A program made the translations under genes and the position numbers. Positions 1 to 64,000 of a stretch of 64,000 bases of DNA are shown here, one piece after another (the first letter of the stretch is position 1; the number at the start of each line of letters is the position of its first letter). Origin of the DNA: Enterococcus diestrammenae. Its GTDB lineage: Bacteria; Bacillota; Bacilli; Lactobacillales; Enterococcaceae. The stretch covers positions 1 through 64,000 of the forward strand of contig NZ_MAEI01000053.1 of the NCBI RefSeq assembly GCF_009933255.1, read 5' to 3'. The notes under the pieces were generated by a model. That model was given only the letters and a program-made list of their open reading frames with translations, was not told the DNA's origin and ran no database searches.

Positions 1-185
1 CGCTTCGATCAGCGGTCTAACGGTTTTGGTTTGACGGCTGGGCGAAACGATGAGATACTCACCCGCTGGAATCTCGAAAAAATTCTCACAAATCGTGTCC
101 GAGGTATTGACTCAAATCCAGTTGTCATTACTTTCGCATCAAGTGGATAGTTTTTGAGTTCCTCAATTAGTTCTTCAACTGTCAT
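1..185 (-). pseudogene. frameshifted small gene, runs off the left edge
   Basis: The ATG at 185 has a good ribosome site (AGGGGTG) and opens with MTVEELIEELKNYPLDAKV, a start typical of small proteins of phages and conjugative elements. After about 28 codons this frame continues into low-quality sequence, while a different frame from about 112 down to 1 reads SDTICENFFEIPAGEYLIV and stays open to the window edge. The simplest reading is one gene with a frameshift near 105-125. Function is unknown. It is the most downstream gene seen in the minus-strand accessory operon. A sequencing error is an alternative explanation. Confidence 0.45.
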
Positions 186-204
186 ATCTTTCACCCCTAT
201 CCCT

Positions 205-392
205 TTAATCTCATCTTCAGCAGATTTGATTTCTATGGTGACTGTTGATGTTTCTCAGTATCTTGGCGAACAAGTACCGGTAAAAAAACTCTAACCATTC
301 CTAAATGGGCAGACCGTCTAGGCAAAGAATTACACCTAAACTTCTCTAAAACACTGACAGATGCAATCGCAAATAAACATTTAGGGGCTTAG
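205..392 (+). pseudogene. decayed HicB-type antitoxin fragment
   Basis: Two plus-strand frames joined at a run of seven A (282-288) read ISMVTVDVSQYLGEQVPVKK then TLTIPKWADRLGKELHLNFS, ending at TAG 390-392. The TIPKWADRL...LNFSKTLTDAI segment resembles the ribbon-helix-helix C-terminus of HicB antitoxins. One missing A breaks the frame and the 5' half of the gene is absent, replaced by the oppositely oriented small gene. No HicA toxin is visible. It reads as a relic of a toxin-antitoxin locus; the family match is by eye. Confidence 0.5.
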
Positions 393-415
393 CAATCGCT
401 AAGCTTCTTTTTTAT
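387..415 (+). terminator. terminator of the hicB remnant
   Basis: Seven-base stem GCTTAGC/GCTAAGC with a four-base loop, followed by a T-rich tract. It lies directly at the hicB stop codon. Confidence 0.7.
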
Positions 416-454
416 ATTTTGTGCATATTTAAATTTACTCGCACCTCAAGAAAT

Positions 455-625
455 TTACTCTTTGCCGCCATTCATGACATACTCCAAATCCTTAACAGCT
501 TTCTCAACAACTTCAATTGAATTATTTACAAAAAAATCGTCGATCTCCGTCTTATTACTAATATCATTTAAAATCAAATTAATTATTCGCAAATCTTGAA
601 GTATCTCGCATTCGTTCTTAGTCAT
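455..625 (-). CDS. small acidic protein of unknown function
   Basis: A 56-residue protein starting MTKNECEILQDLRIINLILN. I chose the ATG at 625 because GGAGGTCAGGTG lies directly before it; the longer frame to 685 would overlap the methyltransferase. It is acidic and predicted mostly helical, with no signal peptide or membrane segment. It follows the cytosine methyltransferase in the same minus-strand operon, so it is presumably part of the mobile element's accessory cargo. I do not recognise the family. Confidence 0.55.
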   Translation of the reverse strand: MTKNECEILQDLRIINLILNDISNKTEIDDFFVNNSIEVVEKAVKDLEYVMNGGKE

Positions 626-653
626 CACCTGACCTCCAACATCTTCTGAATGG

Positions 654-1517
654 CTAATTAAAGTACCTTTGCAGCTGTTGACCAATCCATCTGCCCATAT
701 CTACCGGAACGGCATTCCCAATCTGTCGATAGGCATCAGAATCTGTTCCAGAAAAAGTAAACCAATCGGGAAAACCCTGAAGTCGTTGATATTCTAGAAC
801 AGAATATGGCCGGATTCGATTCCCGTCATCTACTAGCCTGGTACTTCTATCTTTGGCGTAATGTGCAACGCACGTGGGAGCTATGCCATCCTTTTTGGTA
901 ATAATCGGTTTATCTCGATACGCACCATTTAGTCTTCTTGATACATACTCAGGGATATGGACATTAGGATTTTGTTCCAGAATATCTCCAACCTTAGGGA
1001 ACGTATGATCGATGGCCATTGGATAATCCAAATTATCAAAAGATTTCTTAGTACCAATCACAATGAGTCTCTTTCTCTCCTGTGGCAGCCACCAGTTCGC
1101 ATTCACTGGACACTCGATTCGAACGTAATAATCTGGTAACCTCGTCATACATTCCATGACAACCTGAAATTTCCGCATTCCAGGTACGTTTTCGATTACA
1201 TACGCTTCCGGCCTTGCCAAAGCAATATGGCGAAAGAAATGCAAAAATAGGTCATCTCCGGTACGAGTACCACTTATATCAGCAATATTGGAATATCGAG
1301 TACATGGGAAAGTCCCAATGTAAACATCGGCATCTTGCTGATCCAAAACCGTAATCTGAGTAATATCACAAGCATTAATCTCGTGATGAAAATTTGTTTT
1401 TAGCGTTTGGACAGCCTTTTTATCAATTTCAAATGATTCCTGAATCTGAATACCGGATTCAAGAATTCCAAGATCCATACCACCTGCACCAGAAAAATAG
1501 CTTTTAGCAGTTATCAC
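654..1517 (-). CDS. DNA (cytosine-5-)-methyltransferase, solitary
   Basis: A 287-residue C5-cytosine methyltransferase. Motif I FSGAGGMDLG is at residues 8-17, the catalytic Pro-Cys at 71-72 (in GTFPCTRYS), the ENV motif at 109-111, and the closing motifs RLQGFPDWF and QIGNAVPV near the C-terminus. The GTG at 1517 is chosen as start because GGGGGAT sits five bases upstream, overlapping the end of the preceding gene; a TTG at 1535 is the alternative. No restriction enzyme is adjacent, so it is probably an orphan enzyme protecting the mobile element from host restriction. The motif IV region has Thr-Arg-Tyr-Ser after Pro-Cys instead of the common Gln-x-Phe-Ser. Confidence 0.9.
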   Translation of the reverse strand: MITAKSYFSGAGGMDLGILESGIQIQESFEIDKKAVQTLKTNFHHEINACDITQITVLDQQDADVYIGTFPCTRYSNIADISGTRTGDDLFLHFFRHIALARPEAYVIENVPGMRKFQVVMECMTRLPDYYVRIECPVNANWWLPQERKRLIVIGTKKSFDNLDYPMAIDHTFPKVGDILEQNPNVHIPEYVSRRLNGAYRDKPIITKKDGIAPTCVAHYAKDRSTRLVDDGNRIRPYSVLEYQRLQGFPDWFTFSGTDSDAYRQIGNAVPVDMGRWIGQQLQRYFN

Positions 1518-1518
1518 G

Positions 1519-2010
1519 TTAATCCCCCATTTCAAACAGGTTTAATTGTTGTTGTGCATTTTCCTGCTTTTTTAGCTTTTGACGTTCTAATTCAGCATAA
1601 ATATCATCTTGAAGGACATTCATTTCTTTTGAGTAATTTTCCCAAGACAGTATTATCTTTTTAAGATGATAAATATCAAAATCTTCTAGGATTTCAATGA
1701 TTGGCATCATTGGAAATCCCTGTGCCTTCTCAAAGCGAAGTATATTTTGTACGGTATAGAAAGAACTTGAAATCGATTCGATTCGTACCAAGCCTGGTAC
1801 TGAAGAAATGAATGAACCGTTTTGTTCAAAAGTTACACAAATATCATCGATTTGGATTGTTTCGTAGTATGGACTTACGACTGGAATCTTGAAATAATAA
1901 TCTTTATCTTCTTGTCCAACACCAGATAAATAGGTTCCTCGGGCAATTTTGTATCTTGGGTGCCTCATTTTGGTTCCCTTGATATTAAGCTCATTCTTCC
2001 TAGGTATCAT
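1519..2010 (-). CDS. hypothetical protein of the rep operon
   Basis: A 163-residue soluble protein with no motif I recognise. The last 35 residues are charged and glutamine-rich and probably form a coiled coil. The ATG at 2010 overlaps the stop of the upstream 83-residue gene (ATGA type), with GGAG nine bases before it, so the two are translationally coupled. A second in-frame ATG (MRHPRYK, 15 codons in) is possible. Its position between the replication initiator and the methyltransferase suggests a mobile-element accessory role, but function is unknown. Confidence 0.65.
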   Translation of the reverse strand: MIPRKNELNIKGTKMRHPRYKIARGTYLSGVGQEDKDYYFKIPVVSPYYETIQIDDICVTFEQNGSFISSVPGLVRIESISSSFYTVQNILRFEKAQGFPMMPIIEILEDFDIYHLKKIILSWENYSKEMNVLQDDIYAELERQKLKKQENAQQQLNLFEMGD

Positions 2011-2258
2011 GCAGAGGCAGCTCCTTTTTCTCGATAACCCAAATGAATTTGAAAAGGTGCTTTCGTCAAGTTTTCTGTCGTTTTTTTGGGATATGGATGA
2101 TGCTCATTCAAATATCTGAGTGCATCAGATTTATAATCAAAGTCCAAATAGTGGCCTTCTACCCACTCTTTTTTATCATCTTCTCCAACATAATGTCCTT
2201 TTTCCCACATATAATCTTGATCCTTCACACTAAAAATCATATAAAATTTTGATCTCAC
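2007..2258 (-). CDS. hypothetical small protein of the rep operon
   Basis: At most 83 residues, rich in aromatic and charged residues (YMWEKGHYVGEDDKKEWVEG). No membrane segment. The open frame begins with GTG at 2258; an internal ATG at 2240 (MIFSVKDQDYMW) is a plausible start, and neither has a strong ribosome site. Its stop overlaps the start of the 163-residue gene. I do not recognise the family. Confidence 0.55.
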   Translation of the reverse strand: MRSKFYMIFSVKDQDYMWEKGHYVGEDDKKEWVEGHYLDFDYKSDALRYLNEHHPYPKKTTENLTKAPFQIHLGYREKGAASA

Positions 2259-2294
2259 TTTACCAACAACGCCTTTCCGTTTACATTTTCACAA

Positions 2295-2564
2295 TTAACC
2301 GACGTAAGTTTCCGGTGTCCACTCCTCAAATTTTCGACCAAGAAGATTTAACTCTAGATCAATCGCAAAATCATCTAGCTCCCATGATTCCCTTGGGAAT
2401 CCAATCACTGTATCGTCACGATGAATCTCATATTCCAGGATCAGACAATTATTTTCCACAAAGCCGACGTCCACAATATCTGGTGCTCGCTTATTAACTT
2501 GAATCTGGTAACCGTTATCTTTTGCAATTCTTGTTAAAACATTCACTTTATCATGTATATCCAT
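2295..2564 (-). CDS. hypothetical small acidic protein after rep
   Basis: An 89-residue acidic protein. Its ATG at 2564 is preceded by AAGGAG inside the last codons of the replication initiator gene, so the two are one transcriptional unit. The sequence (for example VDVGFVENNCLILEYEIHRD) suggests a small alpha/beta fold, but I recognise no family. Genes of this size commonly accompany replication initiators on conjugative elements. Confidence 0.6.
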   Translation of the reverse strand: MDIHDKVNVLTRIAKDNGYQIQVNKRAPDIVDVGFVENNCLILEYEIHRDDTVIGFPRESWELDDFAIDLELNLLGRKFEEWTPETYVG

Positions 2565-2568
2565 CGCC

Positions 2569-3936
2569 TTACTCCTTACCTGTCATTGCTGCTTGATATT
2601 CTTCAAACGGCAACCCATGGAAATAAGCTCGTTCAGCCCCGTAAATATATGCGTATCTTTTTTGACGTGTTTGAAAAGTTTGTCCATAAAGAAAATCTTG
2701 AAACTCAAATGTTTCGTCGTCATAAATATCAACACCATAAAAATCTGTGTTAAGCAGACAGTTTTCCCAGAAAGTTAGCATGCATTTTCTGAAGTATCCA
2801 AAAATATTCGTGATACTATTATCCGCTGCATTCTTCAGTTTCATTTGAAAAATTAACTTTTGGATTTCTTTTTGTAGCTCATTAGAGAATAAATCACCAT
2901 CGATACTAAACTTGCCAACATTTACTTTTGAAAGATTAAGTTTTCGATCTTCAGCAATTCGGAAATTCTCAACTTGCCGCTTACTTTCAAAAATGGCATC
3001 TAGCATTTGTTTCGATTGATTGACGTTTCCGAAAATCAATAATGATTCAACTGATTGCTTAGTTAAGAATGATCGATTGTAGTGTTCAATAAATTCTGTT
3101 TTTTCGATTTCGCTGATTTCGACAACATTACTTTCGGAGGATTCCTTAGATGTATCATTAATAGTGTCATTAAAAGAGTCATTAAGATTATAATGATTAG
3201 TACTGTCTGCAAATTTTGCAGATAGGTTGGTACCACTGGCTTCGTCCTTATCTGCAAAATTTGCAGGTAAGCTTAAGGACGGGCTTGAAGGCTCCTGACC
3301 CTTATCTGCAAAATTTGCAGATAAGCGGTCTGAAGGGAATGCCTTAACTGCAGATTTTGCAGATAAGCTACCTGTTGGGCTTTTCAAAGCTTTATTCTGT
3401 TCACTAGGGTTCAGTAGCATTGATAGAACAGCTTCTTGTTTCTCTTTCTTAATTTCTCCATTGGCCTTTAACTTACTCGTTTTTTTCATACCATCATTTT
3501 CAAAACGATATTCAACTTCCTTGTCCCAGGGAAATACTTGAATATGGCCAACGTAGATTGCATTGGGTTGTTTATCAAACTGAACGTACATTCCACTTGG
3601 CCGATTGATACTATTCCAACTCAATCGTTTTTGCTTTATCAGTCCGTTTGTGGAAAGTTCATTTTTTAGCTTTGCAACTTTTCGAACGGAGCATCTCGCA
3701 TGAAAAGCCATCTCTTCTTCAGACATGAGTACGAAAGGTACATCATCCTTATCTGTTAAAAGCTCATCTCTTTGTTCGAAATACGAAAGTCGATCTACCA
3801 GAAAACCGTACAGCAAAATTGATTCAACTGACATCTCACGAAATCGTTGATATTTATCAAAAATTTTATGAAATTTAATAAATGTCATTTCCTGTACATC
3901 GTATTTCTGATACGGTATAAACTCATTTGCAGCCAT
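2569..3936 (-). CDS. RepA_N-type replication initiator
   Basis: A 455-residue protein. Residues about 20-125 match the RepA_N winged-helix domain pattern: FHKIFDKYQRFREMSVESIL, then LLYGFLVDRLS, a regulatory helix-turn-helix and NGLIKQKR. This domain is the initiator of many enterococcal plasmids and conjugative elements. The middle (about 190-243) contains four copies of a LSANFADK-like peptide encoded by palindromic DNA iterons, as expected where the origin lies inside the gene. The C-terminal half is charged and helical. The ATG at 3936 has a poor ribosome site, consistent with low expression. It heads the accessory minus-strand operon. Confidence 0.8.
   Translation of the reverse strand: MAANEFIPYQKYDVQEMTFIKFHKIFDKYQRFREMSVESILLYGFLVDRLSYFEQRDELLTDKDDVPFVLMSEEEMAFHARCSVRKVAKLKNELSTNGLIKQKRLSWNSINRPSGMYVQFDKQPNAIYVGHIQVFPWDKEVEYRFENDGMKKTSKLKANGEIKKEKQEAVLSMLLNPSEQNKALKSPTGSLSAKSAVKAFPSDRLSANFADKGQEPSSPSLSLPANFADKDEASGTNLSAKFADSTNHYNLNDSFNDTINDTSKESSESNVVEISEIEKTEFIEHYNRSFLTKQSVESLLIFGNVNQSKQMLDAIFESKRQVENFRIAEDRKLNLSKVNVGKFSIDGDLFSNELQKEIQKLIFQMKLKNAADNSITNIFGYFRKCMLTFWENCLLNTDFYGVDIYDDETFEFQDFLYGQTFQTRQKRYAYIYGAERAYFHGLPFEEYQAAMTGKE
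3206..3367. repeat. four palindromic iterons, probable origin of replication
   Basis: Four 21-base copies of TCTGCAAAWTTTGCAGATAAG start at 3206, 3251, 3305 and 3347 (spacing 45, 54 and 42 bases, all multiples of three). Each core TCTGCAAA/TTTGCAGA is self-complementary. They lie inside the repA coding frame. RepA_N elements are known to carry their origin in the middle of the initiator gene, so this is the likely binding site for RepA. Confidence 0.75.
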
Positions 3937-4390
3937 CTACCCAACACCCTTCATCATCTAAAACACAAAAATAGCCAATTCAACCACCGAATTGACTTAC
4001 TGATTCTTATCAAAATTTTAAATCAAATCCGCACGAAAACACGCGAAACACCCTTGTTTAAATTACATCACCAATGTATAATTAAGAGTGTCATGACTTA
4101 GAATTGTTGACGGTGATCATCAATTCGTCAAGGGCGAATGCTACAACATTCAGCCTTGAGTTATGGCATTTTTTATGTCCGTTTTTTCTATACATTAAGA
4201 ATAACAGTCTTGATAAAATCGTCAACTAAAAATTCAATTTGAAAAATCAGTAAAAACAGCTTTTGTAACGCTTTAAATCGTCCTTTTAGCAAATTAAAAA
4301 CATCGATTATATAACAAGATTTAATAAGAATATGAGAGAGTTCATGTAATAGCAAAATAGCCTGTTTTTTTGATGTTATTTAAAACGAAA
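3937..4390. other. rep upstream region with nested inverted repeats
   Basis: No convincing gene. It holds CAATTC/GAATTG arms at 3976-3994 and again as GAATTG/CAATTC at 4101-4126, overlapped by TTGACG/CGTCAA at 4107-4131, then GAATG/CATTC at about 4136-4152. The repeated arm sequence suggests operator or copy-number control sites for repA. No strong minus-strand promoter was identified. Confidence 0.4.
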
Positions 4391-4437
4391 AAAAGCGTTG
4401 AGTTGGGTATCATTGTGATACCCACTCAAACGCTTTT
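4391..4437 (-). terminator. strong terminator ending the T-box-like leader
   Basis: Near-perfect 22-base inverted repeat (4391-4412 and 4416-4437) with a three-base loop. On the minus strand it runs into seven T (4388-4394 region), so it terminates leftward transcription. Confidence 0.8.
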
Positions 4438-4439
4438 AA

Positions 4440-4692
4440 ATTACTCTCATTAACTTAGCAGAACCCTAATGAACTCAAAGGGTTTCAATCCCCGGAAAAC
4501 ATCACCTTCCGCAATCCCACCTTGGTTGCAATGCTGTCTGACATTACCTCTCAAACTCGTTAACGCGGAGTCGACGTCGACGTTTCCATCGAAGCTGCCA
4601 CAAAGGGAGCAACTAGCCGCCTCATCCCGTTCTCTTCTCAACACCGAGAACTTTCTGTAGAGATCATTACGTTAGTCATGTCCTTTGCGATT
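4440..4692 (-). promoter_or_regulatory. T-box-like riboswitch leader, orphaned
   Basis: On the minus strand, after a strong promoter, the leader contains GCGTTAACGAG (like the conserved CCGTTA element), then AAGGTGGGATTGCGG at about 4513-4527, close to the T-box AGGGTGGNACCGCG, and ends in the strong terminator. Spacing of about 40 bases between the two elements is usual for T-boxes. The TGGG would pair with an uncharged tRNA whose discriminator base is C, as in tRNA-His; I could not identify a specifier codon. No synthetase or transporter follows: the next gene left is repA, 450 bases away. Confidence 0.6.
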
Positions 4693-4699
4693 CTTGTAA

Positions 4700-4728
4700 A
4701 GTATAGAAGATGCCAGACTTTTTGTCAA
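4700..4728 (-). promoter_or_regulatory. near-consensus promoter of the T-box-like leader
   Basis: On the minus strand, TTGACA (4723-4728) and TATACT (4700-4705) are separated by 17 bases. It is one of the best promoters in the window. Confidence 0.8.
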
Positions 4729-4752
4729 TGCCAAACCTGCTTACCCCCTCAA

Positions 4753-4847
4753 GTACCCCCTCTAACAACGAGAGACAAATATTCATAGAGGCGGTGCTTC
4801 TGAGCTAGCAAGGGAACACTTTGTTAGAGGGAGGTAACAAACTTTTT
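4753..4847 (+). other. long hairpin with T tract, possible small RNA or terminator
   Basis: Arms GTACCCCCTCTAACAA (4753-4768) and TTGTTAGAGGGAGGTAAC (4821-4838) pair around a 52-base loop and are followed by seven T on the plus strand. No gene is upstream on that strand. It may be a small RNA with its own terminator or a relic. The rest of 4848-5140 shows nothing I can name. Confidence 0.35.
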
Positions 4848-5140
4848 TTACTTTAAATCTGGTTTTTGCCACCAAGGAAAAGTACGGATACGTTTGGTAG
4901 GCCAGCTAACAAGCAAAACGCGATTTGTAGGGCTCCTGATCAATCAACTGCCACGCTTTCCGCAAGGCTCACCCATTTCGTTTCAGCATTTTTATTGGAA
5001 GGACGGATCGCCTCTGATCGATAGCGACAAGTAAAATCAGCGACACCCTTTATGGGAACACGCGTAACACCATTTTAACCCGGATGTAAAGAGAGATTTG
5101 ATGAGAGACAATACAGCCCCTCTCCCCTTTCACAGACAGA

Positions 5141-6199
5141 CTACTTTTCTAAAGCAACAACAACAGCGCGACGGTAACAAAAATCGGTAATAGGTAACAC
5201 TTCATTGTCTTCAATCAGGCGAGGTGCTCGATAATAACTAGCCATCGGTAAAAAATCCAATAGTGTCATTCCCGTGGGTTCGGTGATATCGAGTTTAAGA
5301 AAACTTTCGGCAGTTATTTCATAACGATGCAAACGATCATCCACCAACACGCCAAACATATTTTCATCACGTAAGTAACGTCGAACTTGCCGTCCCCAAT
5401 AGGAATGATCATGGTCCAACCCATTGCCCCATCGAAATAAACGCCGCGTACCTGCACCAACTGCATACTCCCACTGATCTTCTGTCAGCAAAGTAAAGCC
5501 GTTTTTTCTGAGGACTTTTTGCAAATCTCTTTGATTGTCGGTAAATGTCTGAAACACATAGTAACAGTCCATCTCTTGGGATAACTCGATATAAAAATTT
5601 TCCCCGATTACCATTTGATCTGGCAAGTTTTGACTAAGACTTTCTTCAAAAGTTTTCGGCGGTGCAAATAAGTGACGCACTTCCTCTTCAATTGGTTGAA
5701 AACGTTCCACTTGACCGGTAAACTCACCAGTTATAGTATCTAGTGAGCCGATGTAACGACTTCCAATAGGCATAGGGTATTTTTCCACCAACATCGGCGG
5801 AATCACGACTTTTCGCAAGGGGGTCGTGTGCAAATTGATATAGTGATCCCACTGTTGGCTAGTGACTAAGCCGTATTCTTTAATTAATTGTTGCGTTTTT
5901 AGCGATTGTTCTTGTGGGAAGGGTTGACTCCAAGTATTTGTCGCCAAACCTTGCACCCCGAGATCCCAACCTAAAATAGCTTCATTGTTCCCCGGGATAA
6001 AAATAAAAGGATCCCCATCAATTTCTAACTCAAAGGTGGCGCACTTCACTCCTCCCATATCAAATTCTCGTGCTTGAATATTGGTGACCAGCTTCAACGG
6101 GCTGACAAAATACATCAAAACCTTTGCCAACACTTGCCGTTTCGTGGTTTCAGTCAAATTTTTCCAGTTACTCCATTCCATCATGTCCATAGTGTTCAT
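5141..6199 (-). CDS. uncharacterised protein with FGE/sulfatase-modifying-like C-terminal segment
   Basis: A 352-residue protein. The ATG at 6199 is chosen because AGGGGA lies eight bases upstream; the longer TTG frame lacks support. Residues about 240-262 read TEDQWEYAVGAGTRRLFRWG, the signature seen in formylglycine-generating-enzyme (SUMF1) folds, and the end (FCYRRAVVVALEK) resembles their closing strand. The first two thirds match nothing I know. No signal peptide or membrane segment. It stands alone, divergent from the acetyltransferase. Catalytic cysteines typical of true FGE are not evident, so an enzymatic role is unproven. Confidence 0.65.
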   Translation of the reverse strand: MNTMDMMEWSNWKNLTETTKRQVLAKVLMYFVSPLKLVTNIQAREFDMGGVKCATFELEIDGDPFIFIPGNNEAILGWDLGVQGLATNTWSQPFPQEQSLKTQQLIKEYGLVTSQQWDHYINLHTTPLRKVVIPPMLVEKYPMPIGSRYIGSLDTITGEFTGQVERFQPIEEEVRHLFAPPKTFEESLSQNLPDQMVIGENFYIELSQEMDCYYVFQTFTDNQRDLQKVLRKNGFTLLTEDQWEYAVGAGTRRLFRWGNGLDHDHSYWGRQVRRYLRDENMFGVLVDDRLHRYEITAESFLKLDITEPTGMTLLDFLPMASYYRAPRLIEDNEVLPITDFCYRRAVVVALEK

Positions 6200-6269
6200 G
6201 CGGTCGTCCCCTTTTATCTGCAAGTTGCTTTTGTTATCATTAAGTATATCATGATTTGAGGTGATGCGT

Positions 6270-6719
6270 TTGAAAAGCGTCCGTTTTGGAAACCAACCCT
6301 GGATAAGAGCAGCTGCTTTTTACTTGCGGTATCAAGTCTTTGTAGAGGAACAAAAAATTGATCCTAAACTGGAATTTGATGCTTTGGATACCAGTGATCG
6401 TTGTTATTTCGTAAGTTTTGTAGCTGATCAGCCGGTAGCCACCATCCGTTATCAAGCATTTGAAGAAGACCCCACAGCCATTCAGCCAGATCGATTCTGT
6501 GTAGCACAGAAATTTCGTAATCAAGGGATTGGCTCAGATTTGCTACGAAGATATGAAGAGCATGCAAGACACGCAGGTTTCCTTCGTAGTATCTTATCCG
6601 CAGAGCTCAGTGCCCAGGACTTTTATCTGAAAGCTGGGTATTCCTCGGTTGGCGCACCCTTTGAGGAAGATGGTATTTTGTGTGTGCGAATGATCAAAAA
6701 GTTAACCAAAAATAACTAA
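6270..6719 (+). CDS. GNAT family N-acetyltransferase
   Basis: A 149-residue GNAT acetyltransferase of the ElaA/YjcF sort. It has an N-terminal YLRYQVFVEEQKID segment, then the acetyl-CoA binding loop in VAQKFRNQGIGSDLLRRYEE, and FYLKAGYSSVGAPFEEDGI near the end, typical for this subgroup. Substrate unknown. The start is uncertain: GAGGTG directly abuts ATG 6264, whereas TTG 6270 is six bases behind it and so better placed. It is divergent from the preceding gene and monocistronic, with a terminator at 6785. Confidence 0.8.
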   Translation: MKSVRFGNQPWIRAAAFYLRYQVFVEEQKIDPKLEFDALDTSDRCYFVSFVADQPVATIRYQAFEEDPTAIQPDRFCVAQKFRNQGIGSDLLRRYEEHARHAGFLRSILSAELSAQDFYLKAGYSSVGAPFEEDGILCVRMIKKLTKNN

Positions 6720-6784
6720 GCCGCCAAATTTCTTTGAGAGGGGCAATTCTAGAATCCCGACTTAAAACCTACTTCCTATTTTAA

Positions 6785-6812
6785 ATTCCAGCAATAGCTG
6801 GGAATCTTTTTC
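6785..6812 (+). terminator. terminator of the acetyltransferase gene
   Basis: ATTCCAGC/GCTGGGAAT stem followed by CTTTTTCT. Confidence 0.65.
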
Positions 6813-6834
6813 TGGTTAAAAGAACTAAAAAAAC

Positions 6835-6884
6835 GGAACCCTCTTCGCTAAGGACAAACTGCCTAGCGAAGAGGGTTCCTTTTG
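6835..6884 (-). terminator. bidirectional terminator downstream of cshB
   Basis: Sixteen-base arms GGAACCCTCTTCGCTA and TAGCGAAGAGGGTTCC around a 13-base loop, flanked by A and T runs on both sides. It separates convergent genes. Confidence 0.85.
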
Positions 6885-6915
6885 TGGTATTTATTGAAAG
6901 AAAAACACCGAAATC

Positions 6916-8265
6916 TTAGCCTTGGCTAGAGTTTTTCTTATGCTTTCGAGCACTACGCTGTTCTTGACGACGTTCGACCTTACGTTTCTGACGGTTATTT
7001 TCTTGGACGGCTCGTTGGATTTTTTTCTTGTAACCTGGTTTAATTTTTTTCTTTTTCTTTTTCACTAAACCAATCATCGTCCGATCTAGTTCAACACGAC
7101 TTTTCTCTCGTTTTTTACGGCGATTACGGTCATAGCTGTCGACGATTTCATCATTTTTAATTTCTTTAGGCTCAAAGGTAATTCCGAGTTTTTCCAAAGC
7201 AATAATCGCTTGTTCATCGGAAGGATCATACAAAGTAATCGCGGTACCCGGCAACCCATTACGGCCAGTCCGCCCCACTCGATGAATAAAGAATTCCAAG
7301 TCATCAGGCAATTCCGCATTGATCACATGAGAGACTCCTTCGATATCAATCCCACGAGCAGCTAAATCGGTGGCTACAACATATTGAAAGTCCATATTTT
7401 GTACTTGCCGCATTACCCGTTTACGCTCACGGGGTGAAATGTCTCCATGAATTTTCGCTACTTTTAAGCCTTTCCCCTTCAAAAAGTCGGTAATTTCGTC
7501 TACCCGTTGTTTCGTATTGGCAAAGACGATGGCTAAATAAGGATGGCCCACTGTCAACAATTGGTAAATTTGCTGCTCCGCTTGACGGCCTTTAGTCGAA
7601 ATTAACCAGTTGTCGATTGTTTCGGAAAGAATCGCTTTCGGTTTGATTTCTTCAATTATTGGATTTTCTAAATATTTCCGCAAAAATGGTCGTAACTTTT
7701 CTGGAATGGTGGCTGAAAAAACCAATATTTGAAGCTTTTCTGGTAAGCGACCAGCAATCTGGTCAACTTCACTTAAAAAACCCATATCTAATGTCATATC
7801 GGCTTCATCCACCACAAATGCTTGGGCCGTATGGATATCGAGGGCTTGTTCATTTAGCATATCCAAGATGCGTCCGGGAGTCCCAATGACAACATGGGGT
7901 TGCTGATGTGTGAGGCGCTCGATTTGTCGTTGTTTATCAGTACCACCGACAAAATTAGTCACCCGAATTTCCGGTTTTGCAAAACTGGCGATTTGACGAG
8001 CTGCTTGGTAAATTTGTGTCGCCAGCTCTCGACTTGGGGCCGTCACCACTAGTTGAACTTCTTCTCGTGTGGCATCGATTTGGTCCATCAGTGGCAGTAA
8101 AAAGGTATGGGTTTTACCAGTCCCAGTTTGGGATTGGCCCACGACACTCTTTCCTTTTTGAATTAATGGAATCAATCGTTCTTGGACTTCAGTTGGTTCG
8201 CGAAATCCTAACTCTGTTAATGCTTCTTGAATAAACGGTTTAAAATGAAATGTTTCAAAGGTCAT
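6916..8265 (-). CDS. cshB: DEAD-box RNA helicase
   Basis: A 449-residue ATP-dependent RNA helicase of the CshB group. Motifs in order: Q motif near residue 20, Walker A GQSQTGTGKT (about 43-52), PSRELA, TPGR, VDEAD (about 150), SAT (about 184), then the second RecA domain with ATDLAARGID and HRVGRTGR. The last 60 residues are strongly basic (KKKKKKIKPGYKKK) and likely bind RNA. Cytoplasmic, with expected roles in RNA turnover and cold adaptation. ATG 8265 follows AAGGTGG. The cshB assignment rather than cshA rests on length and the short basic tail. Confidence 0.88.
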   Translation of the reverse strand: MTFETFHFKPFIQEALTELGFREPTEVQERLIPLIQKGKSVVGQSQTGTGKTHTFLLPLMDQIDATREEVQLVVTAPSRELATQIYQAARQIASFAKPEIRVTNFVGGTDKQRQIERLTHQQPHVVIGTPGRILDMLNEQALDIHTAQAFVVDEADMTLDMGFLSEVDQIAGRLPEKLQILVFSATIPEKLRPFLRKYLENPIIEEIKPKAILSETIDNWLISTKGRQAEQQIYQLLTVGHPYLAIVFANTKQRVDEITDFLKGKGLKVAKIHGDISPRERKRVMRQVQNMDFQYVVATDLAARGIDIEGVSHVINAELPDDLEFFIHRVGRTGRNGLPGTAITLYDPSDEQAIIALEKLGITFEPKEIKNDEIVDSYDRNRRKKREKSRVELDRTMIGLVKKKKKKIKPGYKKKIQRAVQENNRQKRKVERRQEQRSARKHKKNSSQG

Positions 8266-8402
8266 TTATTCCACCTTCTTTCTATGGCAATCCTTGCGAT
8301 TATAGCACAACTGCCATGACTTTTCTAATATTGGCAAAAAAATTTTAGCTCACACTACTCAGCAAAACTATCACTCTAGCATGATAATTACTTGAATGAC
8401 GA

Positions 8403-9545
8403 TTACTTGGGTACGACCGTACTAAAAACATAGGTCTTGCTGGCATTTTCATAAAATAGTTGGCGTTTACGGCGTAGGAAGGACCAAACCATCACCAAGA
8501 AGAAAATTCCCGTAATCAGAAAACCGAAAACAACGAGACCGGTACTAATAAAGATCAAATAGGGATTTTCACTTTTCAAAAAAGGAGCAATTCCTTGAAA
8601 AATATGGCTATAGCCACCGTAGAAAAAATACAGTATCCCATACCGTTTTAAAAGGGCCGTGAATCGAATCCGTTTCCTCCCCACCTCGGCGACTTGAATT
8701 TTGACGATCGCCTTGCCGAGAGTTTTACCATTGGTCAGCCAAGGGATACAGATAAAGTAGAGGAATACTTCCAGAAGATACCACCAAAAGGTATTGGTAA
8801 TCTCTGTTCTTTGGCCAGTGCCTATCGTGATACCAAGAGTGACGAGAATATCGACCCCTCCTAAAAAGAGCCAGTCCAAGCCAAATGCCACTAGCCGCCG
8901 CACCAAGGTAACTTCTTTGCCTCGTTGGTATGCCGTTTCTGCCAGTTTTTCATTAGATGGTAGCAAGAAAGTCAGCAGCGGTTCCAGCCAGAAGCCAATC
9001 AAACCACCAAGGGTATTATGCAGCAAATCGTTGACATCAAATAAGCGATAGGAACGCGGATAAATAAAATACAAACCAGTGAGTTGAGTCAGTTCAAAAA
9101 ATAAAGACAAACAAAAACTAGCTAAGACAATCTGGTACCAACGCAGCTTAGTCAAATACCTTAAAAAGACGCCAAAGGGAATCAAAATCAAGATATTAAA
9201 TGCCGGCTCCAAAAATACGCTTTGTTTCATGGCCGGCAAATAAGTGCTAGGGTCTTTGATATTCAACACAGTTTGCTCCATAAAATGACGGAGTGAAGCA
9301 CCAAGGGAGAGCTCCATTGAAGGCCCTGTCAGTTGTGCGACGGCTTCTCTTGATGGTAAAGGTAAGATTACCAGTAAGTATGCACACAAAAGATAAAAAA
9401 CAAAACTATACAAGACCACTCCTCGAAAAACGAGAAAGCTTCCGTATTTTCGGTATTCATAAACAAAGAAAATAGTTGAAATTGCTAAAGCTAAAAAAGG
9501 AAAAATCAATAACGCTGTTTTTATAGGTTCGATATAAGCCGCCAA
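8403..9545 (-). CDS. VanZ-RDD fusion membrane protein
   Basis: A 380-residue membrane protein. The first half is VanZ-like, with several hydrophobic helices and the motif FELTQLTGLYFIYPRSYRLF followed by DVNDLLHNTLGG. The second half (from about residue 215, RRLVAFGLDWLFLGG) is an RDD domain with three helices. The TTG at 9545 is chosen as start: the apparent ATG at 9563 overlaps GGAGGAG, which is itself the ribosome site for the TTG. VanZ proteins are linked to glycopeptide tolerance, but this chromosomal type has no established function. It is monocistronic and divergent from the next gene. Confidence 0.75.
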   Translation of the reverse strand: MAAYIEPIKTALLIFPFLALAISTIFFVYEYRKYGSFLVFRGVVLYSFVFYLLCAYLLVILPLPSREAVAQLTGPSMELSLGASLRHFMEQTVLNIKDPSTYLPAMKQSVFLEPAFNILILIPFGVFLRYLTKLRWYQIVLASFCLSLFFELTQLTGLYFIYPRSYRLFDVNDLLHNTLGGLIGFWLEPLLTFLLPSNEKLAETAYQRGKEVTLVRRLVAFGLDWLFLGGVDILVTLGITIGTGQRTEITNTFWWYLLEVFLYFICIPWLTNGKTLGKAIVKIQVAEVGRKRIRFTALLKRYGILYFFYGGYSHIFQGIAPFLKSENPYLIFISTGLVVFGFLITGIFFLVMVWSFLRRKRQLFYENASKTYVFSTVVPK

Positions 9546-9626
9546 AAAAGCCACTCCTCCCATTCAGATATTTTTCATTTTATCAGAAATACAGTATGAT
9601 AGAGACAAAGGAGGTGCCAAAAAATC

Positions 9627-9965
9627 ATGTTGAATCCCTACTTTTCTTTCGGTGTACCGGTGGGTCTCTTACTCATCTACGCCATCTTTGCATTTATTCG
9701 CAAAAAAACGAAGATTCATTATCTTGGTTTTGCTTTATTTATTATTTCGGGTTTTTTGACCGCATTTTGTTTGCAAGTCATCCAATATGCCTATCACGAA
9801 AGCGCCCTTACCAGTGTCGCTGCTTTGGAAGAAAGCGCCGGCTACCCACTTTGGTTGTTGTTTATTGGTTTTGGCATTGGCTTGTTTTTGGTCCTCATCA
9901 ATCTCGTGCGGGCGTGGCGTCGAATTCAAAAAATCCGCAACCAGACGTCAGACCATCGCAACTAA
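9627..9965 (+). CDS. small membrane protein of unknown function
   Basis: A 112-residue protein with three hydrophobic segments, about 5-24, 30-52 and 72-95, separated by short basic loops, and a basic C-terminal tail (RAWRRIQKIRNQTSDHRN). The ATG at 9627 has AAAGGAGGTG eleven bases upstream; longer frames upstream lack a ribosome site. It is monocistronic, with a terminator at 9995. No family recognised. Confidence 0.7.
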   Translation: MLNPYFSFGVPVGLLLIYAIFAFIRKKTKIHYLGFALFIISGFLTAFCLQVIQYAYHESALTSVAALEESAGYPLWLLFIGFGIGLFLVLINLVRAWRRIQKIRNQTSDHRN

Positions 9966-9994
9966 ATACCCATCTATTCTAAATTATGATCCGG

Positions 9995-10024
9995 ACAGTT
10001 CATTTTTCATGAGCTGTTTTTATA
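9995..10024 (+). terminator. terminator of the small membrane protein gene
   Basis: ACAGTTCAT/ATGAGCTGT stem followed by five T. Confidence 0.65.
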
Positions 10025-10039
10025 TAGAGAGAGATAAAA

Positions 10040-10318
10040 AACTTGTAAAAAATTAAGCTCCAAAATGGCTAATGGTTCAGGAATTAAGTGGCAAATCATG
10101 CCGTCATTTTGATGTCATTAAAAAGTTGAAATTTAGCGACCTAGGAATTGATATACTGATAGTTAGACCAAAAATTGCCAAATACAATGCAATTTATCAT
10201 TGCAAGTTCATCTTAGCGGTTTCTACTTAGAAATGACTCTATGCGTAGTGCTTTTATAGCCATCTCAATCTTGAAAGCTTCTGTCATATCAATCCTACTA
10301 GGTTAAAATTCATCATGT
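10040..10318 (+). repeat. dispersed intergenic repeat, copy 1
   Basis: This gene-free stretch aligns by eye with 63283-63613 over its whole length: AACTTRT..AAAAATTAASCTCC at the start, GTTGAAATTTAGCGA, TAGACC...AAATACAA in the middle, and CTTAGAAATGACTSTATGSG near the end. Its second half also matches 58097-58230 and 52478-52571. No open frame is conserved between copies. Confidence 0.65.
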
Positions 10319-10417
10319 TCAAGACCTCCTGCCGTTCTTCTAAGCGACTTTAAAGAGACTTTTTGAAGTTTTTTTAAAGCCTTTTTAGCGGGGTACGATA
10401 CCCTTCATAATTCCAGT

Positions 10418-10456
10418 AAAAAATCCGAGCCACGCAATCAGTGGTCCGGATTTTTT
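10418..10456 (-). terminator. bidirectional terminator
   Basis: AAAAAATCCGAGCCAC pairs with GTGGTCCGGATTTTTT around a six-base loop. It abuts the stop codon of the next minus-strand gene. Confidence 0.8.
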
Positions 10457-10812
10457 CAATCTAGAAATTCATAATAGTAGATATCAATACCATTTTTAGC
10501 AGTCAACTTATCCAGAGTCGCCAGCTCCAAGAATAAATACCCTCGATCTACTAGCAAGTACTTATTTTCCTCTAACGCTTCCTCAATATAGGGAAGGATT
10601 AAATTCTCATCGCCTTCTTGATTGCCCCGCGTACTGAAAATTTCTCGAAAAACCCGATGGTCCGTCAACAAAAAATATTCATGGTCGTATTTGTAGACTG
10701 CGACACGGTATTCTTTTTTAGGAAAGTGACCTTCAATAGTAAAAAAGCACTCACCAACGTGGGGCAGGACTGATGCCAGCTGATCTGGCTTCAACGCCTG
10801 TTGATAAAACAT
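10456..10812 (-). CDS. conserved hypothetical protein
   Basis: A 118-residue soluble protein with no motif I recognise, rich in aromatic residues (VAVYKYDHEYFLLTDHRVF) and ending IDIYYYEFLD. The ATG at 10812 is chosen because AAGGAGTGAGGT lies immediately before it; the longer frame would start inside the ribosome site. It is monocistronic, with a terminator overlapping its stop codon. The balanced codon use and good signals suggest a real gene, function unknown. Confidence 0.65.
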   Translation of the reverse strand: MFYQQALKPDQLASVLPHVGECFFTIEGHFPKKEYRVAVYKYDHEYFLLTDHRVFREIFSTRGNQEGDENLILPYIEEALEENKYLLVDRGYLFLELATLDKLTAKNGIDIYYYEFLD

Positions 10813-10891
10813 ATACCTCACTCCTTGTTGAGCCAATTATAAAAGAAGTTTGGTAAAAATGAAAACAATAGGATTTTTCACTAATCTTTTC

Positions 10892-11539
10892 TTAAAGATC
10901 CCACTCTTCGTAAAATTCCGCTAAAAAGGTCTCCATAAACGCTTTTCTTCGCTGTCCTTCTTTTTTCCCATAAGGCGTTTTCATCAAGTCAACAATACGG
11001 TACAATTTTTCGTAAAAATGATTAATAACCGTGGAGTCCTCCCGATATTGGGCTTTACTGGTCAATTTTCGAGGAGCAATTGTTGGATCGTGAAGAATGC
11101 TGCCATGAGAACCACCATAATAGGCTGTACGCAAAATTCCGATTGCTCCCAAAGCTTCTAACCGATCGGCATCTTGAACAATTTGCCCGTTGATGGTTAA
11201 CTCGGCTGCCTTTCCAAAAATCTCTTTAGAAAAAGACAAATTATCCATGATAAAGATAATTTCTAAGATTTGGGTACTGTCAACACCAATCATTGTCAAA
11301 TACTCCCGCAACTCTTCCAAAGCGATTTCCGGACTAGCAACAACTTTGTCATCGATAGTATCGTGGAGATAAGCAGCCGCTAAGACTACAAACTCATCCA
11401 CCGCTGGATCCCCCAAATCAGTAATAATCCGCTTCGCCAATTGAGCGACGCGTTTCGCATGGTCAAAGCCGTGGCCACTGCCATCGTGAGCCAAGCGTTC
11501 TTTAGCAAATTGGATCACTAGTTCAAGCTCTTTAAACAT
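10892..11539 (-). CDS. HD-domain phosphohydrolase
   Basis: A 215-residue metal-dependent phosphohydrolase of the YedJ/YpgQ type. Metal ligands are visible as HGFDH (about 23-27), the HD pair in YLHDTIDD (59-60) and DADRLEALGAIG further on. Proteins of this group hydrolyse nucleotides in the cytoplasm; the exact substrate is not predictable here. The ATG at 11539 is preceded by CAGGTG, and its ribosome site lies in the last codons of the carboxypeptidase gene, so the two are coupled. Confidence 0.85.
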   Translation of the reverse strand: MFKELELVIQFAKERLAHDGSGHGFDHAKRVAQLAKRIITDLGDPAVDEFVVLAAAYLHDTIDDKVVASPEIALEELREYLTMIGVDSTQILEIIFIMDNLSFSKEIFGKAAELTINGQIVQDADRLEALGAIGILRTAYYGGSHGSILHDPTIAPRKLTSKAQYREDSTVINHFYEKLYRIVDLMKTPYGKKEGQRRKAFMETFLAEFYEEWDL

Positions 11540-13043
11540 GTTCAATCACCTGCACTTGGTATACTTCAAAATATAGCTCCTGCAAATAATCTAGCAGGTA
11601 CTGCGGATTTAGCGTTTCACCAGTCGCGTCTAGGATGATTTCTGAAGGGGTCTTGCTCGCCCCAAAACGATGGACTTTTTCTGTCAACCATTTGCGAATC
11701 GGCGAGTAATCATCCGTAGCTAAGACAGCGGCAACATCGATCGTTTCTTGCATCTTATGATAGAGTTGCGCAGCATACATATAGCCCAAAGCATACGATG
11801 GAAAATAACCAAACATTCCGCCTGACCAATGAACGTCCTGAAGAATACCGGTCAAATCATCCGGCGGGGTAATCCCAAGATATTCTTGGTACTTCTGTTT
11901 CCAAACCGCTGGTAACTCATCGACAGTTAAGGTACCGTTAAATAACTCTTTTTCGATTTCATAACGAATAATGATGTGTAGCGGGTAAGTCAGACTGTCC
12001 GCCTCAATTCGAATCAAACTAGACTGGGAGTGTTTCATGCCCCGATAAAAATCAATAAACGGAAGATCATCAAAGACCCCTGCTGCACATTCTTTAAAAA
12101 ATGGGTATTGCTTTTCCCAAAACTGACGACTGCCGCCGATGATTAACTCATTAAACAAAGATTGGGATTCATGGATTCCCATTGAGGCACCTTCGTGAAC
12201 CGGGGTATACTCGTATTTCTCAGCGATATTTTGCTCGTAAATCCCATGACCGGCTTCATGGATAACTCCAAAAATCGCCGTCATAAAGTCTTTTTCCCGC
12301 CAGCGAGTCGTAATACGGACATCGTTGTGATTGATCCCGGTAGCAAAAGGATGAATGGTGTCGTCCAAGCGGCCACGATCAAAATCATATCCCAGCTCTT
12401 CAGCAACTTTCGTGATAAATTTTTGTTGTCCACTTTTTGGCATTTTACGAGCAAGAAAGTCTTTGGCGGGGGCTTGCCCTTTTTCAGCTAGAGTTGCCCG
12501 AATCGCCATAATCCCTTCCCGCAATCGATGAAAAACTTGATCCAATTCCGCTGTAGTTAAGGAGGGTTCGTATTGATCCAGCAAGACATCGTAGGCATTG
12601 GCTTGCTCTTTTTTCTGATAGCGAATCAAGTCTTTGGTTAAACGAATGTTGTCGGCTAAAGCATCCCGAAACAAGCTGAAATCATTGGCTTGGCGGGCCT
12701 TAGACCAAGCACCATGCGCTTTGGAAACCGCTTGGGAATACACAGTCATCACATCTTTAGGCACCGCTTGATTCAATTCATACTCTTTTTTCACTAAACG
12801 GTAAGCCGCTTGTCCTACTTCTGAAAGTTCTTCTGGGTGTTCAGCAAAATAATCAAGGGCTTCAGCGATCTTAGGTCCCGTCGCTTTGTCAAAATATAAG
12901 CCACTTAGATATCCATCCACCTCACTACGATAGTCTTGTGCTGCATCAGGCATCCCCGTTTGTGCGTCCCATTCTAAAATCGACATCGCTTGCTTTAACA
13001 GGTCCAATTCCTTCAGCTCTTGCAAAAAATCTGCTTCTTTCAC
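11532..13043 (-). CDS. M32 family zinc carboxypeptidase
   Basis: A 503-residue thermostable-carboxypeptidase-like (M32) enzyme. The zinc site HEAGH is at about 262-266, and the family signatures DDTIHPF and GIHESQS are present, with the length normal for M32. It removes C-terminal amino acids from peptides in the cytoplasm. The GTG at 13043 is chosen as start because GGAGG is seven bases upstream; the open frame extends to 13070 but would place the ribosome site inside the gene. It lies between the rlmL-like gene and the HD hydrolase on the same strand. Confidence 0.9.
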   Translation of the reverse strand: MKEADFLQELKELDLLKQAMSILEWDAQTGMPDAAQDYRSEVDGYLSGLYFDKATGPKIAEALDYFAEHPEELSEVGQAAYRLVKKEYELNQAVPKDVMTVYSQAVSKAHGAWSKARQANDFSLFRDALADNIRLTKDLIRYQKKEQANAYDVLLDQYEPSLTTAELDQVFHRLREGIMAIRATLAEKGQAPAKDFLARKMPKSGQQKFITKVAEELGYDFDRGRLDDTIHPFATGINHNDVRITTRWREKDFMTAIFGVIHEAGHGIYEQNIAEKYEYTPVHEGASMGIHESQSLFNELIIGGSRQFWEKQYPFFKECAAGVFDDLPFIDFYRGMKHSQSSLIRIEADSLTYPLHIIIRYEIEKELFNGTLTVDELPAVWKQKYQEYLGITPPDDLTGILQDVHWSGGMFGYFPSYALGYMYAAQLYHKMQETIDVAAVLATDDYSPIRKWLTEKVHRFGASKTPSEIILDATGETLNPQYLLDYLQELYFEVYQVQVIEHV

Positions 13044-13070
13044 ATCGATAGCCTCCTTTTCTAAGGTCAA

Positions 13071-14243
13071 TTATTCCGCGGATTGTGATCGTGGCGTCCG
13101 AGGTGGTCGCGTGCCCCAATATTGGAAGAAGTCGGTTCGTAATGCGCCATTGTAAAGTTTACGTTTTTTAGTCGCTTTGGCACCATAAAATTCTTCAAAT
13201 TGCAAATCGCTAGTCAAAATGTATTTGCTCCAAGTGCTTAAGGGTTTGAAGGCTTGGCCCATTTGCTGATAAAGTTCTCTGACGGTTTCTGCTTCGCCCA
13301 AACGTTCGCCATAAGGGGGATTGGCCACAATAACCCCGTATTCTTTCTCGGTAGTAAAATCTTTGACCGCTTGCTGTTTGAACGTAATGGAATCGCCTAA
13401 GCCAATTTCATCTGCATTGGCTTGGGCGATTTCAATCATTTTGCCATTGATATCAAAGCCTGAGATATCCAGTTCCACGTCATAATCTGCTTTTTCTTCT
13501 GCATCTTTACGAACCGTTTCAAAAATACTGTCACTAAACCAATCCCACTCTTCGCAAGCAAAGCTCCGATTGAAGCCAGGCGCGATATTATGCCCCAACA
13601 AAGCGGCTTCAATACAAAGAGTCCCGGAGCCACACACTGGATCTACAAAAGGGCGATCCTTGCGCCAGTTAGTCAACATCACAAGGGCAGCAGCCATATT
13701 TTCTTTCAAGGGAGCCCCCCCTTTTTCCAGACGATATCCCCGTTTAAATAAACTTGGGCCAGTCGTATCTAAAGTCACCATCACATGATCTTTCAACAGG
13801 GCCACTTCCAATTGAAACAAAGCCCCCGTTTCTGCTAAGGGCACACTGGCTGGTCGATGGTAGTAGCCACGAAGCCGTTCCACGATGGCTTTTTTAGTAA
13901 TCGCTTGGCAATCTGGAACACTATAGAGTTTTGATTTTATCGATTTTCCTGCTACTGGAAAACTCGCATCCAAAGGTAAAAAGTCTTCCCAAGGCAAAGC
14001 TTTGACTTTTTCAAATAATTCATCAAAGGAATAGGCATCAAATTCGCCAACAACGATTTTGATCCGATCGGCAGTTCGCAACCAAAGATTTGTCGTGGCA
14101 ATCGTCGCCATCGTCCCTTTAAACCGTGCTCGACCATTCTCGACTGCACATTCAATGCCCAAGTCTCGAAGTTCTTTTCCTACCAAAGCTTCTAAACCAC
14201 TGGCAGCTGTGGCCACCAATGAAAATTCTTGTTGTGTATTCAT
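13071..14243 (-). CDS. THUMP-domain rRNA (guanine-N2) methyltransferase, RlmL/YpsC-like
   Basis: A 390-residue class I SAM methyltransferase. An N-terminal THUMP domain (about 1-160) binds RNA; the catalytic domain has DPVCGSGTLCIEAAL (SAM site) and the NPPYGERL motif for base methylation at guanine N2. It corresponds to Bacillus YpsC, a 23S rRNA methyltransferase candidate. The gene lies next to rnpB and gpsB as in Bacillus. The ATG at 14243 is preceded by CGGAGAAAA. Confidence 0.88.
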   Translation of the reverse strand: MNTQQEFSLVATAASGLEALVGKELRDLGIECAVENGRARFKGTMATIATTNLWLRTADRIKIVVGEFDAYSFDELFEKVKALPWEDFLPLDASFPVAGKSIKSKLYSVPDCQAITKKAIVERLRGYYHRPASVPLAETGALFQLEVALLKDHVMVTLDTTGPSLFKRGYRLEKGGAPLKENMAAALVMLTNWRKDRPFVDPVCGSGTLCIEAALLGHNIAPGFNRSFACEEWDWFSDSIFETVRKDAEEKADYDVELDISGFDINGKMIEIAQANADEIGLGDSITFKQQAVKDFTTEKEYGVIVANPPYGERLGEAETVRELYQQMGQAFKPLSTWSKYILTSDLQFEEFYGAKATKKRKLYNGALRTDFFQYWGTRPPRTPRSQSAE

Positions 14244-14337
14244 TTATTTTCTCCGTTCTATTGTTTCTTTTATGACTTGGATGATTCATTTTTGAAGAAT
14301 CTATCGCTAAGAGCGCTTCTGATTTCTTAATTCGCAA

Positions 14338-14391
14338 AATCGACAGGCTCATAACTGTTTCGAAAATAGAAACAATTATGAGCCTGTCGAC
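14338..14391 (-). terminator. terminator of rnpB
   Basis: Twenty-one-base arms CGACAGGCTCATAACTGTTT... and its complement, with a short loop. On the minus strand it is followed by ATTTTG. One arm mismatch only. Confidence 0.75.
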
Positions 14392-14402
14392 ATTCCCTGA
14401 AA

Positions 14403-14791
14403 GACTGTGATTTTCTGTAAGCCATGTTCTGTCCAATGACTGCTTCAGGGAAACAGCCACTTGGGCAATCATCTATCTGCAATTGCTTGCCTTCTTGTAT
14501 TCGTTTAATTCCGTCAAAGAAGCGCCCCTACCATTGTTTGGGTTGCTCGCTCGAGGGGTTTACCGCGTTCCACCGTCGCTGTTTCCAGGCGACGCTTCGT
14601 CACTGTGGCACTTTTCAAGGATACTAGTCCATGGCCGAAGCTTTAGGACGTTTTCCTGCCGTTACCGATTACTCGGTACCCTGACTTATGGTTTCGTCAG
14701 GCACGAACACTACCAGCATCTCAGCCGGTGCGAGCATGGACTTTCCTCAGCCCGGTCAAGCCGGACCGCGATTGCCTGAAAATCACAGCAG
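14403..14791 (-). ncRNA. rnpB: RNase P RNA, type B
   Basis: The RNA component that cleaves the 5' leader from pre-tRNAs. On the minus strand the 5' end CTGTGATTTTCAGGCAATCG is followed by GAGGAAAGTCCATGCTCGCAC, the conserved CR-I region, and the sequence closes with GACAGAACATGGCTTACAG and GAAAATCACAG, which pairs with the 5' end to form P1. A length of about 389 bases suits the Bacillus-type (B) RNA. It lies just after gpsB, as in many Firmicutes. End points are set by the P1 helix and may be off by a few bases. Confidence 0.93.
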
Positions 14792-14802
14792 TCATTGTTT
14801 GG

Positions 14803-15249
14803 TTAGAATTGACGGGTCCGCTCGTTATCTTCGGAATTTTCGTCATTTGAGTAGTTAGCGGCATTGACTGATGAGCGAGTGACGCTAGCAGCAGGTGTTT
14901 CTGCCACTTTCACGGTCGGTGCAGCATTGTCTTGGTCTAGTTTTTTGCCAAAAACCTCTTTTTCCAAATTGGAAAGACGTTTCAAAATGTCAAAATTCGT
15001 AACAGTTTGACTCTTTGGCGCTTCTTGTGGCACTCGTGGCGCTTGCGTATTGCTTTTTTCTAATTGTGCAACCCGCGCTGTCAGGCGGTCATTTTCTTCT
15101 TGTAAAGACAACATTTCACGATTGTAGCTTTCATAATCTTTAATGATATTGTCCAAAAACTCATCGACTTCAACAGGATCATAGCCCCGCATTTTGGTTT
15201 TGAATTCTTGTTGTAATATGTCTTTTGGACTATAATTCAAGTTTGCCAT
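14803..15249 (-). CDS. gpsB: cell division regulator GpsB
   Basis: A 148-residue DivIVA-like protein. It starts MANLNYSPKDILQQEF, followed by the membrane-binding/PBP-docking domain MRGYDPVEVDEFLDNIIKDY, then a coiled coil (EENDRLTARVAQLEK), a linker, and a short C-terminal trimerisation helix near LKRLSNLEKEVFGK. GpsB coordinates penicillin-binding proteins at the septum. The acidic C-terminal tail (DENSEDNERTRQF) is longer than in Bacillus. It lies just before rnpB. Confidence 0.95.
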   Translation of the reverse strand: MANLNYSPKDILQQEFKTKMRGYDPVEVDEFLDNIIKDYESYNREMLSLQEENDRLTARVAQLEKSNTQAPRVPQEAPKSQTVTNFDILKRLSNLEKEVFGKKLDQDNAAPTVKVAETPAASVTRSSVNAANYSNDENSEDNERTRQF

Positions 15250-15329
15250 ATTTATCTACACCTCATCCGCTTATTGAAAAGATTCCTCTTTCCTACCTAT
15301 TTTATCAAAAAACCGCGATAAATCAAACA

Positions 15330-15878
15330 CTATCCATCCGTTATTGCATTTTGTAGGTCGTCCATCGTAATTTTATCTATTTGATAAGGAAATTTTTCAG
15401 AAAAATGGCTAGCATCTTTTAAAAACCATTGGGGCTTGCCAGGAAACTCCTCATCATACAAAATCAAAGCACCACCTGAATGGCTCAACAAAAACTGGGT
15501 ATGGTTTTTTAATTGGTTGGGATTTTCATAAGGCTGATGACTAGTAGCCTCGACAAAATCCGCTTGTGCTTTAATTTCTGTTAAGAGTGCGGCATTTTTT
15601 TCCTTCCATTGGCGGCCGTATTCTAAAAAGGGGAAAATAATCCCAATTTTAAAATCCGGATAATCCAAGCGCAACTGATAAGCCACTTGGGCGCCCCATA
15701 ATTCCACGCCAAGATTTCCTCCAATCAATAACCATTCCAAACCGTTCTCCAAATAAGCGATGAGCCGGTCTTTTACCACTTTCTTAATAACTTCAATTTT
15801 TGGGTCGTTTTCTTGAAAAATCCCCAACTCATAACTTCGATAGCCAGTCAGAACTAGCGTTTTAATCGTCTCATCCAT
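15330..15878 (-). CDS. YpsA-type SLOG-domain protein (DUF1273)
   Basis: A 182-residue SLOG-superfamily protein of the YpsA type. VLTGYRSYELGIF at the N-terminus and LIGGNLGVELWGAQVAY carry the glycine-rich nucleotide-ligand loops expected for the Rossmann-like fold. YpsA affects cell division and oxidative stress in Bacillus; ligand unknown. The ATG at 15878 (MDETIK) is preceded by GGAAAAAAG; the longer frame to 15950 would overlap the recU promoter. It is divergent from recU, as in Bacillus and Staphylococcus. Confidence 0.88.
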   Translation of the reverse strand: MDETIKTLVLTGYRSYELGIFQENDPKIEVIKKVVKDRLIAYLENGLEWLLIGGNLGVELWGAQVAYQLRLDYPDFKIGIIFPFLEYGRQWKEKNAALLTEIKAQADFVEATSHQPYENPNQLKNHTQFLLSHSGGALILYDEEFPGKPQWFLKDASHFSEKFPYQIDKITMDDLQNAITDG

Positions 15879-15906
15879 GGTTCTTTTTTCCTTCTTCATG
15901 GGTTTT

Positions 15907-15915
15907 TGGTATAAT
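15907..15915 (+). promoter_or_regulatory. extended -10 promoter of recU-pbp1A
   Basis: TGGTATAAT lies 25 bases before the recU start; the -35 is poor, so the TG extension probably compensates. Confidence 0.6.
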
Positions 15916-15939
15916 AATGCCGCAAGGAGTGTGAAAAAA

Positions 15940-16638
15940 ATGGTTTTCAACTACCCTGATGGGCGCAGTTTTCAAAACGCACCTACACCTAAGGATAACC
16001 AAGTCACAAAAGAAAAGCAAATTTCCCAACAATCGACTTCTAAGCGCAAAACCACGGAGACTCAGCCATTCACTACGACGAAGGGCTCAGCTTCTACCGT
16101 AAATTTTGGCAACCGGGGTATGCGCTTTGAAGAAGCCATCAATGAAAGCAACACCTATTATCTCACTCATAAAATGGCGGTGGTCCACAAAAAGCCAACT
16201 CCCATCCAAATCGTCAAAGTTGATTATCCCAGACGTAGTGCTGCGATGATCAAAGAAGCCTATTTTAAAGAGGCCTCGACCACAGACTATAACGGGGTTT
16301 ATCAAGGACGTTATTTAGATTTTGAAGCAAAAGAAACCAAAAACAAGGCTTCCTTTCCTTTTAAAAACTTCCATGCTCACCAAATCACCCATATGAAAGC
16401 TTGTCTTGAACAAGGGGGCCTTTGTTTTGTCCTCTTATGGTTTTCCAGTTTAGAACGTTGCTTCTTTTTAGACAGCAGGACCCTGATCGCTCATTGGGAC
16501 CAACAAAAAGCAAACGGAAAAAAATCACTACCTTTAACTACGATAGAAGTAGAAGGAATCGAAATTACCCGAAAAATCGCCCCCCGCATTCCCTATCTGG
16601 AAGCGGTGGATCATTACTTGAAAAAGGAGGCCCTCTAA
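15940..16638 (+). CDS. recU: Holliday junction resolvase RecU
   Basis: A 232-residue resolvase that cuts Holliday junctions during recombination and repair. Typical features are FGNRGMRFEEAIN, the metal-binding GRYLDFEAKETKNK segment, and FPFKNFHAHQITHM. The N-terminal 50 residues are polar and rich in Thr/Ser, a longer linker than in some relatives. ATG 15940 follows AAGGAG. It forms an operon with the PBP1a gene, whose ribosome site lies in the recU 3' end; this pairing is conserved in Firmicutes. Confidence 0.95.
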   Translation: MVFNYPDGRSFQNAPTPKDNQVTKEKQISQQSTSKRKTTETQPFTTTKGSASTVNFGNRGMRFEEAINESNTYYLTHKMAVVHKKPTPIQIVKVDYPRRSAAMIKEAYFKEASTTDYNGVYQGRYLDFEAKETKNKASFPFKNFHAHQITHMKACLEQGGLCFVLLWFSSLERCFFLDSRTLIAHWDQQKANGKKSLPLTTIEVEGIEITRKIAPRIPYLEAVDHYLKKEAL

Positions 16639-19074
16639 ATGGCCAATCAAGAAACTCCCTCACGGCTCACCCGTCGCAGCCAGCAAACTGGGAAGCCAAA
16701 GAAAACTGGTGGCTCCAAAAAACCGAAAAAATCCCCAAAAACACCCATCAGTAAGATTATTCTACGGGTTTTTGTCAGCCTTTTTGTCTTAGGTTGTTTT
16801 GCGTTTTTAGGCGGAGTAGGTCTCTTTTGGTTTTATGCCAAGGATGCCCCCAAGATTACTGACGACCAGCTGGATGCTTCCGCCTCCTCCACTCTTTACG
16901 CGGGTGATACCGCAATTGCCGATTTAGGCGCTGAACGGCGAGAAAAAATCACCGCTCAAGAAATCCCCCAATTGTTGGAAGATGCCATCGTCTCAGTCGA
17001 AGATAAACGGTTTTACAAACACGTCGGTGTGGACCCCATTCGTATCGTGGGTTCGGCCTTATCCAATGTCCGCAATGGTGGTATGCAAGGGGGATCGACT
17101 TTGACCCAGCAACTGATCAAACTCTCATTTTTCTCCACTAAGGCCAGTGATCAAACGTTAAAACGAAAAGCCCAGGAAGCCTGGATGGCCGTGCAATTGG
17201 AAAAAGAAAAATCCAAAGAAGAAATTCTGACTTACTATATCAATAAAGTGTACATGTCCAATGGTTTATCCGGAATGGAGACCGCCTCTGAGGCTTACTT
17301 TGGCAAAACACTCTCTGAACTAAATCTAGCCCAAACAGCTTTATTGGCGGGGATGCCACAAGCACCGGAAAGTTATGATCCTTATCGTCACCCAGAAGCT
17401 GCTAAAAAACGTCGTAACATCGTTTTGCAGACTATGTTGGAAAATGAAAAAATCACTCAAAAAGAATACGATGATGCTATCAAAACGGATATTGCATCGG
17501 GGCTGATTGATTTTCAACGAGAAAGTCAATCTTGGGCCAAATATGATGGCTATGTCAAAGAAGTCATCCAACAAGTCAAAGACCTCACCGGTAAAGATGT
17601 CTATACTGACGGTTTAAAAGTTTACACGAATCTTGATTTGGAAGCCCAAGATCGCCTCTACGAAATCGTCAATAGTGATGACTATGTCCAATACCCTGAC
17701 GAGGACATGCAAGTTGCTGCCACCGTAATGAATACTGATAATGGGAAGGTCATCGCCCAAATCGGGGGACGCAACATTGCTTCGGATGTGGTGTTGGGGA
17801 CGAATCTAGCTGTCAATACCGCACGGGATTTCGGTTCAACGATGAAGCCTTTAACAGATTACGGGCCAGCCTTCGAGTATTTAAAAAATTCTACCGCCGA
17901 TCGGATCGTCGATGAGCCTTATCAATACCCTGGTACCGATATTGAGGTTCGTAACTGGGACGGACAATACTTTGGTGATATCAGCCTGCGTACCGCCTTG
18001 GCTTATTCCCGGAACGTCCCTGCAGTAAAAACCCTTGATGAAGTAGGATTAGACCAATCGAAGAAGTTTCTGTCAGGTTTGGGTATCGACTACCAATCGA
18101 TGGAGTATTCCAATGCGATTTCTAGCAACACCATCCAAGAAGGCACGAAATACGGTGCCTCTTCCGAAAAAATGGCAGCAGCCTACAGCGCCTTTGCCAA
18201 TGGTGGTACCTATTACAAACCCATGTATATCTCAAAAATTGTTTATCAAGACGGTTCGGTGGAAGAATTCCAGTCAGAAGGCAAACGCGCGATGTCACCT
18301 GGGACGGCCTATATTATCACGGATATCTTAAAAGGAGTCATTTCGGAGGCAACCGGAACCAACGCCCAGATTCCTGGATTAATCCAAGCCGGGAAAACCG
18401 GAACTTCCAACTACACTGATGATCAACTTGAAAAACTAGGAACTACAAGCGGTGTCTATCCCGACATTCTCTTTTCTGGTTATACTCCAGATTATGCAAT
18501 GGCCGTTTGGACCGGGTACAACAATATCATGACCCCGGTCACCAACCAATCCAATCTGGTTGCTTCCTCTGTTTACCGAGAATTGATGTCATATATTACT
18601 AGTAACATAGACGTCTCGGATTGGGATATGCCTGATGATTTGGTCCGCTACGGTGGGGAATTATACTTTAAAGATACCTATGTGGCCCCTACCCCTTCCG
18701 TCTCTGTGACGCCATCAAGTAGTAGCACCTCCGAAGTAAGCTCTACAACTACTGAAAGCACCACGGAAAGCAGTACCACTGAGTCAAGTACCGCTAGCTC
18801 TACCAAAGAAAGTGAAAGCACCTCTAGTTCTTCAGAAGCTAGCAAATCCAGTGAAGAGTCAAAAGCACCGGAGTCTTCCACCGCTCCTTCTAAGTCCAGT
18901 GAACCTTCACAATCCAGCGAATCCCAAGAGACCGCTCCGTCTACTAGTGAAACCACACCAGAGGAATCCGCTCCAGCTCCTTCCGACAGCTCTTCACAAG
19001 CTCCGGAAGAAAAAGCTGATGCTGCTGACAAGAATTCAAAAAACGAAAAAGATAGTATCAAATCAGCAGCTTAA
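16639..19074 (+). CDS. pbp1A: class A penicillin-binding protein 1A
   Basis: An 811-residue bifunctional peptidoglycan synthase. A basic cytoplasmic tail is followed by one membrane helix (about 42-66), the glycosyltransferase domain with EDKRFYKHVGVD (about 121) and GGSTLTQQLIKL, and the transpeptidase domain with SXXK (STMK, Ser about 400), SRN (about 457) and KTGTS (about 585). From about residue 690 the tail is low-complexity Ser/Thr/Glu/Pro, probably extending into the wall. Starts directly after recU, with AAAGGAGG before ATG. Confidence 0.96.
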   Translation: MANQETPSRLTRRSQQTGKPKKTGGSKKPKKSPKTPISKIILRVFVSLFVLGCFAFLGGVGLFWFYAKDAPKITDDQLDASASSTLYAGDTAIADLGAERREKITAQEIPQLLEDAIVSVEDKRFYKHVGVDPIRIVGSALSNVRNGGMQGGSTLTQQLIKLSFFSTKASDQTLKRKAQEAWMAVQLEKEKSKEEILTYYINKVYMSNGLSGMETASEAYFGKTLSELNLAQTALLAGMPQAPESYDPYRHPEAAKKRRNIVLQTMLENEKITQKEYDDAIKTDIASGLIDFQRESQSWAKYDGYVKEVIQQVKDLTGKDVYTDGLKVYTNLDLEAQDRLYEIVNSDDYVQYPDEDMQVAATVMNTDNGKVIAQIGGRNIASDVVLGTNLAVNTARDFGSTMKPLTDYGPAFEYLKNSTADRIVDEPYQYPGTDIEVRNWDGQYFGDISLRTALAYSRNVPAVKTLDEVGLDQSKKFLSGLGIDYQSMEYSNAISSNTIQEGTKYGASSEKMAAAYSAFANGGTYYKPMYISKIVYQDGSVEEFQSEGKRAMSPGTAYIITDILKGVISEATGTNAQIPGLIQAGKTGTSNYTDDQLEKLGTTSGVYPDILFSGYTPDYAMAVWTGYNNIMTPVTNQSNLVASSVYRELMSYITSNIDVSDWDMPDDLVRYGGELYFKDTYVAPTPSVSVTPSSSSTSEVSSTTTESTTESSTTESSTASSTKESESTSSSSEASKSSEESKAPESSTAPSKSSEPSQSSESQETAPSTSETTPEESAPAPSDSSSQAPEEKADAADKNSKNEKDSIKSAA

Positions 19075-19083
19075 TTGCTCAAT

Positions 19084-19135
19084 AAAGCCACCTTTCTCCA
19101 AAGCTTTATCAGCTTAGATGAAAGGTGGCTTTTTA
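19084..19135 (+). terminator. terminator of recU-pbp1A
   Basis: AAAGCCACCTTTC pairs with GAAAGGTGGCTTT around a 23-base loop, then a T run. Confidence 0.85.
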
Positions 19136-19269
19136 GGTTATGCATATCAGGCAAGACTTTCTTATTTGTAACGTTAAGCTTTTACGAGAGCAAACAGCGG
19201 TCCAACCAGGTTTCCTGCTTCCACAAAAGCACGTCGATATTTTCTTTTGAGGAAGCGGGCGACCAGTGT

Positions 19270-19950
19270 CTACTTCGCCACTGAATGAAAGTTCTCACCA
19301 TCATAACGCACTTGCAGGCGTTGCTGACCATCCATGCACATGAATAATAACGGACAACCTTGGCATTTGGGACTGCGAGCCAGACAATGGTAGCGGCCGA
19401 AGAAGATGATACGATGGTGAGCAGTTACCCAAGAATCTTTTGGTAATTTTTTCATCAACGTTTCTTCTACTTCCAGCACACTGGCTTTTTGCTTGCAGAT
19501 TCGCAGTCGTTTTGAGACCCTTTCCACGTGGGTATCCACCGCAATAGCTGGCACACCAAAAGCATCTCCTAGGACGACATTAGCCGTTTTCCGCCCCACC
19601 CCTGGTAATGACATCAAGGCTTCCCGGGTTCTTGGCACCTCTCCACCAAAATCTGTCAGCAGTTTTTCTGCGCAAGCTTTGATATTTTTGGATTTGTTAC
19701 GATACAAGCCGATTGTTTTGATTTTGGCCATAATATCTTCTAAGGGGGCTTGAGCTAAGGCTTGGGGCGTGGGATAAGCTGCGAATAGTCCAGGTGTGGC
19801 TTTGTTTACTCCGACATCGGTCGCTTGAGCAGACAAAATTACCGCAATTAGCAGCTGAAAAGCATTTTCATGTACCAGTTCCCCGTGGGCCTCAGGAAAC
19901 ATCTCTCCCATAATCGCCAAAGCTTGTTGTGTTTGGGCTTGATTTAGCAT
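19270..19950 (-). CDS. nth: endonuclease III
   Basis: A 226-residue DNA glycosylase/AP lyase that removes oxidised pyrimidines. The helix-hairpin-helix LPGVGRKTANVVL (115-127) carries the catalytic Lys121; Asp139 is in VDTHVERV. Four cysteines at 189, 196, 199 and 205 form the 4Fe-4S cluster in the canonical C-x6-C-x2-C-x5-C spacing. It is downstream of dnaD on the same strand with a few bases between, the standard Firmicute nth-dnaD pair. Confidence 0.96.
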   Translation of the reverse strand: MLNQAQTQQALAIMGEMFPEAHGELVHENAFQLLIAVILSAQATDVGVNKATPGLFAAYPTPQALAQAPLEDIMAKIKTIGLYRNKSKNIKACAEKLLTDFGGEVPRTREALMSLPGVGRKTANVVLGDAFGVPAIAVDTHVERVSKRLRICKQKASVLEVEETLMKKLPKDSWVTAHHRIIFFGRYHCLARSPKCQGCPLLFMCMDGQQRLQVRYDGENFHSVAK

Positions 19951-19955
19951 CGACT

Positions 19956-20675
19956 TCAGTCCTCCTTGAAGGGATTGTGTAATGTAATCGGTGGCAACTG
20001 TTGGTCCTCAGCGGTGCCAGCCCCTTGACTGACTTCCGCTTCTTTTTGCAACAAAGCCATTTTGCGGCGAGCTTGTTCGTTGGTAACGGCTTCTTTTGTT
20101 TTGATATTTTTGCTTTCCCAATTCAGTAAAATCCGGTCGATATAGCTCAAACTACGGGCTTGATGGGTCACCGCTTCTTTTAAAGCCAAGCGAACCAGCT
20201 CCGGATCGTAGTGATCTTCATCTAGCCAGCCAGCAATCCGCTCATACTCTAATGGAGATAAGGGGCGTCCAAATTCCTGTTCGAAAATTTGATACAGGTG
20301 ACTGACTTGATCTTCTTTACTAGTAACTTCTGCCTGAGCGGCATCAGCTTGTAAAATTGTCGTTAATTTTTCATATAGCGGCGAAAAATCGTAGCTATCC
20401 GTCTGGCGCCCTTGGCTGTCTTGGGCCGTAACAATTTGCAAGACTTCTTTAGCGACCACTTGTTCTAAAAGTTTAAAAACTTGCGCCTGAGACAATCCCA
20501 TCTGTCGAGCAATCTGATCCAAGTCGGGAAAAGTCTCCCCTTGTTGACTGTAACTATTTAATTCTAACCAAAAGACCAATTCTTCAGTGGTTAAACCTAA
20601 GCGGTGATAATGTTGCAATAGCAGTCGCGAAACAGTCATCTGACCAGCCTGTAACCATTCTTTTACAAAATCCAT
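19956..20675 (-). CDS. dnaD: primosome protein DnaD
   Basis: A 239-residue replication-restart protein that loads with DnaB/DnaI at origins and stalled forks. The N-terminal winged-helix domain (about 1-100) includes LTTEELVFWLELNSY and DLDQIARQMGLSQAQ; the C-terminal DnaB2-like domain contains FGRPLSPLEYERIAGWLDE and YIDRILLNWESKNIKT, the DNA-binding YxxxIxxxW motif. It overlaps nearly with nth downstream and shares its operon. Confidence 0.93.
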   Translation of the reverse strand: MDFVKEWLQAGQMTVSRLLLQHYHRLGLTTEELVFWLELNSYSQQGETFPDLDQIARQMGLSQAQVFKLLEQVVAKEVLQIVTAQDSQGRQTDSYDFSPLYEKLTTILQADAAQAEVTSKEDQVSHLYQIFEQEFGRPLSPLEYERIAGWLDEDHYDPELVRLALKEAVTHQARSLSYIDRILLNWESKNIKTKEAVTNEQARRKMALLQKEAEVSQGAGTAEDQQLPPITLHNPFKED

Positions 20676-20737
20676 ACTTCTCCTTCTTTCCCCTACTTCA
20701 TTAAAAGTCTAACAGAAAGACCCCCATTAGCCAAAAA

Positions 20738-20768
20738 GAAAGACAGAAGTTCCCACCTCTGTCTTCCC
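20738..20768 (-). terminator. terminator of the perR-ridA unit
   Basis: GAAGACAGAGG/CTTCTGTCTTTC arms with T run on the minus strand. Confidence 0.7.
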
Positions 20769-20774
20769 TAGATT

Positions 20775-21155
20775 TTAGTTAGATACAGCAGCGATGATTT
20801 CCACTTCAATCAATACGTCTTTTGGCAAACCAGCAACTTCTACCGCTGAGCGAGCCGGTAGTTCGTTATCAAAAAACGCCCCATAGACCTCATTAAACTT
20901 GGTAAAGTCGGCAATGTTTTTCATAAAACAAGTTGTTTTTACTACCGCATCTTTGGTCAAATTTGCAGCCGTTAAAATCCCTTCGATGTTGGAAAATACT
21001 TGTTGGGCTTGGCTTTCGATATCCGTCCCCACGATTTCACCAGTTTTTGGATCTAGGGGAATCTGTCCCGAAGCAAATAGAAAGCCGTTGACAATCTTAC
21101 CTTGTACATAAGGGCCAATGGCTTTTGGTGCTAGATTGGTTTGAATCGTTTTCAT
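20775..21155 (-). CDS. ridA: RidA family reactive-intermediate deaminase
   Basis: A 126-residue trimeric enzyme that hydrolyses reactive 2-aminoacrylate and related enamines to ketoacids. The signature VKTTCFMKNIADF and PARSAVEVAGLPKDVLIEVE are present, with the conserved Arg in PARS. The ATG at 21155 follows AAGAGGAG, whose position overlaps the end of the perR gene; longer frames are not supported. It is cotranscribed with perR just upstream. The cysK gene next in line makes the neighbouring pathway amino-acid metabolism. Confidence 0.92.
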   Translation of the reverse strand: MKTIQTNLAPKAIGPYVQGKIVNGFLFASGQIPLDPKTGEIVGTDIESQAQQVFSNIEGILTAANLTKDAVVKTTCFMKNIADFTKFNEVYGAFFDNELPARSAVEVAGLPKDVLIEVEIIAAVSN

Positions 21156-21159
21156 TGAA

Positions 21160-21591
21160 TTACTCCTCTTTTTGGCAATCTGGACATAAGCCATAAACCT
21201 CAAGGCGATGCTGGCTAATGTCATACCCCGTCAAGCGCCCGGCTGCCATTTCCACATCTTCTAACCCAGGATAATAAAAGTCCTCGATTCTGCCACATTT
21301 TTTACAAATCGCATGGTAATGAGGTTGGTCCGTAAAATCAAAGCGACTAGAAGCATCGCCATAATTCATTTCGGTCACCAAGCCCTTATCGACTAATAAA
21401 CGCAAATTATTATAAACCGTCGCAACACTCATCCCGCTAAAGCGGCTTGCCATTTCTTGATAGATTTCATCAGCTGTTGGATGATTATGGTGATTGGCCA
21501 AATACTCCATGATGGCATAGCGTTGTGGTGTAATACGCACCTTGTCTTCTTTCAGACGCGTGATTGCTTCTGCAACCGTTAGATGCTCCAT
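21160..21591 (-). CDS. perR: Fur-family regulator, PerR type
   Basis: A 143-residue metal-dependent repressor. The winged helix spans about 1-80 (RITPQRYAIMEYLANH, then SVATVYNNLRLLVDKG). HYHAICKKCGRIEDF carries His/Asp ligands of the regulatory site; two CxxC motifs (CKKC and CPDC) bind structural zinc. The Asp in RIEDF favours PerR (peroxide-sensing) over Fur. The ATG at 21591 has AAAGGAGG upstream; the open frame continues to 21684 without a second site. It lies between cysK and ridA on the same strand. Confidence 0.88.
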   Translation of the reverse strand: MEHLTVAEAITRLKEDKVRITPQRYAIMEYLANHHNHPTADEIYQEMASRFSGMSVATVYNNLRLLVDKGLVTEMNYGDASSRFDFTDQPHYHAICKKCGRIEDFYYPGLEDVEMAAGRLTGYDISQHRLEVYGLCPDCQKEE

Positions 21592-21702
21592 CGAATTGGC
21601 CTCCTTTACAAAATTTCTTCTTACATAATACAAGATAATCCTTGAAAATTCTAGCTGATTTAATGAAATGCAAAAAAACCTCAATAATTTGCAACAAAAA
21701 GG

Positions 21703-22632
21703 CTATTCTTTGTCAAACTGATACAAGGCTGTAGACAAATAGCGCTCCCCATTGTCGGGTACAATTGCTAAGACTTTCTTGCCCGCACCAAGCTTTTGAG
21801 CGACTTCAACTGCGGCTAAAATAGCTGCGCCGGCTGAAATACCAACTAAAAAGCCTTCTTCCATACCGACTTTGCGTCCCCAAGTCAAGGCGTCCTCCCC
21901 TTTGATGGCAATCACTTCATCGTATACCTTAGTGTCCAACGTTTTCGGTACAAAACCAGTCCCTATTCCTTGGATTTTATGGGGGCCAGGTTTACCACCT
22001 TCTAAAACAGCCGACTCAGCAGGTTCTACTCCATAAATTTTAATCTCAGGAAATGCCTTTCGCAATGCATGTCCCACGCCGCTGAGAGTGCCCCCAGTCC
22101 CAATTCCTGCCACAAAGGCGTCCAACCCAAGTTCTTTAAAGTCCGCTACAATCTCTTGACCAGTCGTCTCTTCGTGAACGAGGGGATTCACCGGGTTTTC
22201 AAATTGCAAAGGCAAGAACCAGCCCTTCTCAGCAGCTAATGTTTCAGCTTTTTTGATGGAACCGCCAATTCCCTCCGCACCTGGCGTTAAAATCAACTCT
22301 GCACCATAAGCTTGCATTAATTTACGTCGTTCAATACTCATGGTGTCCGGCATAACGATCACCACTTTATAGCCTTTAGCGGCCCCCACCAAAGACAAAC
22401 CAATTCCTGTATTGCCAGAAGTGGGTTCAATGATAGTATCACCAGCTTTTAGCTTGCCAGCTTTTTCCGCAGCTTCAATCATCCCTAAGGCAATCCGGTC
22501 TTTTACAGAACCCCCGGGATTGAAAAATTCCAATTTTACATAAACATCCGCCGCCCCTGCCGGAACGAGGTTGTTTAACTTCACTACGGGAGTCTGACCG
22601 ATTGTTGCTAAAATTGATTCATGAATACTCAT
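21703..22632 (-). CDS. cysK: cysteine synthase A
   Basis: A 309-residue PLP enzyme that forms cysteine from O-acetylserine and sulfide. Lys44 in GGSVKDR binds PLP, TSGNTG (71-76) binds the substrate carboxylate, and GTGGT (178-182) holds the phosphate. The C-terminus lacks the regulatory domain of cystathionine beta-synthase. Good ribosome site AAAGAGGAGG before ATG 22632. A GTTATCATAAC palindrome lies about 50 bases upstream near the probable promoter. Confidence 0.95.
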
Positions 22633-22748
22633 TCGCTATTTCCTCCTCTTTTAATGACAACTCGTTTTTTATCTATAGTTATCATAACGAATTCCCAAGA
22701 TTTATGCCAGTATTCCCTTTTCTCGCGAGGTTCATGTCGAATTGAAGT

Positions 22749-22789
22749 AAAAAAAGTTTCAAGGCATTGGCAGCCCTGAAACTTTTTAT
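22749..22789 (-). terminator. terminator of the glucosaminidase gene
   Basis: AAAAAGTTTCA/TGAAACTTTTT arms with seven T on the minus strand. Confidence 0.8.
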
Positions 22790-22808
22790 CGTTAGTGAAT
22801 TGATCTAA

Positions 22809-23723
22809 TTATACTGCTAATTGTTGTCCTACAGAAATAGCATCACTGGTTAGCCCATTATTTTCCATCAATTGATCCACTGTAATCCCATATGCACTGG
22901 CAATGTCCCATAAAGTATCACCGGAAACAACTGTATATACTTCACCGCTAGTAGAAGCAGTCGCCGTCGCGGTGGTTTCTGTCGCTGTAGTTTCGGTACT
23001 TTCATAAGAGGTTTCTTCGTATGAAACATCACTAGTGGTAGTTTGGCTCGTGGCTGTTGTGGGTTGACTCCAGCTTGGTGTGTCGTATTGTGTCAAATTA
23101 TATGCCGAGATCAAATAGTTTAGTTTGCCAGCATAGCCAGGATCTGTCGCATAACGACCAGTTAAATAGGCCGTAGCATCTAGATAGCTAGTGGTATTGC
23201 TTTTCCATGTCCCAGAGTAATGGGAGACCCCTGTCGCAAAGCTTGTGCCTCGCAAAACATCGGCATGGTCTTGCATGGACTCCCAGTAAGAGTTGTATTG
23301 ACGGAAGGGCTCGTTCATCGTCACCCATTGGCCGTTGAGATATTCTAAAGTTGGCATGTAAACCGCTTGACCATTGTAAGTTCCTTTGACCCCAAACAAA
23401 TTATAATACGGTGCCTGAGATAAGCCTGAGCCACCATTGCCACTTTCCAACAAAGCTTGGGCAATCATCACAGATGCGTATAAATCATTCGCATCAGCAA
23501 TCTGGCTGGCAACTGGTCCAATTTGCGCGATAAGGTTTTGGGCAGCACTTGGTTGTTGGTAGTTGTATTCACTGGCTTCTGCTTGTTGACCAGGGATAAC
23601 GCCACCTAAGACTGGTACGACAGCGACACTAGTACCCACCACTGTCACTGCTTTTTTCGCAAGTGCTTGTTTTTCAGCTTTTCTTGCGTTGCGTCGTTCA
23701 ATCCGTGTCTGATAACTTTTCAT
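22809..23723 (-). CDS. GH73 N-acetylglucosaminidase with LysM domain
   Basis: A 304-residue secreted peptidoglycan hydrolase. A long basic N-terminus leads to a signal peptide ending near VIPGQQAEA (about 50). The GH73 domain (about 55-215) has the catalytic glutamate in ALLESGNGGSGLS and the family motif YNLFGVKGTYNG. A Thr/Ser/Glu-rich linker (about 220-255) precedes one LysM domain (YTVVSGDTLWDIASAYG) that anchors it to the wall. The domain set resembles enterococcal AtlA-like autolysins but is much smaller. Monocistronic. Confidence 0.92.
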   Translation of the reverse strand: MKSYQTRIERRNARKAEKQALAKKAVTVVGTSVAVVPVLGGVIPGQQAEASEYNYQQPSAAQNLIAQIGPVASQIADANDLYASVMIAQALLESGNGGSGLSQAPYYNLFGVKGTYNGQAVYMPTLEYLNGQWVTMNEPFRQYNSYWESMQDHADVLRGTSFATGVSHYSGTWKSNTTSYLDATAYLTGRYATDPGYAGKLNYLISAYNLTQYDTPSWSQPTTATSQTTTSDVSYEETSYESTETTATETTATATASTSGEVYTVVSGDTLWDIASAYGITVDQLMENNGLTSDAISVGQQLAV

Positions 23724-23872
23724 GGGTTCCTCCTGTTTTCAGCTCCAGCTTTTTTAGAGCCTTTTGAATAACGTCATTTATTCATGCTTTCATTATTATA
23801 CGTATCTCGCAGGAAAAGAACAAGTGAAAGCCCTCGCTCGGCTTATTTTTTCTGACTATTCGACTAGGACAA

Positions 23873-23914
23873 AATAAAGAAGCCCCGCTGCTTACAGCAA
23901 TTGGGCTTCTTTAT
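23873..23914 (-). terminator. terminator of tkt
   Basis: AATAAAGAAGCCC/GGGCTTCTTTATT arms around a 16-base loop, flanked by A/T runs. Confidence 0.85.
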
Positions 23915-23929
23915 TAAAGCGACGTTTAA

Positions 23930-25921
23930 TTAAAGACTTTTAAAAGTTTTTACGACATTTTCGACTGTGAAGCCAAACTCTGCTAAAACTTTGTCTCCAG
24001 GAGCGGAGGCACCAAAGTGATCAATCGCGATGACTTTTCCAGTATCGCCTACATATTTTTCCCAACCAAAGGAGGCACCAGCTTCGATAGCTACCCGCTT
24101 GGTTACAGCTTTAGGCAAGACAGATTCGATATATTCTGGCGATTGCGCTTGGAATAAGTCGAAGCTTGGAATAGAAACCACGGCTACATCGATTCCCTCT
24201 TCAGCCAACGCTTGTTGTGCTTGGTAAGCTAGACCGACTTCAGAACCCGTCGCAATTAGAATCCCTGCGGCCGTCTCTTTTGCTGGAGACAAGACATACC
24301 CACCTTTAGCCACATTTTCATCCGCATCGGTTGCCGTATTCGGTAAGACTGGCAAGTTTTGACGACTTAAGACCAAGACAGTTGGTGTCTTCTGAGAGTT
24401 CATCGCTACTTTCCAAGCGGCACGGGTTTCATTTCCGTCAGCTGGGCGGATCACATGCACATTTGGCATACAACGAAGACTCGCCAATTGCTCGATTGGT
24501 TCGTGGGTTGGTCCGTCCTCGCCGACAGCCACAGAATCATGAGTCAAAACGTAAGTCACAGGGATATTTTGGATAGCTGATAGACGGACAGCTGGACGCA
24601 AATAGTCAGTAAACACGAAGAAAGTTCCGCCATAAACATGAGTTCCACCATGAAGTTGGATACCGTTCATCGCTGCTGCCATGGCGAATTCTCGCACACC
24701 AAACCAAATATTACGACCATCGTAATTTCCTGGTTCAAAAGCTTTCTCGTCGGCTACCATCGTATTGTTAGAAGAAGATAAATCCGCCGAACCACCCCAG
24801 AAGCTTGGAACCGCCTTGGAAATTGCTTGAATCATTTCCTTGCTAGAAACCCGACTAGCCTGACTTGAACCTTCTTCATAAACTGGTAAAGCTTCATCCC
24901 AGTTTTCAGGCAACTTGTTAGCAAATGCGTCTTTTAACTCTTTAGCCAGCTCTGGGTATTCTTTGCTATAATGAGCAAACATATCTTCCCAAGCTGCTTC
25001 TTCTTTTGAACCACGATCGATAATGGCTTCTTTAAAACGAGCAGCGGCTTCTTCTGGAACTGTAAACTCTGGGTAATCCCAGCCATATGCTTTTTTCGCA
25101 ATTTCCAAGCCTTCTGCGCCTAATGGAGCCCCATGAACTTTATTGGTGCCTTCATTTGGTGCACCAAACCCGATGATGGTCTTCACTTCAATCAAGCTTG
25201 GTTTGTCGGTTTCAGCTTTAGCTTCCTCGATAGCTTTGGAGATAGCTTCTAAGTCGTTACCATCTTCTACCAAAATATGTTGCCATCCGTATGCTTCAAA
25301 ACGTTGACCAACATTTTCTGTAAAGGACATGGAAGTCGGACCATCTAAAGAAATATCATTTGAATCATACAACACGACTAATTTATTTAATTTCATATGG
25401 CCGGCCATGGAACACGCTTCTTGAGAAACACCTTCCATTAAGTCGCCATCGCCACACAAAGCAAACGTGTAATGATCCATCACTGGAAACTCAGGACGAT
25501 TGTATTTTGCTGCCAAATGAGCTTCAGACATTGCCATCCCTACAGCCATCGCAATCCCTTGTCCTAAAGGTCCTGTTGTTGCTTCAACGCCATCGGTATG
25601 ATCTACTTCTGGGTGTCCAGGGGTTTTACTGCCCCATTGGCGGAAGCCTTTCAAATCATCGATGGTTACTTGATAGCCAGCACAATGTAACAAACTGTAC
25701 AGCAAAGCAGAACCATGGCCTGCTGATAACACAAAACGATCCCGATCGACCCAATTACGAGAAGTTAGCGGGTTGATTTTCAAATGACGTGTCCACAATG
25801 CATAAGCCATTGGTGCTGCCCCCATTGGTAAGCCAGGGTGGCCTGAATTGGCTTTTTGAATTGCTTCAATACTTAGTGTACGCAGGGTATTGACCCCCAG
25901 CTGGTCGACTTTATCAAACAA
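23930..25921 (-). CDS. tkt: transketolase
   Basis: A 663-residue thiamine diphosphate enzyme of the pentose phosphate pathway. The N-terminal domain has [11 protein letters not shown] and the [13 protein letters not shown] thiamine-binding motif; the pyrimidine domain begins near [14 protein letters not shown], with the transketolase signature in [20 protein letters not shown]. The TTG at 25921 is the start: GGAGG lies eight bases upstream and no ATG is near. It follows ynzC, the same order as in Bacillus next to lexA. Confidence 0.96.
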
Positions 25922-26008
25922 TACGAAATCCTCCTGTATCTTTATTTAGGTATATTATACCTTTATTTTTTTGTTTTGCAAAGAAGGAATCTAAGCCTTC
26001 TTAAAAAG

Positions 26009-26251
26009 CTATTTGCGATCATGGAGACCTTTTTCTTTTTGAATTTGCTTGAGCTTCTCCGGTGTCACATCGTTGCCTTCAGGATCCACTACTTTCATAC
26101 CTTCAATATGGTGGCGCATCCCTGAGCGGAAAGCTTCTAAGTACTCCTGTCGTAGAAGAATCTGTTCTTTTTCTTCAGCAGCGGTTAACGTGCCACTCTT
26201 TTTTTTGCGACCCAATTCGTTGATTCGTGCCATTTTTTCTGCTGACAGCAT
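26009..26251 (-). CDS. DUF896 small protein, YnzC-like
   Basis: An 80-residue two-helix protein: [36 protein letters not shown] is the DUF896 hallmark. It is in the same orientation and directly upstream of tkt. In Bacillus its homologue ynzC is the last gene of the SOS yneA-yneB-ynzC operon beside lexA and tkt. Here it stands divergent from lexA with no yneA or yneB between. ATG 26251 follows AAGGAGG. Molecular function unknown. Confidence 0.9.
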
Positions 26252-26455
26252 TGGCTTGCCTCCTTACCATTGTGAAATGGATTCAATACGATTCCAAATG
26301 AAACGAAGGATTGTTAATCGCCTCGATTCCCCGTTTCACCTCCTCTATCATAAACTAAAGCCGGCAAAAATTACAGTACAAATTCACCAATCAAATGGCT
26401 AAGAAACCTTCTCCCCTCATTAAAGTTGCCAAATTTTTGCCAAGGGAACAACTAG

Positions 26456-26490
26456 CGAACAAATTTCGCCAACAAGCGAACATTTGTTTG
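26456..26490. promoter_or_regulatory. LexA operator(s) of lexA
   Basis: CGAACATTTGTTTG at 26477-26490 matches the Firmicute LexA box CGAACRNRYGTTYC at nearly all positions; a weaker half-match CGAACAAATTTCGC is at 26456-26469. The main box overlaps the -35 of the lexA promoter, giving autorepression. Confidence 0.85.
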
Positions 26491-26516
26491 ATTTCGCTTT
26501 TTACGTATGGTACACT
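26488..26516 (+). promoter_or_regulatory. lexA promoter
   Basis: TTGATT (26488-26493) and TACACT (26511-26516), 17-base spacer, 29 bases before the lexA start codon. Confidence 0.75.
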
Positions 26517-26544
26517 TAGCATAGTAAAGAAAGTAGGTGTAATC

Positions 26545-27168
26545 ATGGCGAAACGAACAGACTCCCGCCAAGAGGAGATCTTGCGCTTCATACATGAACG
26601 AGTCACAGAAAAAGGCTATCCCCCAACCGTACGAGAAATCGGTGAAGCTGTCCACCTGTCTTCCACTTCTACCGTCCATGGGCACCTTTCCCGACTCGAA
26701 AAAAAAGGACTACTCCAACGAGATCCAACTAAACCCCGAGCGATTGAATTAACGCAAGCTGGGTTGGACTTAATTGGCATCAAATCTGAAAATATGCCTG
26801 TGCTAGGTGTGGTCACTGCTGGTGAGCCAATCCTCGCCGTGGAAGAAGCTTCTGACTTTTTCCCCATTCCACCAAATTTGAGTAACGATATTGGTAGTTT
26901 GTTTATGTTGACTATTCGTGGTGAAAGCATGATCAATATCGGTATTTTAGATGGTGACCAAGTCATCGTACGACAACAACGGGATGCCCAAAATGGGGAT
27001 GTCGTCATTGCCATGACCGATGAAAATGAAGCTACTTGCAAACGATTTTTCCGTGAATCTGACCATGTCCGTTTACAACCTGAAAATGATTTTATGGATC
27101 CCATCATTTTGCCAAACGTGACGATTTTAGGCCAAGTAGTTGGTCTTTACCGCAGCCACGTTGGTTGA
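26545..27168 (+). CDS. lexA: SOS repressor LexA
   Basis: A 207-residue repressor. The N-terminal winged helix contains [20 protein letters not shown]. The autocleavage bond is Ala92-Gly93 (VTAGEP) and the catalytic dyad is Ser128 (RGESM) and Lys166. The ATG at 26545 follows AGGTG; an upstream extension of the frame lies over the operator and is not translated. RecA filaments trigger self-cleavage, derepressing SOS genes, of which at least two others lie in this window. Confidence 0.96.
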
Positions 27169-27175
27169 TTTCTAA

Positions 27176-27213
27176 GAGATCTTCAACTTTTTACTTGAAG
27201 ATTTCTTTTTTTA
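27176..27213 (+). terminator. terminator of lexA
   Basis: ATCTTCAA/TTGAAGAT stem followed by TTCTTTTTTT, separating lexA from the small SOS gene. Confidence 0.8.
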
Positions 27214-27214
27214 C

Positions 27215-27264
27215 TTTACAAACCGAACAAACATTCGTATAATAACTGTACAAACATTTGTTCG
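27215..27264 (+). promoter_or_regulatory. promoter with two LexA boxes, small SOS gene
   Basis: TTTACA (27215-27220) and TATAAT (27238-27243) are 17 bases apart. The spacer holds the LexA-like box CGAACAAACATTCG (27224-27237); a second, CAAACATTTGTTCG (27251-27264), covers the transcription start. Together they would repress the promoter tightly until SOS induction. Confidence 0.85.
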
Positions 27265-27288
27265 TATAACTTAGATGAGGTGAAGAAA

Positions 27289-27489
27289 ATGAATGGAATT
27301 CGAAATGTTGCTTTAGTGGGATTAGGATTAGTCATTAGCTATGTGGTGGTCACATATGGAGTCGAGCTGGCAGCCATGATTTTTGTTCCCCTCTTCTTCT
27401 TATGGTTTACCTTGTGGGATGATAAACAGATTCGCCAAGCCCAACGCCGTCAGAGTCGCCAATCTGTCAGCTATCCTAGTCACAAGTAA
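27289..27489 (+). CDS. SOS-controlled small membrane protein, unrecognised
   Basis: A 66-residue protein. Hydrophobic residues about 6-42 (VALVGLGLVISYVVVTYGV then MIFVPLFFLWFTLW) form one long or two short membrane helices; the remaining 24 residues are basic and Gln/Arg-rich and should stay in the cytoplasm if the N-terminus is out, or the reverse. No LysM domain. ATG 27289 has GAGGTGA five bases upstream. Two LexA boxes frame its promoter. SOS-induced small membrane proteins next to lexA (YneA in Bacillus, SosA in Staphylococcus) block division, so this is a candidate analogue, but sequence similarity to either is not evident. Confidence 0.75.
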   Translation: MNGIRNVALVGLGLVISYVVVTYGVELAAMIFVPLFFLWFTLWDDKQIRQAQRRQSRQSVSYPSHK

Positions 27490-27508
27490 ATTGATAAATA
27501 GAAACAGG

Positions 27509-27555
27509 AACAAATAGGAGCTGTTGCCAGTTAAAGGCAACAGCTCCTATTTGTT
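27509..27555 (+). terminator. perfect 20-base hairpin after the small SOS gene
   Basis: Arms 27509-27528 and 27536-27555 are exact complements with a seven-base loop. A T-rich tail follows. The rest of 27556-27777 shows no gene. Confidence 0.75.
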
Positions 27556-27777
27556 TGGCTATTATCAGATGAACTTGGTAAAATCGAAAAACAAAATGAG
27601 CACACTTCCGGAGATTTTCTCGGGTAGTGGCAAACTTTGTTTTAGTGAAATGTATGTGCTTTTGTATTTAAGACTAGCAGGCTCTTCTTTAAAGATCATG
27701 AAGTCATGTCCCGCGCACAACAACATGACAGAGAAATCGTGTTTTTTAAGTTTTAATCTATTCGTTTTCAAAGCAAT

Positions 27778-27816
27778 AAAAAAGGTACTGCAACCAAAAT
27801 TGTCAGTACCTTTTAT
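27778..27816 (-). terminator. terminator of apt
   Basis: AAAGGTACTG/CAGTACCTTTT arms with T run on the minus strand, overlapping the region of the apt stop. Confidence 0.8.
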
Positions 27817-27818
27817 CA

Positions 27819-28331
27819 TTAGTAATCCATCAAGGTTAAGATTTCGTAATTGGCAATTTTATCACGGCCATGCAAGTCTTTTAGCTCAATTAAGAAGGCA
27901 CAACCGACAACGATCCCCCCCAATTTTTCAACCAGGTCAATGGTCGCTTTAACGGTACCACCAGTAGCCAATAAATCATCACAAACCAAGACTCGTTGTC
28001 CCGGTTTGATGGCATCGGCATGTAAGGTCAAGGTATCTGTGCCATATTCCAACTCATAGGATACTGAGATGGTTTCTCGTGGCAACTTCCCTGGTTTGCG
28101 GACTGGCGCAAAGCCGACTCCTAATTCATACGCTACAGGACAGCCCACGATAAAACCTCGTGCTTCCGGGCCCACTACCATATCAATACTTTTTTCTGCT
28201 GCATAATCCACGATTTGCTTTGTGGCTTCCCGGTAGGCCTCGCCATTGGCCATGAGCGGGGAAATGTCGCGGAAGACAATCCCTTTTTGTGGGTAATCAG
28301 CAATGCTTGCGACATAATCTCTTAAATCCAT
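27819..28331 (-). CDS. apt: adenine phosphoribosyltransferase
   Basis: A 170-residue purine salvage enzyme making AMP from adenine and PRPP. The PRPP-binding motif [13 protein letters not shown] is at about 116-128, and FRDISPLM and GPEARGFI are family signatures. It follows recJ on the same strand at about 110 bases, the usual Firmicute order, so one transcript is likely. ATG 28331 has AGGAGGAAACA upstream. Confidence 0.95.
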
Positions 28332-28443
28332 CTTGTTTCCTCCTATGATGTGTGAAAAACAGTCTTCGCTATAAGTTACTGTGTTTGAAAGTCATCTGAT
28401 GAATCCCTTTCTATAATCAAAGGAATCCTCCCTATCAGCAAAC

Positions 28444-30747
28444 CTAGCTCATCAACCAAGCCTTTAATGTGCCAGGATCTGACAACAATAAAAATTCTTC
28501 ACTTTTTATCTTTTTCAAGCGAGATGCATATAATTTGCTGGATTCCAATGCTTTTTTTTCAGCAGTGGGCTCTCGTTGCAAAACACCATCGCTTATTGTA
28601 ACAAATTTCAGATCAAAAAACACCTGAATCATGAAAATCAATAATTTTGGTGGTAAATGTAAATATCCCGCGATTTCTGGTAATTTGTTGCGAATATCTA
28701 AGCGGGGTTGTGCCGCAATTAGTTTAAAAAGACGAGCGTATTGCTCCCGGGTCCCAATCCCATCCAAATACGCATCATCATGCGCTTCTAAGACGAACAT
28801 CACCCGATTGATTTGTGCTTGCTGCAGGACCTCTTTGATCAAGGTAGGATCTTCTGGACAATCGAGAAATGCAATTTCCTGATAATTATCCGCAGTCAAG
28901 GTTTGCTGCAACTGCTCCGCTCCACGATAGCGATAAATGCTTTCGCCAAACTGACTATCTAACGACCGACTCAAACGATTGAAGGCCAACAACAAGGTTG
29001 CCTTTGTAGGATTAAAGAGCCGGACATTTTTTTTGCCTCGGAAATCAAATAACTGTAGGCCGGTGACTTGGAAATCCACTAGCTGCATCTGCGGTTTTTT
29101 GACCCCGTTCCATTCATTGATGGTAAACTCCCCTACCAAGGTGAAAGCCTCACCCTTAAACTCCTCGATTTCAGAGCCAAAGTCAAAGCCAATGACATCT
29201 AAAGCATCTGCTGATGAATCATCGACTACCGCCATCTTCAAGTGTTGCTGATTGGCACCTATTTGTCGTAAAACAGTCGTTCCTGTCGCTTTCAAAGCAA
29301 AGCGAGGTAAGGGATTATCCGTTCCAAATGGCGCTAACACAGCAAGGCTTTCAATAAACGGTAAGGTAATATCAGTGACTTTTACCTCACCATCAATAAG
29401 CAATTCCTCACCAGTCGTCAAATCTAGCTTCTGCTCATCGAGATAGTCAACCATGCGCTGTTTTAACTCAGCCAAATTTTCTTGAGGCAAACTCAACCCA
29501 ACCGCCGCATGGTGTCCACCAAAACTTGTAAATAAATCCCGCATGCCATCTAACATCTGGTAAAGATTCAAGGCTTCAATACTACGACCAGAGCCTTTAC
29601 AAATTCCATCTTCTTTAATCGTCAAAACAATGGCTGGCTTTCCGGTACTCCGAAGAATTCGTCCCGCTACGATCCCCAATACCCCCTCATGCCAATTGTG
29701 ACCAGCGACTAGGTGGATTGGACTATTGGGATCCAGCATCCCCATAGCTTCCTCAGTGATGGCTGCAACTAAAGCTTTGCGCTCTTCGTTGATCGTATTT
29801 AAACTACCGGCCAACTGGCGAGCTTCCTCTTCATCAAAAGTAGTCAGTAAAGTCACGGCCGGATTGGGATCTCCTAATCGACCAACGGCATTTAGACGAG
29901 GGCTGATTGCAAAACCGATCATCGTTTCATCGACATCGGTAATTTTACTTTGGGCTGCTCGAAACAGCTCTTGTAGACCGATGCGCTCCGTCTGTTTGAT
30001 CATTTGAAGACCAATCGATACCATGACGCGATTTTCATCGGTCAAAGAAACCATGTCTGCAATCGTTCCAATAGCTGCTAAATCCATAAACTCTAGTGGC
30101 ACCTCATCTAGTAAGGCACAAGCAACTTTGAACGCAACCCCGACGCCTGCCAAATCTCCAAACGGATACTGCCCTTTTGGATGGCGAGGATGAATAATGC
30201 CATACGCATTTGGTAATTCTGCTGGCAACTCGTGGTGGTCTGTGACGATGACATCCACCCCTTGGCTATTGGCAAAATCGATTGCTGCATGTCCGGAAAC
30301 ACCATTGTCTACCGTGACAATCAGCTGGATTCCGTTTTCAATTTGTTGGCGATAGACATCTAGATTAGGGCCATAGCCATCAGTGAAGCGATTCGGTAAG
30401 TAAACGGTAACGTCAGCCCCCATCAATTCTAGCGCTTCTTTCATCACCGTCGAACTGGTAATACCGTCCGCATCGTAATCACCATAGACTAAAATCCGTT
30501 CCCCATCTGCAATCGCTTGTTGGAGACGAACCACGACTTTATCCATGTCGTAAAATAAAAAAGGATCATAAAGATCAGTTAATTGTGGATTCAAAAAAAG
30601 TTCTAGCGCTTCCGGTTCCCGAATATTTCGCTGCCATAAAAGCTTAGCAATCGCTTCAGATAAGCCACGTTCCTGGATTAACTTACGAAACTCGTCAGTC
30701 AAGACGGGGCTCTCCGGAAACTTCCATTGATTTTTTGCCTGATGCAC
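28444..30747 (-). CDS. recJ: single-stranded-DNA exonuclease RecJ
   Basis: A 767-residue 5'-3' exonuclease for recombination and mismatch repair. The DHH-phosphoesterase motifs are VYGDYDADGIT, VTVDNG, VTDHHELPA and the late GSGRS near the DHHA1 domain; an OB-fold and a Firmicute-specific C-terminal extension follow. The GTG at 30747 is chosen because GGGAGTG precedes it; the TTG at 30762 would use no ribosome site. Upstream of apt. Confidence 0.95.
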   Translation of the reverse strand: MHQAKNQWKFPESPVLTDEFRKLIQERGLSEAIAKLLWQRNIREPEALELFLNPQLTDLYDPFLFYDMDKVVVRLQQAIADGERILVYGDYDADGITSSTVMKEALELMGADVTVYLPNRFTDGYGPNLDVYRQQIENGIQLIVTVDNGVSGHAAIDFANSQGVDVIVTDHHELPAELPNAYGIIHPRHPKGQYPFGDLAGVGVAFKVACALLDEVPLEFMDLAAIGTIADMVSLTDENRVMVSIGLQMIKQTERIGLQELFRAAQSKITDVDETMIGFAISPRLNAVGRLGDPNPAVTLLTTFDEEEARQLAGSLNTINEERKALVAAITEEAMGMLDPNSPIHLVAGHNWHEGVLGIVAGRILRSTGKPAIVLTIKEDGICKGSGRSIEALNLYQMLDGMRDLFTSFGGHHAAVGLSLPQENLAELKQRMVDYLDEQKLDLTTGEELLIDGEVKVTDITLPFIESLAVLAPFGTDNPLPRFALKATGTTVLRQIGANQQHLKMAVVDDSSADALDVIGFDFGSEIEEFKGEAFTLVGEFTINEWNGVKKPQMQLVDFQVTGLQLFDFRGKKNVRLFNPTKATLLLAFNRLSRSLDSQFGESIYRYRGAEQLQQTLTADNYQEIAFLDCPEDPTLIKEVLQQAQINRVMFVLEAHDDAYLDGIGTREQYARLFKLIAAQPRLDIRNKLPEIAGYLHLPPKLLIFMIQVFFDLKFVTISDGVLQREPTAEKKALESSKLYASRLKKIKSEEFLLLSDPGTLKAWLMS

Positions 30748-30841
30748 GAAAATCACTCCCAACTGTATGATTATAGCAAAGGCAAGAAAATCTGAAAAGA
30801 AACAAAGTGGAAAATCTTTGTTTGCTAGGTAAATTTAAGTA

Positions 30842-30920
30842 AAAACACAGGTTCATCAACTTTTACTAGTGCTTTTTGTCTAGAAGACGCAAGCAATAGT
30901 AGCTGATGAACCTGTGTTTA
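30842..30920 (-). terminator. long hairpin terminator of the SDR gene
   Basis: AAACACAGGTTCATCA pairs with TGATGAACCTGTGTTT across a 46-base loop containing a smaller hairpin. T run on the minus strand. Confidence 0.65.
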
Positions 30921-30944
30921 AGCCAGTTAGCCAAAAATTCCGGA

Positions 30945-31736
30945 TTATTTTTTATTGAAGAGACCACCCGCTAAGAAATCACCAATCTGAGGGAACAAGG
31001 TGTAAAAACGAGCAGCGACTTCCAGATAACCAGGAGCGTTGATTTCCCGCTTCGGCCGTTCCATACTACGAACGATTCGTTCTGCTAGTTTCACCGGATC
31101 AAGCACATGATTTCCCATGGCATCTAAATAATTGCCAGATGGATCCGCCTTGTCGAAAAATTCCGTAGCCACCGGTCCAGGATTGACGGTCGTCACCTGG
31201 ATACCAGCCGATTTTAATTCCAAACGTAAGGCATTGGAAAACCCTAAAACCGCAAATTTGGTTGCCGAGTAAATAGTTGATTTCGGCGTTGCCATCTTCC
31301 CAGCCATCGAAGCAACATTGATAATCTGTCCGGAACGATTTTGTGCCAACATGTCGATGACAATTCGCTGGGTAAGCACCATCATCCCTAATAAGTTCAC
31401 TTCAAACATTTTATAAACATCCGTCATCTGAAAGTCAACGAAATTTTCAAAAATACCAAATCCAGCATTGTTCACTAAAATATCGACTGGCCCTACCTCA
31501 TTGGCAACTTTATCTAAGAGGCTAGCAACACTAGTGGGATCAGCAATATCCAGTTGAAAAGCAAACGCTGGTTTCCCACTGAGCTGTGCGCAAGTTTCTT
31601 TTACTTGCCCAATGAGGTTGATGCGCCGGGCACAGGTGACGACGATGGCCCCTTTTTTGGCGGCAGCATAGCAAATCTGCTCCCCTAGGCCGGCTGAACC
31701 ACCTGTCACCAATACGACTTTATTCGTCAAATCCAT
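30945..31736 (-). CDS. short-chain dehydrogenase/reductase
   Basis: A 263-residue classical SDR. TGGSAGLG (about 11-18) binds NAD(P), NNAG and the catalytic Ser and YSATK Tyr-Lys pair are present, and the C-terminal segment (about 215-263) resembles the hydrophobic tail seen in YqjQ/DltE-type oxidoreductases. Substrate unknown. The start is ambiguous: ATG 31736 lacks a strong ribosome site, GTG 31745 has AGGA. It lies about 45 bases after rnz in the same direction, so they are cotranscribed, an order also seen in other Firmicutes. Confidence 0.88.
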   Translation of the reverse strand: MDLTNKVVLVTGGSAGLGEQICYAAAKKGAIVVTCARRINLIGQVKETCAQLSGKPAFAFQLDIADPTSVASLLDKVANEVGPVDILVNNAGFGIFENFVDFQMTDVYKMFEVNLLGMMVLTQRIVIDMLAQNRSGQIINVASMAGKMATPKSTIYSATKFAVLGFSNALRLELKSAGIQVTTVNPGPVATEFFDKADPSGNYLDAMGNHVLDPVKLAERIVRSMERPKREINAPGYLEVAARFYTLFPQIGDFLAGGLFNKK

Positions 31737-31781
31737 TGCTCTCACTCTTTTCCTGCATTTTTTTTGCTAAAATCAGCATCA

Positions 31782-32705
31782 TCAGCTGAAAGGAACGTCA
31801 ATAATGTCAAAATCTTTCACAATACGCGTATTCGCAAACACTTCTTGGGCTTCTTTTTCTAACTGCAATACATCTTTGGCTAAATAGCGAGCGGAAATAT
31901 GGGTTAACAACAGTTGGTTGACCCCCGCTTCTTTGGCCACGGCAGCTGCTTGTTGTGTCGTGGAATGAAAATAGGCTTTTGCCATCTTGGTTTCATCTTT
32001 ATTGAAGGTGCTTTCGTGAACCAACACATCGGCGTTTGCAGCCAGCCGCACCGAAGCTGGTGTATAACGAGTATCACCTAAAATCGTAACGACCCGTCCT
32101 TTGCGTTTTTCCCCAACGAAATCTCGCCCCTGAATCACCCGTCCGTCAGACAAAGTAACCGCTAATCCTTGTTTTAGCTTGCCATAAAGCGGGCCAGGCT
32201 TGATTCCTAGAGCTTGTAGTTTCGCTACTTGCAACTCTCCTTCATGATCGGCTTCAACAACCCGATAGCCGAAACTGTCGACACCATGATCCAATTTTTC
32301 ACAATAGACGCTAGCTTGTTGATCCTCAAAAACCAGCCCATCAGACACTTCATGATAGTGAATGGTATAAGACAAGCGGGTTTGGGAAATCCGTAAAGCC
32401 GTCTGGACAAACTCCCGCACACCTTTCGGACCATAAATCGCTAATGGTTCGGTTCCTCCTTGAAAGGAACGACTGGATAATAGCCCCGGTAGTCCAAAAA
32501 GATGATCACCGTGTAAATGGGTAATAAAAATCTTTTCAATTTTACGGGGACGAATATTGGTACGTAAAATCTGCATTTGCGTACCTTCCCCACAATCAAA
32601 TAACCAAATGCCATTACGCTCGTCTAATAGTTTTAAAGCAATACTGGTGACGTTGCGATGCTTCGCGGGCACCCCAGCACCAGTTCCTAAAAATTCGATT
32701 TCCAT
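31782..32705 (-). CDS. rnz: ribonuclease Z
   Basis: A 307-residue metallo-beta-lactamase-fold tRNA 3' processing endonuclease. The zinc motif HLHGDH is at about 63-68; further ligands are in [12 protein letters not shown] and ILGDTRYT, and HESTFN and HISARY are family signatures. It removes 3' trailers from pre-tRNAs that lack encoded CCA. ATG 32705. Likely cotranscribed with the SDR gene downstream. Confidence 0.95.
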
Positions 32706-32853
32706 ATCTATTGTTACTCCTGACTTTCTGTGCTAAAGAGGGTTAGTCCCTGATTTCCATCACTTTCCCTGATATTTCAATGCGTGTCACGAGAAAATAC
32801 TTAGAAATAAGGACACACCATTTTTCCAGTATAGCATTATTAAAGGGGAAATG

Positions 32854-33450
32854 TCAGGCTTTTCCATTATCTGTTGAGTTTTGCGAGTCAGTCTCTTCAT
32901 CCGTGGCGTGCTGATCTTGCCACGCTTCTTGAGCTTTGCTTTTGGTATCTTCTTCCACTTGTTTCGCCTTGGCAATCTCAGCCTCTACCTCGTCATAATC
33001 AAAGCGGGAAATACCTCCCCGCAATTGATTGATGATGATTTCATTGATTGGACGATTGTCCTCTTCTTCAGCAATCAAAATCAACCCTGTTTGGCCAGCA
33101 CGAATATCACTGACCAGAAATTCAAAAATATTGCGGGCATTTTTGATTTCTTTCGCGTCTTGGGTCGCCCCAATCATACTGCCGCCAACCCAACCTAATA
33201 ACATCGTTAAAGGCCCCATTAAAATCCCTACCAACATGCCGATTAGACCACCAGTTGAGGTTTTATTGCTGCCGGTGAAATCGATGAAATCTTCCACTTT
33301 AAATTTGTGTTGGCCATCATCAGAATGGGTCACCACAGCCATTTGTTCCCCTCGTAGCTTTCCTTGAGCAACTAGTTGTTTCAACTGAGAAAATCCTTGA
33401 TACGCTTGTGATTCCACTTCAAAATTCATGACGATTACTCGTTTTGTCAT
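32854..33450 (-). CDS. DUF1269-like stress/membrane protein
   Basis: A 198-residue protein of the DUF1269 type. The N-terminal domain (about 1-60) starts MTKRVIVMNFEVESQAYQ; a glycine-rich hydrophobic segment (about 66-94, GGLIGMLVGILMGPLTMLLG) could be membrane-inserted; then a soluble domain and an acidic, Gln/Asp-rich tail. Function unknown; homologues are often stress-induced. The 5' leader contains a 13-base hairpin at 33477-33518. Good ribosome site before ATG 33450 (AGGAGGAATGCAGG). Confidence 0.8.
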   Translation of the reverse strand: MTKRVIVMNFEVESQAYQGFSQLKQLVAQGKLRGEQMAVVTHSDDGQHKFKVEDFIDFTGSNKTSTGGLIGMLVGILMGPLTMLLGWVGGSMIGATQDAKEIKNARNIFEFLVSDIRAGQTGLILIAEEEDNRPINEIIINQLRGGISRFDYDEVEAEIAKAKQVEEDTKSKAQEAWQDQHATDEETDSQNSTDNGKA

Positions 33451-33476
33451 CCTGCATTCCTCCTGTTTTAAAAACT

Positions 33477-33518
33477 AACTTGCTAAAATCTTCCTGTTAC
33501 TAGCATTTTAGCAAGTTT
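33477..33518 (-). promoter_or_regulatory. hairpin in the leader of the DUF1269-like gene
   Basis: AACTTGCTAAAAT/ATTTTAGCAAGTT, 13 perfect pairs with a 15-base loop, followed by AGTTTTT on the minus strand, 27 bases before the ATG. It could be a leader attenuator or a readthrough terminator. Confidence 0.5.
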
Positions 33519-33700
33519 TGGATCAGATTAAAAAGATTCCTACTCTGTAAATAAGAAAAGTTAGCAAAAATCAGGCTGGTCCAGGGGCTAAAGGTTTCCC
33601 TGAACAATTGCTTGAACCTGATTTGCCCTTGCCTACTTGTCTTTCGCTACTGTTCATCTCTAAATTTCAACGGCTCGTGAACCAGTAGCCTTCAAAAAAA

Positions 33701-33731
33701 GAACCTCCTACGATCAAAGTAGGAAGTTCAA
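33701..33731 (-). terminator. terminator of obgE
   Basis: GAACCTCCTAC/GTAGGAAGTTC stem with seven T on the minus strand. Confidence 0.8.
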
Positions 33732-33749
33732 TTTGAAAGTTACTAACAA

Positions 33750-35066
33750 TTACTCAACAAACTCAAATTCAAATTTGCCGATTCGGACGATATCACCGTC
33801 TTTGGCACCGCGGGCTCGCAACGCTTCATCCACGCCCATGCCTCGTAATTGACGAGCAAATCGCATCACCGTTTCATCATGATCGAAATTGGTCATTTGG
33901 AAGAGTTTTTCAATCTTCGGTCCGCTTAAGACCCAAGTCGCATCTGGTTCCCGGTCAATCGTAAATTCTGGTTCATCAGAAGTAAAGCCATAGAAAACAG
34001 CCTCTTCTTCTTTCGGTTCATCTTCATACAGCGGAAATTCTGGTGTCGTTTCCAGTAGATCAGCAGTCGCATTTAGGAGACTGTCCAAGCCTTTCCGAGT
34101 AACTGCAGAAATGCCAAAAATCGGAATATCCTCTGCAAATTCATCGGTTTTCTCTTTGGCTAGCTCGGCTTTAAAACGAGCAAGGTTTTCCTCAGCATCG
34201 GGCATATCCATCTTGTTGGCAACAATAATCTGTGGCCGTTCCAATAAACGTAAATTGTGTTCCCCTAGTTCTTTATTGATGGCAAGATAATCCTCATAAG
34301 GATCCCGACCTTCCATCCCACTCATATCGATGACATGCAAAATGACACGGGTTCGTTCAATATGACGCAAAAACTGCGTACCTAAACCAACACCTTGAGA
34401 GGCACCTTCGATCAACCCAGGTAAGTCAGCCACAACAAAACTGCGGTGATCGGTGGTTGATACCATTCCTAGATTGGGCACTAGAGTCGTAAAGTGGTAG
34501 GCTCCAATCTTAGGTCGGGCAGCAGAAATCACTGAAAGCAAGGTGGATTTCCCTACTGAAGGAAAGCCAACTAAACCGACATCTGCCAACACCTTCAACT
34601 CTAATTCAATGCGCCGTTCTTGTCCTGGTTCGCCATTTTCAGCAATTTCTGGTGCTGGGTTCCGCGGAGAAGCAAAGCGAATATTGCCGCGCCCGCCGCG
34701 ACCACCTTTTGCTACGACTAAGGTCTGGCCATTTTCGACCAAATCTCCTAACAAAACGCCCGTTTCAGCATCCCTCACAGTCGTCCCAGGTGGCACTTTA
34801 ACAAACGTATCCTCTGAACCCCGGCCATGCATACCTTTACTCATCCCATTTTCGCCAGCTTGCGCACGAAAATGTCGATTGTAGCGGAAATCCATCAAGG
34901 TCCGTAACCCTTCTTCAACCATTAAAACAACATCGCCACCGCGACCACCGTCACCACCGGCAGGACCGCCGTCTGGTACATATTTTTCCCGTCGGAAGGC
35001 TACCATGCCATCGCCGCCTTTTCCGGCTTTGACATCAATGGTTACCTGATCTAAAAACATGGACAT
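33750..35066 (-). CDS. obgE: Obg family GTPase
   Basis: A 438-residue essential GTPase of ribosome maturation. The glycine-rich Obg fold (about 1-158) is followed by the GTPase domain with GFPSVGKST (G1), DLPGLIEGA (G3) and NKMD (G4), and a C-terminal OCT domain (about 350-438, [12 protein letters not shown]). The ATG at 35066 is chosen from three nearby ATGs because GGAGGA is six bases upstream. Monocistronic. Confidence 0.96.
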
Positions 35067-35242
35067 CATTTGTCCTCCATTTCTTTTCACAAAACTATAG
35101 CAAAACGTCTTTCTTATTGTAACGGTGAAAATAAGGTTTGTCCATTCCCAAGAAGGGGGTTAACACTTAAAAAAAGATTATTTTCACTTCATTTTCATGT
35201 TATTTTTGATTTTTAGGGCACGCTAAGCCAGCAAGACCCTTT

Positions 35243-35755
35243 TCACAAGGGCTTGTTATCCTGCTCAGCCGGCAATTGCTTTTGTAGTTTTTCTTCATCG
35301 GTTAGTTCCATATGGATGAAATTCACCAGACGATCCCAGCTTAGAGCTAGTTGTTGCTCCACTTCGGTAAACCCTGCAGTGTCGTAAGCACGAATAGCTC
35401 GTTGATTAAAATCCGCCACTCGTAACCAAATCTTTCCTCCATGTCGTAACTGACTTCGAGCGAAAGCCACCCCCAACGCTGTAAAAAGCGCTCCCTGATG
35501 TTTGCCACATTCTTCTGGTCGCATCCCCAGCCCTAACTCAAGACTCTGGCCGTTAATTTTATAACTAAAAATACCAAAATAGCGGCCCTCGCGATAAACA
35601 GCATAGAAATCTTCTCCACTAGTCGGATCTAGGATGGCAGTCAGGCATTCGCTGAAACTAGCTATAGGCGTATTGTAAAAATCATTGGGTTCAGCATAGG
35701 ACCAGCGCAGATATTCCTCGGCTTCCTGCTGATTCATCGGTTTAATCTGAAACAT
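35243..35755 (-). CDS. GNAT family N-acetyltransferase
   Basis: A 170-residue acetyltransferase of the GNAT fold. An early EEYLRWSYAEPNDFYN segment, the acetyl-CoA loop region around GLGMRPEECGKHQGALFTALG and VADFNQRAIRAYDTAGF support this. The segment WSYAEPYDFYN is typical of Firmicute RimJ/RimL-like paralogues of unknown substrate. The C-terminus is charged and Gln-rich. Monocistronic, with no clear terminator. Confidence 0.85.
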   Translation of the reverse strand: MFQIKPMNQQEAEEYLRWSYAEPNDFYNTPIASFSECLTAILDPTSGEDFYAVYREGRYFGIFSYKINGQSLELGLGMRPEECGKHQGALFTALGVAFARSQLRHGGKIWLRVADFNQRAIRAYDTAGFTEVEQQLALSWDRLVNFIHMELTDEEKLQKQLPAEQDNKPL

Positions 35756-35912
35756 TTTCTGTCTCCTTTGAAGTATTCTATTTTACTCACATTGTGTGGT
35801 AAAAGGCTGTTTATGGGAAGCAAACGCCCTCGATTAGGATACGCCTGTTTTACCATGCCATTTACTGCGATTCACAGTTTAGCACAAACCTTGGCTCCAG
35901 CTTTTTCTTCCA

Positions 35913-36122
35913 CTAATAGATAGTAGTTCCCCTTGGATTAAAAACGACACTACGACTAGCCACTTTGGGTGTGGCATCGTCTTCATCTACTTCCATAAAG
36001 ACTTCGGGAAGCGCCGTCATAAGCGTGAATAACTCTTTGGTCGTTGCTGATAATTTCTGATAAGACTCTTGATCTAAACCATCTTTCCCAGATTTTTCCT
36101 GTCTAAGCAATTTCTTGTAAAC
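35913..36122 (-). pseudogene. C-terminal remnant of an unknown protein
   Basis: A minus-strand frame of about 70 codons ends TPKVASRSVVFNPRGTTIY and has no convincing start or ribosome site (TTG 36110 only; stop codon just upstream). The sequence looks protein-like and acidic rather than random. It sits in a 500-base gap, so it may be the 3' end of a deleted gene. No family recognised. The rest of 35756-36223 shows nothing else. Confidence 0.35.
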
Positions 36123-36223
36123 GACTCAAGCAAGTCAGAATTTGTCCTTCGTTCCTCGTCTTTCTCCGCCTGCTCACAATCCCAGTACCAGTCTTTATCT
36201 TCAGTTTACCATAACCACTTCAT

Positions 36224-36256
36224 CAAAAAAGCGGCCCTACCTGAGGACCGCTTTTT
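36224..36256 (-). terminator. terminator of mupG
   Basis: AAAAAGCGGYCCT/AGGACCGCTTTTT hairpin, T run on both sides. Confidence 0.85.
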
Positions 36257-36263
36257 CGACGAC

Positions 36264-37355
36264 TTATTTGCTTTCTTTGAGTTTAAAGCTAGACCATGGT
36301 CTTAAGAAGCCTAACAAGAACAGTTCATCTTCTGAAATGCGTCCAACCACGTTGACCCGACCGTCATTTTTCATTTCTTTTAAGGCGATTTGGGTTTCCC
36401 CTTTGTATTGCCCGTAACCGACATTGTCGATCAAAACATCACCGCGGGTCATGTCTCGAGTGTTATGAGCTGGAAACGGTTTGTCTTTGTAATACACCCG
36501 GGTCATCGTCGAACGTAAGATATAGTCGGAACGGTCGCCACGATAGCTGTGTAAATTATCAAAAAGACAGATGCGTTCGTCTTCTGTGATATCTTCTTCC
36601 ACGACAACTTTCAAAGTTGGGTATTCCGCCTGGAAGGCTTCAGCCATAGCAGCCATTTCCGCCTCCGAAGCATAGGCATTGGCGATGGAAATATCATCAA
36701 TCAAACCCGTCAGTAACAAGTGTTTGACTTGGGTTGCCAACTCTAAATCACGATGATCTTCCAAAGAGCAAAGCCCATCTTGCGTCGGCCAAGGACCAAA
36801 CGTTGCATCATGTGAATTGACAAAAGCCATCGTGTTCAAATTGTATTTCCGAAATTGTTGGGAACAATAAACAAAATGTTCATAACTTAACCCTGAATAG
36901 CGATGTGGATAAAAATTATGTGAGCCTAACAAGTTGGCTGTATTTGGAGAGTAACTCATAATATTGTCTACGTAACTCGTACCAGTGGACATGTTGATTT
37001 CAATCTTGATGCCATATGGATTGCGAGTCATCCGAGCTTCTTCAGCACCGGTAAAGCCGATATCCAAACGGACCCCATAAGCCCCCATCTCGTGGAAGAA
37101 GGACAAATCATCATAGGAAATTTCTAATTGTTCAAACAAGCCAGGGTTGATATCCACCATAACTTCCATTTCTAACGAGTTGGCGTAATCCACCACTTTT
37201 TTGAAGTCAGCCAAAACTTGTTCTTTGTCTCCTTGGATTTGCAACAAGCTCGTAAACACTCGTTTAAAGCCATATTTATGAGCTAGATCCAAGTAAGCTT
37301 TGTCCTTTTCAAATGTTGAACGTTCTGGATAAATTGAAATACCTAATTTTCCCAT
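36264..37355 (-). CDS. MupG-family 6-phospho-N-acetylmuramidase (DUF871)
   Basis: A 363-residue protein with a TIM-barrel N-terminal domain (LGISIYPERSTFEKDKAYL, VMVDINPGLFEQLEIS, GVRLDIGFTG) and a cyclophilin-like C-terminal domain (about 250-363, ILRSTMTRVYY and HNTRDMTRGDVLIDN). The family includes MupG, which cleaves MurNAc-6-phosphate-GlcNAc during peptidoglycan recycling. The ATG at 37355 is favoured over 37358 by GGAGG seven bases upstream. It is monocistronic with a 130-base leader. No adjacent murQ or PTS gene is present, so the exact substrate is inferred. Confidence 0.85.
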   Translation of the reverse strand: MGKLGISIYPERSTFEKDKAYLDLAHKYGFKRVFTSLLQIQGDKEQVLADFKKVVDYANSLEMEVMVDINPGLFEQLEISYDDLSFFHEMGAYGVRLDIGFTGAEEARMTRNPYGIKIEINMSTGTSYVDNIMSYSPNTANLLGSHNFYPHRYSGLSYEHFVYCSQQFRKYNLNTMAFVNSHDATFGPWPTQDGLCSLEDHRDLELATQVKHLLLTGLIDDISIANAYASEAEMAAMAEAFQAEYPTLKVVVEEDITEDERICLFDNLHSYRGDRSDYILRSTMTRVYYKDKPFPAHNTRDMTRGDVLIDNVGYGQYKGETQIALKEMKNDGRVNVVGRISEDELFLLGFLRPWSSFKLKESK

Positions 37356-37491
37356 CATTGAGCCTCCTAAGAATGGATTCCTGGCTACCGATGCGTCTCA
37401 GTTCCTGGCTCGCACACGAAAATTTTTGGCGAACACACCAGTTAAACGGCCCATCTTCGCAACTGGAATCGCTATTTTTGATTACAAAACA

Positions 37492-37525
37492 AGTATAACA
37501 CTCCCTGGGATAATTGGTCTACACC
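37492..37525 (-). promoter_or_regulatory. mupG promoter with GntR/HutC-like operator
   Basis: On the minus strand the extended -10 TGTTATACT (TATACT at 37492-37497) is preceded at the -35 position by GGTGTAGACCA (37515-37525), close to the HutC-type operator TGGTCTAGACCA. Overlap with the -35 fits a repressor responding to amino-sugar phosphates. Confidence 0.55.
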
Positions 37526-37691
37526 TTTCTCTTGAAAGTTAGAAAAGGTTTACAAAAACTTCCCATCCGCCTATGGTAACCTGTGCTTTTTTTTGTTATT
37601 CTATTAACGCAAGTAGTTTGGGATGGCACTTTTACAAAGATACACGAAACAAGATGCAAAGGGCCCATCCATCATAGAAAGGAATGCAAAC

Positions 37692-38459
37692 ATGAAACAA
37701 AAACGATTAATGACCGGCTTTATCACTTTGGGAGCGGCTTTGTTCTTGACAGCTTGTGGCAGTAACAACACCGCTAGTAGCGATACAAGCTCCGCTAAAA
37801 AAACCGAAACAACCACGAGTTCATCAGTGGATCTCAATGCTTTAGAGCTACCCCAATTAGATGATGAAATCAAAGCAGACGAAACTGTCATCGAGATGGA
37901 TACCACGGCGGGAAAAATTAAATTCAAACTCTTCCCTAAAATTGCTCCCAAAGCAGTGGAAAACTTTGTTACTCACGCGAAAGAAGGCTACTATAACGGG
38001 ACGAAATTCCATCGAGCGGTCGAAGATTTCATGATCCAAGGGGGCGACCCGAATGGTGACGGGACTGGCGGAGAAAGTATCTGGGGAGAAGGCTTTGAAC
38101 TAGAAGCTAGCGACCAACTTTACAACATTCGCGGGGCCCTCGCGATGGCTCGTAGCACTGATCCTAACTCGAATGGCAGCCAATTCTTCATCATTCAAAA
38201 CCATGACGATAAAGCAGATGGTTTAGCTATTCAATACTACCCAGAAGCGATTATTGAAGCCTACAAAGACGGAGGAATGCCCCAATTAGACGGTCAGTAT
38301 ACCGTGTTTGGTCAAGTGATTGAAAACGGGATGGCAGTAGTCGATAAAATTGCCACTGCCGAAAAAGAAGACAGCACCAATAGTCTTGGCGAACAAGCTA
38401 CCTTAAAAGAAGAGGTTAAAATCAATAGCATCAAAATTTTACAAGAAGCAACCGAATAA
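37692..38459 (+). CDS. lipoprotein cyclophilin-type peptidyl-prolyl isomerase
   Basis: A 255-residue lipoprotein. The signal ends in lipobox LTAC (Cys about 20), followed by a Ser/Thr linker; residues about 75-250 form a cyclophilin domain with NFVTHAKEGYYNGTKFHRAV, FMIQGGDPNGDGTGG and the active-site FFI motif. It catalyses proline isomerisation in secreted proteins outside the membrane. The ATG at 37692 follows AAAGGAATG. Monocistronic, with terminator at 38466. Confidence 0.93.
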   Translation: MKQKRLMTGFITLGAALFLTACGSNNTASSDTSSAKKTETTTSSSVDLNALELPQLDDEIKADETVIEMDTTAGKIKFKLFPKIAPKAVENFVTHAKEGYYNGTKFHRAVEDFMIQGGDPNGDGTGGESIWGEGFELEASDQLYNIRGALAMARSTDPNSNGSQFFIIQNHDDKADGLAIQYYPEAIIEAYKDGGMPQLDGQYTVFGQVIENGMAVVDKIATAEKEDSTNSLGEQATLKEEVKINSIKILQEATE

Positions 38460-38465
38460 CCTAGA

Positions 38466-38511
38466 AACAGCCGGCAAAATCACAGGTAGGTGATTTGCCG
38501 GCTGTTCTTTA
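38466..38511 (+). terminator. terminator of the isomerase gene
   Basis: AACAGCCGGCAAAATCAC/GTGATTTGCCGGCTGTT hairpin, then a short T-rich tail. Confidence 0.8.
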
Positions 38512-38633
38512 CTTTCAATTGAATATTTTCTGCCTCCGCTTCGTAGGATCATAAGATATTTTGGAAAACAAAATAATTAAATCCTGATAAATCAACCGTT
38601 AAGATCACTTACTAGGTATTTTTCAGAAAAAAT

Positions 38634-38665
38634 AGTTTGACAATCAAACCTTTTTACCTAATAAT
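38634..38665 (+). promoter_or_regulatory. fabI promoter with FabT-like operator
   Basis: The palindrome AGTTTGACAATCAAACC (38634-38650) matches the FabT site pattern TTTGA-n3-TCAAA. It contains the -35 TTGACA (38637-38642); an AATAAT -10 lies at 38660-38665, 17 bases on. FabT, a MarR-type repressor using acyl-ACP, would occlude the promoter. Confidence 0.75.
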
Positions 38666-38726
38666 GAGGAGGGCTAAATAAAGTCGCAATTATCGATTAT
38701 TTTATTTTAAATCAAGGAGTGTCCGC

Positions 38727-39482
38727 ATGAGCTTATTACAAGGAAAAAAAGTTGTCGTTATGGGGGTTGCCAATAAACGCAGTATCGCCTGGGGATGTGC
38801 CAAAGCCCTTTTAGATCAAGGAGCTGAAGTGATCTATACTTACCAAAACGATCGTATGAAAAAACAACTGGCCAAATTGGTACCAGAAGAATCTTTTCTC
38901 GTGGAATGTGATGCCGCGTCTGACGAAAGCATCCAACAAGCCTTTACCCAAATCGGTGAGTATGCAGGAGAAATTCATGGGGTTGTCCACGCAATTGCTT
39001 ATGCAAATAAAGAAGACCTTTCAGGAGACATTTTAAATATTTCCCGAGATGGATTCGCCCTAGCACAAGATATTAGTGCCTATTCATTAATCGCGGTAAC
39101 AAAATACGCAAAACCAATCTTAGCAGCCAATAGCGGTATTGTAACTATGAGCTATCTTGGCTCAGAGCGCGCAGTTCCAAACTACAATATGATGGGAATT
39201 GCTAAAGCGGCCTTGGAAGCTGAAGTCCGCTACTTGGCAGCCGAACTCTCCCCTCAAGGGATACGAGTCAACGGCGTTTCAGCTGGTGCCATCAAAACAC
39301 TAGCGGTAACTGGCGTCCAAGATTATCAAAAATTGATTCAATTGTCAGAAGACCGCACCCCCGATCATGTTGGCGTGACGATTGAAGAAGTCGGCAACGT
39401 TACGGCTTTCTTAATCAGTCCCGCAGCCAGCGGAATCATTGGCGAAGTCATCTTCGTCGATAAAGGTGTTCACCTTTCATAG
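38727..39482 (+). CDS. fabI: enoyl-ACP reductase FabI
   Basis: A 251-residue NADH-dependent enoyl-ACP reductase, last step of the fatty acid elongation cycle. VMGVANKRSIAWGCAKAL binds NAD; HAIAYANKEDLSGD, the catalytic SYLGSERAVPNYNMMGIAKA (Tyr-x6-Lys) and LAVTGV are hallmarks of FabI rather than FabK. ATG 38727 follows CAAGGAGTG. It stands apart from other fab genes, under a FabT-like operator. Confidence 0.95.
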   Translation: MSLLQGKKVVVMGVANKRSIAWGCAKALLDQGAEVIYTYQNDRMKKQLAKLVPEESFLVECDAASDESIQQAFTQIGEYAGEIHGVVHAIAYANKEDLSGDILNISRDGFALAQDISAYSLIAVTKYAKPILAANSGIVTMSYLGSERAVPNYNMMGIAKAALEAEVRYLAAELSPQGIRVNGVSAGAIKTLAVTGVQDYQKLIQLSEDRTPDHVGVTIEEVGNVTAFLISPAASGIIGEVIFVDKGVHLS

Positions 39483-39495
39483 AGTAAACCCAGCG

Positions 39496-39528
39496 CAGCC
39501 AATCCTTCAGGAATTGGCTGTTTTTTTG
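39496..39528 (+). terminator. terminator of fabI
   Basis: CAGCCAATCC/GGAATTGGCTG stem followed by seven T. Confidence 0.9.
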
Positions 39529-39687
39529 TCTTGTCAAACTAACATTATTTTTCGGAAAGATAACTAGCCAAATTCCTCTGACCTAAAAAATACGCTATTT
39601 TGCCTTTTGCCGCTTTTAATCAAGTAAAAAATGTCGGTTTTTCCGAAGAGCTTGGTCTTTTTTCCCCTCTGGTGGTGAAAAAATACG

Positions 39688-39716
39688 TTTACAACGACAT
39701 GAATTTCCCGTATGCT
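39688..39716 (+). promoter_or_regulatory. promoter of the nptA-like gene
   Basis: TTTACA (39688-39693) and TATGCT (39711-39716), 17-base spacer, 60 bases before the start codon. Confidence 0.65.
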
Positions 39717-39776
39717 GAAATTGCTTGTACAAATTTCTAACCATTGGATCGAAAAAATTATATCCGGAGGTCAATG

Positions 39777-41516
39777 ATGTCATATCAAGAAATGTTATTT
39801 ACATTTTTGGGAGGTTTGGGAATCTTCCTCTTTGGGATTAAGTACATGGGAGATGGCTTGCAAAAAGCCGCTGGTGATCGCTTACGGGAGGTATTGAATC
39901 GTTTTACCTCAACCCCTTTGCGTTCGGTTTTAGCTGGTTTAATCGTTACCGGCTTGATTCAATCTAGCTCGGGGACGACGGTCTTGACTGTCGGTTTAGT
40001 CTCGGCTGGCTTTATGACCTTGCGTCAAGCGATTGGCGTGATTATGGGGGCCAATGTGGGCACGACAGTCACCGCCTTTATTATCGGTTTTAACTTAAGT
40101 GCTTATGCTCTGCCAATTATCGGCGTGGGCTCCCTACTACTATTTTTCTTCAAACGAAAATCCTTACAAAATATTGGTCAAATTTTATTTGGCTTCGGCT
40201 GTCTCTTTTTCGGGTTAAAACTGATGGGAAATGCCATGGAACCCCTAAAAGATCTCCCTCAGTTTAATCAATTGATGATTGACGTCTCCCACCACCCAGT
40301 TTTAGGCGTTGGGATCGGGTCTTTGTTAACAATGGTGCTGCAAAGTTCCAGTGCCACCATCGGAATTTTACAGCAGCTCTATTCTCAAGGTAGTTTGGGG
40401 CTCGCGGCTGCTTTACCGATTCTCTTTGGTGACAATATCGGAACGACGATTACTGCCGTGATTGCTGCCTTAGGCGCTAGTGTAGCAGCCAAACGAACCG
40501 CAGCTGCCCATGTCACATTCAACTTAGTGGGAGCTATCATTTTCACCTTGCTTTTAAGTCCCTTTACTAAAGTGGTCATCTTTATCGGCGCCGGTCTCGG
40601 TTTAAACCCCAGTATGCAGATTGCTTTTGCTCACGGGCTATTCAATGTTACCAACCTAGCCATTCAGTTCTGGTTTATTCCCCAAATCGAAATCTTGGTG
40701 AAGAAGATTATTCCTGGAGATGATAAATCACTGGAAATTCGCTCGGTGGAATTAAACGAAGACTTTTTCCACACTTCGCCTTCCATCGCGCTACGACAAG
40801 CCTCGACGGAAGTCATCCAGATGGGAACCTATGTCGTTAGAGCGTTAGATGCAGCGAAGAAATACTATATCGAGCCAAATGAAGAACTAAAAGATGATGT
40901 CTATCAATACGAGGATGCCATTGATAAATTTGATATCGAATTGACGGATTTTCTTGCAAAAAGCGCTACTTTTGAACTATCTTCTACTGAAAGCCAAGAA
41001 CAAGCCATGCTTTTAGAATTTACCAAAGATTTCGAGCGGATTGGTGATCACTGTAAAAATATCGTGAATTTTGTTGCAGAGGCTTGTGAAGTGGAACAAA
41101 AACAACGTTCCCGAGAGAAACGCAAAGGCCTCGTCAGTCATCATCGGGATACCCTGCTGCTTTTCGATGAAGATTTGGTTTTACTTTTCGATAAAGTACG
41201 AAAAAATGTGCGAGATGCCTTGGAGGTTTTGGAAAACGATGATATGGAATTAGCGGAAAAAATGCTTGCTCGAGAACAAGAAGTCAATCGCCTTGTGGAA
41301 TTGTTGCGGAAAAAATATATCCGCCTGATGAACCATGGCGAAGGTCGAGCAGCTGATGGTATTCTCTTCATCGATATCAGTTCCAACTTGGAACGCTCCA
41401 GTGATCGGACCTTGCACATCGCCAAATACATCTTGGGCAATGAATACGGCTTTAAGACACCAGCAACCTATCATCAACAAACCGATGCCGAGATTCCAAA
41501 AGCTTCTCTACCTTAA
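39777..41516 (+). CDS. Na/phosphate cotransporter with C-terminal PhoU domain
   Basis: A 579-residue membrane protein. Two inverted Na/Pi-cotransporter repeats carry the QSSS signatures (IQSSSGTTVL and LQSSSATIG), with about eight or nine membrane helices to residue 310. The cytoplasmic part (about 340-560) is a PhoU-like helical domain with FERIGDHCKNI and LERSSDRTLHI. It matches YjbB/NptA-type transporters that move phosphate with sodium; direction of transport is uncertain. The ATG at 39777 is favoured over 39774 by GGAGG six bases upstream. Monocistronic. Confidence 0.9.
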   Translation: MSYQEMLFTFLGGLGIFLFGIKYMGDGLQKAAGDRLREVLNRFTSTPLRSVLAGLIVTGLIQSSSGTTVLTVGLVSAGFMTLRQAIGVIMGANVGTTVTAFIIGFNLSAYALPIIGVGSLLLFFFKRKSLQNIGQILFGFGCLFFGLKLMGNAMEPLKDLPQFNQLMIDVSHHPVLGVGIGSLLTMVLQSSSATIGILQQLYSQGSLGLAAALPILFGDNIGTTITAVIAALGASVAAKRTAAAHVTFNLVGAIIFTLLLSPFTKVVIFIGAGLGLNPSMQIAFAHGLFNVTNLAIQFWFIPQIEILVKKIIPGDDKSLEIRSVELNEDFFHTSPSIALRQASTEVIQMGTYVVRALDAAKKYYIEPNEELKDDVYQYEDAIDKFDIELTDFLAKSATFELSSTESQEQAMLLEFTKDFERIGDHCKNIVNFVAEACEVEQKQRSREKRKGLVSHHRDTLLLFDEDLVLLFDKVRKNVRDALEVLENDDMELAEKMLAREQEVNRLVELLRKKYIRLMNHGEGRAADGILFIDISSNLERSSDRTLHIAKYILGNEYGFKTPATYHQQTDAEIPKASLP

Positions 41517-41549
41517 CCTGCAACCCAAAACATTGATAGATAGACATTT

Positions 41550-41592
41550 ATCGCTCCAAGCAGTAACTTTGACTGTTTGGAGCGATTTTTAA
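41550..41592 (+). terminator. terminator of the nptA-like gene
   Basis: ATCGCTCCAA/TTGGAGCGAT with inner GCAGT/ACTGT pairs, then five T. Confidence 0.85.
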
Positions 41593-41793
41593 TAGCTGAA
41601 GAGCTTCTAGCAATTATCTGGAAACTAGCCGACTTACGCTTTCTCCATCAAGAAAGACAGGCTTCCACTTTGCTGAGAAAGAGACGGCTTTTGGTCAGCG
41701 CACCTTGTGACAGGAGGGATGGTTTTTGATACAATAAAGTTTACTTAGCAAATGACCTTACTTGACAAAGCAGACGGAGGAAATCATTCACCT

Positions 41794-42750
41794 ATGAACA
41801 AACTTCTTTTCATACTTTCAAACAATCAACTGCTAGCAGCAACTAGTGGTACTACCACAGATTCCACCGGTTCCGAAATTATTGCACCAGCTACCAAACA
41901 GCTGAATGCGATTCAGCGATGGTGGCAAAATATCGACTGGGAAGCTATTGTGGGTTTGGTGATTCAAAAAGCCATGATGCTTTTCTTTTTAATTGTCTTG
42001 TTTACCATACTATTGAAGGTTGCCGATTTTCTGGTGGATCACAGCCATCAGTCCTATCAAAAAAGTGGTCGCGTCAATGAAAATCGGGTCCGTACCATTC
42101 ATACCCTTCTTCGCAACGTCGTCCATTATACCCTAGGCTTTTTCTTTGTTTACGCGATTCTTTCGACACTAGGCGTACCGGTGGGCTCGCTACTGGCCGG
42201 GGCTGGGATTGCCGGTTTGGCTATCGGCCTTGGGGCACAAGGATTTATGAATGATATTATCACCGGCTTCTTCATTATCGTGGAACAGCAGATTGATGTC
42301 GGTGATTACGTCGTCTTGCAAAACTTAGCGATTGAAGGCCGCGTCATCAATGTTGGCATTCGAACGTTGGAATTACGCTCATTGAATGGGACTGTTCATT
42401 TTATTCCCAATCGAAATATCACCACCATCAGCAACAATTCTCGCTCCGATATGCAAGTTATTGTGGACGTGCGGATTTTACCGGCAGAAGGCCTGGAACG
42501 TATCCGCGAAGTAATCGAAGCCGTCAATCAGCAACTAACTGAAAGCAATCAAGAAAAAATCACAACCCCACCTACCGTCTTTGGTCTCGTAGATATCGGA
42601 GGTGGCAATTATGTCATTCGTAGTACTTTTTATGCTGTTAACGGCACCCAAGCAACTTTGAAAGAAGAATTTTTAGCTTCTTCCATCGACGCTTTGACAG
42701 CAGCTGGCTTTACGATTCCTACCACCCCGGTTACCGGATTATCTGCATAG
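41794..42750 (+). CDS. small-conductance mechanosensitive channel MscS family
   Basis: A 318-residue channel protein. Two or three membrane helices (about 55-80, 110-135, 140-165); the pore-lining helix GSLLAGAGIAGLAIGLGAQG is the classic MscS TM3 glycine/alanine pattern. The beta domain (GDYVVLQNLAIEGRVINVGIRTLELR and GTVHFIPNRNI) and an alpha/beta C-terminus follow. It releases solutes on osmotic downshock. The ATG at 41794 has GGAGG 13 bases upstream, wider than usual, but no better start exists. Confidence 0.92.
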   Translation: MNKLLFILSNNQLLAATSGTTTDSTGSEIIAPATKQLNAIQRWWQNIDWEAIVGLVIQKAMMLFFLIVLFTILLKVADFLVDHSHQSYQKSGRVNENRVRTIHTLLRNVVHYTLGFFFVYAILSTLGVPVGSLLAGAGIAGLAIGLGAQGFMNDIITGFFIIVEQQIDVGDYVVLQNLAIEGRVINVGIRTLELRSLNGTVHFIPNRNITTISNNSRSDMQVIVDVRILPAEGLERIREVIEAVNQQLTESNQEKITTPPTVFGLVDIGGGNYVIRSTFYAVNGTQATLKEEFLASSIDALTAAGFTIPTTPVTGLSA

Positions 42751-42793
42751 AAAATACCCACTTCTCTAAAATTTGAGAAGTGGGTATTTTTTG
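42751..42793 (+). terminator. bidirectional terminator, convergent genes
   Basis: AAAATACCCACTTCTC/GAGAAGTGGGTATTTT with an eight-base loop, serving both strands. Confidence 0.9.
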
Positions 42794-42808
42794 TGGAGAT
42801 CGAACCAG

Positions 42809-43876
42809 TTAGCCTAACTTGAAAGTCAATACAATCGGCTGATGGTCGGAGTTAGCAAAATCCGTTTCATGGACCGCAACTTTTTCAACTTTGACATTGT
42901 CCGAAACCAAAAAGCCATCTACTATGGAAACAAAGGATTGCCCCTTTTGATAAGCCTCATTGTTACGACGTACCGAGGGAATCTTCGCCTCAGCCAAGCC
43001 CTCATTTGCCACACGGAAATGGGCTGGTAAATCACTTGTAGGAAAAGGATGGGTCCAATTAAAGGGCTCGGTTTGCGTACCAAAAACCTCAGGACTATTT
43101 CCTAACATATCATGGTTAAAGTCGCCCCCTACGATGACGTAGCGACCATTTTCATATTCCTGTTTCATAAAGTCAAATAACTTCGCCAACTGAGCCTGTC
43201 GGACCTCTCGATTTTTGGTGAAAGCTGACATATGGGTATTGATGAGTGTCAATTTCCGACTATCTTTTACCGGAATCAAACTTGCTGAAAAGCCCCGATC
43301 CAAATCAAAGAACTTATTAAAGTCGGTATCAATCGGTAGCTTGTAGCGGGTGCTCTCGCTGATAGTTGCTTTACTCAAGGTTACCAAGCCGGATTTTGCT
43401 TTGCCTATAGGTTGGGTCAGCGGATAAAACAAATATGCCGAATCATAGTTTTGTGCATAGACATGACTGTATGTGGGCAGGCCAGTGGTCAAACCGGTTA
43501 CTTCATCCACCTTCATCGAGCGATCGCCCTTTTGATCGACTTCTTGAAACAATGCAAAATCCGGATCCAGCTCTTTGGTTGTTTCTAAAATCCCCGTCAT
43601 ATTTTTTTCGACTGTTTCCTGATCATATGCCCGTGAGTATTTCCCACCATCCATAAAAAAGCTGTAATCTGCCGGATAGGCTGCGTACCCGATATTATAG
43701 CTCATCAAGCGATAATCCGTATTTTTAGTCAAGGCTGTCTCACTGTTGTTCGTCACCTTTAATGCCATGTGATCAGGCAGGCGTTGGTAACTAAAAAAAA
43801 CATAACCTACATAAGCTAAAACGACGATCACCAAGACCAAGATTAAAGTCAGAAGTATTTTCAACATTTTTTTCAT
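42809..43876 (-). CDS. membrane-anchored endonuclease/exonuclease/phosphatase family protein
   Basis: A 355-residue protein with one N-terminal membrane helix (about 5-29). The extracellular domain has the EEP motifs LMSYNIGYAA, LFQEVD (Glu metal ligand), INTHMSAF, VIVGGDFNHD and NSDHQPIVL. It could be a nuclease or a phospholipid/sphingomyelin-type phosphatase; the sequence does not tell which. The ATG at 43876 has GGAGGG six bases upstream; two upstream ATGs sit in or before that site. Convergent with mscS. Confidence 0.88.
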   Translation of the reverse strand: MKKMLKILLTLILVLVIVVLAYVGYVFFSYQRLPDHMALKVTNNSETALTKNTDYRLMSYNIGYAAYPADYSFFMDGGKYSRAYDQETVEKNMTGILETTKELDPDFALFQEVDQKGDRSMKVDEVTGLTTGLPTYSHVYAQNYDSAYLFYPLTQPIGKAKSGLVTLSKATISESTRYKLPIDTDFNKFFDLDRGFSASLIPVKDSRKLTLINTHMSAFTKNREVRQAQLAKLFDFMKQEYENGRYVIVGGDFNHDMLGNSPEVFGTQTEPFNWTHPFPTSDLPAHFRVANEGLAEAKIPSVRRNNEAYQKGQSFVSIVDGFLVSDNVKVEKVAVHETDFANSDHQPIVLTFKLG

Positions 43877-43900
43877 CCTCATCCCTCCATGTCTCTTCAT

Positions 43901-44277
43901 GATACCATAAGCTAGCAGGATCGAAGGCCTCTGTGCTTGAAAAAAGGCTAGGAAACAACCTTGGACAGTAGCCTCCTTTTGACATCACCCAGGAGGACAT
44001 TTATGAAAGTCAGCGTGAACATAAAGCAAATCGGATATTTTAAACCAGAAACCACTGCTCGGCGACTGAAAACTGATGATTACTAGGGAGGGAGTCATCC
44101 TGTGCTCTTTCTAGGTTATTTATGTCTGATTCGCTTGCTTCCTGAGCTAGCTGAAGGGATTCGTCCCTTGTGTCCTGCGTTATACCATAAGAAAATGCAG
44201 AAAATCTGCCTCACTACATAGTGGGAACAAGAAACTTATTTAGTGGTCTATTCACCCGAGTTTCGCGCCAGCCAAAG
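43901..44277. other. gene-free stretch with small hairpins
   Basis: No supported gene. It contains two tandem short hairpins, GCAGA/TCTGC and CACTA/TAGTG, near 44198-44225, and an imperfect GATGATTACT/AGTCATC pair near 44073-44098. Nothing else recognisable. Confidence 0.3.
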
Positions 44278-44309
44278 AAAGCCACCGCAACAAGGGCAGT
44301 GGCTTCACT
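44278..44309 (-). terminator. terminator of cbpB
   Basis: GAAGCCACTGCC/GCGGTGGCTTTC arms on the minus strand, followed by TTTGG. Confidence 0.65.
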
Positions 44310-44327
44310 AATTCGTTTTTGCGTGTA

Positions 44328-44840
44328 TTAAATCACTTGTAAGCCGGCTTTTTTATCTGTGTCCCGTGGCTTGTCTTCTTTGGGGACCAATTGATAGCGA
44401 CGTTCAAGATCGTGGACGAGGTGATTGGTACATTTCAAGATTTCTTTACGAGTGATGATGCCGAGAAAGATCCGCTCTTTATTGATCATCGGTAAGAAGG
44501 AATTATTCACCAATAAATGTAAAATATCTTCCAAGTCTGACTCATCTGTCAAATAATCCACACCAATTTCCATCACATCAGCCACTGTCAATCCCGCCAA
44601 ATTATCGGTATCGATATCAGTCAGGGAAACCATCTTGCGAACGATATCATTAAGGCCTAACAAACCAACAAAATGATCCTCTTTATCTAGAACTGGAATC
44701 TTGGTATAGCCAACATTGCTTAAAACCAGCAAAGCGTGATCTAAGGAGTGGTTGTACATCACCGTAGCGACATTGTCTGCGGGAATCAGAAAATTATCTT
44801 GGTTTTCTAAAAGTAGTGCTTGGGTATCTTTACCTATCAA
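44328..44840 (-). CDS. cbpB: CBS-domain c-di-AMP-binding protein, CbpB/DarB type
   Basis: A 170-residue protein made of two CBS motifs (about 15-75 and 85-145). In Listeria and Bacillus its homologue binds cyclic di-AMP and links it to (p)ppGpp synthesis through Rel and to pyruvate carboxylase. The TTG at 44840 is the start: GGAGG lies eight bases upstream and there is no nearby ATG. It follows the murI-rph/rdgB-yfcE unit in the same orientation, as in other Lactobacillales, with a terminator between. Confidence 0.85.
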   Translation of the reverse strand: MIGKDTQALLLENQDNFLIPADNVATVMYNHSLDHALLVLSNVGYTKIPVLDKEDHFVGLLGLNDIVRKMVSLTDIDTDNLAGLTVADVMEIGVDYLTDESDLEDILHLLVNNSFLPMINKERIFLGIITRKEILKCTNHLVHDLERRYQLVPKEDKPRDTDKKAGLQVI

Positions 44841-44883
44841 AAGGATAGCCTCCGTTTCCTAACGCTCGCTTACATTGTACCAA

Positions 44884-44912
44884 AAAAGACCGAAAAAAAA
44901 CGGTCCTTTCTG
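44884..44912 (-). terminator. terminator of the murI-rdgB-yfcE unit
   Basis: AAAGGACCG/CGGTCTTT stem with an eight-base T loop and T run on the minus strand. Confidence 0.7.
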
Positions 44913-45009
44913 GCTTCCTTTATAAAAATCTTACGTAGTTTTCAGCGGTTGTTAAGCTTTTCTGCCGACTGCTATTTCTTCCCTTGTAGGCTAGACGAAT
45001 TCGTTGCTA

Positions 45010-45531
45010 TCAGCGTTTAAAAGTAAAGTGTAAATCAGCAATTGGTTCGAAATCTCGTCCATAGTACTGTACTTGCCAGCCGGCTTTTGTAGCCTCAATC
45101 ACCGCGAAGGCTTTTTTCTGAATCGGCCCGCGGGGTTGGGAGATGCTGCCAGGATTTAAATACAAACGATGCTGCACCACTTCACAACCGATTTGATGGG
45201 TATGCCCAAAGAGGACAATCGTCGCATCTTGTTCCCTCGCCTCATAAGCGATTTCACTCAAGCCAAAACGGACATTGGATAAATGGCCATGGGTCACATA
45301 AATCCGGTCCAAGTTTGTTTGGAGGATTCGGCGCTCGTGATACCCACTATCAAAATCGCAATTTCCTCCGACTACCTGATAAACATTAAACAACGGATCA
45401 GCTGCAGGTAGCTCAGAATCCCCACAATGGATTAACAGGGAAACACGATCTTGGAATTTTTCTAAAATATCTACGAGAATTTGTCGATCTCCATGGCTAT
45501 CTGACACCACTAAAATCTTTTCTGCATTCAT
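45010..45531 (-). CDS. YfcE/MJ0936-type metallophosphoesterase
   Basis: A 173-residue calcineurin-like phosphodiesterase. Metal ligands are visible in VVSDSHGD, IHCGDSE, VGGNCD, VTHGH and FGHTH. Substrate unknown; Bacillus YsnB is the neighbour in the same racE-ysnA-ysnB order. The ATG at 45531 follows GAGGAGGTG; the longer frame to 45588 is not needed. Translation is coupled to the upstream fusion gene by close spacing. Confidence 0.9.
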   Translation of the reverse strand: MNAEKILVVSDSHGDRQILVDILEKFQDRVSLLIHCGDSELPAADPLFNVYQVVGGNCDFDSGYHERRILQTNLDRIYVTHGHLSNVRFGLSEIAYEAREQDATIVLFGHTHQIGCEVVQHRLYLNPGSISQPRGPIQKKAFAVIEATKAGWQVQYYGRDFEPIADLHFTFKR

Positions 45532-45588
45532 TTTTACACCTCCTCGTTGGTCTCTAATTTTAAGCAGCCCCTCAGCTATCCTCTTCAC

Positions 45589-46941
45589 TTAGGCTTTAGG
45601 GGCATCTTCTAACCATTGTTGCCACTGGGCTTGGAGTTTTGCTAACGCTTGGCCTCGATGACTGAGGTGATTTTTTTCCGCTGGTAACAGTTCAGCTGAA
45701 GTTTTATCTGATCCCAGTGGTACAAACAATGGATCATAACCAAAGCCGTGTTCACCTCGGGGAATCCGGCCAATGTGTCCTGGCCAATCCGCCTCCACCA
45801 CTAAACTCTCTTTGCCAGGAGCCGCAAATACCAAGGTACAATGGAAACGAGCGGTTCGTTTTTCATCCGGTACGTCGGTTAACTCGTATAAAAGTTTGGC
45901 ATTATTGGCAGCATCACTTTTTTGTGGACCTGCAAAACGAGCGGAAAAAATCCCCGGTAACCCGGCCAACGCATCCACCACCAAGCCACTATCGTCTGCC
46001 AAAACAGGTCGTTTGAGTATTTGCGCAATTGTTTCAGCTTTCAATCGCGCATTTTCTTCAAAGGTTTTCCCCGTTTCCGCGACTTCTGCTAGTTCAGGGA
46101 AATCCTTTAAGGTTTGAATTTCGTAACCACCTTTGGCAAACATGGCGGCAAATTCTTTGGCTTTTCCAAGATTACCTGTTGCAATGACTACCGTTTTTTC
46201 TGGACTGGGGGCGTGATCGACTTCCAATAAGGCTTCTTTTTGGAAAGCAATCACTGATTCAATGGCACTTTTACCATAGAGAATCATCTCATTTAAATCC
46301 TCTCCAGAAAAGGTTGTTTCTTCGCCACTGGCTTGGATTTCAACAAAACGGCCACTTTCGGTCATCACTAAGTTCAATCCTGCCTCACTGGCGTTACTTT
46401 CCTCATCATCCAAATCCACCACACAAGCGCCCCCCGCCAAAATACCGACACGAATCGCTGCTAAATGTTCTTTAATCGGATCCTGAAGGAGAATGTTTTG
46501 AGCCAATAATTTATCTACTGCTAGACGGAGTGCCACAAAGGCCCCGGTAATACTCGCGGCTACAGCACTTCCATCCGCTTGCAAAACATCACAATCGACG
46601 ATGATGTGGCGTTCCCCGAGTTTTTTCAAATCCACTACTTTTGATAGCGAGCGAGTAATTAGCTGCTGAATGCTCCATCGATAACCACTAGCTTCCCCTT
46701 CTCCACTACTTTGGCATTGACGAGTATGCGTCGCTCTTGGTAGCATTCGGTATTCCCCAGAGACTATGCCTTGGCCTTTGCCCTTCAGTTGGGCGGGTAC
46801 CTCATCTTGGACAGTCGCTCCACAGACCACTACGGTGTCGCCAAAAGAAACCACAGCTGAACCTTCTGGGTATTTATACACATTTGTTTCAATCGAAAGC
46901 GGCCGCAACGTTTGCGGATTTCTACCATCGTGTCTAATCAT
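45589..46941 (-). CDS. RNase PH-like domain fused to XTP/dITP pyrophosphatase
   Basis: A 450-residue two-domain protein. Residues 1-240 follow RNase PH ([39 protein letters not shown]). Residues about 248-450 are the RdgB/HAM1 house-cleaning NTPase with [20 protein letters not shown] and SHRGQA all intact, so that half should be active. In the RNase PH half, the arginines that bind phosphate in Bacillus (Arg86 and Arg126) align with Tyr87 and Val127, so phosphorolysis is doubtful. The fusion and the murI-yfcE context are typical of Lactobacillales. Confidence 0.9.
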
Positions 46942-46980
46942 CGAATCTCCCTTTTTCTTAAAAATTATCTTTCCAAACAG

Positions 46981-47787
46981 TTATTTTCCTAAATCCACAT
47001 GTTCCGAAGTCACTTTCACTGGCAACCAATCATTAGCAATTTCGTCAAACATTTTCGTGGAGCCCGTGGTGAAAAAGTGGCAGGATCCCACATTTGCGGG
47101 ATCAGGGTTACCAATATTGAAATAATCCAATAAGACGCTGACTTCCCCCACGGTTTCCGCGCCAGAATCAATCAAGGTGATTGCCGGTCCCATATAGTTT
47201 TGAATTAGCGGGCGCAACAATGGATAATGCGTACAGCCTAGGATTAAGGTATCAATTTTTTTCCCTCTTAATGGTTTGAGGCTTTCAGCTACCACTTTCT
47301 TCGCAATCGAGGAATGGTATTCATTGCTTTCGACAATCGGGACAAACTTCGGACAAGCTAAGCCAAAAATTTGTGTCTGGCTACTTTTCGCTGCAATTGC
47401 CCGATGATAAGAATGGCTCTTGATGGTTCCTTGGGTGCCAATCACGCCGATCCGTCCTGTAGTGGTGGCCTTTACAGCCGCACGAGTCCCCGGTAAAATA
47501 ACCCCCACCACCGGTATCGGTAGTTCTTCGCGGATCGTCTCCAGCGCCACTGCCGTCGCTGTATTACAAGCAATCACTAACAGTTTTATTTCTTGCTTCA
47601 TCAAAAAATTGGCCATCTGTCGGGTAAAAGTCACCACCTGTTCAGCCGGTCGTGGCCCGTATGGACAACGAGCGGTATCCCCTAAGTACACAAAAGCTTC
47701 ATTGGGTAACTGCCGTAACGCTTCTTTGACGACCGTCAAGCCCCCTACCCCAGAATCAATAAAACCGATGGGACGTTGTTCGTTCAT
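46981..47787 (-). CDS. murI: glutamate racemase
   Basis: A 268-residue cofactor-independent racemase that supplies D-glutamate for peptidoglycan. The two catalytic cysteines are in VIACNTAT (about 73) and GCTHYPLL (about 185), and the N-terminal GFIDSGVGGLTV and GDTARCPYG are family signatures. It is first in the murI-rph/rdgB-yfcE unit, only 39 bases before the fusion gene. Confidence 0.95.
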   Translation of the reverse strand: MNEQRPIGFIDSGVGGLTVVKEALRQLPNEAFVYLGDTARCPYGPRPAEQVVTFTRQMANFLMKQEIKLLVIACNTATAVALETIREELPIPVVGVILPGTRAAVKATTTGRIGVIGTQGTIKSHSYHRAIAAKSSQTQIFGLACPKFVPIVESNEYHSSIAKKVVAESLKPLRGKKIDTLILGCTHYPLLRPLIQNYMGPAITLIDSGAETVGEVSVLLDYFNIGNPDPANVGSCHFFTTGSTKMFDEIANDWLPVKVTSEHVDLGK

Positions 47788-48094
47788 ATTTTTTCAGTCC
47801 TCTACTAAATGCCTTCATTAAAAATCAGAGTACCTTATTTTCGCCTTTTTCGTCAAAGATTTCAAGTACCGCCTTTTAGAAGTCTTAGGAACTATCGAGG
47901 CGTCTTACTAAACAGCTAATCACTGGCTTTATGAGCTAGCCTCCGCTACTTCCTACAAGCAGATGAAGCAAATGTCCGCAAGCCCCCTTAATGAAGCCAG
48001 AAACATAGCTATGGTAGGTCGCCCCTCCAGATATTCCAGCGCTAAACACATTTCCTCAGATCGTTTATTGCTAGCCATCAACAATATGCCAAAA

Positions 48095-48132
48095 GCGGGA
48101 AGGCTCTCAGCTACAAGCTGAAACCTTCCCGC
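48095..48132 (-). terminator. terminator of the glutamine-type ABC operon
   Basis: GCGGGAAGG/CTTCCCGC stem with an inner CAGCT/AGCTG pair, T run on the minus strand. The stretch 47788-48094 holds no supported gene. Confidence 0.75.
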
Positions 48133-48169
48133 TAATTGTTCCTTGCGTTCACGTTGTTTTGTAAACTTG

Positions 48170-48829
48170 TTAATAATTATATTGCCGCCGTTCCAAGTAC
48201 TTTGATAACAAGGACAAGACATAACAAATCACAAAGTACATGACTGTCATAGCGACAAACATCGGAATCACATAATTCTCATTTTGGCCATAGATGATTT
48301 TGGCATTGTGAGTCAGTTCCGGCAAGCTGATGATTACTGCTAATGAAGTATCTTTGATTAACGAAATCAATTGACTCACCAAAGCCGGAATCATGGATTT
48401 GAAAGCTTGTGGTATCAAGATACTCAACATGGTCTCCGTATAGGATAATCCTGTCGATAAGCCGGCTTCCATCTGACCTTTGGGAACGGCATTTAAGCCC
48501 GCCCGAAAAATTTCCGACAACATCGCTGATTCAAAAATCGTCAACGCTGCCACTGCGGCCCAAAAGATTGACAGCTTGATCCCAACTTGCGGGAGGGCAA
48601 AATAAGTAAAGAAGATAATCAACAACAATGGCAAGTTGCGAATGATGTCCACCACTAAGCCAACAATTTTGGATAAAAAGGGAATCTTCGCAAAACGCAC
48701 CACCCCTAGTAGGCCACCAATGAAGAAACTCAAAAGGATCGCAGTCACTGAAACGAGAATCGTCACCAGGAGTCCATCCACTAGAAAGCTTAAATTTGCA
48801 TAAGAATATGCCTCAATAAAGTTTTGCAT
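48170..48829 (-). CDS. amino acid ABC transporter permease, second
   Basis: A 219-residue permease of the polar amino acid (GlnP/HisMQ) family. Five membrane helices are apparent; the cytoplasmic EAA loop is EAGLSTGLSYTETMLSILIPQA. It pairs with the permease gene just upstream to form the transmembrane channel of a glutamine- or glutamate-type importer. Last gene of a four-gene operon that ends in a terminator at 48095. Confidence 0.92.
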   Translation of the reverse strand: MQNFIEAYSYANLSFLVDGLLVTILVSVTAILLSFFIGGLLGVVRFAKIPFLSKIVGLVVDIIRNLPLLLIIFFTYFALPQVGIKLSIFWAAVAALTIFESAMLSEIFRAGLNAVPKGQMEAGLSTGLSYTETMLSILIPQAFKSMIPALVSQLISLIKDTSLAVIISLPELTHNAKIIYGQNENYVIPMFVAMTVMYFVICYVLSLLSKYLERRQYNY

Positions 48830-48849
48830 AATTGGTCACGGCTCCTTTC

Positions 48850-49497
48850 TCAGTCGGTAATCGCCCAACGTTTTTCAAGATGATTCATTAAATAAGACAA
48901 TGGCAAGGTCAATACCAGGTAAAACAATCCGGCAATAATATACGTATTAAACGTATCAAAGGTGGTACTAGCAACGGAATCCGCCTGATACATCAAATCT
49001 AAACCAGCGACCATTGCTAACACTGAGGAATTTTTCACCAAGTTTATAAATTGGTTGCCCAAAGGTGGGATGACAATTTTAAAAGCTTGAGGTAAGACAA
49101 TGTGCCTCATTGTTTGCCAATAGGTGAAACCCGATGACAGCCCCGCCTCCATCTGACCTTTAGGAACCGTTTGAATCCCCGAGCGGACTGTTTCCGCGAT
49201 AAAAGCGGAGGTATAAATAATCAAGGCAATGGTTCCCGCTTGAAAACCGTCTAACACTACCCAATACATCGGTACCACTACGACAAAAAACATGGCAATG
49301 ATCAGTAACGGGATATTTCGGAAAAATTCCACGTAGGCTTTTGCCAATCCAGCGATCCACTTATTATGAGAAAGCTGAAAAATCGCCATCAAGGTTCCAA
49401 TCAGCAAACTAAAGACCAAAGCGATTAAGCTGGAGTTGATGGTAATTTTAAAGCCTTCTAAAAAAACACTATGGTACTCTTGAAATAATTGAATCAT
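48850..49497 (-). CDS. amino acid ABC transporter permease, first
   Basis: A 215-residue permease of the same family as its neighbour. Hydrophobic helices span about 15-40, 55-80, 88-112 and 180-205, with the EAA loop EAGLSSGFTYWQTMRHIVLPQA facing the ATPase. The gene lies between the binding protein and the second permease, 20 bases from each, so one operon. Heterodimeric permeases are typical of the glutamate/glutamine GluABCD-like systems. Confidence 0.92.
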   Translation of the reverse strand: MIQLFQEYHSVFLEGFKITINSSLIALVFSLLIGTLMAIFQLSHNKWIAGLAKAYVEFFRNIPLLIIAMFFVVVVPMYWVVLDGFQAGTIALIIYTSAFIAETVRSGIQTVPKGQMEAGLSSGFTYWQTMRHIVLPQAFKIVIPPLGNQFINLVKNSSVLAMVAGLDLMYQADSVASTTFDTFNTYIIAGLFYLVLTLPLSYLMNHLEKRWAITD

Positions 49498-49516
49498 ATT
49501 AACCTCTGCTCCTTTC

Positions 49517-50326
49517 TTAGTCTTTCACCCGGCCGTCTTCCGTTTCTGGGAACCACTTATCAAAAATCCGGTCATAAGTTCCATCTTGATGCATCTCAGC
49601 TAAGGCCTCATTGACTTCTTTCAAAAAGTTATCCTGCCCTTTGTTGATTGCAATCCCATAAGGCTCCTGCGTAAAGGCCCCACCTGCCAGTTGGTATTCA
49701 GGGTTTTGAGAAGCCATACCGAGCAAAATTGCATTATCAGTGGTCATGGCATCGCCTTGTCCAGATTGTAAAGCGATAAAGCATTCCGCGTAATTTTCCC
49801 ATTCTAAAACGGTGGTCTCTGGCGCAGCTTTTTTAATATTGTCCACTGATGTCGAGCCTTTGACTGCTAAAACTGTGGTGCCAGCTCCTAAATCTTCAAT
49901 CCCCTTAATCCCACTATCCTTTTTCACTAAGAGGGATTGGCCAGCATCAAAATAGACATCCGAAAAATTAACTTGTTGTTTCCGCTCTTCAGTGATGGTC
50001 ATGGTAGCGATGATGGCATCGATATTCCCATTTTTCAACAACGGGATCCGGGTTTTCGAAGTCACTTCGACGAAAATCGCACTGGCGTCAGGACCCAGTA
50101 TTTTTTCGGTAATCCCACGGGCAATATCGATATCAAATCCTTTGACTTCTTTAGTTTTGACATCCATCATCCCGAAAAGGCGGGTATCATTTTTTACCCC
50201 CCAAGTGATGGAGTTGCTTTCTTTACTGGTTTGCGATATATCTCGATCTGCGACTTTTTCGCCACAAGCTCCTAGAAACAGCAGCATTAAACAAAGAGAA
50301 GCCACTGCAAGCAATCGATTTTTCAT
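49517..50326 (-). CDS. amino acid ABC transporter substrate-binding lipoprotein
   Basis: A 269-residue solute-binding lipoprotein (family 3). The lipobox LGAC sets Cys at about 21. The two lobes carry VKGFDIDIARGI and the ligand-binding TKTRIPLLKNGNIDAIIATMT segment, which suggests a glutamate/glutamine ligand. The ATG at 50326 follows GGAGGGAAGG; the longer frame would overlap the ATPase gene. Second in the operon. Confidence 0.92.
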   Translation of the reverse strand: MKNRLLAVASLCLMLLFLGACGEKVADRDISQTSKESNSITWGVKNDTRLFGMMDVKTKEVKGFDIDIARGITEKILGPDASAIFVEVTSKTRIPLLKNGNIDAIIATMTITEERKQQVNFSDVYFDAGQSLLVKKDSGIKGIEDLGAGTTVLAVKGSTSVDNIKKAAPETTVLEWENYAECFIALQSGQGDAMTTDNAILLGMASQNPEYQLAGGAFTQEPYGIAINKGQDNFLKEVNEALAEMHQDGTYDRIFDKWFPETEDGRVKD

Positions 50327-50339
50327 AGCCTTCCCTCCA

Positions 50340-51077
50340 TTAATGATTGATGACTTTGCTGATAAATTGTTGCGCCCGATCCGATTGCGGGTTTTCAAAG
50401 AACTCTTCAGGATTGCGACTTTCTTCAACAACTTCCCCGTCTGCCATAAAAATAACCCGGTCAGCAACTTCCCGAGCAAAGCCCATTTCATGGGTCACCA
50501 CAATCATCGTCATGCCATCTCTAGCAATTTTTTTCATGACGTTCAAGACATCCCCGATCATCTCTGGGTCGAGAGCCGACGTCGGTTCATCAAAAAGAAG
50601 AACTTCTGGTTTCATAGCGAGACCACGAGCGATCGCCACTCGTTGTTGCTGCCCTCCGGATAAAGTAGCGGGGTACACATCTTTTTTGTCTAGCATCCCA
50701 ACACGGTCTAGTAATTTTTCAGCTGTTTTCGTCGCATCTTCTTGGCTTTCTTTCAAGACTTTCATCGGTGCCAAGGTAATATTCTCAACAACGGTTTTAT
50801 TAGGATATAAGTTGAAGTGCTGAAACACCATCCCTATATTTTTCCGAATTTCAGTTAGTTTGGTACTTTTGTCTCGCAAATCTTTGCCATTGATTAAAAG
50901 CTGCCCGGAAGAAATGCTTTCTAAGCCATTGATACAGCGAAGCATCGTACTTTTACCCGAACCAGAAGGCCCGATTACGACGACCACTTCCCCTTGTTCA
51001 AACTGTAAATTAATATTTTTTAATGCATGAAACTTTCCATAAAACTTATCCACATTCACAAAATCAATCATCGCCAT
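50340..51077 (-). CDS. glnQ: amino acid ABC transporter ATP-binding protein, GlnQ type
   Basis: A 245-residue ATPase. Walker [10 protein letters not shown] (about 38-46), Q loop [10 protein letters not shown], signature LSGGQQQR, Walker [13 protein letters not shown] and the H loop VTHEMGFA are all intact. It energises import through the two permeases. ATG 51077 follows AAGGAGG. First gene of the four-gene glnQ-binding protein-permease-permease operon. Confidence 0.93.
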
Positions 51078-51122
51078 GCGGTTATCCTCCTTAAATCACG
51101 ATTATTTTTTCATTTAATATTT

Positions 51123-51152
51123 ATTATAGACGTTTTTTTGACAAATTGTAAA
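51123..51152 (-). promoter_or_regulatory. promoter of the glutamine-type ABC operon
   Basis: On the minus strand TTTACA (51147-51152) and TATAAT (51123-51128), 18-base spacer, 45 bases before the start codon. Confidence 0.7.
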
Positions 51153-51357
51153 GAATAAAACGCCTATTACGTATAAATATTCTGAATTTTTCTATAGTTG
51201 TTTGGCAAATGAAACAGTTTTTCCGCTCTTTTTCATAACAAGAAAAAAACTGAGATAGTCGCTTTATCAGTGATTTTTCAGGTGTTTTTCACTTTTTCCA
51301 TAAAAATCAAACCTCTGACAATTGTCTGCATTTTGCGACAAGCCTTCCTTTTTCCGG

Positions 51358-51386
51358 TTGTTTCTTAATCTAAAAAAAGGTACACT
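51358..51386 (+). promoter_or_regulatory. trpS promoter
   Basis: TTGTTT (51358-51363) and TACACT (51381-51386), 17-base spacer. The leader is too short (about 30 bases) for a T-box. Confidence 0.65.
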
Positions 51387-51423
51387 GACAGAGACAACTA
51401 TTTTTAAGGAGCAGGTGAAATCA

Positions 51424-52434
51424 TTGAGTAATACCATATTAACCGGCGACCGTCCCACGGGAAAACTGCACTTGGGTCATTACGTCGGATCTCTTAAAAA
51501 ACGTGTGGAGATGCAAGCAGATCCAGCAAACAAGCTCTTTATCATGATCGCTGACATGCAAGCATTGACTGACAATGCTAAAAATCCCGAAAAAGTCTCC
51601 GCCAATGTCTTAGAGGTCGCCCTTGACTACTTGGCAATCGGTTTAGATCCTACGAAAACAACCATTTTTATTCAGTCCCAAATCCCCCAATTGGCGGAAT
51701 TGACGATGTACTACCTCAATTTGGTCTCAGTAGGTCGCGTTCGACGTAATCCAACAGTCAAAACCGAAATCCAACAAAAAAACTTTGGTGAAGGCGTACC
51801 TACCGGATTCTTTATCTATCCCGTCTCGCAAGCAGCCGATATCACTGCCTTCAAAGCCAACTTGGTACCCGTCGGAGAAGATCAAAAGCCGATGTTGGAA
51901 CAAACTCAAGAAATCGTACACACCTTTAATCACACCTATCAGGAAGTGTTAGTGGAACCCAAAGCCGTCTTACCACCTAAAGGCCAAGGACGCCTGCCGG
52001 GTATTGATGGGAATGGCAAGATGAGTAAGTCTCTAGGTAATGGGATCTATCTTGCTGATTCGGCTGACGTCTTAGCCAAAAAAGTGATGAGTATGTATAC
52101 CGATCCAAACCATATTCATGTGGAAGATCCTGGGCAAGTCGAAGGCAACATGGTCTTCACCTATCTGGATGTCTTTGGTACAGACAAAGAAGCGATTGCT
52201 GAAATGAAAGACCATTACCGTCGCGGTGGTCTAGGTGATGTTAAAATCAAACGTTACCTGATCGAAGTTTTGGAAGCCGAATTCGGTCCGATTCGTGCTC
52301 GGCGGGAAGAATTTGCGAAAGATTCCGCAGCCGTTATGGAAATGTTACAAAAAGGCAGCGAACAAGCCGAAATCGTTGCAGCCAACACTTTAGCAGAAGT
52401 TAAAAAAGCCATGGGCATCGCTTATTTCGACTAA
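51424..52434 (+). CDS. trpS: tryptophanyl-tRNA synthetase
   Basis: A 336-residue class I synthetase. The HIGH-like motif HLGH is at about 16-19 ([17 protein letters not shown]) and KMSKS at about 199-203. The start is TTG 51424, preceded by AAGGAGCAGGTG with a suitable gap; an ATG 40 codons upstream lies before the promoter. It charges tRNA-Trp. Monocistronic. Confidence 0.95.
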
Positions 52435-52477
52435 GGCTAACCCTTAGAAAGGCTAAAGGAACTCCTTCAGCCCAAAG

Positions 52478-52571
52478 ATGCTAGCTGAACTTAGCGGCTT
52501 TTGCTTAGTCTAACCGTATGCGGTAGCTGGGCTCCTTCGTGAAGCCAAACATCGTTAAACTTGGTATGATG
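52478..52571 (+). repeat. dispersed intergenic repeat, partial copy 2
   Basis: GCTAGCTGAACTTAGCGGCT..TGCTTAG..GAACYGTATGCG and GCTCCTT..GAAGYCAAACAT align by eye with 58140-58225. Shorter than the other copies. Confidence 0.5.
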
Positions 52572-52614
52572 GCATTTATGCTTATGACAATTTTCTAATA
52601 TCTTAGACTATAAA

Positions 52615-52652
52615 AAAACTCTCTACCCTATGTTTGTGGTAGAGAGTTTTTT
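52615..52652 (+). terminator. bidirectional terminator between trpS and the helicase gene
   Basis: AAAACTCTCTACC/GGTAGAGAGTTTT, loop of ten bases, T and A runs on both sides. Confidence 0.9.
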
Positions 52653-52692
52653 ACTGTGTCTCTTGTTCTATCGCAATCGCAGTCAAAGCCAG

Positions 52693-55050
52693 TTAAACGG
52701 TGTTCTGGGTTCTCCAAAAATCTGACAACTCTGCTTGTAACTGCTGGGTATCATGGACTAAACGGGCATGACGCCAATGCTGGGGAAAGAGTTTCTGATA
52801 TCTGGGGGAGATAAACCGCTGATCTAACAGTAAGACCACCCCAAAATCCGATACATCGCGAATAACGCGACCAGCTGCTTGTAACACTTTATTCATTCCC
52901 GGCAGTTGATAGGCGTATTCAAATCCCTTGCCCTGAGCGTCATCGAAATAGTTTTTGATTAAGTCTTGCTCATGATTCATCTGTGGCAGTCCTACACCAA
53001 CAATGGCGGTCCCAATCAAGCGGTCCCCTTTTAAATCAATCCCTTCCGAAAATATGCCTCCCAAAACGCAAAAGCCCACCAAGGTTTCAATAGGATTTGC
53101 CTCAAACCGTGCTAAGAAAGCCTCCCGCTCCTCTTCAACCATCTGCGTATCTTGAATTAAACAAGTGATCTCTGGATGATTGCTGGCAAAAAGGCTGGCT
53201 ACTTCATCCAAGTATTGATAAGAAGGAAAAAACACCAAATAATTGCCAGTTTTGCCCGTAACCATTTGATAAATAGCATCAACGACTAGTGGCAAACTAG
53301 CTTGGCGCTTACGATAAGTCGTTTCAATATAATCAGCTACTAAAATCCGTTGGTGTTCTGGCGGAAAAGGACTCGGAAGTTTGTAACGCAAGGCTTCCTT
53401 TCCACCTCCAAGAACATCTTGATAATAAGCTAACGGGGTAAAACTGGCCGAAAATAACAAGGCACTTTTACCTTTCGCCAACATCTGATCGAGAAAAGGT
53501 GCTGGCGCGATACAAAATAGTTTGATTTTCAAATCTGTATAAGTGCGTTCGATAGTAGTCTCAAAATGATCATCATAGATTTCTGAAATCCGCAAGAAAG
53601 CTTGGACTTCAAAATAATAGGCCAAACCAGTTTCTTCTGCAGGATTGCCAGGATTGGCCGCCAACCATTCTTTCATTTTTTCCGAAAAACCATACAAGCG
53701 GTTAATCAGACTCTCCGGCATCAGGGATTGGTGTTTAAAGCGCCAATCTTCTTCGATTGAGCGTTGTTGCAAGAGTTCAAATTCATTGTCGATTTGATTG
53801 AGACGACGATGCAATCCGCGAAAGCTTTTCGGCAGTTTTTCTTGAAAAGCGTTACCGCTATTACGGGACAGAGTCGCTGAATACATTTCCCGCGAACGAC
53901 TAACCAAATTATGGGCTTCATCAATCAGAAAGTAATAGTCCTCTTTTGGTTCCTCAAAAAAACGTCGCAAATAAACCGTCGGATCGAATAAATAATTGTA
54001 GTCACCAATAATGACATCGCAAAACAGACTGACATCTAATGATAATTCAAAGGGACAGAGCTCATGCTTTTTCCCGTAATGCTCAATAACTTCCCGTGTA
54101 ATTTGATTTTCATGATGAAGTAAATCCCACAAGCCTTCATTGATCCGATTGTAGTAGCCTTTAGCATAAGGACAGTGTTCTGGCGTACAATTACGCTCTT
54201 CTAGAAAACATATTTTATCCTTCGCTGTCAACGTCACCGATTTTGTTTGACTGCCATTCTTCGCTAACGCCTTGAGGGCATCTTCAGCGACTTGTCGGGT
54301 GATGGTTTTGGCAGTCAGATAAAAGCAACGATCACCATCTGCTTCTCCCATCGCCTTTAACGCTGGAAAAAGGGTGGAAATCGTTTTACCGGTGCCGGTG
54401 GGAGCTTCGACGAAAAGACGTCGAGAAGTCTTCAAGGTTTTATAAGCTGCCGCCGCCAGTTCTCGTTGCCCTTTACGAAAAGTTTCATAGGGAAAGGTCA
54501 ATTTGGTCAATGCCGTATTGCGAACTCTGCGCCAATCATCTTGGAATACCAACCATTTATGGTATTCCGTAAGTAAATGATCCATAAACAGTTGTAAGTC
54601 CGTCATCGTGAACTCGCGGCGGGTACGGGTGATGACTTCTTCTGTGGTCTGATAATAAGTCACCTGCACGGCTATCTCCGTCAACTGTTCCTGAAAAGCA
54701 TAAAGATAGCCATAGACCATCCCTTGAAAGAAAAACAGCTCCAACTGATCTTCTGACAAGTCTTCGAAATGAACTTCTGAAGTCTTAATTTCATCAATAA
54801 CTGTTTTACCAGCTTCATCACAAAAAATCCCATCAGCTCGTCCTTCGATGGTCAGAGAATCCTCTTGGACAGTCATGGTCCGTTTTAAGCTGACTTCCTT
54901 TGCATAATCCTCACCAGCAGCTTTCTGCAGTTTTCGATGGAGGCGGGCGCCTTCTTGTGCCGTGTGGTTTGAGACATGACGACTATCAATATCCCCTCGG
55001 CGTAAAGTAAATTCCACAATCTCACGAACGGAGATTTTTCCACGATCCAT
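52693..55050 (-). CDS. XPD/DinG-type helicase with Cas4-like nuclease domain, SOS-linked
   Basis: A 785-residue superfamily 2 DNA helicase. Residues about 1-185 form a PD-(D/E)XK (Cas4/RecB-like) region with EGRADGIFCDEAGKTVIDEIKTSE. The helicase core follows with EAPTGTGKTIST (about 215), four cysteines of an Fe-S domain (CFLEERNCTPEHC and further Cys), IDEAHNLVSR, and late QAAGRVIRD. It is likely a repair helicase/nuclease of the DinG-like subgroup. ATG 55050 follows AGGTGAGAG. A LexA-type box lies 52 bases upstream. Confidence 0.9.
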   Translation of the reverse strand: MDRGKISVREIVEFTLRRGDIDSRHVSNHTAQEGARLHRKLQKAAGEDYAKEVSLKRTMTVQEDSLTIEGRADGIFCDEAGKTVIDEIKTSEVHFEDLSEDQLELFFFQGMVYGYLYAFQEQLTEIAVQVTYYQTTEEVITRTRREFTMTDLQLFMDHLLTEYHKWLVFQDDWRRVRNTALTKLTFPYETFRKGQRELAAAAYKTLKTSRRLFVEAPTGTGKTISTLFPALKAMGEADGDRCFYLTAKTITRQVAEDALKALAKNGSQTKSVTLTAKDKICFLEERNCTPEHCPYAKGYYNRINEGLWDLLHHENQITREVIEHYGKKHELCPFELSLDVSLFCDVIIGDYNYLFDPTVYLRRFFEEPKEDYYFLIDEAHNLVSRSREMYSATLSRNSGNAFQEKLPKSFRGLHRRLNQIDNEFELLQQRSIEEDWRFKHQSLMPESLINRLYGFSEKMKEWLAANPGNPAEETGLAYYFEVQAFLRISEIYDDHFETTIERTYTDLKIKLFCIAPAPFLDQMLAKGKSALLFSASFTPLAYYQDVLGGGKEALRYKLPSPFPPEHQRILVADYIETTYRKRQASLPLVVDAIYQMVTGKTGNYLVFFPSYQYLDEVASLFASNHPEITCLIQDTQMVEEEREAFLARFEANPIETLVGFCVLGGIFSEGIDLKGDRLIGTAIVGVGLPQMNHEQDLIKNYFDDAQGKGFEYAYQLPGMNKVLQAAGRVIRDVSDFGVVLLLDQRFISPRYQKLFPQHWRHARLVHDTQQLQAELSDFWRTQNTV

Positions 55051-55101
55051 TTTCTCTCACCTGCTTTCTGCTAAACACTTTTCCGCTATATTTCCATTAG
55101 C

Positions 55102-55115
55102 CGAACATACGTTTA
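55102..55115. promoter_or_regulatory. LexA operator of the helicase gene
   Basis: CGAACATACGTTTA matches CGAACRNRYGTTYC at 12 of 14 positions. On the minus strand it lies just after an extended -10 TGGTATAAA. Repression by LexA and SOS induction are expected. Confidence 0.8.
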
Positions 55116-55209
55116 TACCATACCGTTTCACCTCAAAAAATGCAACTACTGCTCATTCAAGGACACGGTCTGTAAAACTATCAATTTTTCCCGACAAGCT
55201 TTATTACAC

Positions 55210-55238
55210 AAAAAAATCCTCGAAATCACTTTCGAGGA
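55210..55238 (-). terminator. terminator with no known gene upstream
   Basis: TCCTCGAAA/TTTCGAGGA stem, four-base loop, then seven T on the minus strand. The nearest minus-strand gene start is 55050, so it ends no annotated gene: a small unannotated transcript from 55240-55440 is possible. Confidence 0.65.
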
Positions 55239-55389
55239 CCAAGGAAATATTGGATATGTTTTTGGACTTAGTAAATATAACTGTCTTGAATTAGAAAACT
55301 ATGAAACCTTCATCACCTAGCATTAAAAAAACAATCATAAAATTCACCGGTTGTCAGACGATTTTGAATACATTGACAACACCCCTGGT

Positions 55390-55418
55390 TTGTGAAGGGA
55401 TTTTCTTTGCGTTATACT
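55390..55418 (+). promoter_or_regulatory. promoter of the glyoxalase-like and phosphatase genes
   Basis: TTGTGA (55390-55395) and TATACT (55413-55418), 17-base spacer, 40 bases before the start codon. Confidence 0.65.
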
Positions 55419-55457
55419 TAGAATGAGTTAATCAATAAACGAACGGAAGTGACTGTG

Positions 55458-56084
55458 ATGAATATTCTCCAAATCCCTACTGGTGCGATTCAAGAAAACT
55501 GCTATCTTGTTTCCGACGAGCAACATCTACTAATCATCGATCCTGGCGCTGAAGCTGAAAAAATTATTGGTGTAATTGGCAAAAATGATGCTAAGCCGGT
55601 AGCAATTTTATTGACCCACACCCACTATGATCATATTGGAGCTGTCGATCAGCTGCGATACCACTACCAAATCCCGGTCTATGTGAGTCCTCTAGAAGAT
55701 GCTTGGCTCAGTGACCCCCAGATGAATCTTTCAGGTCTAGGGCGTCACGATGATATGGATGACGTCTTTATCCGCCCAGCAGATCACTTGTTTGAGCTAA
55801 AAGCCTACGATATCGCTGGTCTCCGCTTCGAAGTCGTGGCGACCCCCGGACATTCCATCGGCAGTGTCAGCTTTGTTTTTCCAGATTTTGTAGTTTCGGG
55901 AGATGCCTTATTTAGAGGAAGTATCGGTCGGACAGATTTACCGACTGGAAACTTAGAACAACTGTTGACCAGCATTCGGACGCAGCTCTTTACTCTCCCT
56001 AATGAGTTTCCGGTCTATCCAGGCCACGGAGCTCCTACCACCATCGAACGAGAAAAACGGTACAACCCTTTTTTCAACAACTAA
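55458..56084 (+). CDS. metallo-beta-lactamase-fold hydrolase, glyoxalase II-like
   Basis: A 208-residue hydrolase of the YqgX type. Zinc-binding LLTHTHYDHIGAV (THxHxDH) is at about 56-62; further ligands are in VATPGHSIGSV, VSGDALF and VYPGHG. It is expected to hydrolyse thioesters such as S-lactoylglutathione-like compounds; here the bacterial thiol is unknown. The ATG at 55458 lies six bases after GGAAGTGA. It is followed after 25 bases by the histidine phosphatase gene in the same direction. Confidence 0.9.
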   Translation: MNILQIPTGAIQENCYLVSDEQHLLIIDPGAEAEKIIGVIGKNDAKPVAILLTHTHYDHIGAVDQLRYHYQIPVYVSPLEDAWLSDPQMNLSGLGRHDDMDDVFIRPADHLFELKAYDIAGLRFEVVATPGHSIGSVSFVFPDFVVSGDALFRGSIGRTDLPTGNLEQLLTSIRTQLFTLPNEFPVYPGHGAPTTIEREKRYNPFFNN

Positions 56085-56109
56085 AAATAGGAAAATGAGG
56101 AATGTGTTT

Positions 56110-56811
56110 ATGACTACTGAACTGTACATCATCCGTCATGGAAAAACCATGTTCAACGCCTTGCAACGAGCCCAAGGTTGGTGCGATACCCCTCTGACTG
56201 CCAAAGGTGCCGAAGATATCCATTACCTCGGCTTAGGTCTAAGGGATCTGACATTTGCCGAAGCGGTTTCTAGCGATTCCGGCCGAGCCATCGAAACCAT
56301 GCGCCTGATCCTTGGAGAGACTCTTCAACAACCCAAACCACCTTACTCTATCGATAATCGGATTCGCGAATGGTGCTGGGGATCATTAGAAGGTGGCTAT
56401 GATTCTGAAATGTGGGGCGTCTTACCCCGCGTGCTCAACTTTAAAACTAGCGAACAAATGTGGGAAACCGATATTTCCTTTAAAGACATCGCTCACGCTG
56501 TCTATAGCGCGGATTCTGCTCATTGGGCGGAACCTTATGATGTAATCGCCCAACGAGTTTACTCCGGTTTTGAGGACATCGCCCATCGAATCGAGAAACA
56601 TGGCGGAGGAAAAGGGATCGTCGTCTCTCATGGCTTTACCATCGCTTTTTTGCTAAACCTGATCGATAGTACCCAACCGGTCCGTGTCGATTTACTTAAC
56701 GGTAGCGTCACTCGCCTTCTATACGCTGATGGTAAATTTACCATTGAAGAAATCGGCAACACCCAATATATTGCAAAAGGTCGAGAAATTTCACGAGGGC
56801 TATTGTCCTAG
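56110..56811 (+). CDS. histidine phosphatase family protein
   Basis: A 233-residue phosphatase of the phosphoglycerate mutase-like superfamily. The catalytic histidine is in YIIRHGKTMFN (about 10), with the second histidine in VVSHGFTIAF. Substrate unknown: many members act on sugar phosphates or nucleotides. ATG 56110 has AGGA ten bases upstream; a GTG at 56104 is less well placed. Cotranscribed with the glyoxalase-like gene; terminator at 56828. Confidence 0.88.
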   Translation: MTTELYIIRHGKTMFNALQRAQGWCDTPLTAKGAEDIHYLGLGLRDLTFAEAVSSDSGRAIETMRLILGETLQQPKPPYSIDNRIREWCWGSLEGGYDSEMWGVLPRVLNFKTSEQMWETDISFKDIAHAVYSADSAHWAEPYDVIAQRVYSGFEDIAHRIEKHGGGKGIVVSHGFTIAFLLNLIDSTQPVRVDLLNGSVTRLLYADGKFTIEEIGNTQYIAKGREISRGLLS

Positions 56812-56827
56812 AATATTTCGTCAAATG

Positions 56828-56873
56828 ACACCAACGATAATTGGCTCTACGGCAATCATCGTTGGTGTTTTTC
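56828..56873 (+). terminator. terminator of the hydrolase-phosphatase operon
   Basis: ACACCAACGAT/ATCGTTGGTGT stem, then five T. Confidence 0.85.
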
Positions 56874-57001
56874 TTTAAATTTTTATAAGGATGAAGTCCT
56901 CTTACGAAATCGGTTGGTTTTACTAGCAAAAAACGCTATACTTTCAGTTATGTGGCTTTTACTTATCGGAAAAGCCCTTTATTATGAAAGGAATGATTCC
57001 C

Positions 57002-57835
57002 TTGTTTTTATTAAATATTGTAAAAGCGATTCTTCTCGGTATCATCGAAGGTATCACTGAATGGCTACCAATTTCCAGTACCGGTCACCTAATTCTAGCA
57101 GATGAGTTTATCAAACTTGATATGCCGCCAGACTTTATGACGATGTTCAATGTTGTGATCCAGCTAGGGGCGATTTTAGCCGTCATTTTTCTTTATTTCA
57201 ATAAACTGAACCCCTTTGCTCCCTCAAAATCCGAAGTCGAAAAAAAGGAAACGTGGTCCTTGTGGTTCAAAGTGGTCGTCGCCGTGATCCCTTCAGTGAT
57301 TATTGGCTTGCCTTTGGATGATTGGTTGGATGCGAATTTCCATCACTTTTTACCTGTTGCCATCATGTTAATCGTCTATGGGATTGCTTTCATCGTCGTG
57401 GAAAAACGCAACAAAACAGTCAAGCCAAAATGTACCACCCTAAATGATTTTACGTATAAGGCGGCTTTGTTAGTCGGAATGTTCCAAGTCCTCTCATTAG
57501 TGCCTGGGACTTCTCGTTCCGGTGCAACTATCTTAGGAGGAATCCTAATCGGTGCCTCGCGCTTTGTTGCAACCGAGTTTTCATTCTTCATGGGAATTCC
57601 TACCATGTTAGGGGCAAGCGGCTTAAAAGTCCTAAAATTCCTTCTTAAGGGCAATAGTTTTGACTTCCAAAGCGCTATCGTCTTATTAGTCGGAACGCTG
57701 GTCAGCTTTGTAGTCTCCATTCTCGCGATTAAATTCTTAATGAACTATTTGAAGAAAAACGATTTCACCGTCTTCGGTTGGTACCGCATTGTATTAGGTG
57801 CAATCTTGATTGGTTATTGGCTGATAGCAATGTAA
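57002..57835 (+). CDS. uppP: undecaprenyl-diphosphatase
   Basis: A 277-residue membrane enzyme (BacA/UppP) that recycles undecaprenyl carrier for cell-wall synthesis and confers bacitracin tolerance. The motifs [14 protein letters not shown] and [10 protein letters not shown] hold the active site; about eight hydrophobic helices. The TTG at 57002 ([13 protein letters not shown]) is favoured: AAAGGA lies nine bases upstream and the length matches the family; ATG 56984 is the alternative. Monocistronic. Confidence 0.94.
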
Positions 57836-57953
57836 GGATTAAGGATATCGGCCGTTTTGTAAAGATTCGTTTTAGCGTAAAACTAAGGTGACCCTTGACT
57901 GAAAGAATCAGAAAATCTCCGTTCTGGTGGTCCAGCTCTTAATTAGCCAAATT

Positions 57954-58000
57954 AGAAGCTTATCTTCCCCTATTTTCAGGAAGATAAGCTTCTTTTTGCA
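57954..58000 (+). terminator. terminator of uppP
   Basis: AGAAGCTTATCTTCC/GGAAGATAAGCTTCT, perfect 15-base arms, then TTTTTGC. Confidence 0.88.
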
Positions 58001-58096
58001 AGTAACGTCTGATAAATGTCACACAGCAAAAGATAGCACAATATCTTAGTGAGAAAGCCGGCCGGTCTTGCTTCCAGAGAATGCCTCGAGTGGAAG

Positions 58097-58230
58097 TAGG
58101 ACCGGTAAATACCAACTAAAGAACCGTTGTCATTTTGCTAGCTCATCTTAGCGAACTCTGCTTAGATGAACTGTATGCGATATGTTTCTGATAGCTCCTT
58201 ACCGAAGTCAAACATGTTGTAAGTCCAACA
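58097..58230 (+). repeat. dispersed intergenic repeat, copy 3
   Basis: GGACCGGTAAATACCAA..ACAA..TGTCATT, CTCATCTTAGCG and CTGCTTAGATGAACTGTATGCG align by eye with 10160-10260 and 63405-63560. No gene in 58001-58431 apart from this repeat. Confidence 0.6.
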
Positions 58231-58431
58231 AAATCGTTGGACAACAACAAGTAATTTGCTAGCGTAAAAGGCCTAATTGGTGTTTCTAGTTCACAGTTTT
58301 AAACCTCATCTTTTACTTGGCTCGATCTTTTACGTCCATCCTTGAGAAACACTATCGTTCTCATGTAAGCGTTTCTATTATCAATTAGGGAAAACAATAT
58401 GATAGTCTTGTAGTGAAAGAAGGTGTCCGTA

Positions 58432-60375
58432 ATGGGAAAAGACGAAAAACGAGCATGGCTCTCTACGTTACTGTGTTTAGCTTTTATGATTGCTGGTCGT
58501 ATCGCACAAGCAATGGCCCTCACTTGGTTTCCCCTCCTCTTTATAATTGCTATTATTTTTGGCGGGTGGAAACAAACTAGCGAAGGCCTGCAAGAACTCA
58601 TACACAAACAAACTCTCAATGTGGATTTGCTAATGGCATTAGCTGCGATTGGTGCCTGCATCATCGGAAATTGGTTTGAAGGGGCGATGTTAACCTTTAT
58701 CTTTTGTCTCAGTGGTTTTTTAGAGGAATATACCACTAACAAAAGCCGCAAAGAAATCACTGCGCTCATGAACCTGCAACCAACCTTGGCACTGAAGTAC
58801 TTTCCTGATGGTTCCCTTGAAGAAGTACCAGTCGAAGAAGTCGCCGTGGGAGATTTACTAATGGTTCCCAAAGGCGGCACCATTCCCATCGATGGCATCA
58901 TTACCAAAGGCAACTCCCCAATCAACGAAGCAGCCATCAACGGGGAATCCCTCCCTGCGGAAAAAACGGTTGGCGCTGAGGTTTACGGTGGTACTCTCAA
59001 TCTTGGCAACGCCCTCACCGTAAAAGTTCGGACGGTAGCCAGCGATACGGTAATGGCAAAAATAGTCAAATTGGTGGAAGAAGCTGAAAATCAGCCGACT
59101 AAAACAGCGACTTTTATCAATAAAATCGAAAATATCTATGTAAAAATGGTACTCATCGCGGTTCCTCTAATGATTTTTCTACCCTACTTCTTTTTAGGTT
59201 GGAGTTGGCATGAAAGCTTTTATCGTGGCATGGTCCTTTTGGTGGTTGCTTCACCTTGTGCACTAGTCGCTTCTGCCACACCAGCTACTTTGGCAGCAAT
59301 CTCGGCAGGAGCTAAAAATGGTATTTTGGTCAAAGGTGGCGCTGCCTTGGAACGCCTCTCCCACTTGCGAGCTATCACATTTGATAAAACCGGTACCCTG
59401 ACAGAAGGACGGCCAGTGGTTACAGATGCAGTGTTTATTGAAGACTCATTGCTAGTCCGACAGATGTTATTGGCGATGGAGTCCCAGACAACCCATCCAT
59501 TATCAACGGCGATTATTGACTATTTAAGCGAAACTACCCCGCTTGAGGAAAATTGGCAGGATTTACCGGTCGAAGAAGTCACGGGCTTTGGCCTCCAATG
59601 TCAACTGGAAGGCCAGCTCTGGCGGGTGGGTAAATATCAGTTTGCTGATCAACAAGCCCAACCCCTCAGTAAAAAACAAGAAAGCCAGATTCAACAGCTC
59701 CTAGCTAGCGGCAAAACATTGATCTATCTGACCAGAGCCGGTCAACTGCTGGCCTTCTTAGCCTTACAAGACGTCGCCAAGCCAGAAGCCTACCAAGTGA
59801 TTAACTATTTCAAAGACCAAAAAATATATACTTCCATGCTGACTGGCGATAATTATGAAACAGCCAGTGTAATTAGCCGAAATCTTGGTCTGGATGCCTT
59901 CCAAGCCAACTGTTTACCAGAGGATAAAGCAAAAATTATCGCGGAACTTGGGGAGACTCACGGTGTCAACGTAATGGTAGGGGATGGGATTAACGATGCC
60001 CCTGCCCTAGCAAACGCAGCAATCGGTGTGGCAATGGGTGAAGGAACGGATTTGGCAGTTGATGTCGCGGACATGGTCTTGATGAAAAATGATTTACGAA
60101 AACTTCAGATGGCCCATCAGCACGCACAAAAACTGGAACGAGTCATTAAACAAAATATCATCTTTTCCATCGGCGTCATCTTACTTTTGATTCTCTCAAA
60201 TTTTGTCCAAATACTAACTTTACCGCTGGGTGTCATCGGTCATGAAGGTAGCACCATCTTAGTCATCTTAAATGGCCTACGCCTTTTGCGCATGAAATCG
60301 ATCCCTGAAAGCAACCACGCTTGCGCTCCTTGTCCTTTGCAAAGCTCGACCAAGAAAGAACCAAAGATTGTTTAA
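58432..60375 (+). CDS. P1B-type heavy-metal transporting ATPase
   Basis: A 647-residue P-type ATPase. No N-terminal heavy-metal-binding domain. Conserved features: TGES-like NGES in the actuator domain, ASPCALVASATPATLAAI (SPC, about 273), phosphorylation site DKTGT (about 317), GDGINDAPAL, and a C-terminal HEGSTILVILNGLRLL. SPC with HEGST points to the P1B-4 group (Co, Fe(II) or Zn efflux, like PfeT/ZosA, PerR-controlled in Bacillus). The end has CAPC, an unusual CxxC. The ATG at 58432 has AAGGTG six bases upstream. Metal is inferred. Confidence 0.9.
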   Translation: MGKDEKRAWLSTLLCLAFMIAGRIAQAMALTWFPLLFIIAIIFGGWKQTSEGLQELIHKQTLNVDLLMALAAIGACIIGNWFEGAMLTFIFCLSGFLEEYTTNKSRKEITALMNLQPTLALKYFPDGSLEEVPVEEVAVGDLLMVPKGGTIPIDGIITKGNSPINEAAINGESLPAEKTVGAEVYGGTLNLGNALTVKVRTVASDTVMAKIVKLVEEAENQPTKTATFINKIENIYVKMVLIAVPLMIFLPYFFLGWSWHESFYRGMVLLVVASPCALVASATPATLAAISAGAKNGILVKGGAALERLSHLRAITFDKTGTLTEGRPVVTDAVFIEDSLLVRQMLLAMESQTTHPLSTAIIDYLSETTPLEENWQDLPVEEVTGFGLQCQLEGQLWRVGKYQFADQQAQPLSKKQESQIQQLLASGKTLIYLTRAGQLLAFLALQDVAKPEAYQVINYFKDQKIYTSMLTGDNYETASVISRNLGLDAFQANCLPEDKAKIIAELGETHGVNVMVGDGINDAPALANAAIGVAMGEGTDLAVDVADMVLMKNDLRKLQMAHQHAQKLERVIKQNIIFSIGVILLLILSNFVQILTLPLGVIGHEGSTILVILNGLRLLRMKSIPESNHACAPCPLQSSTKKEPKIV

Positions 60376-60445
60376 GTTACCGATATGAAAAGGGTAGCCA
60401 GCCGATCGTAGAAAAGGTGAAATTTCATCATACCTTAGTCTAATC

Positions 60446-60497
60446 AAAAAAGCTTCTCTTCCAAGAGTTCACACATCTTGAAAGAGAAGCTTTTTTA
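60446..60497 (+). terminator. terminator of the ATPase gene
   Basis: AAAAAAGCTTCTCTT/AAGAGAAGCTTTTTT arms with inner CCAAGA/TCTTG pairing. Confidence 0.9.
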
Positions 60498-60590
60498 CTG
60501 CCTTACGTAGGCCATTTTTTCAGATTAGGGTACGAAACAGGAGCGTCTATCATCCCTCTGTTTCGCAAATTCCACGCACCAGGCCAGGCA

Positions 60591-61214
60591 TCAGGTATTT
60601 TTGATAACCATCCCATCGATGATATCCACGGCATCTTCACTATTATTGATGATTGCCTCTAAGCGCTCATAAATTTCTTTCCATTTAATCACTTCAATAG
60701 GATCTTTTTCTTCTGTGAACAAATCTTTCTTCAAGCGAGAATACAAACGATCCGCTTCCGATTCAATCGTATTGACTTCATCAATCATGGATTTCAAAGT
60801 TTTTGAATGTTTAAATTTAGGAAATTCGCCTGTCGCGGTATGTACCCCTTTGGCTGCCGTCACGATCATATCCACGAAAACATCTGTTTCCGGACGCATT
60901 TTTTCGATAACTAAGTTTTCAAAAAGGTAAGTCACACCATTGATACCATCTAAAATATCATCAATTCGTTCCGAAATCACCAAGATGTCTTCCCGATCGA
61001 TGGGAGTGATAAAAGCATCATAAAGTTCGTTAGTCAGCTCCGTCACGATGGTATCGGCTTCTTTTTCCAATTTATGGATTTTTTCTGCCTCAAGGGATAA
61101 GGTCGCAGGCTCATAGTTTCGCACCAAGCTTGCCAAAATTTCTGCTGCTTGATGAGCGTTATCTGCCAAATGTTCCATTGCCTTGAAGAAATCATATTGT
61201 TTTTTTCGTGCCAT
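60591..61214 (-). CDS. DUF47 PhoU-like partner of Pit
   Basis: A 207-residue all-helical protein of the DUF47 family (YkaA/PhoU-related). Repeated E-A-D and DREDI..SERIDDILDGIN helices carry clustered acidic residues that bind metal. It is encoded with the phosphate transporter Pit, as is normal for this family, and likely regulates it. About 120 bases after pit in the same direction. Confidence 0.92.
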   Translation of the reverse strand: MARKKQYDFFKAMEHLADNAHQAAEILASLVRNYEPATLSLEAEKIHKLEKEADTIVTELTNELYDAFITPIDREDILVISERIDDILDGINGVTYLFENLVIEKMRPETDVFVDMIVTAAKGVHTATGEFPKFKHSKTLKSMIDEVNTIESEADRLYSRLKKDLFTEEKDPIEVIKWKEIYERLEAIINNSEDAVDIIDGMVIKNT

Positions 61215-61336
61215 CTTCTGTACACTCCTTCATCATTGTGCTGCCAGTTATGTCTTTTGATTGAAATCGACCAACAGCCTAGCTTACTATTATTCTAAAA
61301 CAACGCTACTGTCTTTTGCTCTTAAACTAGGGACGT

Positions 61337-62356
61337 TTAAAAAATAGCGATAAATAATTTTGCCATCACAAAAGCGATTAACCCACACCCTGGGAAAGTC
61401 ATCACCCAAGCAAAGATCATCTCTTTAACAATTCGCCAATCGACACTAGAAAGTCGTCTGGAAGCTCCGACACCCATGATTGCAGTTGTTTTGGTATGAG
61501 TGGTGGAAACCGGAATCCCAAAAACGGAAGCTAAAAATAGACAAACCGCTGCGCTCAAATCCGCCGAAAACCCTTGATAAGTTTCTAGCTTTACCATGTC
61601 CATACCGACAGATTTGATAATTTTCATCCCACCGACAGAAGTCCCAAAGCCCATCGTCAAGGAACATAAAGCCATCACCCATAAAGGAATCGTAAAGCCA
61701 TTTCCTGTTTTTTCAGCTAAACCATTATAAAACAGTCCTAGCATGAAAACCCCCATGAATTTTTGACCATCTTGGGCACCATGCAAGAAGGCATTAGCCG
61801 CTGCTGCACCTGCTTGGCCGATGGTAAAGAATTTGTTGGCCTTGCGTCGTTGGACATTTTTAAAGATAGCCACAATAAATTTAGTAACTAAATAACCGCC
61901 ACCAAAGCCCATAATCGTCGAAACGACCAAACCAATGATAACTTTGACCCATTCGCCGCCGTTAACCGCTCCCAATCCACCTAAAGCCATAGCTGATCCC
62001 GTCAATCCGGCAATCAAGGCATGGGATTCACTAGTTGGAATACCAAAATACCAAGCCGCCACCGCCCAGACGACGATTGAAAACAGTGAAGCCGCCAAAG
62101 CCACTTGGGAAGCGCGAATATCCCCCGCGGCATCGAAACTCACAATATTACTAATCGTCTCGGCAACTTGCGAGTTGAAAACTGTCATCACCAACGCTCC
62201 GAGAAAGTTCATGATTACCGCGATGCCAATCGCGACATTCGGTTTCAATACCCGAGTCGACACCGCCGTCGCGATAGCATTTGGTGCATCGGTCCAGCCG
62301 TTGACGAAGATGACCCCCATGACCAATACGACGGTCACAATCAATGCAATACTCAC
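61337..62356 (-). CDS. pit: low-affinity inorganic phosphate transporter
   Basis: A 339-residue PiT-family permease. The signature FVNGWTDAPNAIATAV is near the N-terminus and GIPTSESHALIAG and GIPVSTTHTKTTAIMG mark the two ProDom repeats; about ten membrane helices. The GTG at 62356 is favoured: GGTGGTG precedes it and MSIALIVTVV matches the family start; TTG 62371 is the alternative. Upstream of the DUF47 gene, its usual operon partner. Confidence 0.93.
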   Translation of the reverse strand: MSIALIVTVVLVMGVIFVNGWTDAPNAIATAVSTRVLKPNVAIGIAVIMNFLGALVMTVFNSQVAETISNIVSFDAAGDIRASQVALAASLFSIVVWAVAAWYFGIPTSESHALIAGLTGSAMALGGLGAVNGGEWVKVIIGLVVSTIMGFGGGYLVTKFIVAIFKNVQRRKANKFFTIGQAGAAAANAFLHGAQDGQKFMGVFMLGLFYNGLAEKTGNGFTIPLWVMALCSLTMGFGTSVGGMKIIKSVGMDMVKLETYQGFSADLSAAVCLFLASVFGIPVSTTHTKTTAIMGVGASRRLSSVDWRIVKEMIFAWVMTFPGCGLIAFVMAKLFIAIF

Positions 62357-62371
62357 TAAGCACACCACCAA

Positions 62372-62861
62372 AATTTATTTTATTGTCTAAGTTATCGTAA
62401 CACAGTTTCCTTACTTGCTACTTAAATGCTCTCCAAGCAAGGCAAACCTCTATCATTCTAACTTTTTTTTCCCCCTGTCGCAATAGCCAGCCACATATTT
62501 GCTAGCAACAATAAACCATTATTGCTCACAGAATGGCAAAAAATTTTTCTATCATGCATTTTTTGTTCTTTACCAAAAGAAAAAACGTTTTATTCTGGAT
62601 TGAAATTTATGGCTTTTTTACAAGTAAAAGCCGAAGAATATCCCACATAATCTGCTTCTAATCTCGAATGCCCCCGAATAATGCCAGCGAATAAAGCCGA
62701 AACCGGACTTACAAAAACATAGCACTAGTATCCCCTTCATTCTCGCAGATTAAAAGAGTGCGTTGATCCTTTTTGATGACTCTTCAAGCTAAGAAACACC
62801 AATAACTTTCCCTTCATAGTTAAGAAATGACTGTTAAGGGAAAATTCTTTACATTCTTTTA
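62372..62861. other. gene-free stretch before rpsT
   Basis: No supported gene. A small GGCTTTTTTAC/GTAAAAGCC pair near 62610-62630 is the only structure seen. Confidence 0.35.
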
Positions 62862-62890
62862 TTGCAATGCGATAAAGGTTTAGGTATAAT
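62862..62890 (+). promoter_or_regulatory. rpsT promoter
   Basis: TTGCAA (62862-62867) and TATAAT (62885-62890), 17-base spacer, near consensus. Confidence 0.85.
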
Positions 62891-62903
62891 GACTAGTGTT
62901 GAT

Positions 62904-62936
62904 TTGTACGATTTTATTCGTACAATACTTTTTTTT
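62904..62936 (+). promoter_or_regulatory. terminator-like hairpin in the rpsT leader
   Basis: TTGTACGA/TCGTACAA (eight perfect pairs, six-base loop) followed by eight T, in the leader between the promoter and the ribosome site. It has the form of an intrinsic terminator, so it may act as an attenuator for S20 synthesis. Confidence 0.65.
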
Positions 62937-62952
62937 CGGAGGTGAATATCCC

Positions 62953-63207
62953 ATGCCAAACATTGAATCTGCAATCAAACGCGTAAAAACAAGTGAAGTG
63001 GCTACTGCTAAAAACGCTTCTCAAGTCAGCGCAATGCGTACAGCTATCAAAAAATTTGAACAAGCAGTCGAAGCAGGTGCCGATAATGTAGATGCGTTGT
63101 ACAAAGACGCTATCAAAGCTATCGATATGGCTGAAACAAAAGGCCTGATCCACAAAAACAAAGCAAACCGCGACAAGTCTCGTCTGACTAGCAAACTTGC
63201 GAAATAA
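62953..63207 (+). CDS. rpsT: 30S ribosomal protein S20
   Basis: An 84-residue basic helical protein that binds 16S r[23 protein letters not shown] at the start and [16 protein letters not shown] at the end are the family pattern. ATG 62953 has CGGAGGTGA seven bases upstream. The leader carries a terminator-like hairpin at 62904-62936. Monocistronic. Confidence 0.96.
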
Positions 63208-63234
63208 ACCGAGCTGCCCTTCTAGGTTAGCTTT

Positions 63235-63280
63235 AAAAGCTCCGCCAGAGGATTTATCCTCTAGCGGAGCTTTTTTTTAA
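63235..63280 (+). terminator. terminator of rpsT
   Basis: AAAGCTCCGC/GCGGAGCTTT with inner AGAGGA/TCCTCT, then eight T. Confidence 0.92.
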
Positions 63281-63282
63281 AG

Positions 63283-63613
63283 AACTTATCAAAAATTAAC
63301 CTCCAGAAAGCCTGATGTATCGGAAATGAAGTGGTGTATCATAGCGTCATTGAGATGCTCGAAAAAGGTGAAATTTAGCGATTTGGGACTTGGGTTGACG
63401 GTAGCTAGACCGGAAAATACCAAATACAAAACAATTTGTCACTTTCCTCTGAGCTTCAAACTTAGAGTAAGTATCATAAGTGCCACCAACTCTAAGTACT
63501 TTTGCTAGTCTTTTTCAGCCTTCTCTGCTTAGAAATGACTGTATGGGCAATTTTTTATAGTCATCTCAGTCTATAGAGCTGCTGTCAATCCAATTCTGCT
63601 CCGCTAAATCTCA
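63283..63613 (+). repeat. dispersed intergenic repeat, copy 4
   Basis: Aligns by eye with 10040-10318 across about 300 bases: the same order of blocks AAAAATTAASCTCC, TGAAATTTAGCGA, TAGACC..AAATACAA, CTTAGAAATGACTSTATG and a CTGTCA...CAAT end. No coding frame is conserved. It starts right after the rpsT terminator. Confidence 0.6.
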
Positions 63614-63693
63614 CCTTTTTCCCGGTATATGCTACCTTACAAGAAAATAATTTGCTGAATTTACGATGCAAAGGGAATAAATCGCTTATCGCT

Positions 63694-63733
63694 AAAATAG
63701 GGTGGACTCGCTGGAAGCGAGTTGCCCTGTTTT
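63694..63733 (-). terminator. terminator of the recQ-like gene
   Basis: AAAATAGGG..ACTCGCT/GCGAGT..CCCTGTTTT stem with a T run on the minus strand. Confidence 0.75.
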
Positions 63734-63774
63734 CTTATTAACCAGACTCGGTAGCTTAAATTGAATTCTTAACT

Positions 63775-64000
63775 TTATTCCTTTGTTTCCTCTTGATAAT
63801 TTTGCAAAATCTCCAAAAAGATAGCCCCGTATTTATCAAGCTTATTTTCACCAATTCCTTTGATTTGCAACATATCTAAGCGACTCTCTGGACGTTTTTC
63901 TGCTAATTCTCTTAACGTTTGATCGGAGAAAACGACATATGGTGGTAAATTCTGATCCGTAGCCAGTTCGTAGCGCTTTTGCCGTAGTAGTTCAAACAAG
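63775..64000 (-). CDS. recQ: RecQ-type helicase, C-terminal part
   Basis: Only the last 74 or so codons are in the window; the gene continues past the right edge. LFELLRQKRYELATDQNLPPYVVF, then LAEKRP and MLQIKGIGENKLDKYG, is an HRDC domain, which binds DNA at the C-terminus of RecQ helicases. RecQ unwinds DNA for repair. An HRDC on another helicase is possible, but RecQ is the usual owner in Firmicutes. Confidence 0.8.
   Translation of the reverse strand, partial: LFELLRQKRYELATDQNLPPYVVFSDQTLRELAEKRPESRLDMLQIKGIGENKLDKYGAIFLEILQNYQEETKE

Follow-up and report, generated by a model that had tools for sequence, protein, structure and literature searches.

The window (the whole stretch of 64,000 nucleotides that was analysed) contains a gene of 66 codons beside the SOS repressor gene lexA, with the translated product MNGIRNVALVGLGLVISYVVVTYGVELAAMIFVPLFFLWFTLWDDKQIRQAQRRQSRQSVSYPSHK and the features collected in Table 1. 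The promoter, TTTACA-17-TATAAT, matches the consensus at 11 of 12 positions with a 17-base spacer according to the scan, and the leader between the expected transcription start and the small gene would span approximately 39 bases. A DUF896 gene (Pfam) is divergent from lexA, and on the convergent side of the small gene lie two genes which we take, from their sequence, to be apt and then recJ. The terminator-like hairpin 3' of lexA suggests that the small gene is probably a separate transcription unit of its own. Reading and scanning of the stretch recovered the near-consensus promoter, with LexA-type boxes in its spacer and over the start, that had been reported in the preliminary description, and the ribosome site was found ahead of the ATG as claimed there.

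Table 1. Positions of the genes, regulatory elements and predicted protein segments at the small-gene locus, numbered from the first letter of the window
Feature	Position	Strand	Remarks
LexA-type box before lexA, CGAACATTTGTTTG	26477..26490		1 mismatch to CGAACnnnnGTTCG
lexA, SOS repressor	26545..27168	+	TIGR00498, 223 bits vs cut-off 110.95
Terminator-like hairpin in the lexA/small-gene gap	27174..27207	+	13-pair stem, T tail
-35 hexamer TTTACA	27215..27220	+	Direct reading and promoter scan
LexA-type box 1, CGAACAAACATTCG	27224..27237		Within the promoter spacer; position conserved among relatives
-10 hexamer TATAAT	27238..27243	+	Direct reading and promoter scan
LexA-type box 2, CAAACATTTGTTCG	27251..27264		Covers the expected transcription start
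Ribosome binding site GAGGTG	27277..27282	+	Read directly
Small gene, 66 codons	27289..27489	+	ATG 27289, TAA 27487-27489; likely SOS membrane protein; reading and ORF listing
Predicted helix 1, membrane, residues 3-23	27295..27357	+	AlphaFold2 model
Predicted membrane part of helix 2, residues 25-43	27361..27417	+	Ends in W39...W43-D44; model and alignments
Charged tail, residues 44-66, predicted cytoplasmic	27418..27486	+	Charge counts, 55 relatives
20-pair inverted repeat 3' of the small gene, possibly a terminator	27509..27555		Scan: - strand only; stem symmetrical
apt (adenine phosphoribosyltransferase)	27819..28331	-	Convergent neighbour; name presumed from the sequence

Single LexA-type boxes did not stand out from the background. 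With one mismatch allowed, GAACnnnnGTTC matched at 18 sites in the window against 25 expected from shuffles, which is not significant, and genome-wide the lone 14-base box occurred 7 times per strand against 15 for a reversed-pattern control, that is, with no excess. Similarly, the promoter scan alone returned 4 promoter-like sites in the window against 3.6 expected, the TTTACA-17-TATAAT site being the best. The operator and promoter taken as one pattern, with up to 3 mismatches, were found at a single place in the whole genome and nowhere in the control. Among relatives, the arrangement was followed at 55 named loci from a single scan of a species-representative collection, which belong to Enterococcus, Tetragenococcus, Vagococcus and one unclassified Lactobacillales MAG. 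Two or more boxes, with 2 mismatches allowed, lie no more than 130 bp from the start in 53 of them, L110 having one box and L109 none. As a control, 7629 overlapping windows of 130 bases were taken from these loci: at least one box was present in 276 and at least two in 14. Of the 53 two-box loci, 50 have a start-to-start distance of 27 bp between the boxes (29, 33 and 35 bp in the other three), and the 50 loci with this spacing share TTTAC (50/50), the final A of the -35 hexamer (49/50) and TATA[A/C]T (50/50). It is the box pair, not the lone box, that forms the signal above chance.

Both boxes are also kept in all 16 loci without lexA in the flanks examined (in L086 these extend only 241 bases upstream), which indicates that the operator belongs to the small gene itself. 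A smaller set of 30 relatives gave a similar picture, with lexA present in 25 and two boxes by the small gene in 29. With one box between the hexamers and the other across the expected start, the operator is placed to block the promoter. As for the double LexA control asserted in the preliminary description, the two-box operator held up; the control itself, which would make the small gene an SOS gene, is very likely on the strength of this arrangement.

The expectation that the gene always follows lexA was not borne out and was rejected. In 39 of the 55 loci, a lexA gene in the same orientation is found no more than 700 bp upstream; apt adjoins the small gene about equally often, with a convergent copy at no more than 900 bp in 41 loci. 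Both adjoin the small gene in 26 loci, at least one of the two is beside it in 54, and a single locus (L086) has neither. Adjacency to lexA is common and not required.

To describe its distribution, the gene was searched for with a profile in 295 genomes of the order, which gave matches in 74: 45 of the 46 genomes of the window's family (f1), 28 of 29 in the family that includes Vagococcus (f8), and one in f9. The f9 match (G205) lies inside a 410-aa frame and was discounted as chance. Some of the f8 matches are of doubtful integrity, the one in G185 being split by a stop and those in G164 and G223 having a stop within the matched stretch, and the best match in G112 is weak (39 bits). A single-sequence search of 59 relatives matched 36 (33 of 36 in f1 and 3 of 3 in f8), and a class-wide draw of 398 genomes yielded 11 matches, 9 of them in f1 or f8; the two outside the order lie inside long frames (594 and 566 aa) and were regarded as chance. 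The preliminary description had named the lack of homologues with intact reading frames outside a few strains as a result that would speak against it; the homologues found pervade two families, with purifying selection seen in two groups of relatives and with stops in some f8 frames. In G049, G055, G134, G164 and other f8 genomes, weaker second or third matches occur elsewhere, possibly representing prophage copies.

A few genomes of these two families depart from the pattern. The gene was absent from G031 in both searches, where the sole operator-like site has 3 mismatches and is followed by an ORF that presumably encodes a Y-family polymerase; G191 (f8) has neither a profile match nor the operator, and G022 has neither a single-sequence match nor the operator. 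G016, which was likewise unmatched in the single-sequence search, nonetheless carries the operator with 0 mismatches. In this genome (L164, 3073-3341), the operator is followed at the same position before apt by a different hydrophobic ORF of 68 aa, in which QWNERDFRK follows the hydrophobic part and which has no Pfam match. From its sequence and place, this ORF could be either a far-diverged member of the family or a replacement.

Two groups of relatives, compared in 36 and 21 pairs, show purifying selection on the small gene: the proportion of differences is 0.25-0.67 at synonymous and 0.006-0.112 at nonsynonymous sites. Between the window and its two nearest named relatives, the corresponding values are 0.78/0.18 and 0.80/0.23, with synonymous sites saturated. 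Alignments of 20 and of 51 sequences show no variation at M1, L14, W39, W43 and D44; the scan pattern for the 55 loci contained the W-x3-W-D motif, so that its conservation in that set is not independent, and no such pattern was involved in the single-sequence search of 59 relatives or the profile search of 295 genomes. When used as a single query, the protein retrieved only 4 close proteins, while its alignment retrieved 94 at E up to 1e-3, whose source names among the matches listed are hypothetical or uncharacterized protein, or DUF2273 and DUF2892 labels. No Pfam or NCBIfam match of the window's protein passed the cut-off, in agreement with its earlier description as unrecognised. PF07690 (MFS_1) is a precomputed label on 3 of the 94 proteins and was also matched by 7 of 20 members (best E 2.6e-5); since this aligns part of a 12-span transporter model with a protein of 70 residues, we attribute the match to membrane composition. 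Anemone_cytotox (0.041) and PRK09109 (0.011) matched the window's protein under the cut-off and were set aside, as were other, scattered weak matches. Solved structures gave no match by sequence, and the two matches of a fold search, with E above 5, were taken as chance.

The hydrophobic stretch comprises residues 6-43, about two thirds of the protein; the hydrophobic character noted earlier for the N-terminal half was thus recovered, over a greater extent than had been stated. AlphaFold2, run on 51 sequences, placed helices at residues 3-23 and 25-59, with a break at the nearly invariant G24, at moderate confidence (mean pLDDT 70.2, pTM 0.40). Counted over the 55 relatives, the mean number of K and R is 2.65 for residues 1-7, 0.42 for residues 20-28 and 6.6 for the tail; the tail, some 28 residues long, also has 5.0 D/E on average. 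Positive residues at both ends, read by the positive-inside rule, predict a cytoplasmic location of both the N- and the C-terminus. Model and charges together predict a two-helix hairpin with both ends inside and a cytoplasmic tail.

Relatives of the small gene are also found in phages. Each of 20 members matched the uncharacterised phage family phrog_1270 with E no higher than 0.1 (best 1.9e-9; 0.012 for the window's own protein), and the phrog_1270 model matched 33 of the 59 relatives at E up to 0.01, with the window's genome (G000) unmatched. Gp11 of phiFL1A, its counterpart in SEsuP-1 and a second copy in G011 aligned with the small-gene family at an hhalign probability of 97.8% (E 1e-12). 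These genes (L126 4601-4804, L127 4399-4608 and, on the - strand, L130 7739-7933) are early-region genes of temperate phages of Enterococcus or, in one case, of a prophage. An antirepressor gene, annotated in two of the loci and assigned by sequence resemblance in L130 (G011), is never more than one to two small genes away. The phage proteins resemble the host protein in length, in the MKAIR start, in the W-x3-W-D-E motif and in hydrophobic layout, but differ in their early-region setting, and no LexA box was found within 250 bp of the three genes. Two further close matches labelled as phage, OR846632 and OR847331, are contigs from wastewater that carry no annotation and are probably bacterial; they were dropped as phage evidence.

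According to the accessible part of one report, an SOS division inhibitor is known from each of Bacillus, Listeria and Staphylococcus, and such Gram-positive inhibitors are described as small membrane proteins, commonly encoded beside lexA, with little mutual homology, a single span and an extracellular C-terminus (PMC6851548). The small gene resembles that of YneA (Bacillus, Listeria) in encoding a small membrane protein, often near lexA and a DUF896 gene, with LexA control being the very likely common element. The two likely do the same job. Their sequences show no detectable relation, in line with the preliminary description: NF010723, the YneA model, is absent among the NCBIfam matches of the window's protein, hhalign against eight YneA rows gave a probability of 1.0%, and no LysM occurs among the Pfam matches (to E 1 for the window's protein and to E 0.1 for 20 members). 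The small-gene product further differs from YneA in its predicted two helices and inner tail, and the gene in its place, which is either 3' of lexA in the same orientation or apart from lexA. SosA of Staphylococcus shares with it the small size (77 vs 66 residues), the lack of LysM and, on the SosA side, an established LexA control; it differs in being divergent from lexA and in having a single span with an extracellular C-terminus by reporter fusion, as given in the portion of the same paper used here (PMC6851548). In topology, the protein departs from YneA and SosA, to which the preliminary description had likened it: a hairpin positive at both ends with a cytoplasmic C-terminus is predicted here rather than a single span with an extracellular one.

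Across the 295 genomes, NF010723 exceeded its cut-off in 35, all of them in f7 (35/36) and none in f1 or f8; the remaining f7 genome scored 59.1 against the cut-off of 60. We infer that f7 is probably Listeria and its kin. Among 14 named controls, the model exceeded its cut-off in one. When sub-cut-off matches are included, 276 of the 295 genomes are matched, the window's among them (best 6.4e-10, in a 546-aa frame), and the matches below the cut-off are presumed to be other LysM proteins. The small-gene family and YneA above cut-off do not co-occur in any of the 295 genomes, which fits a replacement of one by the other and is no proof of one. Six other families of the order (f2-f6 and f9) have neither. 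In three f7 loci, YneA is divergent from lexA, and in L031 and L032 it stands between lexA and a DUF896-like gene; the window has no YneA gene in that position, and the small gene occupies the other side of lexA.

The reading that we consider best, with a probability of roughly 0.55, is that the predicted hairpin, very likely under SOS control, blocks cell division after DNA damage in the manner of YneA, to which it has no detectable sequence relation. The conservation of a small membrane protein whose gene is preceded by a double LexA operator, in genomes without YneA above cut-off, would most simply be explained by a role as division checkpoint, and the intact operator before a different short hydrophobic ORF in G016 also counts in favour. 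On the other side stand the absence of the gene from G031, G191 and G022 within its own families, the stops and the weak match among the f8 genomes, a predicted topology unlike that of the known Gram-positive inhibitors (in a model of moderate confidence), the widespread YneA matches below the cut-off, and phage relatives without a LexA box within 250 bp. The six families with neither gene also count against the reading, since they imply that the absence of YneA by itself demands no substitute.

If the small gene does act on division, LexA bound to both boxes would shut the promoter tightly in healthy cells, as the boxes and their geometry would allow. LexA cleaves itself upon DNA damage, and the promoter of the small gene would then fire. 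The protein is predicted to insert as a hairpin with both ends inside, and the motif W-x3-W-D-E/D-K at the inner face, together with the transmembrane helices, may bind a membrane part of the divisome and so hold septum closure. The target could possibly be the FtsW-FtsI synthase, a guess from YneA. As LexA re-accumulates, synthesis would end and division resume. For YneA, the parts available of two papers describe an interaction with FtsW, with AlphaFold 3 placing SosA, ChiZ and SidA on FtsW at low confidence (PMC13396833), and clearance by the proteases YlbL and CtpA (PMC6051672). A more specific proposal, which we offer tentatively and at somewhat less than even odds, is a new class of inhibitor serving the DNA-damage checkpoint of enterococci and vagococci: a polytopic hairpin with its active surface on the cytoplasmic side that stops septation from within the membrane, is governed by a rigid two-box LexA operator in the host, and is expressed early in a version of their own by temperate phages, keeping the host undivided. 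Phages that stop their host from dividing when they are induced would gain from carrying such a gene.

The hairpin could instead depolarise the membrane as an SOS-induced toxin, sending damaged cells into dormancy, and the small, very hydrophobic product behind two LexA-type boxes would suit this role. TisB of E. coli is likewise an SOS-controlled hydrophobic peptide, but TisB and DinQ are shorter, consist of a single helix and are paired with RNA antitoxins, whereas no known RNA family was found at the small-gene locus (no Rfam match in 26000-28500) and the leader is short. By eye, the 3' intergenic stretch differs between the window and three relatives save for a hairpin, with no conserved antisense RNA apparent. 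The available text on DinQ presents it as an SOS-regulated, toxic single-transmembrane peptide (PMC3567139). The invariant W39, W43 and D44 would suggest a specific partner instead, and we regard a toxin as unlikely. Lysis or permeabilisation by a holin-like or phage-derived protein expressed on SOS is a related thought, drawn from size, predicted topology and the homology to phrog_1270, since class II holins have two spans, both ends inside and a charged tail. Against it, the phage and prophage relatives sit in the early region near the antirepressor and not at the position of a lysis cassette, the host gene is beside lexA and/or apt in 54 of 55 loci and not with an endolysin cassette, only 1 of 20 members touched a holin family (E 0.096), and near-universal presence in two families would be odd for a lysis protein; such a role appears distinctly improbable.

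Temperate phages carrying related genes, and the presence of what we take to be apt and recJ next to the small gene in the window and several loci, would also be compatible with another SOS membrane accessory, which might exclude phage or conjugative DNA, anchor a repair nuclease or steer prophage induction. A PADLOC search with the 20 members returned nothing at E up to 0.01, and apt and recJ run towards the small gene instead of sharing an operon with it, which leaves this option improbable. Finally, single boxes being no commoner than in the controls might raise the suspicion of a chance ORF or chance boxes. The fixed geometry, seen in 50 of the 55 loci, is decisive against this, alongside the purifying selection and the 94 homologous proteins, and the chance of it is negligible.

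The family offers a widespread and easily tested candidate for the division arrest of enterococci after DNA damage. If a block of cell division is indeed what the hairpin exerts, the known inhibitors would be joined by one that is unrelated in sequence and predicted to differ in topology, and comparison with YneA and SosA could point to a common weak point of the divisome. The family also links a gene of the host with a family of phage genes whose function is unknown. In the open-licence literature, no enterococcal SOS division inhibitor was found in the titles and abstract openings among the matches listed, and an older subscription paper could exist. A reconstruction of regulons in lactic acid bacteria, in the part of the text available, treats the LexA regulon for Lactobacillaceae and mentions the presence of LexA for Enterococcaceae (PMC3616900).

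Two further observations were made along the way. Many of the 55 relatives have tyrosine-rich tails, with a mean of 4.1 Tyr per approximately 28 residues, against one Tyr in the tail of the window's own protein; this richness is perhaps a signal for turnover or for a partner. Elsewhere in the window, a LexA-like box, CGAACATACGTTTA (55102-55115, 1 mismatch to CGAACRNRYGTTYG), lies about 50 bp 5' of an ORF on the - strand (52693-55050), which encodes a 785-aa helicase of the Rad3/DinG type with DEAD_2 and Helicase_C_2 domains, under the NCBIfam cut-offs, and which from this placement is possibly another SOS gene.
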